A DNA stretch of 37,420 bases from a virus. Shown here one piece after another: positions 1 through 37,420 of this stretch. The DNA is taken from IMG/VR virus record IMGVR_UViG_3300000101_000053, positions 1-37,420 of that record, one strand, 5' to 3'. The first letter of the stretch is position 1, and each line of letters starts with the position of its first letter. Under the pieces are notes generated by a model. The model was not told where the DNA came from. It did no database searches and saw only the letters and a program-made list of their open reading frames with translations. A program made the position numbers and the translations under genes.

Positions 1-2
1 TT

Positions 3-302
3 GCGGCGGGTGTAGGATTAATTGCCCTTTCTAAGATTGTTGCAGCAAAAGCTAAAAGTATTACCGCTCCAAAACTCGCAAAAGGTGGTCTAGCCTACGG
101 CGAAACATTAGCCACCGTGGGAGATAACCCCAACGCCCGAATCGACCCCGAAGTGATTGCCCCATTATCGAAGCTAAAAGATATGTTAGGCAGCCCAACG
201 GTGAACGTACAGGTAACAGGCGAAGGACGATTAAGAGGCACGGATATAGTCTATATTTACGATGCTATTGTTAACCAGAAAAAACGCTACGGCATAGGAT
301 AA
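3..302 (+). CDS. Tail tape measure protein, C-terminal end (partial)
   Basis: The frame is open from the window edge and ends in TAA just before the next ATG, so only the last 99 residues are present. The visible part has a small alanine/lysine-rich stretch, then a Gly-rich turn and the motif VGDNPNARIDPEVIAPL. That motif is typical of the C-terminal end of phage tape measure proteins, where a short beta-rich tail follows the long helical rod. The tape measure sets tail length and is ejected with the DNA. The downstream neighbour is a large tail-tip protein, the usual gene order. The N-terminal bulk lies outside the window. Function is inferred from this motif and position; no catalytic residues can be assessed. 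Confidence 0.75.
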   Translation, partial: AAGVGLIALSKIVAAKAKSITAPKLAKGGLAYGETLATVGDNPNARIDPEVIAPLSKLKDMLGSPTVNVQVTGEGRLRGTDIVYIYDAIVNQKKRYGIG

Positions 303-2747
303 ATGGGGCAACGATACCATAGTACATTTTATAGCCGTACGGGGGTGGAATATCAAGTTAAAATATTTGATAGCAGCTTTGGGGGTGCATCTACTTTTTT
401 TGAATTAGGCCGTAATAGTGTGCAAGTCTCTTTCGATAGTTCGGACGCCACCCGTTTGAATCCTATCTTAGCAGCCCGCTTTGACCTAATTTTTAAGATT
501 CAAAATGCCAGCCAAGAAAGCCTAATAAGCGACCTTAAGGGAGCGCCAGAGGGGCGATTTACGGCGGGCTTTTATGATGCGAATGATAATTATTTAACGG
601 GCGGTTTTGTGCTAACTGATTTGTTAACCAAGGCGAATAAATATTACCCTTTTGACTTCAAAATAACGGTAGTGGATGGCGTCGCAAGATTAAAAAGTTT
701 TGATTATAATAATAGTGGTGCGGCTTATTCGGGTACGGATACTATAAGTACCCATTTAGGCAATATTATTGGACAGGTGGACAATGCTACCTTAGCAGGA
801 ACAACACTTGTTAAAAAAACAGAATGGGCGGAAGATAGTCAGGCCAACGGGGCGGACTTATTGGACAATACTCGCTTTGACCATAGCTTATTTACGAAAA
901 AGGACAGCAACGGAAACGACCAATTTACCAACCCGTATGCGGTTTTAAAAGAAATTTGTAAAACCTTTTTAGCTAGGTTTACCTATTGGAAAGGCAATTA
1001 TCATTTTCAACAAATTAACCAATATTTCACGTTAGCGGATTATGATGTAACGGTTAATTCCCAATTAGCGGGCGGAATATGGCAATACCTTCCAGCCCTC
1101 CGCCAATCAAAGGTGGTTTTCAAATACGGCAACACTTTAAATTTAGCAAATGGATTAGGTTTAACTCATAATAATAACACGGGGGTTATTAATTCAGATT
1201 TCAAGTCTAATAAGACTTTTGTTTTTAAAGGAACTTTGGAATATACTACCAGATTTTTAGCAGGATACGACTTTACGAATGGCATAAAAGTACATCGGGT
1301 TAAATTTGGGATAGTCTTAGAGATTAACGAATATTATTTAAAACGTCCTGCCAATCAGGTAGATTTTTATAGGGTATTTAATTCTGATTTGGTTTGGAAA
1401 GTAGACACGGTATCTAATCTTCATTATTATGAAGTTTATGGAGAAATAATAGAGGACGCCAATTATAATGTCAACAAAATAATTAGCTTTAATTTAGATA
1501 CGCCTTTATATATTTCCTCGCCTGTATCTACAGCTAGAATTGAAGTACATATATTAGAAGTCGTGAAAGCAGATGGGAGTTTTTATACAGATACCGAAAT
1601 AGAAACAACTTTCGCTCTTCAAGATGCTTTTTTAAAAGAAAAGGGTCTTACTACGAATATCGTAACTAATAATTATGAAAAGATATTCACGGCGGATAAT
1701 AGCACCACAGGCAACAGCAAAACGATAACCGTAGAAACCAAAATGGGAGATGTGGATATAACGACCAGTCCCGCCAAATTGGAGATATTCGACGGCACAG
1801 AATGGCAGGACAGCAACGCATGGACAAAAGGCAGTTTTTCCGCCGTTCCAATTGGGCAATTATTGGCAAACGAGATATTAGCGGGGCAAAATAAGCATAT
1901 CGAAATATTACAGCATACCTTAATAATGTCCGATTTTTCCCCTTTGCATCGGGTATCCTATAAGGGGGTGAAATATATGTTTTTACGGGGAACGTGGACG
2001 CCAGAAAAAGACGAAGTGGCGGGCGAATGGGTAGAAATCGCTTTGGATGAAACGGGGGTAACAGAGGGAACAGTCATTACGGGGGATGGTTCGACGAACA
2101 CAGACCCCAGTAACCCCAACAGTGGCATAAAAAAAGAAGCGGGCGACCCTATTAGAGAAGTAAGCACAGGCAACACCGATGATATAATTAAGAACCTACC
2201 TATTACCTTATTAGATTTAGTAACGAATGCCAAAGGCAATTTGGACATTAATAAGGATATTGCTATCACTCAAATTTCGGTTGATGGTTTACCGACTTCC
2301 ACGAATTTAAACGAGGGCGACAAAATACAAATAGTCCACCCCGTTACGGGTTTTGTGGAAACGGTTACCCTTGCGGCGAATGTGGATAATGTTAGCGATA
2401 CTAGTAGATATGTTGGCGGCAATACGACCCTATATATCAACTCTTTTACGCCGTCTCAAAATTTTCCTACGGGTAGTTTTTTAGTAAAAGATGTGGACGC
2501 CAGCCCCTTAACGATTACGGACAAGGTATTTAAGGCATTGGCGCAAACAGGCAGTTATACGGATATAGATTTTGATTTACCTACGACTCAAATAGACGAA
2601 CGTTTGCACGTGCAGCGGGATATTTATTTGATGATTTATGATGTCCATTTTTCTATTACTACCAACATGGGCGGAGATAGGCGGCGCATAACTTGGTTGG
2701 TGGCGGACTTGGACAATGAAAATATATTAGTAAAACTGAAAGTATGA
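303..2747 (+). CDS. Large tail-tip / baseplate protein
   Basis: This 814-residue protein starts at the ATG immediately after the tape measure stop. It has no signal peptide or membrane segment. Its composition is beta-rich and polar: Asn, Thr, Asp and aromatic residues are frequent, charged helices are few. The N-terminal 200 residues look like a distal-tail fold, with short strands such as RFDLIFKIQNASQES, and the C-terminal 250 residues are Gly/Thr/Asn-rich. Placement right after the tape measure and before fibre-like genes is the usual position of distal tail or tail-associated (baseplate hub) proteins in siphoviruses. No lysin or peptidase motif was recognised. The last bases overlap the next start (ATGA), which implies coupled translation. 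Exact role in the tail tip is inference from position. Confidence 0.6.
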   Translation: MGQRYHSTFYSRTGVEYQVKIFDSSFGGASTFFELGRNSVQVSFDSSDATRLNPILAARFDLIFKIQNASQESLISDLKGAPEGRFTAGFYDANDNYLTGGFVLTDLLTKANKYYPFDFKITVVDGVARLKSFDYNNSGAAYSGTDTISTHLGNIIGQVDNATLAGTTLVKKTEWAEDSQANGADLLDNTRFDHSLFTKKDSNGNDQFTNPYAVLKEICKTFLARFTYWKGNYHFQQINQYFTLADYDVTVNSQLAGGIWQYLPALRQSKVVFKYGNTLNLANGLGLTHNNNTGVINSDFKSNKTFVFKGTLEYTTRFLAGYDFTNGIKVHRVKFGIVLEINEYYLKRPANQVDFYRVFNSDLVWKVDTVSNLHYYEVYGEIIEDANYNVNKIISFNLDTPLYISSPVSTARIEVHILEVVKADGSFYTDTEIETTFALQDAFLKEKGLTTNIVTNNYEKIFTADNSTTGNSKTITVETKMGDVDITTSPAKLEIFDGTEWQDSNAWTKGSFSAVPIGQLLANEILAGQNKHIEILQHTLIMSDFSPLHRVSYKGVKYMFLRGTWTPEKDEVAGEWVEIALDETGVTEGTVITGDGSTNTDPSNPNSGIKKEAGDPIREVSTGNTDDIIKNLPITLLDLVTNAKGNLDINKDIAITQISVDGLPTSTNLNEGDKIQIVHPVTGFVETVTLAANVDNVSDTSRYVGGNTTLYINSFTPSQNFPTGSFLVKDVDASPLTITDKVFKALAQTGSYTDIDFDLPTTQIDERLHVQRDIYLMIYDVHFSITTNMGGDRRRITWLVADLDNENILVKLKV

Positions 2748-3319
2748 AATATATATTAATTACTTTTTTTTGTTGGTTTTCTGTGGGGTTATTTGCCCAA
2801 TGTTCGGTGGACAGTATAGGCGTGCCAGCGTGCCAAGCCCTTAATCAATATATAGTCCCTGTTTTTGTAGAATATACAGGTAAAGCGGATAGTATTAAGC
2901 TGGAAATGTCAGGCACACAATACGAATTCCCTACTCAATATTTTAGGGGGTTCAATCATTGGGTGGGCGATAGCACAAATAGTTTTGATTATGTGTTTTA
3001 TCATTCATTGGATGGGGTGGCGGATAATATGAGTATTACTGTAACCTTGTTAGGTGGGAAGTGTGCAGGAGAGTTGAAGATGGAATCTTTTATATACGAT
3101 AGTGAGGATTGCCTTTGTGTTCCTTTTAAGGTTTTGACGGGCGTATTGGCAGCCAACAACACTTATATTACAGGGGATTATATAACGACCAACCAAACGA
3201 TAAACACAGGGGTAACAGTCGAATATAATGTTAAAAACTATCTACATATTGCCGACAATTGGGAAGTGGCATCGGGGGCAATTGTAGATATAAAACTGGA
3301 AGGATGCGAAATAAACTAA
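2744..3319 (+). CDS. Predicted exported protein of the tail-fibre cluster
   Basis: This 191-residue protein opens with a clear Sec signal peptide: a short charged start (MKY), a hydrophobic core, and FA-Q at residues 17-19, the signal peptidase I junction common in Bacteroidota. Cys20 follows, but the bases before it do not make a lipobox (Gln at -1), so a lipoprotein is unlikely. The mature part is a beta-rich domain with several cysteines (for example SEDCLCVPF) that could form disulfides outside the cytoplasm. It shares a 4-base ATGA overlap with the tail-tip gene and a 16-base overlap with the next gene, so it belongs to the tail operon. No family was recognised. A fibre-associated or surface-displayed role is inference from context. 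Confidence 0.7.
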   Translation: MKYILITFFCWFSVGLFAQCSVDSIGVPACQALNQYIVPVFVEYTGKADSIKLEMSGTQYEFPTQYFRGFNHWVGDSTNSFDYVFYHSLDGVADNMSITVTLLGGKCAGELKMESFIYDSEDCLCVPFKVLTGVLAANNTYITGDYITTNQTINTGVTVEYNVKNYLHIADNWEVASGAIVDIKLEGCEIN

Positions 3320-5958
3320 TTATAATCTTTAGCCTTTTTTCTTTTTCTCTTTATAGTCAAATTGGGGGGAACATTAAGTTAATGAAACCAGCAGCGGGCG
3401 AAGGATATACTATTTATACGGATAGTACGGGGCGGCAAGCTTACATTCTTTTTTCTTCGCTGGTTGATGATAGTACGGGCTTAGATGCCCGAGTAGACAG
3501 CCTTAGTTTTGATACGACTAGTAGGGAACTAATTATGTATTTTAACGATAATTCTATCCCTACGGTAACCGTTAATCTGCCTATTGTGAACGGTGAAAGA
3601 GATACAACCGTTTCGGTGGCCAATCTGCAATTATTTAGCACCCAACCCGTAATAGTTGAAGGGGATACGATGGGGCTAAAGGTGGAAATGTCACACAACG
3701 GGGGCGAATTTTGGTTAATGACCGAAAGTACGGGAAGGATAAAGATTAGGAAAAAAGGGCATTTTGCGTATTTTGATACGGTAGACGAATTTAATGCCGA
3801 TAGTCTAAATGGGCAAGATAGTACCTATTATTTAACCCGCTTAGATTCCGTTTATTTTGATACCTTAACAGGAAATGCAAAATGGTTTTTAACGAATGGG
3901 GATAGTCTTATTTTTAATTTGGATGGTCGGTATTTGGAAGCGGAGGTAGACGGTAGCACGACCAACGAATTACAAACTATATCGAAGTCAGGCAGCACGG
4001 TAACTTTATCGGATGGCGGCGGCACTTTTGAAGATACGAACACCCAATTGAGTGAAGCGCAAGTAGATGCGTTTGCAGATAATAACGGCTATTTGGAAGC
4101 GGAGGTGGACGGTAGCACGACCAACGAATTGCAGACTATATCGAAGTCAGGCAGTACGGTAACTTTGTCGAATGGTGGCGGCACTTTTGAAGATGCGAAC
4201 ACCCAATTAAGTGAAGCGCAAGTAGATGCCTTTGCGGACAATAACGGCTATTTGGAAGCGGAGGTAGACGGTAGCACGACCAACGAATTACAAACTATAT
4301 CGAAGTCAGGCAGCACGGTAACTTTGTCGAATGGTGGCGGCACTTTTGAAGATACGAACACCCAATTAAGTGAGGCGCAAGTAGATGCCTTCGCAGATAA
4401 TAACGGCTATTTGGATTCAAAATGGACAACAAGCGGCAATAATATATATAATAATAATTCTGGCAATGTAGGGATAGGCATAATTCCAGCGACAAAATTA
4501 CACGTTAACGGGAGTATTACAGCAGAGGGATATATAGGCGGAAAGCGAAGTTTAGGGGCGACCCCTAGCACCAACCCAGATAATAATATATTATTCAGCT
4601 TAAGAAATAACGATAAGTCAACAGACTCACGAATTTTTGACTTAACAACCGACCAAAATAATAACGCTGTTTTTCGGGCAATTTTGACAAACTTTAATTT
4701 TACGGGGGGCAATGTGGGCATAGCAACTGCAAGCCCTACACAAGCCCTTCACATAACAGGAAACGCAAGGATAACAGGGGCGTTATTTGATAGCAATAAT
4801 AGCGCAGGAACAATCGGACAAAAGCTATCAAGTACGGGGACGGGGACGAATTGGGTAGATGATATAGATAATAATACAACCTATACAAGTAGTAATGGTA
4901 TCCAATTAGTAGGTACGGATTTCCAATTACATTTAGACAATCTTTCGACCGAAAGCAGCCCCGTATTAGCGGATTATTTGCCGATTTTTGATGTATCACA
5001 GAACACGGAAAACAAAATAACACTTTCAACTTTAAAATCCTTAATAGATACCGACACCAACACCCAATTAAGCGAGGCACAAGTTGACGCATACGCTAAT
5101 AATAATGGCTACCTAACGAGTTTTGTTGAAGTGGATGGAAGTATAGTAAATGAATTGCAATCAATATCAAAATCAGGAAGTACTATTTTTTTGTCAGGCG
5201 GGGGCGGTAGTGTGACCGATACGGATACCCAATTAAGCGAGGCAACGGTGGATAGTTATGTATCAAATAACGGGTTTTTTAGTTCGGTAGGTACGGGTTT
5301 AGATATAAGTGGAAGCACTATAAATTTAGATTTTTCGGAGTTTGGGTATGATTCAAGTTTAGGAGGTTCTTCTTATTTTGTATTTGAAGAGGGGGGGCTA
5401 GAAAAAAGGATTGATTATACTACATTGGCGGGATTAATTGATACAAATACGCCCTATAGTTGGGGAATAAAAGGAACAACGGGCGGAGTACAAGCCGTTT
5501 TAGATAATGCAGAAATGACTTTTTTCGGTGACTTATATTCGACTTGGACGGTTGGCATTTTAGGAAGTAGCCCCGATGTTTTTGCAAGCCTAAACATTAA
5601 CGAGGCGCAACTTAGAGAATATATAAACCCCGACCATGAATATAGCGAAAAATCAACGAATCAATATAGTGTCAGTAATGACCTTATTTATCAAAGAACA
5701 TTCACTTTCGGAACGGTAGTGGTAGACGGCTTAGAATCGCAAACTTTAGGCTTTACCATAAATGATTTAATTTCTTCAAAAATACGGGCGGATTTTGGAA
5801 CTAGGAAAATGACAGGAAACGGCGGTATTTTTAATGAAGTTGATAATTACGATTTATTGAGCTGGGTTGAAACAAGCGGAACAGACCAATTAAGAGTAAC
5901 AAACAGGGGCGGAACTACGGCAACAAATGTATATGTCACAATATATTACACAAAATAA
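3304..5958 (+). CDS. Large tail-fibre-like protein with tandem repeats and signal peptide
   Basis: An in-frame ATG exists at 3259, but the ATG at 3304 is preferred: it follows GGAAGG and starts a classic signal peptide (hydrophobic core, then LYSQ at 16-19). The 884-residue product contains three nearly identical 53-residue repeats (residues about 210-368, each starting YLEAEVDGS and ending VDAFADNNG) and two diverged copies near residues 588-660. NVGIGxxP...LHVNG motifs occur around residues 390-410 and 465-490; these are typical of Bacteroidota surface and fibre proteins that end in S74 domains. This protein lacks an S74 domain itself and ends in a beta-rich, Thr/Gly-rich region. Most likely a receptor-binding or fibre-shaft protein; the export signal is unusual for a virion part. 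Confidence 0.65.
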   Translation: MRNKLIIIFSLFSFSLYSQIGGNIKLMKPAAGEGYTIYTDSTGRQAYILFSSLVDDSTGLDARVDSLSFDTTSRELIMYFNDNSIPTVTVNLPIVNGERDTTVSVANLQLFSTQPVIVEGDTMGLKVEMSHNGGEFWLMTESTGRIKIRKKGHFAYFDTVDEFNADSLNGQDSTYYLTRLDSVYFDTLTGNAKWFLTNGDSLIFNLDGRYLEAEVDGSTTNELQTISKSGSTVTLSDGGGTFEDTNTQLSEAQVDAFADNNGYLEAEVDGSTTNELQTISKSGSTVTLSNGGGTFEDANTQLSEAQVDAFADNNGYLEAEVDGSTTNELQTISKSGSTVTLSNGGGTFEDTNTQLSEAQVDAFADNNGYLDSKWTTSGNNIYNNNSGNVGIGIIPATKLHVNGSITAEGYIGGKRSLGATPSTNPDNNILFSLRNNDKSTDSRIFDLTTDQNNNAVFRAILTNFNFTGGNVGIATASPTQALHITGNARITGALFDSNNSAGTIGQKLSSTGTGTNWVDDIDNNTTYTSSNGIQLVGTDFQLHLDNLSTESSPVLADYLPIFDVSQNTENKITLSTLKSLIDTDTNTQLSEAQVDAYANNNGYLTSFVEVDGSIVNELQSISKSGSTIFLSGGGGSVTDTDTQLSEATVDSYVSNNGFFSSVGTGLDISGSTINLDFSEFGYDSSLGGSSYFVFEEGGLEKRIDYTTLAGLIDTNTPYSWGIKGTTGGVQAVLDNAEMTFFGDLYSTWTVGILGSSPDVFASLNINEAQLREYINPDHEYSEKSTNQYSVSNDLIYQRTFTFGTVVVDGLESQTLGFTINDLISSKIRADFGTRKMTGNGGIFNEVDNYDLLSWVETSGTDQLRVTNRGGTTATNVYVTIYYTK
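3931..4407 (+). repeat. Three tandem 159-bp coding repeats
   Basis: Three consecutive units of 159 bp start at 3931, 4090 and 4249. They differ at only a few positions, mostly silent (for example gaggtagac versus gaggtggac), so they look recently duplicated or homogenised. Each encodes 53 residues of the fibre-like protein. Two diverged copies of the second half lie at about 5065-5280. Unit number could change by recombination, altering fibre length. Confidence 0.95.
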
Positions 5959-5963
5959 ATAAC

Positions 5964-7823
5964 ATGAAAAAGATATTAATTTTAGGCTTTTTACTTTTCG
6001 CATATCTGCAAATTTCTTTGGGTCAACTTAGAGTAGATGCTAATAGTCAATTACATATCGGCGGCACAAGTCCGACCGAGCGGCTTGACGTAAACGGAGC
6101 TATTCGGATAGGCACAACAGCCAATACCAATGCGGGTACTATTCGATATTTGTCAAACGTATTTGAAGGGTACAACGGAACGGCTTGGGTAGATTTGTCT
6201 AGTCCTTCAAAATGGACACGAACAGGTAATAATATTTATTTCAATACGGGTAAGGTCGGAATAGGCGGAGCACCAGCTACAGCCTTTCAAATACAAGATG
6301 GCGGTTCTAGGATGCGTTTTCAGCGTTCAAGTGCAATAGATGGAATTGTAATAGGAGACAGTGAACAAAACTTTGCTATTGCAACAAGGGTGCAAGGAGC
6401 AGCAGCAATCCCAATTAATTCTTATTTATTTTTCAATCACTCTTTGGGAAACTTTGGCGTTAATACACTCTCCCCCACAACTGATTTTCATATTCAAGGC
6501 GACTTTAGACTAACAGGAGGGTTTTATGATAGTTTTGTTTCAACAGGTTCTATTGGACAAATATTGACTTCAACTATTACGGGCACAAAATGGAGAAATT
6601 TATCGGAATTAGGGCAATGGTTAGAAAGCGGCAGTAATCTATATACTTTGGGTAATGTAGGCATAGGCACAACAACACCAGTTGCCCTATTAGACGTAAA
6701 CGGTGATGCCTTAATAAGCAGCATCGACATAGGCAAAGGGAATAATGAATTATCAGATAATACCGTTTTTGGCGTATTGGCAGGAACGGCAATCACGACA
6801 GGAAACTACAATACTTTTATAGGGAAAAATACAGGCATAGCGAACACGACAGGCGAAAAAAATACATTTTTCGGCAGACAAGCAGGGTATAGTAATATAA
6901 CAGGTAGCGATAATGTATTTATAGGACACCAAGCAGGGTATAACGAGACAGGCAGCGACAAGCTATATATAGACAATTCTAGTACCTCAACGCCCTTGAT
7001 AGGGGGTGATTTTGCTACGGATGAAATAACGGTAAATGGGGATTTAATCGTAAAAAGTGGGGAGGGTATTAGTCTACCAACAGCAGGAAACGGAATAGGG
7101 TTTGGCTCAAGTGACCTATCCAACGAGACTTGGAAAATGGAGTGGGGAGGTAATAGGGAGTTATCTTATTATAGAAATGATACTAACAAAGTAGCTGGAT
7201 GGGTAGGAGTATCTACCCAAGGCGCCCGTTTTGCAATGTATCAATTTTCTTTAAGAGGGACGGCAGACAATAACCCCGCCTATTCTTTTTTACAGGATGG
7301 CGATACTGGTCTAGTTCGATATGACGCAGATGAAGTCGGGCTAGTGACGGGCGGAGTAACTAGATTAATTTGCATGGCAGACGGTGACACGGGAATAGGA
7401 ACGGACGCACCAAGCGAAAAGCTAGACGTTAACGGGAACGCCCGATTTAGGTCGATAGGTTCGGGAACAAGTTCGGGGGCTTTGCACTATGAAAGTGACG
7501 GAACATTGACTACAAATACTTCTGACATAAGATTGAAAAAGAACATAACTAGAATCAAGTCTCCAATCAAAAAGGTACAACGCCTAAGAGGTGTAAAGTA
7601 TAGTTGGAAAGACAGCAACGATGCGAGTAGACAAATAGGATTAATTGCACAAGAGGTAGAAAAAGTAGTTCCTGAGTTAGTTTTTACTAATCCAGTTGAT
7701 GGCTATAAAGGAGTACACTACGATAAAGTAGTAGCTCTATTGATAGAAGCTATGAAAGGACAGCAGATACAGATTGAAGCTTTGCAAAAAGAAGTAAAAA
7801 GGTTATTAAAAAAAAGTCGTTAA
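5964..7823 (+). CDS. Tail-fibre-like protein with C-terminal S74 intramolecular chaperone
   Basis: This 619-residue protein has a Sec signal peptide (residues 1-20, before Gln21) and several xVGIGxxxPxxxLDVNG repeats (near residues 25-45, 95-110, 230-245 and 475-490). Residues about 259-342 carry YadA-head-like repeats (NYNTFIGKNTGIANTTG and relatives). The last 100 residues are an S74 domain: SDIRLKKNI starts at Ser520, giving the Ser520/Lys525 pair that performs autocleavage in endosialidase-type chaperones, followed by GLIAQEVE and a terminal coiled coil. S74 domains drive trimerisation of fibres and then release themselves. The gene follows the previous one by 5 bases. Likely the main receptor-binding fibre. 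The signal peptide suggests descent from, or exchange with, a host surface protein. Confidence 0.8.
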   Translation: MKKILILGFLLFAYLQISLGQLRVDANSQLHIGGTSPTERLDVNGAIRIGTTANTNAGTIRYLSNVFEGYNGTAWVDLSSPSKWTRTGNNIYFNTGKVGIGGAPATAFQIQDGGSRMRFQRSSAIDGIVIGDSEQNFAIATRVQGAAAIPINSYLFFNHSLGNFGVNTLSPTTDFHIQGDFRLTGGFYDSFVSTGSIGQILTSTITGTKWRNLSELGQWLESGSNLYTLGNVGIGTTTPVALLDVNGDALISSIDIGKGNNELSDNTVFGVLAGTAITTGNYNTFIGKNTGIANTTGEKNTFFGRQAGYSNITGSDNVFIGHQAGYNETGSDKLYIDNSSTSTPLIGGDFATDEITVNGDLIVKSGEGISLPTAGNGIGFGSSDLSNETWKMEWGGNRELSYYRNDTNKVAGWVGVSTQGARFAMYQFSLRGTADNNPAYSFLQDGDTGLVRYDADEVGLVTGGVTRLICMADGDTGIGTDAPSEKLDVNGNARFRSIGSGTSSGALHYESDGTLTTNTSDIRLKKNITRIKSPIKKVQRLRGVKYSWKDSNDASRQIGLIAQEVEKVVPELVFTNPVDGYKGVHYDKVVALLIEAMKGQQIQIEALQKEVKRLLKKSR

Positions 7824-7856
7824 ATCATAAATCATTAAAATTAAAAACTTATAAAC

Positions 7857-8510
7857 ATGAAAAAGCTATTATTCTTAAATATATTCATACTCATTTTAGT
7901 AAGTCTTAGCGCACAAAATTACGAGCTGGTAAAAGACCCCGTAGATACAACGTTATTTATTATTAGTCAAAGTGAAGATTTACAACCAGCCGAGGACCAG
8001 GAGGCAACGGGCAAAGATTCTGCCAGAACGCTAAATAAATTATTTAGGCTAATTGGTAACGAATATTTGAATATTTCGCAATTAGAACAGGAACTTGAAA
8101 GAGCAAAAAAGAGCCTAAAAACATTAGTGAAATTACCCGAGAAAATCAATCCAGATACTAGCTATTCAGATTTTGCAGAAGCAAAGCACCTTAACAAATG
8201 GCTTGGCGAATACAAGTTTTTTGTTGAAACAGTAGATACTTTTGACGTAGTGATTGACCAGACAGCAGGGGGCAACGTGCGAATAAAAGAAGATATAACA
8301 CCAGCCAACGCCGCAAGGAAATACAATATTTCGATTAATTCAGAAAGAGGTCTAACTATAAAAAAACTGGACATAGGCGATATTGAATATAAAATAAATT
8401 TGAATCAAAACCCACTTAATCCGAGGGTATTCAATTCGAGCAACTACGATGTAAAAAGCATCAATTCGAGCATATTTATACCACGTGTAAAACTACGGCG
8501 CAAAAAGTAA
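7857..8510 (+). CDS. Exported protein of unknown function
   Basis: The 217-residue product starts with a strong signal peptide (KK, then a hydrophobic core, then SLSAQ ending at residue 20). The mature part has a Glu/Lys-rich helical stretch at about residues 70-100 (ISQLEQELERAKKSLKTL) that could form a coiled coil, followed by a beta-rich C-terminus with a basic end (KLRRKK). No family was recognised. It lies 33 bases after the S74 fibre gene, on the same strand, and begins with the same type of leader as its upstream neighbours. A small fibre-associated or periplasmic protein is possible, but nothing in the sequence decides this. Confidence 0.65.
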   Translation: MKKLLFLNIFILILVSLSAQNYELVKDPVDTTLFIISQSEDLQPAEDQEATGKDSARTLNKLFRLIGNEYLNISQLEQELERAKKSLKTLVKLPEKINPDTSYSDFAEAKHLNKWLGEYKFFVETVDTFDVVIDQTAGGNVRIKEDITPANAARKYNISINSERGLTIKKLDIGDIEYKINLNQNPLNPRVFNSSNYDVKSINSSIFIPRVKLRRKK

Positions 8511-8546
8511 AAACCTTTTATTATCTATCTACAAAATTATAAATCC

Positions 8547-8840
8547 ATGCAACAGGTTATCCAAACAATCAAAGAAAGTTGGGAGGCAATCGCCGTAATT
8601 ATTACGGGTTTAGGGGGATTTGTTGGGACATACTTAAAATGGAAAAGAGACCAAAATAAATCCACTGCTATGCTTTACCAAGAGTTAGAAAGGTTAAAAA
8701 AGCTTATCATAGAGAAAGTTCCAAAGGATATACAGAATGCTCAGACAATAGCAGAGCAAAATTCTCTATTGGAACAGCTTAAAGAACATTGTCCAGAATG
8801 CTACGAAAAAATTAAAAAGCTAAACAATGTGCAATATTAA
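8547..8840 (+). CDS. Small membrane protein with coiled coil (holin-like candidate)
   Basis: The 97-residue protein has one transmembrane segment (residues about 14-31, AIAVIITGLGGFVGTYL) followed by a basic patch (KWKRDQNK) and a long charged helix. A CPEC motif sits near the C-terminus. One N-terminal TM plus a cytoplasmic coiled coil is a layout seen in many phage holin or holin-associated proteins, and the gene is placed after the fibre genes, where lysis genes often sit. The TM then basic patch places the C-terminus in the cytoplasm. Its last 14 bases overlap the next gene. Holin assignment is inference only; a spanin-like or signalling protein would look similar. Confidence 0.6.
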   Translation: MQQVIQTIKESWEAIAVIITGLGGFVGTYLKWKRDQNKSTAMLYQELERLKKLIIEKVPKDIQNAQTIAEQNSLLEQLKEHCPECYEKIKKLNNVQY

Positions 8841-9237
8841 AGATGCTTTAGTAATAATCTCTGACATAAATCTCATATTGAGCTTAAAATGGGATAATTT
8901 CATCTCATTTGAAAAGATTAAGTCTTGGCCTTTAGATGAGACTAGGAGTATAGAAGGAGTAGTAAACGTTAATATTCTACACAGCAATACGCATTGTAGG
9001 TTTTTAACTATAGTTCCTCCATTGAAATCCTTTAACATTCATTGGCATGATTGTTTTAAAACATGTAATGTTTTATCAGGCACAATGGTTGATGCAGAGA
9101 AAAATACAAAGCACAAAGTTGGAGAAACATCCAGCTACAAAGCTTTTGAGAAGCACATTCCTAGTAACCCTAGTGGTACCGACTATTTGTACCTAATAGT
9201 GGACTTTTATTCGCGTTCTAAGGAATCCTTTTTTTAA
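8827..9237 (+). CDS. Cupin-like small protein
   Basis: The 136-residue product has a central HWHDCFKTCNVLSGTMVD segment resembling cupin motif 1 (HxH, then a hydrophobic strand and Gly), followed by short strands and HIPSNPSGTDYLYLIVDF, which resembles the second half of a cupin barrel. The usual metal-binding Glu after HxH is not evident, so metal binding is uncertain. There is no signal peptide. The start overlaps the preceding gene by 14 bases, and no better start exists close by. The 3' end of the gene contains a 16-bp word also found at two other places in the window (see repeats). The role is unknown; this would be an unusual protein in a lysis cassette. Confidence 0.55.
   Translation: MCNIKDALVIISDINLILSLKWDNFISFEKIKSWPLDETRSIEGVVNVNILHSNTHCRFLTIVPPLKSFNIHWHDCFKTCNVLSGTMVDAEKNTKHKVGETSSYKAFEKHIPSNPSGTDYLYLIVDFYSRSKESFF
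9212..9227 (+). repeat. Dispersed 16-bp word, copy 1
   Basis: CGCGTTCTAAGGAATC. With its flanks, positions 9211-9238 match 22735-22762 at 27 of 28 bases, including a run of seven T followed by AAT. It lies in the last codons of the cupin-like gene and runs into the gap before 9333. A third copy is at 27936-27951 on the other strand. Confidence 0.85.
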
Positions 9238-9332
9238 TTCCATGTATTCCTATGGAAAATTTAATTGGACCCCTTAGGTCTATTGTTATGTATATTAGAA
9301 TTAATTATTTATTCACATTAAAATTCATAAAC

Positions 9333-9755
9333 ATGAAGTTCCTAAAGAATTTAATATTATTCACGTGCTTGAGCATATTCTCATGCACAGCTTTTTCACA
9401 ATCAGTGGCAGATAGCGAAGCACCTACTACTGAGACATCTGTTCAGATAGATGTACCAAACGGAGACGTATTCGATGGCGAAAAGCCTGATTTAGATCTA
9501 ATTTTGAATTGGTACAATGGCCTTATAGCTTTATTAACAATGCTATGGGGGTTCATTGCCAAAGCTTTCAAGATAGATAAGAAAGTAAATAACTTTGTAT
9601 TTGTAGTCCTAGCAGGTGGAATTGCTATTATAGCTATATTTGTATATTGGGGACTAGCCGGTGGGATAACAGCTGCTCTATCAGTTTTAACAGCTATGGG
9701 GATTTTTGACCTATTCAAAGGCGGAGTTAAACTAACAGCGAAAAAAGAATCATAG
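9333..9755 (+). CDS. Exported multi-TM protein, holin-like candidate
   Basis: An upstream in-frame ATG at 9252 exists, but the ATG at 9333 is chosen because it begins a normal signal peptide (KFLKN, hydrophobic core, AFSQ at 20-23). The 140-residue protein then has an acidic linker (residues 24-56) and three hydrophobic segments (about 60-79, 88-107 and 109-128), ending in a basic tail (KLTAKKES). A leader plus closely spaced TM helices at the end of the late operon fits a holin or other envelope protein. No enzyme motif is present. It is the last gene before the bidirectional terminator and stops with TAG, so TAG is a real stop in this genome. Lysis function is inferred. Confidence 0.6.
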   Translation: MKFLKNLILFTCLSIFSCTAFSQSVADSEAPTTETSVQIDVPNGDVFDGEKPDLDLILNWYNGLIALLTMLWGFIAKAFKIDKKVNNFVFVVLAGGIAIIAIFVYWGLAGGITAALSVLTAMGIFDLFKGGVKLTAKKES

Positions 9756-9776
9756 TCTTCGTGTTTAATTGAAAAT

Positions 9777-9806
9777 AGGCTAGTAGGTTGTGCTTCCTAC
9801 TAGCCT
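9777..9806. terminator. Bidirectional Rho-independent terminator
   Basis: Perfect 11-bp stem AGGCTAGTAGG / CCTACTAGCCT with an 8-base loop. T-rich tracts lie on both sides (TATTTTATTT after it on plus, TATTTTC after it on minus). It sits between the convergent genes ending at 9755 (plus) and 9815 (minus). Confidence 0.9.
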
Positions 9807-9814
9807 TATTTTAT

Positions 9815-10000
9815 TTAGTGTCTAGCCTCTGCGCAATCATCACAAATCAATCTATTCTCGTTCCCATCAATATAGATTAAGTGAGTATAGATAGATTTGC
9901 TTTCTTGCCAATTGCGGTTACAATCATAACAGGTTCTAAAGCATTTTCGGTATTTAATGTTACTAAGCATATCAACGTACAGTTTGAATTGATAAATCAT
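9815..10000 (-). CDS. Small zinc-ribbon-like protein
   Basis: The 61-residue protein contains CYDC (Cys24, Cys27) and CDDC (Cys53, Cys56), about 25 residues apart, as in a treble-clef or zinc ribbon; Cys20 is extra. The rest is short strands and a basic N-terminus. Such small zinc proteins are common at the ends of phage early operons, often as DNA- or RNA-polymerase-binding factors, but no specific family was recognised. It shares a 4-base ATGA overlap with the upstream gene and ends 9 bases from the terminator, so it is the last gene of the long minus-strand operon. Confidence 0.7.
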   Translation of the reverse strand: MIYQFKLYVDMLSNIKYRKCFRTCYDCNRNWQESKSIYTHLIYIDGNENRLICDDCAEARH

Positions 10001-10260
10001 TTTTTATTAGCATAGTTATTTAAAGCTCCCATGTATGCTACAGCATCTAGGAGATTATCTTCTTTGTGACTGTGCTTCTGCCTAGATAGCTTTAAGGCTA
10101 ACATAGCCATAAACATATCTTCAGTTGTTAATTTATAGCCAGTCATAGCATTAAATATGTCTCGCATACTATCCATGCTATCTGAGAAGGATCCATACTG
10201 GCGTTTCTTCTCTTCAGACCGTTCGTTAACAATACGGTTGGCTTCTTTTAAGATATTCAT
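9997..10260 (-). CDS. DUF6378-like phage protein
   Basis: The 87-residue product has the pattern of DUF6378 phage proteins: an N-terminal helix with RQYGSFSDSMDSM, a central TTEDMFMAMLALKLSRQKHSH, then DNLLDAVAYMGAL. The all-alpha layout with a conserved K(L/V)xR and a final D-x-x-D-x-(A/V)-x-Y resembles small nucleotide-pyrophosphohydrolase-like helical folds, though the catalytic ExxE set is not complete here. Function unknown. It is coupled by ATGA overlap to the downstream zinc-ribbon gene. Confidence 0.7.
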   Translation of the reverse strand: MNILKEANRIVNERSEEKKRQYGSFSDSMDSMRDIFNAMTGYKLTTEDMFMAMLALKLSRQKHSHKEDNLLDAVAYMGALNNYANKK

Positions 10261-10387
10261 TTATATAGCTTTTATGCTTCGAGTATAAAGCATTGTCAAT
10301 AAAAGATAACTTTGCCATTATAGTGTACTTAGGCAAAGTTACTTTAAAAATTCTAAATCCTTCTTTATTATTTAGTTTAATAGTCAT
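10226..10387 (-). CDS. Possible 53-residue protein
   Basis: This frame starts with an ATG that overlaps the stop of the upstream gene as ATGA (10384-10387), the same coupling used across this operon. It reads 53 codons to TAA, overlapping the next gene by 35 bases. The product is basic (MTIKLNNKEGFRIFKVTLPK at its start) and unrelated to anything recognised. It covers a 124-base gap that would otherwise be empty. A 10-bp inverted repeat inside it argues for caution, since that could instead be a non-coding regulatory element. Confidence 0.45.
   Translation of the reverse strand: MTIKLNNKEGFRIFKVTLPKYTIMAKLSFIDNALYSKHKSYINEYLKRSQPYC
10307..10341. promoter_or_regulatory. Inverted repeat carrying TAACTTTG on both strands
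   Basis: TAACTTTGCC at 10307-10316 is repeated in reverse complement at 10332-10341, with a 15-base loop. Each arm contains an exact TAnnTTTG, the Bacteroidota -7 promoter element, one facing each way. No clear -33 element was found. It may be a hairpin or an internal minus-strand promoter for the last genes of the operon. Confidence 0.4.
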
Positions 10388-10626
10388 CTTCTTAGTTTTT
10401 TAGCTAACTTGATTCTATCCTCAAGTATAGCGATGAGTAAATGGACATTATCTAGTTTATACCAATCATGTAATTTCAATATAGCACTAAAGTAATAACC
10501 TTCTATGTCGTTAGTATTTCTCACTAACCTATAGTCTGTTTGCGTTTTTCTATTTAAGCCTTCATTCCTTAAAAACTCCCAATATGTTCTTATGTTAGGA
10601 GATAATACTGCAATAGGTTCTTTCAT
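10384..10626 (-). CDS. Hypothetical protein, 80 residues
   Basis: A small, mostly helical basic protein (ends AILEDRIKLAKKLRR) with aromatic residues (TYWEFLRNEGL, LHDWYKL) and no recognisable motif, signal or TM segment. It sits 3 bases downstream of the preceding minus-strand gene and ends in the ATGA that starts the next small frame, so it is embedded in the operon. No function can be proposed. Confidence 0.6.
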   Translation of the reverse strand: MKEPIAVLSPNIRTYWEFLRNEGLNRKTQTDYRLVRNTNDIEGYYFSAILKLHDWYKLDNVHLLIAILEDRIKLAKKLRR

Positions 10627-10629
10627 GAT

Positions 10630-11046
10630 TTAATTTTTTATGTTAACTGAAATAGGTAAGAACACCTTACCTGCTGTATACTGATTGACCCACAGCTTTT
10701 TAGTTCTAAATATTTCTTTGAGTTGCTTTTTATCTAAATTAAAGATCCAAGTTACTGGATTGGTTCTATCTATACGCTCACCAAAAGCAACTCCACCTGC
10801 ACTAGCGCAAGCCTCAAGTCCCATCAAGCCTATTGTAACAGGCTGTAGATCTTCATTGAAGGTTAACTGCGTAACTGTAATACCTGACGTTTCATAGAGT
10901 TGAGCTAATTCATTATCAGTCAATTCAAAACACATGCTATATGGAACCGATATGTTGTTTCTATGCTTGAAAATATATAAACTTTCATAGTCTTCTTGGT
11001 CTTCAGCTAATACACAGTTGTGACCCGCAAATTTAAATGACTTCAT
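10630..11046 (-). CDS. Hypothetical protein, 138 residues
   Basis: This product has an alternating strand/helix pattern without a known motif. Features include an N-terminal strand (KSFKFAGHNCVLAED), a middle helix (LTDNELAQLYETSG) and a Gly/Ala-rich LEACASAGGVAFGERIDR segment. No signal or TM segment is present, so it is presumably cytosolic. Its ATG overlaps the dCMP deaminase stop as ATGA, so it is translationally coupled to a nucleotide-metabolism gene. That association is the only hint to its role. Confidence 0.65.
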   Translation of the reverse strand: MKSFKFAGHNCVLAEDQEDYESLYIFKHRNNISVPYSMCFELTDNELAQLYETSGITVTQLTFNEDLQPVTIGLMGLEACASAGGVAFGERIDRTNPVTWIFNLDKKQLKEIFRTKKLWVNQYTAGKVFLPISVNIKN

Positions 11047-11444
11047 ATTTTAGTTAATGTTACCCCAGCTTTAATTAGAAGTTTAACTCCTTCTGAGCTT
11101 CTATACTCTTTTCTGTATACAACTCTAATTATACCGGATTGGATTATAAGTTTAGCACATTGAATACATGGAACCACTAAGGTATAAATAGTAGCTCCTG
11201 CAGAACATCTAGTAGATTTAGCTAATTTGGTTATAGCATTAGCTTCTGCGTGTAAAACATGAGCATAGGTATTACCTTCAAAATCTTCACATGTGTTATC
11301 AAAACCTGAAGGAGTACCATTGTAACCGTCAGATATTATAGAACCGTCTTTAACTATTATAGCTCCTACTTTCAATTTCTTAGCATAAGAATTGAGGCTC
11401 CAAATTTCAGCTATTTCCATATAGCGTTTATCTAAATTCCGCAT
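11043..11444 (-). CDS. dCMP deaminase (deoxycytidylate deaminase)
   Basis: The 133-residue protein has the zinc-binding cytidine/deoxycytidylate deaminase signature: His65-Ala-Glu67 (HAEANAI) and PCIQC with Cys93 and Cys96. YNGTPSGFDN near residues 41-50 and a central strand (VGAIIVKDG) match the dCMP deaminase family of phages and bacteria. It converts dCMP to dUMP, the substrate of thymidylate synthase, and so feeds dTTP synthesis. The start at 11444 overlaps the helicase gene by 17 bases. With dUTPase and a TS-family gene in the same operon, it forms a pyrimidine supply set. Family assignment is firm; allosteric control cannot be read from sequence. Confidence 0.93.
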   Translation of the reverse strand: MRNLDKRYMEIAEIWSLNSYAKKLKVGAIIVKDGSIISDGYNGTPSGFDNTCEDFEGNTYAHVLHAEANAITKLAKSTRCSAGATIYTLVVPCIQCAKLIIQSGIIRVVYRKEYRSSEGVKLLIKAGVTLTKI

Positions 11445-12828
11445 ACTTTTGTATTCTAGCTTTTACAGCATTAATTAATCCATCTTGTGATCTAGACTTT
11501 TTAGTTATGGCATTTCTTACAGCCATGTCTATCGTCCTAACAGCTATAAGATGGTGAACTATAGTTATATCTTTTTGACCTTGCCTATGAAGCCTAGCAT
11601 TTAACTGCTGATACAGCTCAAGTGACCATGTTTGTCCGAACCATATTATAGTACTACCTCCTTTCTGGAGATTAAGACCATGGCCACCTGAAGCTGGATG
11701 CATCATAAGAACTTGTATTTTTCCGTCATTCCAATCTTTAATGTCTTTTGTCTCTTTTAAATCTCTAGGCTTGTATTTCTTCAATCTCTCGTGTAGTCTG
11801 TACATATCATGCCTATACGTCCACGCAATAAGAATAGGCTTTCCGTTGTTCTGCTCTATGATCTCTTCTACAGCTTTTAACTTCATGTCATGAACAGCGT
11901 GCCAATCTTTATTCTCGTCGTATACAGCTCCGTTAGCATATTGTAAAAGTTTATTGGATAGAGCAGCCGCATTAATAGCTGTTATAACTTTATCATCTCC
12001 GTTTTCATCTTTGCCGAAGAACTCTAATACTTGCTCTTTCTCAAACTCGTCATACTTTCTCTGTGTCTCTAAATCCATTTTAACATCTATAAAATTGTCT
12101 ATCCTATCAGGTAGTTTCAAGTAGTCTTCCTTACGCATGCTTATACATATATCTTTTATCTTACTGGATATAATCTTCTCAGCTCCTTTCTTAAGTTTGT
12201 AAGAAAATATAACTTGCTGGTTACGCTTATTAGGCTCAAAATATATCCGCCTGTAATCACTTATTGTCTTTTCTAACCTTTCGCCTTTATCTAACAGGTA
12301 TAGTTGGCTCCATAGGTCCAACAGACCATTTGGGGATGGGGTACCCGTCAATATAACCCGCCTAGAGAATGAACTGATTGTCTTTTTTAAAGCTTTGAAC
12401 CTTATAGATTTAGGGTTTTTAAAGCTACTACTCTCATCCATTACAATCATGTCAAAAGGCAAATACAGTCCACCATATTGACTACACAACCAAGCAATGT
12501 TATCTCTACCTATTAAGTATATATCTGATTTCTTAGTTAGAGCTTCTTTTCTCTGATTAGCTGTACCTGTGATAATAGTATAAGTAAGGTGATTTAAATG
12601 TTCCCACTCTGCTATTTCATCAGACCAAACATTCTCTGCAACTCTCTTAGGAGCTACAACTAAAACCCTAGATATATCTAACTCCTCATACATGAGTTGT
12701 TGAATTGCTGTTAGAGTTATAACAGTTTTGCCTAATCCCATGTCTAGGATCAAACCGCAACTAGGGTTATCTAAAATATGCTTGACATTATTTACTTGAT
12801 ACTCGTGCAATAATTTCTTTGACTTCAT
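11428..12828 (-). CDS. SNF2-family DNA helicase/ATPase (phage type)
   Basis: The 466-residue protein has an SF2/SNF2-type core. LHEYQ at residues 7-11 plays the Q-like role, motif I is DMGLGKT at 29-35, motif II is DESS at 131-134, and motif III is TGTPSPNG at 161-168. The second RecA domain ends with HPASGGHGLNLQKG, FGQTWSLELYQQLNARLHRQGQ (motifs V-VI with the arginine finger) and a basic tail. This compact SNF2 form is common in phage replication modules, next to VRR-NUC nucleases. It probably remodels or unwinds replication/recombination intermediates using ATP. It overlaps the VRR-NUC gene by 41 bases and the dCMP deaminase by 17. Family assignment is firm; the cellular substrate is inference. 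Confidence 0.92.
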   Translation of the reverse strand: MKSKKLLHEYQVNNVKHILDNPSCGLILDMGLGKTVITLTAIQQLMYEELDISRVLVVAPKRVAENVWSDEIAEWEHLNHLTYTIITGTANQRKEALTKKSDIYLIGRDNIAWLCSQYGGLYLPFDMIVMDESSSFKNPKSIRFKALKKTISSFSRRVILTGTPSPNGLLDLWSQLYLLDKGERLEKTISDYRRIYFEPNKRNQQVIFSYKLKKGAEKIISSKIKDICISMRKEDYLKLPDRIDNFIDVKMDLETQRKYDEFEKEQVLEFFGKDENGDDKVITAINAAALSNKLLQYANGAVYDENKDWHAVHDMKLKAVEEIIEQNNGKPILIAWTYRHDMYRLHERLKKYKPRDLKETKDIKDWNDGKIQVLMMHPASGGHGLNLQKGGSTIIWFGQTWSLELYQQLNARLHRQGQKDITIVHHLIAVRTIDMAVRNAITKKSRSQDGLINAVKARIQKYAEFR

Positions 12829-13090
12829 CTATGAATTTTTTTATTGTATCGTGGTTATCAATCACCCTAACATCAAATCCCATATAGCGTAGTTTCCTAT
12901 GATATACGAGTTGTAGCTTTCTAGGCTTTTCACCTGGAGCTTTTACTTCCACGAATATAACTAAACCAGTAGGAAATAAGCACATTCTATCAGGTATTCC
13001 ACCTTCAAATTCAGCACTAAGCTTAATGCACCTACCTCCAATTTCTTTGACTTTCTTTCTTAGGTAGCTTTCTACTCTAGATTCTAACAA
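12788..13090 (-). CDS. VRR-NUC domain nuclease
   Basis: The 100-residue product is essentially one VRR-NUC (PD-(D/E)XK superfamily) domain. It contains GGIPDR at 30-35, a central strand ending in VEVKAPG (Glu48, Lys50), and a downstream Gln/Leu helix (KLQLVYHRKL) followed by FDVRVIDN. Stand-alone VRR-NUC proteins of this size are typical phage structure-specific nucleases, probably acting on branched DNA. The start codon is TTG at 13090: no ATG lies upstream of the catalytic part, and starting at the first internal Met would remove it. The gene overlaps the primase-helicase by 14 bases and the helicase by 41. Confidence 0.88.
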   Translation of the reverse strand: MLESRVESYLRKKVKEIGGRCIKLSAEFEGGIPDRMCLFPTGLVIFVEVKAPGEKPRKLQLVYHRKLRYMGFDVRVIDNHDTIKKFIDEVKEIIARVSSK

Positions 13091-15443
13091 AATAACGTTG
13101 TGTGCCGTAAAGACTAAACTTCTTTACGCTGTTAATTAATGTCCAACCTTCCATTGATTTCATAACATCATTTACGGATCTGGTTTTATATCTAGTCATC
13201 TCATTCTTTTCTTTGCATAAACACTCACACCATATTTCAGCTACACATACAATATCACGTTGAATGTCACCTTTTCTGTCTTCGTCATCAAAGTATATTC
13301 TTCGTTCGTATAAACCTAAACTGTCCCAGTTCCTAGGTAGTTTTATATCAAGGAATTGACCTATAACTCCTTTTCTTTCGTCATAACCACTATGGCTACT
13401 TTGCTCTATTCTAGCTATCTTGTTTCCAGCTTCATTCAAGTATAGTTTCTCACCTCTCTTGTATCTAGCAACAGCCTCAGCCCACATTTGATCTACGGTT
13501 TTCTCGTCTAAACCAAATATGTCTTTAGAGGCTTCCCTCATATTTATGTCTATAGGCATGAAACGTCTATTACCAGTAGGATCAGTTAAAAAATCCTTAT
13601 TATTAGTAGTGCCTATAAACACACATTGTCTAGGAAACGTTTCTGTAGCTCTAGCATAAGCGGGTCTGAATGTATCTTCCTGTTTGGATATGAAGTGCTT
13701 AACTGATTCGATTTCAGCTTTTCTTAAACCAGCTAATTCAGCCATTTCTATTATCCAAGCTCCTTGTAGTTGTTCAAAAGAATCTTTGCCATTAACAGTA
13801 TTGAACGAATCACTAAACCAATCTTTTCCTAGTTTCTTAGCTAAGGTACTTTTACCTGTTCCTTGTTTACCAACAAGGGTTAAAACCAGATCGAACTTAC
13901 TACCAGGCTTATATATTCTAGCAACAGCTCCGACCAATGTTTTTACTATGGATTGCCTTGTGTATTCATTGTTAGAGCATCCAAAATAGTCTACAAGCAG
14001 CATATCAATTCTTTCAACACCGTCCCAACGTATATTGTCTAGGTACTTCTTAACTGGGTGGAAAGCGTGCTTTTGAAATATAAGAGCTAGTGAATCATCT
14101 ATTTTGCTACTAGACACAATACCATAGATAGACTCTATGTAGTTTCTAATACCTGCATAGTCTACATTCTTTATAGGCTCTGGTTTAGCTACTTTTCTCC
14201 ATGGTACGTCTCTGTAAATGTATCTTTTGTTATCAAACTGGTTGTATTTAAACACTTCCTTCAAGTGTGGATCATTGGTGAATATAAGGTTTAGATTCGT
14301 AGCTGATGAAAGGTATCTACCTTTAGTATCTATTACTAATCTTGATAGCCATTCATCTGGTTCATCTGGTTCATCCGGGACTTCAGGTTCAACAACATCA
14401 AAATCGTATTGAGCTCTGCTTATTATATCTTTAGCTATAGTCTTCTTTACTTTAGCGTCTCTTAACACTAACTTTTCTAACTCCTTGTAGCTCTTAGCTT
14501 CTTTGCCATCTTTCCTAAGTAGATCCATAGTGCCAAACAGGTGTATTCTTGCTAAATCCCAAGCATTACATAATCTACCGCTTATAGGATCTGTACCATG
14601 AAATGAAAAGCAAAAAAGATCGTCATATACAATCAATCCACCTGCTGTAGATCCATTTATATATGTGTATCTATCTTTATCTAACCTGTTGTATTTATCT
14701 TTAAGCAATCCATCTAATACCTCCGAAACTCCATAGGTCCTACAAAAAGCACCTACTATTCCTAGTTTCTTTCTTGGGTCCTGTTGCTTGTGCCTATTGA
14801 AATCTACAGTCTTCATAAACTTCTCTGATGTAGGCCAAGAGCTAGAATCTTTCCAATCCAAATAGGTATTCAGTACATCATCAACATTAAGAAATTCACC
14901 TTTTTGATGTTTAACATAAAACTCTACGTCTTTAGAACATGAAGGCCAAAACATTAATCTACTAGCCTGAAAGGTAGTGTTGTCAAAATATTCTATGTTT
15001 ATATCACCTGCTACTCTTCTAGCTAAAGCGACATATTCATCTGGTGCGACCTCTCTATTCAAAGGCATAATAAGTCTATACCGTGGAGTCTTGGCAGAAT
15101 GTGAATGAGTTGAATGCAGGATAGCTTCATTTGTGAACAACTCCTTAAACTCATGCCAAACATCTAATGTGGCATAATCTAAATCCAGAGTTAGTATTTG
15201 CCTATGCATTACATTATCTGGTTTCCGTCTTCCTCCTCTTAGAAAACCTCCAACATAGCCACCGACATCTTTTATTTGTTGCCTTTCGTCTTTGGATGCC
15301 TGACTATATTCAACTTTAGTTTCTCTTGTTCTATGAGGTTTTAGTAGCTTATCTCTTATGTAAATCCAGCTCCATCTTTTATTAGCCCACTTTTTAGATT
15401 TATACGAGCGTCCCAAGCTTATATCCATAGTGCTTTCATGCAT
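13077..15443 (-). CDS. VapE-like primase-helicase
   Basis: The ATG at 15443 is chosen over one at 15485 because it leaves a 1-base gap after the polymerase stop instead of an overlap. The 788-residue product has two parts. The N-terminal half resembles an archaeo-eukaryotic-type primase/RepB domain: LTLDLDYA supplies a DxD pair, followed by TPRYRLIMPL and ASRLMFWPS. The C-terminal half is a VirE/VapE-type SF3 helicase, with Walker A GKQGTGKST near residue 530, WIIEMAEL as Walker B, then GTTNNKDFLTDPTGNRRF with a sensor and arginine finger. Such fusions start and unwind phage forks. It lies between the polymerase and the VRR-NUC gene in a replication operon. Confidence 0.9.
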   Translation of the reverse strand: MHESTMDISLGRSYKSKKWANKRWSWIYIRDKLLKPHRTRETKVEYSQASKDERQQIKDVGGYVGGFLRGGRRKPDNVMHRQILTLDLDYATLDVWHEFKELFTNEAILHSTHSHSAKTPRYRLIMPLNREVAPDEYVALARRVAGDINIEYFDNTTFQASRLMFWPSCSKDVEFYVKHQKGEFLNVDDVLNTYLDWKDSSSWPTSEKFMKTVDFNRHKQQDPRKKLGIVGAFCRTYGVSEVLDGLLKDKYNRLDKDRYTYINGSTAGGLIVYDDLFCFSFHGTDPISGRLCNAWDLARIHLFGTMDLLRKDGKEAKSYKELEKLVLRDAKVKKTIAKDIISRAQYDFDVVEPEVPDEPDEPDEWLSRLVIDTKGRYLSSATNLNLIFTNDPHLKEVFKYNQFDNKRYIYRDVPWRKVAKPEPIKNVDYAGIRNYIESIYGIVSSSKIDDSLALIFQKHAFHPVKKYLDNIRWDGVERIDMLLVDYFGCSNNEYTRQSIVKTLVGAVARIYKPGSKFDLVLTLVGKQGTGKSTLAKKLGKDWFSDSFNTVNGKDSFEQLQGAWIIEMAELAGLRKAEIESVKHFISKQEDTFRPAYARATETFPRQCVFIGTTNNKDFLTDPTGNRRFMPIDINMREASKDIFGLDEKTVDQMWAEAVARYKRGEKLYLNEAGNKIARIEQSSHSGYDERKGVIGQFLDIKLPRNWDSLGLYERRIYFDDEDRKGDIQRDIVCVAEIWCECLCKEKNEMTRYKTRSVNDVMKSMEGWTLINSVKKFSLYGTQRYFVRI

Positions 15444-15444
15444 A

Positions 15445-17391
15445 CTAATCTTTTTTATAAAATGTTGACATAAAACCATCAGCACTAAGAGGTAAGCCCT
15501 TAGCCCATGGTATTTCCCTAGACATTATTCCGCACATGTCGTCTAACACTTCTTGCTCATTTGGTATTTCACATACGACTTCATCATGTATGTGCATAGT
15601 TATCTTATAACCTTCATTGTGTAGAGACATCATACTAAATGCAAGTATATCTCTAGCAACAGCTTGAACTATGTTCTCAGTTAGTTTACCACCGTAAGTG
15701 TCAATGTATGTCCATTGCTTAGTCATACCGTCTACACCTTTGTATTGAACAGCTGTCTTGCCCCATCTGTTTTGACCTAACTTAGGTTCCCTGTAAAATA
15801 GTTCTCTTCCACTTGGTAGTTTAACTATAAAGTTCAATTTATCAGAGTAAAACTCTAGTCCATGGTTTCTAACAACTTTTCTTTTCTGGCTAATAGCGAT
15901 CAAAGCTGCTTTTTCTACAGAATACCAGAACTTAACTATGTTAGGATTGGCTGTACGCCACTTCTTAACTATGAGTTTCATCTCCTCATCGCTAAGTCCC
16001 ATAGACTCTCCACCCATTGCTTTTAAGGCTCCAAGTGATCCTTGATAACCTAAAGCTAATTCAGCTATCTTACCTTTTGTTCTTAGTTCAGATCCTTTTT
16101 CTATGCTTTCTATCGGTACATTAAACATCATGGAAGCGGAAGCTTCATAGATTTTACCGTGTGATTTGAATACGTCTAATCGCCATTTTTCATCAGCAAG
16201 CCAGGCAATAACTCTGGCCTCAATGGCACTAAAATCAGCTACACCTAGAATCGTTCCTGGTGGTGCTATAAAAGCAGTTCTTATCAATTGGGAAAGTAGA
16301 GAAGGTATATTGTCGTGGCAGTGTTTAGATTCTTCAATGTTCTTAGTTCTTATTATGTTTCTAGGTACGTCTATATCCTTAATGTAGTTTCTAGGTAGAT
16401 TTTGCAATTGAACTAAACGTCCAGCCCATCTACCGGTTCTATTAGCTCCATAATATTGAAATAAACCTCTTACTCTGTTATCTTCACTTGAGGCGCAATT
16501 CAACATCGATATGTATTTCTTGGTTGATGTCTTTGAGGATTTAGCTCTTAACTCTAAAACGTCCCTAACAGCACCAGGTTCGCATTCAGCGATAAGGCTA
16601 TTTAACTTATCCTTAGCTAGACTTTTTATTTCGTTACCTGTTTGGATAGTCAGCCATGCTTTTATTTGAGCTGGACTGTTAGGGTTGTCTATTCCTGTTA
16701 TGTCTTTTATTTTGCTTCTTATCTCACCTGACATGTGATCATCTAATCTGTAAGCCATTATAGCTAATTGCATATCCACTAGAACACCGTTATCATTTAT
16801 GATTTGATCTAAGATATAGTTTTTTCGTTCAAAATCAGAGATTTTATAAGCTGATAACTGCCTGTGTATCTCCCTCTCTGCTATAACATCGCCTACGCAG
16901 TATTCTTTGAATTGCTCCCACTGTTTCTCGTCGTGGTGCCAAAAATTCCTTAGCCTAACTGATCTCTTATTAGTATTAGGCATACAGAAATATCTTATAA
17001 GAGCTCTACCTGTTTTTAACTTAGCTTTATCTGTTAGTTCTAAGGCTTTAGAAAGAGCTTCAAGGCCTAATGGTAATCCGCAGTAAGCAGCTTTAACCAT
17101 AGTACATCTCCACTGATCTATAGGCACGTCATAGCCTATAGCTTTTAATATGTTTCTTTCAAATGATGCATTGTGAGCGTATTTTTTTATGTTAGGATCC
17201 ATCAAAGCGTCTGTGAACCTAAACGGTAACTTTTCTCCTTTAGCTAAATCTATTATTTGGACATTTTCATCATCAAAACAATAAGCTAACATGAGAATTT
17301 CAAAATCTAGCGAAGAAACATATTTGTATAAACCACTTGATTTAATGTCTATACTTGAATACGTTTCACCGTCTATATGGAGTCTAGGCAT
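15445..17391 (-). CDS. Phage family A DNA polymerase with 3'-5' exonuclease domain
   Basis: The 648-residue protein has an N-terminal proofreading exonuclease: exo I DGETYSSIDI, exo II HNASFE and exo III YCVGDV. The polymerase follows: motif A GVADFSAIEARVIAW near residue 385, motif B RTKGKIAELALGYQG, and motif C HIHDEVV near residue 603. All metal-binding aspartates and the motif B lysine are visible. The start at 17391 (MPRLHIDGET) is preferred over 17427, because the upstream stretch is occupied by a strong 13-bp hairpin and would add only 12 poorly conserved residues. There is no 5'-3' exonuclease domain, as usual for this phage type. It is the replicative polymerase of the module. Confidence 0.95.
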   Translation of the reverse strand: MPRLHIDGETYSSIDIKSSGLYKYVSSLDFEILMLAYCFDDENVQIIDLAKGEKLPFRFTDALMDPNIKKYAHNASFERNILKAIGYDVPIDQWRCTMVKAAYCGLPLGLEALSKALELTDKAKLKTGRALIRYFCMPNTNKRSVRLRNFWHHDEKQWEQFKEYCVGDVIAEREIHRQLSAYKISDFERKNYILDQIINDNGVLVDMQLAIMAYRLDDHMSGEIRSKIKDITGIDNPNSPAQIKAWLTIQTGNEIKSLAKDKLNSLIAECEPGAVRDVLELRAKSSKTSTKKYISMLNCASSEDNRVRGLFQYYGANRTGRWAGRLVQLQNLPRNYIKDIDVPRNIIRTKNIEESKHCHDNIPSLLSQLIRTAFIAPPGTILGVADFSAIEARVIAWLADEKWRLDVFKSHGKIYEASASMMFNVPIESIEKGSELRTKGKIAELALGYQGSLGALKAMGGESMGLSDEEMKLIVKKWRTANPNIVKFWYSVEKAALIAISQKRKVVRNHGLEFYSDKLNFIVKLPSGRELFYREPKLGQNRWGKTAVQYKGVDGMTKQWTYIDTYGGKLTENIVQAVARDILAFSMMSLHNEGYKITMHIHDEVVCEIPNEQEVLDDMCGIMSREIPWAKGLPLSADGFMSTFYKKD

Positions 17392-17405
17392 GTTGAAAGG
17401 ATTAA

Positions 17406-17435
17406 ATATAGGCTTGTAGTTATACAAGCCTATAT
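17406..17435 (-). terminator. Strong intercistronic hairpin between SSB-like and polymerase genes
   Basis: Perfect 13-bp stem ATATAGGCTTGTA / TACAAGCCTATAT with a 4-base loop. It lies between the stop of the DUF2815 gene and the polymerase start. On the minus transcript it is followed by only short U runs, so it is more likely a partial terminator or mRNA-stabilising element than a full stop. That would give more SSB than polymerase. Confidence 0.65.
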
Positions 17436-17446
17436 GTTTAGTGTTA

Positions 17447-17968
17447 CTACATTAAAGGATCAGAAAAGTCAGCTTCTGCCGTTGGGCCGCCAACTAATCT
17501 TTCACCATCTGCTAACTTCTGTAAGTTGTTCAAACCACATGCAATACCTTTATTGCCGTTAGTGTTGAACGCATAGAAATTAACTGACACTCGGCCATAG
17601 CAACCAGAGTAGAAGTCTTCCGAATCCATAATAGGATTTAACTCCGCATCTACTACACCAGGCTTCAATCCTGAAGAAGCATTCAAAAACATGCAGTTAG
17701 CATAGTTAGGATCATCCTCTCTGTCAATATCACCATCACGTAATGGTGTTTTCAAATTAGCTGGTACTTTACCGCCTAGCTTTGCTTTACCATTTTCAGC
17801 TGCTAATTTAATAGCGTCTTGCACTTTTTTAAGGGTGACTTTATCATCCTTACTTATAAGCACAGAAGCTGAATACTTCTTCTTGTCACCTCCTAAAACA
17901 GTTTGAGGTTCAAAAACGTGTAAGTAACATAATCTCACTTTTCCAGTGATAACTTTTGTTGTGGACAT
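17447..17968 (-). CDS. DUF2815 single-stranded DNA-binding-like protein
   Basis: The 173-residue protein matches the DUF2815 pattern: an N-terminal VRLCYLHVFEP strand, a KYSASVLISKDD segment, LKTPLRDGD, then YGRVSVNFYAFN and GLNNLQKLADG. DUF2815 proteins are OB-fold ssDNA-binding proteins encoded with phage polymerases. The C-terminus is acidic with a hydrophobic end (EADFSDPLM), as in SSBs that recruit partners. It stops with tandem TAG-TAA. It sits upstream of the polymerase, separated by a strong hairpin, and 10 bases after the DUF2800 stop. Family assignment by pattern; ssDNA binding is inferred from the family. Confidence 0.9.
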   Translation of the reverse strand: MSTTKVITGKVRLCYLHVFEPQTVLGGDKKKYSASVLISKDDKVTLKKVQDAIKLAAENGKAKLGGKVPANLKTPLRDGDIDREDDPNYANCMFLNASSGLKPGVVDAELNPIMDSEDFYSGCYGRVSVNFYAFNTNGNKGIACGLNNLQKLADGERLVGGPTAEADFSDPLM

Positions 17969-17978
17969 AATTTAAATT

Positions 17979-19121
17979 TTATAAATTGAAAAAATCTAGT
18001 TTAGCTTGCTCATCTCCCAGAGCTGGTTTTGGATCATCAACGTGAACCAACTTAGGAGCACTTGGTTTCTTGAATACTTGTTCACCTAGCATCGGTTGGA
18101 ATTTAGCTCCAAGTAGCCGTTTTATATCAGTTATAGATTTAAGCTTACTATTCTTTATATCAGTATAGCCATTTTTCTCTAGTATTTCAACTATCTTTTC
18201 TTTGTCTAACCATGTGTTTTTCTTCTGTCCTGCTACTAACTTAAAATTGTTCCACTTCTTTCCTTCTAGTGCAGAATCATACATATAGGACTCAATGGAC
18301 TTTATCCAATCTTTGATCATGTGCAAAGAGGCATATAACTCTTCTAACCTATCATCATTTAATAGATCAGGTGTTTTGAAATCAGACTTAGCTGCTACAA
18401 CAGCGAACTTAGCCATTTCGGAACATTTGTGCTTAACAGCACACCATCTACACCATTCACCTGTTACCTTATTGCCAAGACCTTTAAAAGCCATCTGTGC
18501 TTTAGGCTTAACGTGATCTCCCCAATTTAGTAGTTCTGCTTTAGTCATAGTTTCCGTAGTAATAGAATCTAATCTAGGCTGTACAACTGTCATTTTTATT
18601 ATCTGTATAGAGTGGGATAACTCAACTAGCTTTAGAGCTCCTAAACCATAAAGCCTTAGTTGACTATTGTTATGAGCATCCACTTTAACTCCTTTTCCAT
18701 ATTTCAAGTCTACCATCTCTAATACATCATCTTCGACTAGTACTATATCACCTGTACCAAATCCTTCAGGTACGTAGTCAGAAAAATCTAGTCTTTCTTC
18801 TACGTATATTTCTGAATTTTCAGTATAATTCATTAATATGTAGTCTATGTACATATTAACGTATTTCAACATTTCAGGCTTGTAGAACTTGTTATCTTTT
18901 ATGCGATTAAACTCTGTTTCAAAGTCATCATCAGATAATCTATCTAATGTATTAGCTATTATGATTTCGGATAATTCATGTGCCAAAGTGCCTTCTTGAG
19001 CATACATAGAGCTTTTACTCTTTTTCTGAGCATCTTCAAGTCTAGCACTGGGAGTACAATTCATCCATCTCTTAGAACCTGAGGCTGATAACAGGGCATG
19101 CTTTCTTTCACTATGGTTCAT
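17979..19121 (-). CDS. DUF2800 protein, Cas4/RecB-like nuclease fold
   Basis: The 380-residue product shows the DUF2800 arrangement: SASGSKRWMNCTPS near the start, EGTLAHELSE, then GFGTGDIVLVEDD...MVDLKYGKG with the PD-(D/E)XK-type core (Asp in the GTGD turn, D-L-K in the next strand) and NSQLRLYGLGAL. A Cys cluster CRWCAVKHKC follows, as in iron-sulfur-containing Cas4/AddB-type nucleases. Probable exonuclease or recombination nuclease on phage DNA. It is coupled by ATGA overlap to the upstream small gene and lies 10 bases before DUF2815, its constant partner in other phages. Catalysis is inferred from motifs. Confidence 0.9.
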   Translation of the reverse strand: MNHSERKHALLSASGSKRWMNCTPSARLEDAQKKSKSSMYAQEGTLAHELSEIIIANTLDRLSDDDFETEFNRIKDNKFYKPEMLKYVNMYIDYILMNYTENSEIYVEERLDFSDYVPEGFGTGDIVLVEDDVLEMVDLKYGKGVKVDAHNNSQLRLYGLGALKLVELSHSIQIIKMTVVQPRLDSITTETMTKAELLNWGDHVKPKAQMAFKGLGNKVTGEWCRWCAVKHKCSEMAKFAVVAAKSDFKTPDLLNDDRLEELYASLHMIKDWIKSIESYMYDSALEGKKWNNFKLVAGQKKNTWLDKEKIVEILEKNGYTDIKNSKLKSITDIKRLLGAKFQPMLGEQVFKKPSAPKLVHVDDPKPALGDEQAKLDFFNL

Positions 19122-19390
19122 AATGATTTTAGATAATCGACGAAAGTTTCATATTTACTTTCCTCTAGGTTAGTAACACTGCTGGCACCTAATTCACTGA
19201 GCTTAGCCTTTATGGCGGCTCTGTTATCTTTAACTTTGGTGCTTAGTTCAGATCGAACATCATTTATAGAATAACTCGACTTAGCTGTTTTAGGTTCATA
19301 AGCTACTTGTCTTGTGAACCGTTTCAAGAAATCTATAGACTCTTTGATGCTTTTAGGGTCATCAACATTTATAGATAGTGTTATTTGCAT
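19118..19390 (-). CDS. Small conserved replication-module protein
   Basis: The 90-residue protein begins with a strand and helix (ITLSINVDDPKSIKESIDFL) and ends with a helical domain whose last part, KLSELGASSVTNLEESKYET, resembles small proteins found directly before DUF2800 in many phages of Firmicutes. There the same block is often listed without function. It overlaps its upstream gene by 10 bases and its downstream gene by ATGA. It may be an accessory binding factor, but no activity is indicated. Confidence 0.65.
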   Translation of the reverse strand: MQITLSINVDDPKSIKESIDFLKRFTRQVAYEPKTAKSSYSINDVRSELSTKVKDNRAAIKAKLSELGASSVTNLEESKYETFVDYLKSL

Positions 19391-19770
19391 TTTTCTATTA
19401 TTTTTTCAATGGATGCTATATACTCCGATAAGGTTATAGAACCACCATGGAGTATAGCATCATGTATTAACGAATTAGACTTACGTACGGTTGTAACCCA
19501 AGTCTGTGTATTTAATCTAGCCTCAAAATTGTCTCTTTTAAAAATATGAACATTTTCAACGGTCTCATGTTTCCAGACACCGGAATACAATTCATTGATA
19601 GATATATTAGCTAGTTCTGCTAATATTTTAGCTTGATCGACATCCAATTTAGATATACCATTAATCACTCTGTTAAGAGCATGGTATGGATGCCTATTAC
19701 TAGGAAACAAATGATTTGCTACCTCAGTATTACTTAATCCGGTTTTAGTGATGACCTTTGATAGGTTCAT
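19381..19770 (-). CDS. HTH (XRE-like) DNA-binding protein
   Basis: The 129-residue protein has a Cro/CI-type helix-turn-helix at residues about 1-62: SKVITKTGLSNTEVANHLF, then ALNRVINGISKLDVDQAKIL, then ELANISINEL. A C-terminal domain of about 65 residues has no recognised fold, but ends in a helix (YIASIEKIIEKC). It is a plausible regulator of the early or replication genes and could recognise the dyads or array at 27.3-28.4 kb, though nothing shows that directly. It is coupled by ATGA overlap to the TS-family gene. Confidence 0.75.
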   Translation of the reverse strand: MNLSKVITKTGLSNTEVANHLFPSNRHPYHALNRVINGISKLDVDQAKILAELANISINELYSGVWKHETVENVHIFKRDNFEARLNTQTWVTTVRKSNSLIHDAILHGGSITLSEYIASIEKIIEKCK

Positions 19771-20402
19771 AATTTCAAGTGTTTATTGTATAAATGTAAA
19801 TCAGCAGCAAAGTGATAATACCAACCTACGTTTAGGTTGAGTCTCTTAGCTACTAAAACCTGTAGTTTAGAAAAGCAATATTGATCATTGCAAAAACCGA
19901 ACCAAAGGTCGTTAGACCTCATTATGACTTGCATGCACAACTCGTTTTCTATTATTCTAAACCCTACATTTAACGTGCAAGGTGTATCTTTCTCGTACGT
20001 TTCAATCTCCTTAGCATCATATATTGTAATCCAAGCACGTCTTGTATCTTTATCTTCTTTCAGTAGTTTAATCACCTTTTCGAGTTGATTGTTTCTCTTC
20101 CACTGCCATCCGTAGTTACTGTTAACTATGTCATCGCCAGTATGCATTTTATCCCATATAGGTGCATACTTTTTAATGTTCTTAACAGATCTGTCACCAG
20201 ACAAATACCACTTCCATTCGCGTTCAGCATATCTGTCAGACCACTTACGCCAAAAGGTTCTTATCTGGTTATCTATAGGATTTTCAATGATGAATCCAAC
20301 ATTGAAAAGAGCCTTTGTGCCATTGTCTAACTTTAAACCATTCTTCTTTATTTGATAATAGAAGTGTTTAAAAGCAATATCTGCACTAGTGAATTTATTC
20401 AT
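19767..20402 (-). CDS. Thymidylate synthase-family enzyme (TS or pyrimidine hydroxymethylase)
   Basis: The 211-residue protein belongs to the TS superfamily. Catalytic Cys142 lies in DTPCTLNVGF, DKDTRRAWI gives the phosphate-binding arginines, MRSNDLWFGFCND matches the RSxD nucleotide-binding loop, and DLHLYNKH gives the terminal His203/Tyr205 pair. Aligning from RS, the position of E. coli ThyA Asn177 is Asp173 here. That replacement is the hallmark of dCMP hydroxymethylase (T4 gp42) and changes base preference from U to C. The protein also ends soon after the HLY motif, about 50 residues shorter than ThyA. It could therefore make dTMP or hydroxymethyl-dCMP/dUMP. It lies between dUTPase and the HTH gene. 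Confidence 0.85.
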   Translation of the reverse strand: MNKFTSADIAFKHFYYQIKKNGLKLDNGTKALFNVGFIIENPIDNQIRTFWRKWSDRYAEREWKWYLSGDRSVKNIKKYAPIWDKMHTGDDIVNSNYGWQWKRNNQLEKVIKLLKEDKDTRRAWITIYDAKEIETYEKDTPCTLNVGFRIIENELCMQVIMRSNDLWFGFCNDQYCFSKLQVLVAKRLNLNVGWYYHFAADLHLYNKHLKL

Positions 20403-20845
20403 TATTTATCTCCTGTTGATCCAAAACCTCCATCGCCACGCTCAGTTTGAACACCGCCATAAAGTGCTTGGTGTGAATTGACTAATTCTATTTCATCATA
20501 GCACACATACCTAACAATACCTTGAGCCAATTTGGCACCTGGATCTATTACCTGCGTTTCTGTTCCTACATTTATAAGATGTAGATGAACTTCTCCTTGA
20601 TAGTCATTATCAACAACCTTAGCACCTATAATAAGAAGTTTTTTGGCTACACTAGATTTGTTTTGAAAGACTAGATCGGTACCTTTAGGTAGCTTAATCT
20701 TAAGACCTGAAGGTATCAAAGCATCTTCGCCTGGTTCTATGTACCAAGGAAATAAAGCCTCAGGCACAAAGAAATCAATACCAGAACTCAATTCAGTTCC
20801 ACGTTCGGGAGTCTTGACATCCCGGATTTTCCACATTTTAATCAT
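20402..20845 (-). CDS. dut: dUTPase (deoxyuridine 5'-triphosphate nucleotidohydrolase)
   Basis: The 147-residue protein carries all five trimeric dUTPase motifs: SGIDFF (residues 21-26), NKSSV (62-66), GAKVVDNDYQGE (74-84), GAKLAQG (103-109) and the C-terminal RGDGGFGSTG (136-145). It hydrolyses dUTP to dUMP and pyrophosphate, keeping uracil out of DNA and supplying dUMP. The normal length and intact motif 5 suggest an active homotrimer. The start at 20845 shares one base with the stop of the upstream methyltransferase. It works with dCMP deaminase and the TS-family gene. Confidence 0.96.
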   Translation of the reverse strand: MIKMWKIRDVKTPERGTELSSGIDFFVPEALFPWYIEPGEDALIPSGLKIKLPKGTDLVFQNKSSVAKKLLIIGAKVVDNDYQGEVHLHLINVGTETQVIDPGAKLAQGIVRYVCYDEIELVNSHQALYGGVQTERGDGGFGSTGDK

Positions 20846-21609
20846 TATTTTTGCTTTAGGATCCAGATTGTGTTCCGGCTATGCTCCGGAAAGAATGGAG
20901 CCATGATGTTTGAAATAAGGTTTGCGTCGTAATATGCTCTTAGGCTATTGAACATCATTTTTTGCCAATCGTTCATGTGTGGCCTGTAATCTCTCATACT
21001 AGCGAAAGTGCCAAATTTGTTTACGATTCTGAAGTGTCTTTCTAAAATGTCTTGTAACTCGAAGTGTCCAAACTCTTGAACGTCTACACCTCTTCCATCG
21101 CCAGAATCATAGGTATGGTTACCAGCAGCTCCTACTATTGGATCGTAGTTAGGAGTGGATAGATAGTAGGTAGCATTTTTATGCCCACAGGCTTTAAAGT
21201 TCTCTAAGAACACATCAGCATTTTGCTTTCCAACATGTTCTATAACCTCAAATGAACATACTTTATCTGCCTCAATAGCAGAGTAATTATAATCATTTTT
21301 GCATAAATCAGCACAATCAAATTCAGCCCAATCAACTTTGGCAAATTTATCATTTGCTACTCGGATTGTTCTTTCTCTGATGTCGATGCCTATGTACCGA
21401 CTTTGCTTAAAGCGATTGCGGTATAGGACTTCTAATAGGTTTCCTCCTCCACAACCGAAATCACACATCACTTCGCCTATTCTAGCCTCTTTTAAGATGT
21501 GAGTCCATCTTAGGTAGTGTGCGAACTGGTCACGGTGGAATACGTGCCTTTCAAATGTTGTTACTGGATTGAGGTCCGTAACATTGTACTTAGACTTGTC
21601 AATTTTCAT
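20845..21609 (-). CDS. Class I SAM-dependent methyltransferase
   Basis: The 254-residue protein has the Rossmann methyltransferase core. Motif I is CDFGCGGGNLLE (Asp50-Phe-Gly-Cys-Gly-Gly-Gly), GIDIRERTI is the acidic end of the second strand, and CSFEVIEHVGK is the family's post-motif region. A C-terminal extension has YLSTPNYDP and an Asn/Tyr-rich DYRPHMNDWQ. This form resembles UbiE/small-molecule methyltransferases more than DNA methylases; no DPPY-type motif was seen. The substrate is unknown. It lies between small unknown genes and dUTPase, so a role in nucleotide or DNA-precursor chemistry is possible, but that is inference from context. Confidence 0.85.
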   Translation of the reverse strand: MKIDKSKYNVTDLNPVTTFERHVFHRDQFAHYLRWTHILKEARIGEVMCDFGCGGGNLLEVLYRNRFKQSRYIGIDIRERTIRVANDKFAKVDWAEFDCADLCKNDYNYSAIEADKVCSFEVIEHVGKQNADVFLENFKACGHKNATYYLSTPNYDPIVGAAGNHTYDSGDGRGVDVQEFGHFELQDILERHFRIVNKFGTFASMRDYRPHMNDWQKMMFNSLRAYYDANLISNIMAPFFPEHSRNTIWILKQK

Positions 21610-21751
21610 AGCTTAGCAATTTAATATTGATTTTATTCATTTCATCTAACATGCCTTTTTTCAAGAACTCGTTTCGTGCTCTAACGAGACAAGCATATTC
21701 AAATACGGTTAAATGATCTTTGGAAATAAGATTTTTGATTTTTTCACTCAT
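21599..21751 (-). CDS. Small protein, 50 residues
   Basis: A complete small frame from ATG to TGA, starting MSEKIKNLISKDHLTVFEYA and continuing as a charged helix (LVRARNEFLKKGML). It overlaps the methyltransferase start by 11 bases, and its own start overlaps the stop of the next upstream frame as ATGA. These couplings and its even composition support expression. No family or function was recognised. Confidence 0.6.
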   Translation of the reverse strand: MSEKIKNLISKDHLTVFEYACLVRARNEFLKKGMLDEMNKINIKLLSYEN

Positions 21752-21849
21752 TTTTTAAAGTGTTTATAGACTTCCCAGAAACACCAAAGTGCCTGGAAAA
21801 CTAATAGGATTTTTATTGTTGTTAACTCTTCGGGACTAAAACATTCCAT
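21748..21849 (-). CDS. Very small membrane-type protein, 33 residues
   Basis: An ATG-to-TGA frame of 33 codons with a hydrophobic, aromatic centre (KILLVFQALWCFWEVY) that could span or lie on a membrane. Its stop overlaps the next gene's ATG as ATGA, the coupling seen throughout this operon. It is too short for family recognition; expression is inferred from the coupling alone. Confidence 0.45.
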   Translation of the reverse strand: MECFSPEELTTIKILLVFQALWCFWEVYKHFKK

Positions 21850-21858
21850 AATTTAGAT

Positions 21859-22011
21859 TTAATCAGACCAACCGAAAATCAATTGGTCTATAGGTGTTAA
21901 TTGAGCATTGTATTTATTCTACCTATCTGTGGCATCTACGCTTACGCTATAAGCCTTTGATGTATCTGCTTTTATTTCGTCCTCTATTTTCCAAAAAATA
22001 CTGTTTAGCTT
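21859..22011 (-). pseudogene. Protein-like frame interrupted by one amber codon
   Basis: This frame has no ATG near its start and is open for 30 codons from 22011, then meets TAG at 21919-21921, then is open for another 19 codons to TAA at 21859. Both halves look like real protein (EDEIKADTSKAYSVSV before, NAQLTPIDQLIFGWSD after). Reading TAG as an amino acid would join them into one 50-residue C-terminal piece. It follows the end of the 74-residue gene in another frame. It may be a decayed gene, a sequencing or assembly error, or an amber-readthrough product. See also 23855-24028. Confidence 0.4.
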
Positions 22012-22229
22012 TCATGTGCTTTTTTCGTTTGAACAGCAGCAACGTATCTAGCTACAAGCTTACTTATATTCCAGATAATCCACCAGACATTTAGCTTGCC
22101 GTTTGGTTTAAGAATATCCTCGATTAAAGGCTCGAGGATTGTTTCAATAATGCTGATTTCAACATCATCCTTAGCTTCGAACTCGCTTGTAGCTCTGTGG
22201 AGCTCGCGCTCATACTGTTTAATTTTCAT
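22005..22229 (-). CDS. Hypothetical protein, 74 residues
   Basis: A charged N-terminal half (QYERELHRATSEFEAKDDVE) is followed by a more hydrophobic region with WWIIWNISKLVARYVAAV, which could be a membrane-associated helix. It is coupled to the upstream gene by ATGA (22226-22229). It ends beside the amber-interrupted frame at 21859-22011. No function is recognised. Confidence 0.6.
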   Translation of the reverse strand: MKIKQYERELHRATSEFEAKDDVEISIIETILEPLIEDILKPNGKLNVWWIIWNISKLVARYVAAVQTKKAHES

Positions 22230-22705
22230 AATACTAATTTACAAAGTTTTTTAGATTGACGCATTTTGGCATGCTTGTATCTGCTTAAATCGCTTGTCGT
22301 AAGAGCGAATGCCGCAGCTTCTGCAATGGCGTCTCCCACTTCCCACATTTCTATGTGGAAAGATACAATCTTAGATATGACTTCGCAGAACATGATAGAA
22401 CTTATGTCAGCTGCGTTATAACCGAGGTTCCTAGCCGTTTGAGCTATATATGTTATTTCAAATTCTTGCAATTCACCTTCTCCGAATTGTCGGAGTTCTT
22501 CCATCATTTTATATGTGTTACTAGGCATTAAATAACTATATGAGTTTAAACATTTATACAGCAATTTAACTCGCTCTTGATTTGATATATTCTCGTCTTG
22601 GTTTTCTACGTACCAAAGTAACCAATCTATACGCTCACACTTGGAAATAGGATTGGTGGCGAAGAAATCTCTAGCTTCTTCATAATCTGTTAGGTGGACA
22701 TTCAT
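22226..22705 (-). CDS. Hypothetical protein, 159 residues
   Basis: The start at 22705 (MNVHLTDYEEARDF) is preferred; an alternative ATG at 22723 would add six hydrophobic residues. The protein is acidic and largely helical (ATNPISKCERIDWLLW, QERVKLLYKCLNSY) with an Ala-rich AIAEAAAFALTTSD near the end. No signal peptide or recognised domain. It is the first gene of the long leftward run; just upstream lies a copy of the 16-bp dispersed word (22736-22751), so that site may belong to its promoter or leader. Confidence 0.6.
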   Translation of the reverse strand: MNVHLTDYEEARDFFATNPISKCERIDWLLWYVENQDENISNQERVKLLYKCLNSYSYLMPSNTYKMMEELRQFGEGELQEFEITYIAQTARNLGYNAADISSIMFCEVISKIVSFHIEMWEVGDAIAEAAAFALTTSDLSRYKHAKMRQSKKLCKLVL

Positions 22706-22735
22706 AATAAGGATGTTTAACATGAGCCCCAGAAT

Positions 22736-22751
22736 CGCGTTCTAAGGAATC
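22736..22751 (+). repeat. Dispersed 16-bp word, copy 2
   Basis: CGCGTTCTAAGGAATC, with 22735-22762 matching 9211-9238 at 27 of 28 bases. It lies 30 to 40 bases upstream of the first minus-strand gene of the 22.2-22.7 kb pair. The T run that follows it on plus becomes an A run on the minus strand. Confidence 0.85.
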
Positions 22752-22841
22752 ATTTTTTTAATATTGAGGAATATATAGTATCTAAATTTAGATCTACTAG
22801 GTGTAATGTTAGGTATTAAAAATTTAATATTTGGGTTTAAA

Positions 22842-22864
22842 AAGAGCTCCAATTTGGAGCTCTT
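22842..22864 (-). terminator. Rho-independent terminator for the small-gene cluster
   Basis: Perfect 9-bp stem AAGAGCTCC / GGAGCTCTT with a 5-base loop. On the minus strand it is followed by a run of T (including the last two stem bases, TTTTT) and then AAACCC. It would end leftward transcripts from the genes at 23022-23750. Confidence 0.8.
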
Positions 22865-23021
22865 GACAATTTCGATTACAACCCTTAGTCTTAAAAACGA
22901 GGGAGGAGAGGCCCGCAAAACCTCAACTCCCGTTCGTCCACCCTAACAAAATATCTTAAGTGTGGAGAGGCCCTATAAGCCTCTCCTATTTTTAGGCTCT
23001 TAAGCCTATGTGGGATTTAAA
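22865..23021. other. Structured non-coding stretch
   Basis: No convincing gene. The stretch is GC-richer than its surroundings, contains two GGAGAGGCCC words (near 22914 and 22964), an 8-bp hairpin (22964-22986) and a short palindrome around 22994-23007. A frame that stays open here on the minus strand has no start codon. It may be the 3' untranslated part of the small-gene operon or a small RNA. Confidence 0.5.
22964..22986 (+). terminator. Hairpin followed by T run (plus-strand orientation)
   Basis: Stem GGAGAGGC / GCCTCTCC (8 bp) with a 7-base loop, followed on plus by TATTTTT. No plus-strand gene lies upstream, so its role as a terminator is doubtful; it may serve antisense transcription or be a structured RNA. 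A related wobble-paired stem occurs at 28389-28423. Confidence 0.5.
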
Positions 23022-23168
23022 CTATCGAACACATAGTTTCTTTATCACCCCTGTACCTTTACATCTGGTACAGGGTATGATCTCACCAGTCTTGGTATTT
23101 CCTTTTAAATGAGTTGCTCCTTTGCACTCTGGACAGTAAGCTAAATAGACTTTATTCTTTTGGTTCAT
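23022..23168 (-). CDS. Small DnaJ-type zinc protein, 48 residues
   Basis: A short complete frame (ATG to TAG) encoding CPECKGAT and CTRCKGTG (Cys12, 15, 33, 36), the CxxCxG pairs of the DnaJ central zinc domain, within a basic protein that ends KKLCVR. Four cysteines at this spacing bind one zinc. Such mini zinc proteins are frequent in phages and often bind nucleic acid or host polymerase. It overlaps the upstream membrane-protein gene by 17 bases. Confidence 0.75.
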   Translation of the reverse strand: MNQKNKVYLAYCPECKGATHLKGNTKTGEIIPCTRCKGTGVIKKLCVR

Positions 23169-23304
23169 AGCACATTGTTTCAATGAAGAATGATACAGCC
23201 GTTATGACTAATAGTAGATAAGATAAGAACTCTATCATGAGGTAGGTTTTTAAAGTGAGTGAGGATAGACTAAAGAACCTATCCCCATTCACGTAATCAA
23301 TCAT
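23152..23304 (-). CDS. Small membrane protein, 50 residues
   Basis: The frame runs from ATG at 23304 to TAA and encodes a polar N-terminus, then a hydrophobic segment (FLSYLLLVITAVSFFI) that is a good single TM helix, and a short tail (ETMCYEPKE). It lies 14 bases after the previous stop and overlaps the zinc-protein gene by 17 bases. It may act at the host envelope during early infection; this is inference from the TM segment. Confidence 0.6.
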   Translation of the reverse strand: MIDYVNGDRFFSLSSLTLKTYLMIEFLSYLLLVITAVSFFIETMCYEPKE

Positions 23305-23318
23305 ATAAAATATTAACT

Positions 23319-23750
23319 CTAATCCAAAGACTCTTGAGCCGGCACATCTTCCACAATCTCAAAGATCTCTACATCCGGATTGTTGATCGTTGTGTGCATT
23401 TGCTTCTTGGTAGCAACACCATCAACATCAACCTCAGCAATTATTCGATAGAAGGCTTGATTAACACGCTTATCAACCGTGATACCTTTGATCTGGCCGG
23501 TAGTCAAATCCTTGTTTCGTGGAGTATAAGTGATGTATAAACCAACATTTTCTTTTGCAGCTTTATACTCAGGAGATTCCATCACCGGAGGTCCTAACTC
23601 CTTAGGAGCTTTAGGAGCTTTAACTTCTGCAGGTGCGTTAACATCTACGTTGCGACTGTCTAAAATTTCCAAGATCGTTGTTTTGTCCTCTGCGGACGTT
23701 TCTCCATTGTGAAATAGAGCTAATAAAGACTTCGTGCTTTTCTTTTTCAT
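23319..23750 (-). CDS. P/K-rich protein with DKRVN-FYR domain, member 1
   Basis: The 143-residue protein has a Pro/Lys/Ala-rich, probably disordered middle (APAEVKAPKAPKELGPPV) and a C-terminal domain with ITVDKRVNQAFYRI followed by beta strands and an acidic end. The protein at 26520-26912 has the same layout and nearly the same motif (IFVDKRVNKGFYRM), and the head-region protein at 32722-33036 shares DKR followed by FY. Together they look like a small paralogous family. It is the first gene of a minus-strand cluster whose upstream region (23751-23854) is very AT-rich and may hold its promoter. Function unknown. Confidence 0.7.
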   Translation of the reverse strand: MKKKSTKSLLALFHNGETSAEDKTTILEILDSRNVDVNAPAEVKAPKAPKELGPPVMESPEYKAAKENVGLYITYTPRNKDLTTGQIKGITVDKRVNQAFYRIIAEVDVDGVATKKQMHTTINNPDVEIFEIVEDVPAQESLD

Positions 23751-23854
23751 GTTAAATAAACTTTAAATGCGATAAATTATTTTATTTTAATTATAATATA
23801 AAAGTACAATAAAAATATGAAATATAAAAATTTTTTGGTACTTTTTTTAAAATT

Positions 23855-24028
23855 TCATAGATAAAGCTTCTTAAATGTTGGAAAAACTGATCTAATTGCC
23901 TTTGCTTTGTCTCCAGATCTTATCATGTCTCTAAAGGATTTTTCCTAAGTAAGGAACATTTTAATGTACCAATAGCCATTTTGCCTAGGTTTTATCTTTT
24001 GATGGTATAAGCATTCTTTGTGCTTTGT
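23855..24028 (-). pseudogene. In-frame extension of the preceding gene, interrupted by amber codon
   Basis: Directly after the TGA stop of the gene at 24029-24682, the same frame continues for 27 codons, meets TAG (23945-23947), then continues for 29 codons to TGA at 23855. Both parts look like coding sequence (KPRQNGYWYIKMFLT, then EKSFRDMIRSGDKAKAI). With TAG read through, a 57-residue protein or C-terminal extension would result. No ATG gives the first half a start after the TGA; the ATG in KMFLT is internal. Candidate for a decayed gene or for stop-codon readthrough. Confidence 0.4.
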
Positions 24029-24682
24029 TCATATCAAATCAATTAAAGGTGTTGGTAATATTCCCATACAGCTTAAATACATTCTCATGCATAAGCCTGG
24101 GTAACCTGTTAATTCGCATATTGTTTTTAGTGCTGCTTCGCTATATGCAGGTGGGGTCCATTCCATGAGTTCACATGTTTCAGAGGGCAACAATAGTTTG
24201 TTGCCATTATACAACAATCCGTAGTAAGATAACATTATTTGTGTTATCATGTCTTCAGAACCTGTTTTGTATGTGGCTATTTGATATGGCTTGTTGGCTG
24301 CGATCTTTTCCCACTGTGACGATAAGTCCCACGTGTTTAGCATGTGTAGCGGTAGGTCTACACCTTGTGAGGTTACTAACCGTCGCTTGCATGCTATTAA
24401 ACATTTGACCGCAAAACATGTTTCATACGAGACATTTAGCTTTATTGGATTTATGTCTGGTGCCTTTATGTAATGCTCTTTCACCATGAGGTGTTGAGCT
24501 AATATGTGAGGTTTTTGCTCGCGGTCTCTGAAGTAATACTTCATGGTCGTGAATGGGTCCAACTGCCTATAAGCACATTCGCTTATAGGAGTTGAACCAT
24601 GAGGGAAGTCGACCTGAGTTATGGTCTTGACGATCAACTCACCCTTTTTTGCTTTTATGCAAAGATTCTTGATTGCTAACAT
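24029..24682 (-). CDS. Early paralogue family protein A
   Basis: This 217-residue protein has a predicted helical N-terminus and Cys/His scattered through it, but no known domain. Comparison with the gene at 25403-26023 shows shared blocks in the same order: VSYETCFAV versus VSWETSLML, RLVTSQG versus RLYSSRG, SSQWEKI versus STIWNKI, and ELTGYPGLCMRM versus KLPGLFIQHV. They are therefore paralogues. Both also share with the 131-residue gene at 24782 the start pattern of a helix, Cys and then a strand. The family is likely phage-specific and early. The frame continues past the stop (see 23855). Confidence 0.6.
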   Translation of the reverse strand: MLAIKNLCIKAKKGELIVKTITQVDFPHGSTPISECAYRQLDPFTTMKYYFRDREQKPHILAQHLMVKEHYIKAPDINPIKLNVSYETCFAVKCLIACKRRLVTSQGVDLPLHMLNTWDLSSQWEKIAANKPYQIATYKTGSEDMITQIMLSYYGLLYNGNKLLLPSETCELMEWTPPAYSEAALKTICELTGYPGLCMRMYLSCMGILPTPLIDLI

Positions 24683-24693
24683 ATTTTAATTTT

Positions 24694-24792
24694 TTAGAGT
24701 TCTCCAAGCTTATCATGTAGCCACTTTACAAAGTTGATTATAGCTACAGCTATTAACATTTGTTCAAAATCGCTTGGCTCATCAATAAGGTT
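24694..24792 (-). other. Short protein-like frame without a clear start
   Basis: Thirty-two codons plus a stop are open after the end of the 131-residue gene, in the +1 frame relative to it (EPSDFEQMLIAVAIINFVKW). The only ATG is at 24759, which would give a 21-residue hydrophobic peptide. It may be a tiny gene, or the tail of the upstream gene reached by frameshift. Nothing in the sequence is a classical slippery site. Confidence 0.3.
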
Positions 24793-25177
24793 TTAACTTC
24801 TTGTGATATTTGGCTATTAGCGGATGTTGTTCTAATCTTTCAGGTGTTAATCTACCAGGATTGTCGTCCACTAAGACCTCGTTTAGACACATGTCGATCA
24901 TAATCATCATAATCACTTGATCTGTATGTTTGGTATCGAACAGACATTCGATATGATACAAGTGGAAACGTTTCATATCCGGTATTTTGGCTATGAACTC
25001 ATTTACAGCATCATCTAGGAAGTGTAGCCTGAAGACATCTTCCACAGTCGCCTGTACGTATTTGACTGTTACTGGGTGTTGTTCGCCTTCAAACAAGATG
25101 TAGTTCACCTGTTCGAGTTGGAGTTTGGATTGATGTGCCCGTAGGCACATCTTTACTAGGTTATTTGTATGTAACAT
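24782..25177 (-). CDS. Early paralogue family protein B (short member)
   Basis: The 131-residue protein has an N-terminal helix with Cys (MCLRAHQSKLQLEQ), then VKYVQATVEDVFRLHFLDDAV, which parallels VYRQASVTDVFKCFFHNNDV of the gene at 25403. The matching region covers the first half; the second half is shorter than in its relatives. It is acidic, with no signal or TM segment. Likely the reduced member of the same family. The function is unknown. It ends just before a short protein-like frame in another phase (24694-24792). Confidence 0.6.
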   Translation of the reverse strand: MLHTNNLVKMCLRAHQSKLQLEQVNYILFEGEQHPVTVKYVQATVEDVFRLHFLDDAVNEFIAKIPDMKRFHLYHIECLFDTKHTDQVIMMIMIDMCLNEVLVDDNPGRLTPERLEQHPLIAKYHKKLKPY

Positions 25178-25180
25178 AAG

Positions 25181-25393
25181 TTAAGTATTTAATAAATAAA
25201 TATGTTCCAGATCCTTTTGACTGTTTAGGTCATAAAAGAAGTTTAAGACTTGAAACGTTATTGGCTTTATAATAATGTGTTTCTCCCACATGCTCTTTTT
25301 CACGAGAATCAATTCATTCTCGCATAAGACCTTTATTATTCCGAGTTTGTTTGTTTGTTTCTGTCTGACAAGGACATAGATTGGGTAGATCAT
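25181..25393 (-). CDS. Hypothetical protein, 70 residues
   Basis: A basic protein with alternating strands (IYPIYVLVRQKQTNKLGIIK) and a C-terminal helix (LNFFYDLNSQKDLEHIY). The start looks like a small beta-barrel or SH3-like strand pair, though this is only a pattern. It lies 9 bases after the stop of the gene at 25403 and 3 bases before the start of the next gene. Confidence 0.55.
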   Translation of the reverse strand: MIYPIYVLVRQKQTNKLGIIKVLCENELILVKKSMWEKHIIIKPITFQVLNFFYDLNSQKDLEHIYLLNT

Positions 25394-25402
25394 GATATTA
25401 TA

Positions 25403-26023
25403 TTATATTAGTTCAAATAACTCGTTTAGCGTTAGAACATTATTTGTTCTTCCGCATACGATCTTATTAAAATAAACATGCTCAGCGACATGTTGGATGA
25501 ATAAACCAGGTAGCTTTGATATCTGGAATAATGTTCTGGTCCTTATTTCAGATGATGACATAAAGTCCAGATCGCCTTTTAACATGCAGTTCATTTCCAT
25601 GAAGATGTTTGTGTACGAGGTTGATGAGACATATTGATCTCTGCCTAAACAGATTTTGTTCCAGATGGTTGACATCTCCTGAGTCGGGTGTAAATCCTTG
25701 ACACAAACTGGACCTCTGCTTGAATACAGGCGACCGTTTAAGGCATAATTGATTCTAAGCATTAAAGATGTTTCCCACGAGACGCATGCTAGAAGCGGCA
25801 TTAGTTTCTCAACGTGTGTGTTTGTATACGGTTCTGTTGATTCATCGATAAATGCCTGGACATCATTATTATGGAAGAAACATTTGAACACGTCTGTTAC
25901 AGACGCTTGTCTATAGACATGTTTTGTCTGGTGTGTTTGACCTGCCATTGTTGTTCTTTCCTCAACTGTTATGGACAGATTTTGATCGTATGCCTGTTGG
26001 CATAATTTGATTAAATCTTTCAT
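25403..26023 (-). CDS. Early paralogue family protein C
   Basis: The 206-residue protein is the best-matched partner of the gene at 24029 (shared blocks VSWETSLML, RLYSSRG, STIWNKI, KLPGLFIQ) and shares its N-terminal half with the gene at 24782 (ASVTDVFKCFF). It is helical, with several Cys and no recognisable catalytic motif. Its position near the start of the leftward early genes fits a role in host takeover or regulation, but that is inference. A perfect 11-bp hairpin lies upstream (26058-26083), between it and the next gene. Confidence 0.6.
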   Translation of the reverse strand: MKDLIKLCQQAYDQNLSITVEERTTMAGQTHQTKHVYRQASVTDVFKCFFHNNDVQAFIDESTEPYTNTHVEKLMPLLACVSWETSLMLRINYALNGRLYSSRGPVCVKDLHPTQEMSTIWNKICLGRDQYVSSTSYTNIFMEMNCMLKGDLDFMSSSEIRTRTLFQISKLPGLFIQHVAEHVYFNKIVCGRTNNVLTLNELFELI

Positions 26024-26057
26024 GATTAAAATTTTATATGTTATTCTACCAGCGAAA

Positions 26058-26083
26058 CCCTGTCAGCTAACAAGCTGACAGGG
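26058..26083 (-). terminator. Hairpin between early genes
   Basis: Perfect 11-bp stem CCCTGTCAGCT / AGCTGACAGGG with the loop AACA. On the minus strand it is followed by TTTCGCTGG, so the U run is short. It lies after the gene ending at 26099 and could be a weak terminator, attenuator or processing site. Confidence 0.6.
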
Positions 26084-26098
26084 TGTTGACTGGAGGAA

Positions 26099-26392
26099 TT
26101 AAACGTTTGTTCCGTATCCTGGTTCCGTGTCCAATCTGTGATTATGTATATCACTTAAGTAGTCTTCTATCTCCTCAATGTTCTTGTCATTGAACATGTG
26201 CTTGATCTCCATCAGTGTCGTTTCCAACTCTAACAATGATTCTGGGTACCAACTTTTTTGTCTCAGTACATGTTTAAATTCGTGTGGTCCTACCAACGCT
26301 TGTGAGTGTCCAAATGTTTCGTTGAAGACATGTGCTTGTTCACACTCGTCTTGTTGGATTAACAGTGAACAGATTAAATGTTTAAGAGTCAT
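26099..26392 (-). CDS. Hypothetical protein, 97 residues
   Basis: A helical protein with a Glu-rich C-terminus (NIEEIEDYLSDIHNHR) and FKHVLRQKSW in the centre, faintly similar to TKHVYRQASV of the gene at 25403; it may be a fourth, distant member of that family. No signal or TM segment. It is flanked on both sides by strong hairpins, which suggests that it is expressed as its own unit or with limited read-through. Confidence 0.5.
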   Translation of the reverse strand: MTLKHLICSLLIQQDECEQAHVFNETFGHSQALVGPHEFKHVLRQKSWYPESLLELETTLMEIKHMFNDKNIEEIEDYLSDIHNHRLDTEPGYGTNV

Positions 26393-26478
26393 AATCGAAA
26401 TTTTTATGTTAGTAAATAAATAAATAAGTTCTTCTATCTGTAATACCCTTCGAGTCAGGAGACTGTCAGGTTAAAATA

Positions 26479-26503
26479 CCACCAGTGTTCATAACACTGG
26501 TGG
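26479..26503 (-). terminator. Rho-independent terminator of the first early gene
   Basis: Perfect 11-bp stem CCACCAGTGTT / AACACTGGTGG with a 3-base loop. On the minus strand it is followed by TATTTTAACC. It lies 16 bases after the stop of the gene at 26520-26912 and probably ends or trims that transcript. Confidence 0.8.
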
Positions 26504-26519
26504 GTTTCGGAGATGTCTG

Positions 26520-26912
26520 TTACCAGACTTCTTTCGTTATTGCGGTGTGGAATAACTTCCCAGTTTCGTCATACATTCTGTAGAAACCCTTGTTTACTCG
26601 TTTATCCACAAATATGGATTTGACTTTCGCGATATGACTTGAATCACCAAATCCATGTCTGGAGTTGGGAAAGAAATTAACCCATGTCCCAATCCGTTCC
26701 ACTGCTTGTTTGTAGACTTCAGTGGTTTTGATTGATTCACCATTTATGGTTGTTGAACCAGGTCTGGTTCGGACTACAGGTTTCGGTGCTAGTTCTTTGA
26801 CTGGTTCTGGTGTAGTTTTAACTTCTGATGTGGTTTCAACTTCTGGTAACATTTGAGGTACTATACCAGGTTTGTGAGTTGGTAAAGTGGAAACTTCCTT
26901 TGATTTTGACAT
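26520..26912 (-). CDS. P/K/T-rich protein with DKRVN-FYR domain, member 2
   Basis: The 130-residue protein has a long Thr/Pro/Lys/Glu-rich, probably disordered N-terminus (EVETTSEVKTTPEPVKELAP) and a compact C-terminal domain ending IFVDKRVNKGFYRMYDE. The motif and layout match the protein at 23319-23750. It is the first leftward gene after the large AT-rich intergenic region and has its own terminator, so it is likely strongly and early expressed. A DNA- or protein-binding role is possible; the sequence does not show which. Confidence 0.7.
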   Translation of the reverse strand: MSKSKEVSTLPTHKPGIVPQMLPEVETTSEVKTTPEPVKELAPKPVVRTRPGSTTINGESIKTTEVYKQAVERIGTWVNFFPNSRHGFGDSSHIAKVKSIFVDKRVNKGFYRMYDETGKLFHTAITKEVW

Positions 26913-26987
26913 TTTAAAATATTTTATATGATTAATAAATAGCCATTAAAAAAAACCTACCCTCTGGGGGGAAATGAAAGTAGATTC

Positions 26988-27009
26988 AATCTGGATGTTA
27001 ATCCAGATT
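26988..27009. other. Hairpin in leader of the early transcripts
   Basis: Stem AATCTGGAT / ATCCAGATT (9 bp) with the loop GTTA. On plus it is followed by a T-rich stretch and on minus by mixed sequence. It may terminate stray rightward transcription into the AT-rich tract or shape the 5' end of the early mRNA. Confidence 0.5.
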
Positions 27010-27050
27010 ATGTTTTTATTTTTATTTTTAAATTATAATTTATTTGATGA

Positions 27051-27311
27051 AGTAAATATATATATAATATTTTAATAAAAAAAATTTTTTTAATATTATT
27101 TTTAAATTATTTTTAATATTATTTTATGATGTAAATATATATATAATATTTTAATAAAAAAAATTTTTTTAATATTATTTTTAAATTATTTTTAAATTAT
27201 AATATTAAATATATATGATTAAAAATAATTTTTTTATTTATTTTATGATGTAAATATAATAATAATATTTTAATAAAAAAAATTTTTTTAATATTATTTT
27301 TAAATTATTTT
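27051..27311. repeat. Three AT-rich direct repeats of about 62 bp
   Basis: Copies near 27051-27112, 27130-27192 and 27249-27311. Each begins with GTAAATAT, contains an AATATT-rich inverted repeat around an A8/T8 tract, and ends TTTTTAAATTATTTTT. These are nearly pure A+T and would melt easily and bend, as origin unwinding elements do. Confidence 0.85.
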
Positions 27312-27323
27312 TGGATATTTTTT

Positions 27324-27663
27324 ATAACGCATTGAGAATCAATTCATTATAATAATATTAAAAATAATTAAAAATTTATTATTATTTTGGTCAAAATATT
27401 ATAACGCATTGATTCTCAATATATTATATAATAAATAATAAATATTAAAATAAATATTAAATAATAATAATAATAAATATTATAAGGATTATAATAAATT
27501 TTTATTTTTTTTTTTCGGTTTTATTTTTTGGGGTTTTATTATTTATTTTTAATATTTTATTATAACCCATTGATTCTCAATAGGTTATAATATATAATGG
27601 CTTATGGCCTATTATTTATTATTATTTATTATTGGTCTAAGTGATTGATTATCAATCCGTTAT
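27324..27663. promoter_or_regulatory. Four copies of a 27-bp dyad
   Basis: Sites 27324-27350, 27401-27427, 27562-27588 and 27637-27663 share the core ATTGANNNTCAAT, flanked on the left by ATAACSC and on the right by NNRTTAT (weaker in the fourth copy). The third copy is nearly symmetrical over all 27 bp, with one mismatch. Spacings are 77, 161 and 75 bp. Symmetric sites of this kind are typical operators for a dimeric regulator or an initiator; the HTH protein at 19381 is one candidate binder. Confidence 0.75.
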
Positions 27664-27711
27664 AATATATAATGGCTTATTGCCTTTATTTATTTAATAA
27701 AAATTTTATAG
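27562..27711. repeat. 75-bp tandem duplication with promoter-like core
   Basis: Positions 27584-27616 and 27659-27691 match closely at an offset of 75 bp and share GTTATAATATATAATGGC followed by TTATNGCC. Each copy begins with one dyad site. The A/T-rich core may be a promoter or an unwinding element placed next to its operator. Confidence 0.8.
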
Positions 27712-27716
27712 GTTTG
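27709..27716 (+). promoter_or_regulatory. Possible plus-strand promoter -7 element
   Basis: TAGGTTTG fits the Bacteroidota -7 consensus TAnnTTTG and lies just before the first repeat block, upstream of the rightward packaging genes. No clear -33 element was found, and short words like this occur by chance. Confidence 0.35.
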
Positions 27717-27724
27717 TACATACT

Positions 27725-27831
27725 GAAGGTTCAGAAGGTTCAGAAGGTTCAGAAGGTTCAGAAGGTTCAGAAGGTTCAATAAAATTGAAGGTTCAATAAA
27801 AATTGAAGGTTCAATAAAAATTGAAAGTTCA
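27725..27831. repeat. Repeat block A (GAAGGTTCA units)
   Basis: Six directly adjacent copies of the 9-bp GAAGGTTCA start at 27725, followed by copies at 27787, 27805 and a variant (GAAAGTTCA) at 27823. The later ones are separated by ATAAAAATT. All are in the same orientation. Confidence 0.95.
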
Positions 27832-27935
27832 TTTGAATTGATTATAAATAAATCGAGGATCGCGATCTGGTACACATAATATTAAACCTAATGGATCCGA
27901 ATGTGATTCGTATATAATATAATATAAATAATCAC

Positions 27936-27951
27936 GATTCCTTAGAACGCG
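27936..27951 (-). repeat. Dispersed 16-bp word, copy 3 (inverted)
   Basis: GATTCCTTAGAACGCG on plus is the reverse complement of the words at 9212 and 22736. Here it sits between repeat blocks A and B, in a short stretch without GAASGTTCA units. The flanks differ from the other two copies. Confidence 0.85.
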
Positions 27952-27980
27952 CGAGAATGGATCGTGGTTCAGTCCTAATT

Positions 27981-28213
27981 GAAGGTTCAATAAGGATTGA
28001 AGGTTCAATAAGGATTGAAGGTTCAATAAAAATTGAAGGTTCAATAAAAATTGAAGGTTCAATAAAAATTGAAGGTTCAATAAAGCCTGAAACCTCACAG
28101 GCTCAATCAGGACTGAACGTTCAATCAGGACTGAACGTTCAATTAGGACTGAACCTTCAATTAGGACTGAACGTTCAATAAGGATTGAAGGTTCAATGGA
28201 TTCTGAACGTTCA
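27981..28213. repeat. Repeat block B (18-bp units)
   Basis: Twelve copies of GAASGTTCA (S = G or C; one GAACCTTCA) in two phased runs: 27981 to 28071 every 18 bp, and 28115 to 28205 every 18 bp, with a decayed unit (GAAACCTCA) at 28089 and an 8-bp phase shift between runs. The 9-bp spacers are ATAAAAATT, ATAAGGATT or ATNAGGACT. The spacer type changes from left to right, so the block grew in steps. Confidence 0.95.
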
Positions 28214-28286
28214 ATTTGAATTGAAAGTAACCAAATAGGTTATACCGTAATCAGATTGGTTACGTTCAGTGGATTCAATCCGTACT

Positions 28287-28376
28287 GAACCTTCAATTAG
28301 GACTGAACGTTCAATAAGGATTGAAGGTTCAATGGATTCAATTCGTACTGAACGTTCAATCCTTATTGAACGTTCA
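28287..28376. repeat. Repeat block C (18- and 27-bp spaced units)
   Basis: Five copies of GAASSTTCA at 28287, 28305, 28323, 28350 and 28368. The 27-bp step between the third and fourth equals one and a half units, so the true module is 9 bp. GAACGTTCA units sit in TGAACGTTCA, a perfect 10-bp palindrome. Confidence 0.95.
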
Positions 28377-28388
28377 ATAAATACTGAA

Positions 28389-28423
28389 AGGAGGGGCCCC
28401 CATGCGACCACAGAGCCTCTCCT
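28389..28423 (+). other. GC-rich palindrome and stem upstream of the small terminase
   Basis: GGGGCCCC (28393-28400) is a perfect 8-bp palindrome in otherwise AT-rich DNA. It is part of a 9-bp stem (28389-28397 with 28415-28423, one G-U pair). It lies just after repeat block C and about 120 bases before the small terminase start, where cos or pac sites often are. The stem resembles the hairpin at 22964-22986. Confidence 0.4.
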
Positions 28424-28517
28424 AGGTAACTCTGCTATCTGGAGAATAGCTGATGTAGACATATTGTTATCTAATAACTGCCCCACAGCACAGCCTAGGG
28501 GATTAATAAACTTTATC

Positions 28518-28958
28518 ATGGCATATAACTTAGAAAGACTAAAAAGATTAGCCTTAGAGGCTATAAAGGAAGAAGAGATAGTTTTCATATCTGAACTCCC
28601 TTTGTACTTACCGTGTGTTAGGACTACGTTCTATCATCACAAACTACACGAAGACAAAGACATCATAGAGGCTATACAGTATAATAAGATCTCGATTAAA
28701 GCGCAGCTTAGAAAGAATTGGGCCAAGTCTAAGAATGCTATACTTAATCTAGCTCTTTACCGGTTATTAGCCAATGACGATGAGCGTAAAAGGCTTATAC
28801 ATAATAAAGAAGACGTCGGCGAGCTAGGTAATAAACCTAATATTCCAGCTATATCCTGGACCACTAACAATATTAACATACAACCCACCGACACAAACCA
28901 ACAACCCTCAAACCCTATTGTCATCGACATCACGCCTAAAACCGATCCAGAATCATGA
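28518..28958 (+). CDS. terS: Small terminase subunit (putative)
   Basis: The 146-residue product begins at ATG 28518 (MAYNLERLKRLALEAIKEEE). The frame is open further upstream into the repeat array, but those 83 codons are low-complexity repeat translations, so this Met is preferred. The N-terminal third is a helix-rich region compatible with a DNA-binding domain (LYLPCVRTTFYHHKLHED), the middle is basic (AQLRKNWAKSKNA), and the tail is Pro/Thr-rich and probably flexible. It overlaps the large terminase start (ATGA), the usual arrangement. TerS would recognise the packaging site. Assignment rests mainly on position. Confidence 0.65.
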   Translation: MAYNLERLKRLALEAIKEEEIVFISELPLYLPCVRTTFYHHKLHEDKDIIEAIQYNKISIKAQLRKNWAKSKNAILNLALYRLLANDDERKRLIHNKEDVGELGNKPNIPAISWTTNNINIQPTDTNQQPSNPIVIDITPKTDPES

Positions 28959-30178
28959 TTGAATTGAATCCGAAGTTTAAAGAGATATTAACAACAGACA
29001 AGAGGATAATAATCGTTACTGGCGGAAGAGGGTCGTCAAAGTCCTTTTCTATAGCTACTATTGCTAACCTGCTTACATACGAAGTGGGACATAGGATATT
29101 GTTCACCAGATATACCATGACGTCAGCTAAGATTTCAGTTATACCTGAGTTCGAGGAGAAAATAGCATTGTTGGGTGTTCAGGAGCATTTTGCTGTTAGG
29201 CAGAATCAAATAGTTAACAGGGTTACAGGGTGTGACATTATCTTTAGAGGGTTAAGAGCTGGGTCCAGTACGCAGACAGCCAATTTGAAGTCTATACAGG
29301 GGATAACCACCTGGATATTAGATGAGGCTGAGGAGCTTGTAGATCAGGACGTGTATGATAAGCTGAATCTGTCTATTAGATCTAAGGCTGCTAAGAATAG
29401 AATAATACTGGTATTGAATCCTACTACTATAGACCATTGGATTTGGAAGGAGTATTTTGAGATGTCTCATAGGTATGATCAGATAGAAGGTTTTGACATA
29501 CCGATGTCAACTCATCCGGATGTACTCCATATACACGTAACCTATAAGGATAATGAACAAAATCTTAGTGAGTCGTTCTTAGCGGATTTAGAAAAGACCA
29601 AGATCAATAAACCTAATAAGTATAAACATAAGATCATAGGTGGATGGCTTGAAAGATCAGAGGGAGTAGTGTTCGAAAATTGGCAAGATGGCTTCTTTCC
29701 GTCAGCATTGCCTTATGTATATGTACAGGATTTAGGCTATTTTCCAGATCCGTTGACATTAGTGAAAATAGCGGTAGATAAGAAGAAGAGTATCATATAT
29801 ATAGATGAATTGGTATACGATGTTAAGCTATCAAACGAGGATATAATAAGGAAATATAGAGCTTTAGTGAAGAGGAGGAGAGACCTTATATTAACTGATA
29901 CTAACGAACCTAGGCTATCTGCGAATCTGAAGAAAGAAGGGTTTAACATGAAAAAGGTCTCTAAACGTAAAGTAACAGAAGGCATAAGAGAGATGCAAGA
30001 TTACTTGATTGTTGTAACGAAAAGAAGCTACAATGTGAAAAGAGAGCTTAGACTATATGTATGGAACAATAAAAAAGCATCTATACCAGTAGACTCAAAT
30101 AACCATGCAATGGACGCAATGCGGTATGGATATGAGTTCCTAACAACAAGAAGGTTCAAAATGAGGAAAAAAAATTAA
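28955..30178 (+). CDS. terL: Large terminase subunit (ATPase-nuclease)
   Basis: The 407-residue protein has the packaging ATPase core: a Walker A variant GGRGSSKS (residues 23-30), Walker B WILDEAEE (120-127), and a coupling motif around LVLNPTT. The nuclease half contains YVQDLGYFPDP, ILTDTNEP and NNHAMDAMRYG, giving the acidic residues of the RNase H-like site. It resembles the PBSX/Terminase_3 type. It packages DNA into proheads and cuts it at headful or cos sites. It follows the small terminase with a 4-base overlap, and a Bacteroidota-type -7 element lies after its stop. Confidence 0.95.
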   Translation: MIELNPKFKEILTTDKRIIIVTGGRGSSKSFSIATIANLLTYEVGHRILFTRYTMTSAKISVIPEFEEKIALLGVQEHFAVRQNQIVNRVTGCDIIFRGLRAGSSTQTANLKSIQGITTWILDEAEELVDQDVYDKLNLSIRSKAAKNRIILVLNPTTIDHWIWKEYFEMSHRYDQIEGFDIPMSTHPDVLHIHVTYKDNEQNLSESFLADLEKTKINKPNKYKHKIIGGWLERSEGVVFENWQDGFFPSALPYVYVQDLGYFPDPLTLVKIAVDKKKSIIYIDELVYDVKLSNEDIIRKYRALVKRRRDLILTDTNEPRLSANLKKEGFNMKKVSKRKVTEGIREMQDYLIVVTKRSYNVKRELRLYVWNNKKASIPVDSNNHAMDAMRYGYEFLTTRRFKMRKKN

Positions 30179-30209
30179 GACCTCTATGTCATTATTCAAA
30201 TTTAATTTA

Positions 30210-30217
30210 TACATTTG
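30210..30217 (+). promoter_or_regulatory. Bacteroidota-type promoter -7 element
   Basis: TACATTTG is an exact TAnnTTTG, 14 bases before the ATG at 30232 and after the TerL stop. The -33 TTG is not obvious. It would start a head-gene transcript separate from terminase. Confidence 0.55.
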
Positions 30218-30231
30218 TAAGAAAAACAACA

Positions 30232-30894
30232 ATGAATTTATTTGCTCTTTTATGCTGTTCTACTCCGGGAACCGCACTTACACCTTTAACGTCTAGAACA
30301 ACGCGTCAAAACTTTGGCGAAGTGCAAAGAGTTGTTTTTCAAAGACGTTTGAACGGAACCGTAGTTAATTCGTGGACTATAGGAACTGACGATCCTAAAT
30401 TAAAGGCCACCTGGACAACTACCAATGCGGCAGCAGATGCCACAAAAACTGTTTTCTCACCTTATACTGAAGGATTGGCATTCACACCAGGTGCAGCTAT
30501 CTCTTTTGGAGGCAATGGCGAAACTTTGGGTGGAACTCAAAGAAACGTCGGTAAAGAGCCTACAAACGTAGAGGGTATGTTCTACGGTTTATGGCAATCT
30601 ACCATTCAAGAAATTGAGGATCTGAATTGCGATGATATTAGCGTATTTTTGGTTAACGAATGTGGCCAAATTGCTGGAATCTCCGATGATCCGGTCACAC
30701 CAACGACTTTCAGAGGTTTCCCAATCGCGATTGGAACTTTATTCTTTGGGGATAAGAAAATTGGTGGTAAAACTGAAGATGACTCCAATGCAGTCAAATG
30801 GCAGTTTATCGCTGGTTGGTCTAAATACTTTACGGTGTTAACTCCAACTGATTTTAGCCCTGTAGATGATGCGTCGTTAAATACTATATTCTAA
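30232..30894 (+). CDS. Putative virion structural protein
   Basis: The 220-residue protein is beta-rich, with many Thr/Gly/Asn residues (AAADATKTVFSPYTEGLAF) and NECGQIAGISDDPV in the middle. A Leu/Cys-rich start (NLFALLCCSTPG) is short and weak as a signal peptide. It lies between TerL and the portal, directly after a good promoter element, and its codon use suggests high expression. A decoration, head-fibre or tail-tube-like structural role is possible; the sequence does not decide. It ends 1 base before the next gene. Confidence 0.55.
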   Translation: MNLFALLCCSTPGTALTPLTSRTTRQNFGEVQRVVFQRRLNGTVVNSWTIGTDDPKLKATWTTTNAAADATKTVFSPYTEGLAFTPGAAISFGGNGETLGGTQRNVGKEPTNVEGMFYGLWQSTIQEIEDLNCDDISVFLVNECGQIAGISDDPVTPTTFRGFPIAIGTLFFGDKKIGGKTEDDSNAVKWQFIAGWSKYFTVLTPTDFSPVDDASLNTIF

Positions 30895-30895
30895 T

Positions 30896-31105
30896 ATGAG
30901 CGATCAAAAAACAATGACTCTTTACCATGATGGTATGTACCCTGATGGTAAAGAGTTTGAAGTTGAACATGCTAAAAGGATATTAGCCATTAAGGACAAT
31001 GGCGGTATATATAAAAAGGAAAATGTCGATCAAGCAAAAAGAAGTACAAAAATCATTAGACGAGTTACCGGTAAAAGACCAACTAAGTCAAGCGATACAG
31101 CTTGA
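30896..31105 (+). CDS. Small head-region protein, 69 residues
   Basis: The product has a mixed N-terminal strand region (TMTLYHDGMYPDGKEFEVEH) and a basic C-terminus (KIIRRVTGKRPTKSS). It starts 1 base after the previous stop and overlaps the portal start by 83 bases, which is long for this genome. It may be a head accessory or scaffold-like factor. No family was recognised. Confidence 0.55.
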   Translation: MSDQKTMTLYHDGMYPDGKEFEVEHAKRILAIKDNGGIYKKENVDQAKRSTKIIRRVTGKRPTKSSDTA

Positions 31106-32786
31106 GGATAGAGTAAGGTTTCATACTGAGTCCTATGCAGGTAACAACGGCGTAGATAACTTCTATTTACATGATTACTTCAATTGGATAGGGACTTTAA
31201 TACCTGAGGATAAACTCAGACTTTATAAGTCCATGTTCAGATTTCCTTCTGAGTCTTGTACCTTATCTGATAAGGTGTTTGACATATACGAAAAGATATT
31301 CGACGGGCAAGATGCAAGCTTCAACTATGATTTCAATAGCAAAGAGACTAAGCAGAATGCTTTATCTTTTTTAGAAGAAATCGAGTTTAGATACAATTGG
31401 AGAAAAGACTCCATGAGGAAGTTTAGAACAGGTCACAATTCCTTGGTAGTTATAGATTTGCCTCAAGAGCAAAAAAATGATCAGCCAAACCCCTATTATT
31501 TCTTCTTAGATATAAGAAGCGTGATTCATGTTCAAACTTCCAAAAATTGTATCGACTGGTTAGTTTTTAGGATTAACGATGAGACTATAGCTGTATTAGA
31601 TGATACATCTTACCGGTTGTTTCAAGTCGATGATGCTCAAATAACTAAACTGCTTTTTGAGAAAGAACATGGATTAGGTTATACTCCATGTTGCTGGTTA
31701 GTTGATGATTTAATCGACGAACGAACACCTATAATTAGACGCAGCCCTATAACTGCTTATCTAACCCAATACGATAAATACTTACTTTTTACGGTTTCTA
31801 AACAGGTTTTTGACCTTTACGGTCCTTATCCTATTATATGGGTATTCAGCGAAGATTGCGAATACATGCAGGAATCGACTAGAGGAGATGAGTATACTAG
31901 AATAGAATGTAGAGGTGGGTATCTAGTAAATGAGAGTGGAGTTTCCTTGCTAGATGGCTCTAAACTTAAAGAATGCCCAGAATGTGCTAGAAGACGGATT
32001 ACAGGAGCTGGAGGTATATTGGAAGTTGAGCCCCCATCAGGTATGAATGAGAAAACAAATCTCAGAGAGCCTGTAGGTATTGTGGAAATTGGCACTGGGC
32101 AACTCAATTACAATGTAGAAGAGGTTGAGAGACGAAAAACAGAGATACTTAAAGGACTTACAGGTAACGACATAGATTTTATAACCGAAGCAGTCAATAA
32201 GACTCAAATGGTTGGATCTTTTGAAAGTAGAAAGAGTATACTACTTAAAATTAAGATCGGTTTTGAAAAAGTGGAGAACTTCGTTACTAAAACTATGCTT
32301 AGATTACGATTCAATGAAAAATTGAATGTATCTATATCATACGGAAGTGAGTTTTATTTATATGATGCTGATACAATACTAAAGAACTACACAGATAGAC
32401 GAGCTAGTAAATTGGATGTAGCTACTTTGGATTATTTACATGATCAGTATACGAGTACAAGATTTAAGAACAATAACTATGCTCTAAAGCGTAGTTTGAT
32501 AGTTAATAACTTAGATCCTTTACGCCATGTAACCTTAGAAGAAGCTATAAAGCTTCAAGGATTAGATGTAATAAGCTTAGAGGATTTACAAGTAAAAGCT
32601 AATTTATCTTCTTTGATAGCCAGGTTTGAAAGAGAGCAGATAAGCATAGTGGAATACGGAGAAGATTTAACTTTTGAAGCTAAAATTAAAGATATTAAGA
32701 AAACTATAAAAACTTATTTACATGAAAAAAGTAATCAAGACCCCAGTAGTGACTCCGAAGCAGGAGCCAACAGCACCCAAGTCTAG
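31023..32786 (+). CDS. Portal protein
   Basis: The start at 31023 follows AAAAAGGAAA; an earlier in-frame ATG at 30999 adds 8 residues. The 587-residue product has the size and position of a portal protein: after TerL, before scaffold and capsid. Its sequence shows a helical, polar N-terminus, a central region with strands (ECRGGYLVNESG) and a Cys pair (CPECARRRI), and a long helical C-terminal third (LDYLHDQYTSTRF, DLQVKANLSSLIARFE) expected for the portal stem and crown. It would form the dodecameric DNA entry ring. It overlaps the genes on both sides, by 83 and 65 bases. Identified mainly by synteny and fold pattern. Confidence 0.75.
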   Translation: MSIKQKEVQKSLDELPVKDQLSQAIQLEDRVRFHTESYAGNNGVDNFYLHDYFNWIGTLIPEDKLRLYKSMFRFPSESCTLSDKVFDIYEKIFDGQDASFNYDFNSKETKQNALSFLEEIEFRYNWRKDSMRKFRTGHNSLVVIDLPQEQKNDQPNPYYFFLDIRSVIHVQTSKNCIDWLVFRINDETIAVLDDTSYRLFQVDDAQITKLLFEKEHGLGYTPCCWLVDDLIDERTPIIRRSPITAYLTQYDKYLLFTVSKQVFDLYGPYPIIWVFSEDCEYMQESTRGDEYTRIECRGGYLVNESGVSLLDGSKLKECPECARRRITGAGGILEVEPPSGMNEKTNLREPVGIVEIGTGQLNYNVEEVERRKTEILKGLTGNDIDFITEAVNKTQMVGSFESRKSILLKIKIGFEKVENFVTKTMLRLRFNEKLNVSISYGSEFYLYDADTILKNYTDRRASKLDVATLDYLHDQYTSTRFKNNNYALKRSLIVNNLDPLRHVTLEEAIKLQGLDVISLEDLQVKANLSSLIARFEREQISIVEYGEDLTFEAKIKDIKKTIKTYLHEKSNQDPSSDSEAGANSTQV

Positions 32787-33036
32787 GTTTACACCTAATG
32801 CAACACAGCAGAAAGATTTAGATAATTTACCTGATGACTTCGTAGCTGTGGTTATTGAGAAGAGAGAAAGAGATCCTGATACAGGTGAATTGGTATCTAA
32901 ACCTATATTATATATGACCGACAAAAGAAGTTGGTCTACATTCTATTCTAATAGAGCTAGTCAAGGTTATAAGGTTAATGAGGTATTAGCAGGAGTAGAG
33001 GGAGTAAAGCGGGATCCTGACAAAGGATGGAACTAA
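32722..33036 (+). CDS. P/K-rich small head-operon protein with DKR-FY motif
   Basis: The 104-residue protein has a Pro/Lys/Thr-rich N-terminus (KTPVVTPKQEPTAPKS), then EKRERDPDTGELVSKP and MTDKRSWSTFYSNRASQG. Layout and the DKR...FY pair resemble the proteins at 23319 and 26520, though similarity is weaker. It overlaps the portal 3' end by 65 bases and lies before the scaffold. It may be a small capsid-assembly or connector factor; this is uncertain. Confidence 0.55.
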   Translation: MKKVIKTPVVTPKQEPTAPKSRFTPNATQQKDLDNLPDDFVAVVIEKRERDPDTGELVSKPILYMTDKRSWSTFYSNRASQGYKVNEVLAGVEGVKRDPDKGWN

Positions 33037-33072
33037 CTGATTAATTAACTAAACATAAAATAGAGCCTTTTT

Positions 33073-33930
33073 ATGAACACGATTTTAGACTTATTAAACG
33101 CACAAGAAGATCTTAAAACATTACCTGAAGATCAGAAAAAGCAGATTGAAAGCATATTCACTGCTCAACTTGGAGCTCAGCACAAAAAGATCCATTCAAC
33201 CTACGACGGTTTAGTAAAAGAAGTTTTAGGTGAAGATAAACCAGGAGGTACATTATCTTCTGACTTTATCAAAAACAAGTTAACAGGATTACTTAGCGAA
33301 AGAGACACTCTTAAAGAAGAGTTAAAAGGTAAGATTCCTGAAGGAGCTGCAAAGCAGAAATTAGCTGATGCTGAAAAGCTTGTTACTGATCTTAGAACAG
33401 AACTAAGCGAAGCAGAAGCTAAATTTAATGCTAATCTACACAGCATTAAAGTTAACAACCACCTAGCAACAGCTTTAAACAAGTTGAAATTTGTAGATGA
33501 GGAAACCATTCCTAAAGTAGTAAGAGACAGCTACGTTAAGAGTGCTTTAGCTGAAATACAAAATGAATTTAAGTTAGAGCTAGGAGAGGATGGTGGAGCT
33601 GTGTATAGAAACAAAACCACAGGTGATATACATGCCAATAAGAGCAATGCTTTGAGGCCTTATACAACTGAGGAGCTTTTAGCTGAGAAGTTAAAGCATG
33701 TAACAAAGCAAAATGTGGTGAGAGAAGGTTTAGGACTTAATACCAAGGTCATTAAAGCTCCAGGGATAGAATCTGATATAAAGATAACAGCTTCCTCTAA
33801 AATAGAGGCTGATGAGCAGATCAGAAAAGCCTTAAGTGCTAAAGGTATTGAAACAAGCAGTAATAAATACCAAGATATGTTCTCTAAAGCGAGAGCAGCT
33901 AACAATGTTAGTGAATTACCAACGAGATAA
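33073..33930 (+). CDS. Capsid scaffold-like protein
   Basis: The 285-residue protein is highly charged and mainly helical, with a coiled-coil centre (EKLVTDLRTELSEAEAKFNA) and few aromatic residues, as expected of a scaffold. The N-terminus (MNTILDLLNAQEDLKTLP) and a looser C-terminal part rich in Lys, Ser and Ala fit capsid-binding ends. It lies immediately before the major capsid gene, the standard place. A protease domain was not seen, so it may be removed by a separate protease or leave intact. Assignment by composition and position. Confidence 0.75.
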   Translation: MNTILDLLNAQEDLKTLPEDQKKQIESIFTAQLGAQHKKIHSTYDGLVKEVLGEDKPGGTLSSDFIKNKLTGLLSERDTLKEELKGKIPEGAAKQKLADAEKLVTDLRTELSEAEAKFNANLHSIKVNNHLATALNKLKFVDEETIPKVVRDSYVKSALAEIQNEFKLELGEDGGAVYRNKTTGDIHANKSNALRPYTTEELLAEKLKHVTKQNVVREGLGLNTKVIKAPGIESDIKITASSKIEADEQIRKALSAKGIETSSNKYQDMFSKARAANNVSELPTR

Positions 33931-33988
33931 TAAGCGTCTAGAGCCACGGCGTTGAAGTATATTTTTTTTAATTTATCAATGAATTTAT

Positions 33989-35038
33989 ATGTCTTTAGTA
34001 ACAACGTTATCACAGGAGTTCAGACGAATGACTCCTAGGTTCGATAATTTCGAGCTACGTCTTACTACCGCTGGGCTATACGATGCTTTTTTACGTCAAA
34101 CTAAAGGATCATCTAGTTTCATCACGCCTGCTTTAAAGCAGACTGCTGCGATGTCCCCCGGTAGAGATTTAAAGATCCCAGTGATCAATTACAAGGATGT
34201 TACCGTCCGGTCCACTCGTCCTCTGACGATCGTGGCTGATGAAAACACATCCGCTCTTTACACAGTTGTTTGGAACACGTATGCTTACGGTTTCAAAATG
34301 TACCGAGCACAGCACAAGAACAACGACGTGTCTTACCAGTTAGATTGGAACAAGAAGTATTTGGCAATGATTAAGAAAATGCGGTCAACGATTGAAGCTG
34401 CAGCTTATACAGCTATCGATGCAGCTAAAACGCAAGTTTTACCTACTGTTGTTGGTGGTCATACATTCGCAACGAGTTTATTGAGTGAAACCGGAATTGC
34501 AACTCTTAATGATAGTTATATCCTTAACGATTTGGATCCTTCCATGAATACTAACGATTTTGACTTCTTCGGAGGTGATATTGTTGGTAACCAAGGTTTG
34601 AATGCGATTCTATCTCGTATGGCTGGATTTAGCAAGTTCAATAGTGAGAACAAAACTCTTCCTTACCAGGATAAGTTTATGCACTTCTCTAATTCTATTC
34701 CTGATGCTGGTGCAGCGAAAGCTACTGGATTTGGTATTGCAGATGGTCACTTAGGACTATTAACTAGAGTTGAGCCAGATTCTGAAATGAGAACTAAGCT
34801 GAAAACAGGTCATGAATGGGATAAAGTGAATGTTCCTTTACTAGGAATCGAAATGGGTTCTTATACTTACGAAGAAGCAGTTGATGCATCTGGTTTAGGT
34901 GCTCATGCAACCCACTTAACAAGAACAGGAGCTGAGGTATTTGACTTCGCAGTCGATATGGCTTTTGTAATTGCCTACAACTCTGATCGAACTACTATTC
35001 CAAGTGGTATCTTGAAATTTGATATTGCAACAGTATAA
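33989..35038 (+). CDS. Major capsid protein (HK97-like fold)
   Basis: The 349-residue product has an alpha/beta pattern fitting the HK97 fold: an N-terminal helical arm (SLVTTLSQEFRRMTPRFDNF), a stretch with GRDLKIPVINYKDVTVRSTRP, a long helix (MIKKMRSTIEAAAYTAIDAAK) and a C-terminal beta strand/loop domain (FDFAVDMAFVIAYN). No cleavage site was recognised. It follows the scaffold and is followed by a strong terminator, so it can be the most abundant late transcript. A T-rich tract lies upstream of the start (33962-33970). Confidence 0.85.
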   Translation: MSLVTTLSQEFRRMTPRFDNFELRLTTAGLYDAFLRQTKGSSSFITPALKQTAAMSPGRDLKIPVINYKDVTVRSTRPLTIVADENTSALYTVVWNTYAYGFKMYRAQHKNNDVSYQLDWNKKYLAMIKKMRSTIEAAAYTAIDAAKTQVLPTVVGGHTFATSLLSETGIATLNDSYILNDLDPSMNTNDFDFFGGDIVGNQGLNAILSRMAGFSKFNSENKTLPYQDKFMHFSNSIPDAGAAKATGFGIADGHLGLLTRVEPDSEMRTKLKTGHEWDKVNVPLLGIEMGSYTYEEAVDASGLGAHATHLTRTGAEVFDFAVDMAFVIAYNSDRTTIPSGILKFDIATV

Positions 35039-35058
35039 AATTTCATAGTTTTCCATAA

Positions 35059-35096
35059 GGCAGGAAGCTTTAGTGCTTAGTTTCCTGCCGCTTTTT
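35059..35096 (+). terminator. Rho-independent terminator after the capsid gene
   Basis: Stem GGCAGGAA (35059-35066) / TTCCTGCC (35082-35089), then G and CTTTTT. It would limit read-through from the capsid gene into the connector genes. Confidence 0.85.
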
Positions 35097-35109
35097 AACT
35101 AACACATCT

Positions 35110-36228
35110 ATGTTTAATATAACAACTATAAAAACTGAATTTGCGGACTTAGTAGGATGGCGTCAAAGCCTAAGTACTGATGACGTTCAGATAGATGCTG
35201 CACTGTTAACTAGCACATCAGGATTATACTATTCAGACATTCACCCACTGTTGACTTATGCTAATATAGCCTCTGTAGCTCCTGATTATGCCTCTATAGT
35301 TGGAGCTACAGAAACTATAAATGACTTCTTAACTCAAAAGACAGATCAAAGTATTATTAACCTACTACACAAGTGGTTAGGCCAGAAGATAGTTAAGAAG
35401 ACAGCAAAAAACCTCTTATCCAGAAAGAAACTATTTGAATTGTCAGGCAATCTCACAAATTTAACTGCTTCATCAGATAAGCGAGTAGGCTATGAGATAG
35501 TGCCTAAGAGACGAACAGGGATTAAATTCACAATAACCCAATTAGGTTTATTGTTTACAGATGCTCAGCCTAGTTTAGATATAAAGCTATTTAGGTCTGG
35601 GACTAGTGCTCCTATATATACTGAGAATGTTAACTACGATACAGCTGGATCTGAAAAGTGGATTACTATAACTACTCCTTGGGAATTAGATTCAGGTTAT
35701 TCTTACTACTTACAGTATGATCACAATGTTATAGCTGGTTCTTCAATCAATGGAGCTGAGGATCATACGCTTGGAGGTAATGGAACACATGCTTTTAACA
35801 GCAACCGATACTTTAGCATACATGGAATAACGACACTTAATTCAAATGCTGCTTTAGGTGACTTAGAGAATACTGTATATTCTCATGATGACAACTACGG
35901 AATAAATCTTAAGTTCGACGTTAGATGTGACTATACTAGTTTTATTGCTGATACTAAAGGATTATTTGCTAGAGCTGTACAACTGCAGGTTGGTATAGAC
36001 ATGTTAAATCTACTTCAATCTAACCCTGAAAGTAGAGTTAACAGAAATGAAGCTAATATCAACTGGCAGAAGATGCAATTAGCCTTATATGGCGAATCTG
36101 ATAAGAAGCCTTATGGTTTAGTACACGATTTAGACTTAGCTATTAAAGCCATACAGTTTGATGTAACTGGAATAGATAGTGTGTGTTTACCTTGTGGTCG
36201 ATCAGGTGTTAGATACAAGACAATATGA
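35110..36228 (+). CDS. Virion structural protein of the head-tail region
   Basis: The 372-residue product has an N-terminal helical part (FLTQKTDQSIINLLHKWLG), a middle with many beta strands (YEIVPKRRTGIKFTITQL, IKLFRSGTSAPIY) resembling a carbohydrate-binding-like sandwich, and a conserved-looking end CLPCGRSGVRYKTI. It lies after the capsid gene and before tail-completion-like genes, so it is probably a head-tail connector or a decorated capsid-associated protein. Its stop overlaps the next start (ATGA). Function is inference from position. Confidence 0.6.
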   Translation: MFNITTIKTEFADLVGWRQSLSTDDVQIDAALLTSTSGLYYSDIHPLLTYANIASVAPDYASIVGATETINDFLTQKTDQSIINLLHKWLGQKIVKKTAKNLLSRKKLFELSGNLTNLTASSDKRVGYEIVPKRRTGIKFTITQLGLLFTDAQPSLDIKLFRSGTSAPIYTENVNYDTAGSEKWITITTPWELDSGYSYYLQYDHNVIAGSSINGAEDHTLGGNGTHAFNSNRYFSIHGITTLNSNAALGDLENTVYSHDDNYGINLKFDVRCDYTSFIADTKGLFARAVQLQVGIDMLNLLQSNPESRVNRNEANINWQKMQLALYGESDKKPYGLVHDLDLAIKAIQFDVTGIDSVCLPCGRSGVRYKTI

Positions 36229-36653
36229 GTTTTCTAAATAAGATAAAAGGTTTAGGTTCATACATAATCAATAGGTCTAAGATCATTGAAGAAGTATTGA
36301 ATGAGCTTAAAGACGATATAGCTGAAATGAATAGGCAACAAATGCTTAGAGGAGAGACGAGTAAAGGAGGTCCTATACTACCTGAATATGCAGACAGCTA
36401 CTTAAAAACCAAAAGAAAATTAAGTCAACCGTCATACGTCACCTTATTTAAAACAGGTGATTTTCATAGTTCTATAAAAACTGAAGTGACTCGTAAGCGA
36501 TTCGAGTTAATCGCCACAGATGAAAAAACAGAAAAACTATTAGCTAAATACGGTGAAGATGTTTTAGGTTTGAACGATCAAAACCTTAAGATAATAAAAG
36601 ATAAAATAGCAGATAGACTAAATTCAAAATTCAAAGAAGCTATAAATGTATAA
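36225..36653 (+). CDS. Tail-completion-like (HK97 gp10-like) protein
   Basis: The 142-residue protein is helical and basic (LNKIKGLGSYIINRSKIIEE), with a central GGPILPEYADSYLKTKRK and a C-terminal AKYGEDVLGLNDQNLKIIKD. This pattern (long N-terminal helix, GTxxxP-type turn, FKTGDFHSS strand, helical end) resembles neck or head-tail joining proteins. It overlaps its neighbours by 4 and 8 bases. Named by pattern and gene order. Confidence 0.6.
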   Translation: MSFLNKIKGLGSYIINRSKIIEEVLNELKDDIAEMNRQQMLRGETSKGGPILPEYADSYLKTKRKLSQPSYVTLFKTGDFHSSIKTEVTRKRFELIATDEKTEKLLAKYGEDVLGLNDQNLKIIKDKIADRLNSKFKEAINV

Positions 36654-37236
36654 TCCAGCGAAACCTATATTAGCAGATGCCGTTTATTTCGATAAAGCTT
36701 TTGCTGAGATCGGTGATAAGCTTTCAACTGATTTAACATGGTTAACTAATAACTATGGAAGAGCTGAATACATACCCGAATTGGATGATCTAGGGAAGGT
36801 CTATGGGAAAACCATATATTTCCCTGCAGTTTACGTCGGGGACCCTAAGAAGCCAACAGAATACCTCAGTATGATGCCAGATGAGCATCTTGATAACCAC
36901 GTTTTCTTTTTACTAGAAGATGTACAAGAGATAAATCCTAGATTAGGAACTATAGGTAATATGAAATCTGAGTTCTCCATCATTTTTTGGTGGGACTACA
37001 GAAAGGTATATGTAGATCACCTTGTAAGATCTGTAGAGAATGTCAAGAAAGATATTTTAACTGTATTATTAAAAGCAGCTTTCAAAACATGCACATTGGA
37101 TATTAAGTTTAGTTACGTTGATAACAAAAATGTCTATCTAAATTTTGAAGCTGATCAAGTTAATAGAAAGTACTTGATGCGCCCTTATGGCGGATTGAAA
37201 TTATCTGGAACCATTAAATTAAACACGACATGTTAG
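36646..37236 (+). CDS. Tail-terminator-like protein
   Basis: The 196-residue product has an alpha/beta pattern with aromatic strands (DEHLDNHVFFLLEDVQEI, SEFSIIFWWDYRKVYVDH), long central helices and a C-terminal strand LKLSGTIKLNTTC. It follows the connector genes and should precede the tail tube gene, the usual place of the tail terminator. It overlaps the next small frame (ATGTTAG). Assignment by position and size. Confidence 0.55.
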   Translation: MYNPAKPILADAVYFDKAFAEIGDKLSTDLTWLTNNYGRAEYIPELDDLGKVYGKTIYFPAVYVGDPKKPTEYLSMMPDEHLDNHVFFLLEDVQEINPRLGTIGNMKSEFSIIFWWDYRKVYVDHLVRSVENVKKDILTVLLKAAFKTCTLDIKFSYVDNKNVYLNFEADQVNRKYLMRPYGGLKLSGTIKLNTTC

Positions 37237-37409
37237 AACAGTTATTACTTAGACTAGGATTTGTTAAACTCGATGTTCTTTTAAAGGAACGCCTAAAATC
37301 CTTTGAACTAGAAAAGAAACTAAAGAGAATTGAGGAAAAAAAATCCTTTGAACTAGAAAAGAAACTAAAGAGAATTGAGGAAAAAAAAACATTAGGCAAG
37401 ATCTCTTAA
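37230..37409 (+). CDS. Small coiled-coil protein with tandem duplication
   Basis: The 59-residue product starts inside the stop of the upstream gene. A hydrophobic start (EQLLLRLGFVKLDVLL) is followed by two copies of SFELEKKLKRIEEKK, a 15-residue coiled-coil-like unit that is strongly charged. It may be a short helical tail-assembly factor. Its reading frame is the only one that keeps both repeats intact. No family recognised. Confidence 0.55.
   Translation: MLEQLLLRLGFVKLDVLLKERLKSFELEKKLKRIEEKKSFELEKKLKRIEEKKTLGKIS
37299..37388 (+). repeat. 45-bp tandem coding duplication
   Basis: Two adjacent units (37299-37343 and 37344-37388), identical as far as can be seen, encode SFELEKKLKRIEEKK twice. 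The length is a multiple of three, so the frame is kept. The identity suggests a recent duplication. Confidence 0.95.
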
Positions 37410-37420
37410 CTAACCACAAC

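Follow-up and report, generated by a model that had tools for sequence, protein, structure and literature searches.

Does a phage gene that carries a thymidylate synthase (TS) label supply dTMP, or does it supply a modified cytosine for the phage DNA? The question is raised by an ORF at positions 19767–20402 (minus strand) of a 37.4-kb uncultivated virus record, which was analyzed over its whole length (hereafter the window) and in which tailed-phage genes are present. The original prediction, made from this DNA alone, held that the protein leads to a modified cytosine rather than dTMP. Its residues, predicted fold, conservation and gene context all support that claim, and from sequence and a structural model we are highly confident that the ORF encodes a folate-dependent dCMP 5-hydroxymethylase.

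Active site and C-terminus of the TS-fold protein

The ORF encodes 211 aa between an ATG start and a TGA stop, and belongs to the TS superfamily. It matched PF00303 (1.8e-24) and phrog_160 (1.4e-42), and its best NCBIfam TS score of 71.1 bits failed the curated cut-off of 174.55. The AlphaFold model (pLDDT 95.4) found its best fold match in MilA (Foldseek, TM 0.93), and relatives in Bacteroides phages with 58–59% identity are annotated as dCMP hydroxymethylases. Taken alone, the enzyme simply adds a further, ordinary member to a known family: a predicted dCMP hydroxymethylase recovered from under the label 'thymidylate synthase'.

In the TS family, Asn at position 177 picks uracil and Asp picks cytosine (PMC8670742; PMC5175136), and positions 177 and 147 are associated with modified phage DNA (PMC8670742). 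The original prediction had equated Asp173 with ThyA Asn177, and the alignment bore this out: the stretch from the RSND loop to the Asp aligned without gaps to both ThyA (RSCDVFLGLPFN177) and T4 gp42 (RSNDVVFGFRND179), so that the assignment of residue 173 (codon 19884–19886, minus strand) is unambiguous, and the base-contact site holds Asp, as does T4 gp42 at Asp179, and not Asn. Hydroxymethyl-dUMP, which had been offered in brackets as an alternative product, was rejected because both dUMP hydroxymethylases and TS have Asn at the base site (PMC5175136); the Asn characteristic of SPO1 gp29-type dUMP hydroxymethylases is replaced by Asp here.

The residue three before the nucleophile is also informative, with Asp or Glu activating the water that gives a hydroxymethyl group and Leu occupying the position in TS (PMC6400193). 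In the window protein it is Asp139 (codon 19986–19988, minus strand; Asp145 in T4 gp42), three before C142, and the remainder of the hydroxymethylase signature is present as S95 and Y97. The match of D173, D139 and S95/Y97 to the determinants published for the T4 enzyme (PMC6400193) supports assignment as a dCMP hydroxymethylase. The catalytic Cys is followed by Thr143, as in T4 gp42, where TS has His147, and the folate-activating Glu (Glu60) is found as E62. Selection of deoxy- over ribonucleotides goes with Ser/Arg in place of Ala176/Lys133 of MilA (PMC5175136), and S163 and R121 form this deoxy-selecting pair. The hallmarks of ThyA are missing: D173 stands for Asn177, T143 for His147, and the C-terminal tail is absent.

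The protein had been said to stop soon after the DxHxY motif, and indeed it ends (HLYNKHLKL) six residues beyond Tyr205 of the HLY motif and lacks the last ∼50 residues of ThyA, including the V262-A263-I264 tail. A frameshift or truncation was ruled out as the cause: relatives stop at a similar position, ending 0–18 residues beyond the match when extended to their own stop codons, and we conclude that the short C-terminus is a family trait. Asp occupies the 177-type position in all 68 aligned relatives, most of them 53–63% identical, and none of E62, D139, C142, D173, R121 and Y97 varies in an alignment of 53 sequences whose identities extend down to 26–32%. Because Asp173 and the short end are both kept across the family, neither is due to chance or sequencing artefact.

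Among characterized enzymes, T4 gp42 dCMP hydroxymethylase (1b49, 6a9a) shares the base-site Asp, the SxY motif, the Asp three before the Cys, the Thr after it, the catalytic Glu and the absence of the TS tail; it differs in its ∼20 extra C-terminal residues and is ∼30% identical, and its neighboring decorator is a glucosyltransferase where that of the window is a methyltransferase. The nearest solved relative in fold and sequence is the CMP hydroxymethylase MilA (5b6d, 5jnh), which has the same base-site Asp; MilA, however, favors ribo-CMP through its Ala176/Lys133 pair, where the window protein resembles deoxy-specific enzymes, and it carries an extra C-terminal domain that the window protein lacks.

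Predicted mechanism and rival chemistries

From these residues we infer a reaction in which Cys142 would attack C6 of dCMP, Asp173 would bind and protonate the cytosine ring, and Glu62 would activate methylene-tetrahydrofolate. A water positioned and activated by Asp139 with Ser95 and Tyr97 would attack the exocyclic methylene to give 5-hydroxymethyl-dCMP; with the tail absent, the site would be open to water and no hydride would be transferred to produce a methyl group. The product would then be phosphorylated and taken by the phage polymerase, and the resulting DNA would be shielded; hydroxymethylated cytosine building blocks very probably let the phage DNA resist host restriction enzymes. 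A dUTPase-family protein (PF00692; 20402–20845, minus strand) with a role in the nucleotide pool is encoded between the hydroxymethylase and methyltransferase genes, and a dCMP deaminase, a recurring cassette partner, is encoded at 11043–11444 (minus strand); together they would feed dUMP to ordinary dTMP synthesis. Neither a kinase for 5-hydroxymethyl-dCMP nor a clear dCTPase was recognized in the window; these roles could fall to a kinase of the host or to the dUTPase-family protein. The explanation as a whole, comprising this mechanism, the pool genes and a methyltransferase acting on hydroxymethylcytosine, seems to us quite likely.

Other chemistries are found within the same superfamily. 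RB69-type phages have a TS-superfamily 5-hydroxy-dCMP synthase (PMC13390438), and the structure 9iqc, a riboflavin-dependent monooxygenase with dCMP and FAD, is by sequence RB69ORF048c. The window protein might likewise be a flavin-dependent dCMP 5-hydroxylase, with 5-hydroxycytosine as the anchor for decoration: RB69ORF048c shares the TS fold, a base-site Asp and a short C-terminus, and by Foldseek the overall fold of our model resembled 9iqc (TM 0.87) more than T4 gp42 (TM 0.83). However, in RB69ORF048c the catalytic Glu is replaced by Phe and RSND by RSQN, and the loop Gly is lost, whereas Glu62, Asp165, Gly169 and Trp83 are kept in the window protein and its family, and the family profile ranked 9iqc behind MilA (2e-37), T4 gp42 (9e-33) and the first true TS (2e-30). 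The loss of the catalytic Glu and of the RSND/Gly loop, a mark of the flavin enzyme that we propose from one sequence, does not extend to the window protein, in which E62, RSND and G169 are present. Because this rule rests on one characterized flavin enzyme, it argues strongly against flavin chemistry and falls short of proof; we consider such chemistry improbable.

A folate-dependent dCMP methylase making 5-methyl-dCMP, as in phage Xp12, whose DNA contains 100% 5-methylcytosine (PMC7653180), would also fit an Asp at the base site, since a TS with the Asn-to-Asp change alone methylates dCMP (cited in PMC8670742). The water-activating Asp139, invariant here and Leu in TS, and the loss of the C-terminal tail with which TS closes its site off for hydride transfer both speak against a methylase, which we judge very improbable. 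That the gene encodes an ordinary phage TS supplying dTMP is suggested by the PF00303 match, by the PHROG label 'thymidylate synthase' and by the dUTPase and dCMP deaminase genes of the same phage, which would supply dUMP. This identity was rejected on residues (Asp at 177, Thr at 147, Asp where TS has Leu, no tail) and on scores far under the NCBIfam TS cut-offs, and two distant phages (L142 and L163) encode a full-length Asn177 TS in addition to a separate Asp177 enzyme, with the methyltransferase nearer the latter; a dTMP-producing role is thus extremely improbable. We therefore retain the assignment of the ORF as a dCMP hydroxymethylase.

Linkage to a SAM methyltransferase

One gene upstream of the predicted hydroxymethylase, with the dUTPase gene between, lies a gene for a class I SAM methyltransferase of 254 aa (20845–21609, minus strand) with a DFGCG motif, an ExxEH motif (E121, E124, H125) and H165, which we predict to be a decorating enzyme. 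That a nearby methyltransferase belongs to the story was part of the original prediction and is now backed by strong gene linkage. Homologues are rare, with five records among 50,697 phage records (two of the five being the same phage, AXL3); a single-protein search returned near-identical contigs only, and an alignment search was used to raise this to 199 stretches from viral contigs plus a single one from genome contigs. An Asp177-type enzyme lay within 4 kb of the methyltransferase in 75 of 81 viral loci, and in the remaining six the contig ended 0.2–3.7 kb past the methyltransferase. All five phage records carry a cassette of methyltransferase, Asp177 enzyme, NTP pyrophosphatase and dCMP deaminase. 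In control loci gathered with the window's helicase, an Asp177 enzyme was present in 10 of 12 methyltransferase carriers versus 12 of 67 non-carriers (Fisher 2e-5). Conversely, the methyltransferase was found in only 12 of 80 loci seeded with the hydroxymethylase, and we therefore regard it as an add-on. A DUF6378 protein (9997–10260, minus strand) belongs to a family that recurs beside both genes in relatives, being near hydroxymethylase genes in 49 of 81 loci and often directly upstream of the methyltransferase; it showed no profile similarity to the MazG/PRA-PH-type NTP pyrophosphatases of other phages' cassettes.

We infer from this linkage that the methyltransferase probably, on balance, decorates hydroxymethylcytosine, in which case it would act on the nucleotide or on the base in DNA in the manner of the glucosyl- and carbamoyltransferases of other phages. 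One alternative explanation is that the enzyme is unrelated to base modification and is merely carried in the module, having for example an RNA or protein substrate. Its generic class I fold is compatible with such a role, as are its best known-structure relatives by profile, the Hen1 RNA 2′-O-methyltransferases (5e-9), and a weak PHROGs label of tRNA methyltransferase. An unrelated substrate nevertheless appears unlikely given the helicase-seeded control and the association with Asp177 enzymes, which holds across unrelated phages at identities as low as 25% and has no counter-example among loci with enough flanking sequence. The residues E121, E124, H125 and H165, which are invariant among the relatives, resemble the Hen1 metal ligands (Glu796, Glu799, His800 and His860; PMC10781085), but the protein scored 27.7 against a Hen1 cut-off of 340, far below it; the best NCBIfam match, a weak one, was to UbiG, another O-methyltransferase. 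Foldseek returned generic class I enzymes only, with N-methyltransferases first and Hen1 not singled out, and for that reason our choice of O-methylation over N-methylation is a preference and not a finding. If the methyltransferase does decorate hydroxymethylcytosine, the base made by the pair would be a methylated 5-hydroxymethylcytosine, tentatively and most simply 5-methoxymethylcytosine (O-methyl), or else an N4-methyl derivative; we put the chance that the DNA contains such a base at slightly below even. Within the literature searched, of which our coverage is incomplete, we found no description of 5-methoxymethylcytosine in phages or of methylation of a modified base.

The cultured Stenotrophomonas phage AXL3 has both an Asp177 enzyme and a methyltransferase homologue. 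Of 37 restriction enzymes, 35 fail to cut its DNA and the remaining two recognize sites made up of A and T only (PMC7504290), a resistance that the authors, who took gp28 for a dTMP synthase (PMC7504290), left chemically unexplained. Like the window, the gp27–gp31 cassette of AXL3, whose virion DNA is restriction-resistant, has a dCMP deaminase, and it also has a kinase-like protein and an NTP pyrophosphatase; its proteins are 25–32% identical to those of the window, and it differs in being annotated as a dTMP pathway. AXL3 gp28 (L091:8307–9116) has Asp both at 177 and three residues ahead of the Cys, and AXL3 encodes a separate thymidylate synthase complementing protein; judged by these residues, the TS annotation of gp28 is probably wrong. 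Because Gly takes the place of Ser94 in the AXL3 enzyme, which is only 32% identical to the window enzyme, the restriction data apply to the window phage by analogy. T4gt DNA, which contains 5hmC, resists 82% of enzymes (PMC7653180); since 5hmC alone gives such broad resistance, the AXL3 data fit a modified cytosine, and the methyl step goes beyond what resistance can reveal. Our prediction is that phages with the pair, AXL3 included, carry methylated hydroxymethylcytosine. If true, this would add a type of decoration to those in phage DNA, with bearing on restriction, CRISPR resistance, sequencing and enzyme tools.

Alternative candidate decorating genes and other features

Hydroxymethylase loci without the methyltransferase often have either a carbamoyltransferase (L011, L012 and L025) or a gene set that includes a pyridoxal phosphate (PLP)-fold enzyme (30 loci). 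A carbamoyltransferase of this kind was shown experimentally to modify 5hmC (PMC8670742), and L011 (4777–6498), L012 and L025 combine close relatives of the window enzyme with the carbamoyltransferase, matching the described 5-carbamoyloxymethylcytosine route. The sewage-phage cassette found by MetaGPA (PMC8670742) resembles the window in pairing a TS-family enzyme with a decorating transferase, often with a dCMP deaminase nearby, and differs in having the carbamoyltransferase where the window has a SAM methyltransferase. Among the loci examined, none had two of the three decorator types (methyltransferase, carbamoyltransferase, PLP set). In the hydroxymethylase-seeded set, the 12 methyltransferase and 30 PLP loci had no overlap (one-sided Fisher 0.002, an indicative value given that the contigs are partly redundant and their flanks cut). 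On a FastTree tree of the hydroxymethylases, the methyltransferase label changed 13 times, with at least five changes forced by well-supported branches. This pattern, in which the hydroxymethylase stays and its neighbor is exchanged again and again, is as expected of interchangeable hydroxymethylcytosine decorators. If this reading is true, the methylated base would take its place beside glucosyl- and carbamoyl-hydroxymethylcytosine as their methyl analogue, and its genes would be one of several decoration cassettes that phages can exchange for one another. The exchange of methyltransferase, carbamoyltransferase and PLP set beside one kind of hydroxymethylase also offers a simple rule for finding more modifications in metagenomes.

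The PLP set, seen at L003 (4411–7458), L017 (4451–7307) and ∼28 further loci, consists of a conserved PLP-fold enzyme (PF00291) and two uncharacterized proteins, one of which had zero matches among 50,697 phage records; these three genes adjoin the hydroxymethylase in the slot otherwise taken by the methyltransferase and could represent an undescribed cytosine hypermodification pathway. Some phages have two Asp177-type TS-family genes, as does Bacteroides phage BF503P1 (L085; 17110–17916 and 19989–20669), and pairs also occur in L189, L191 and L025, the second copy in L025 being putative. The second BF503P1 gene has Leu72 for the catalytic Glu, a Glu loss as in the RB69 flavin enzyme, and to judge by this substitution its product may have a different chemistry. 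Finally, low-complexity repeats at 27690–28588 of the window, which translate as FIEPSI, LLNLLN and RIERSV units, lie between two divergent gene blocks and close to the terminase gene, and are possibly a replication or packaging region.
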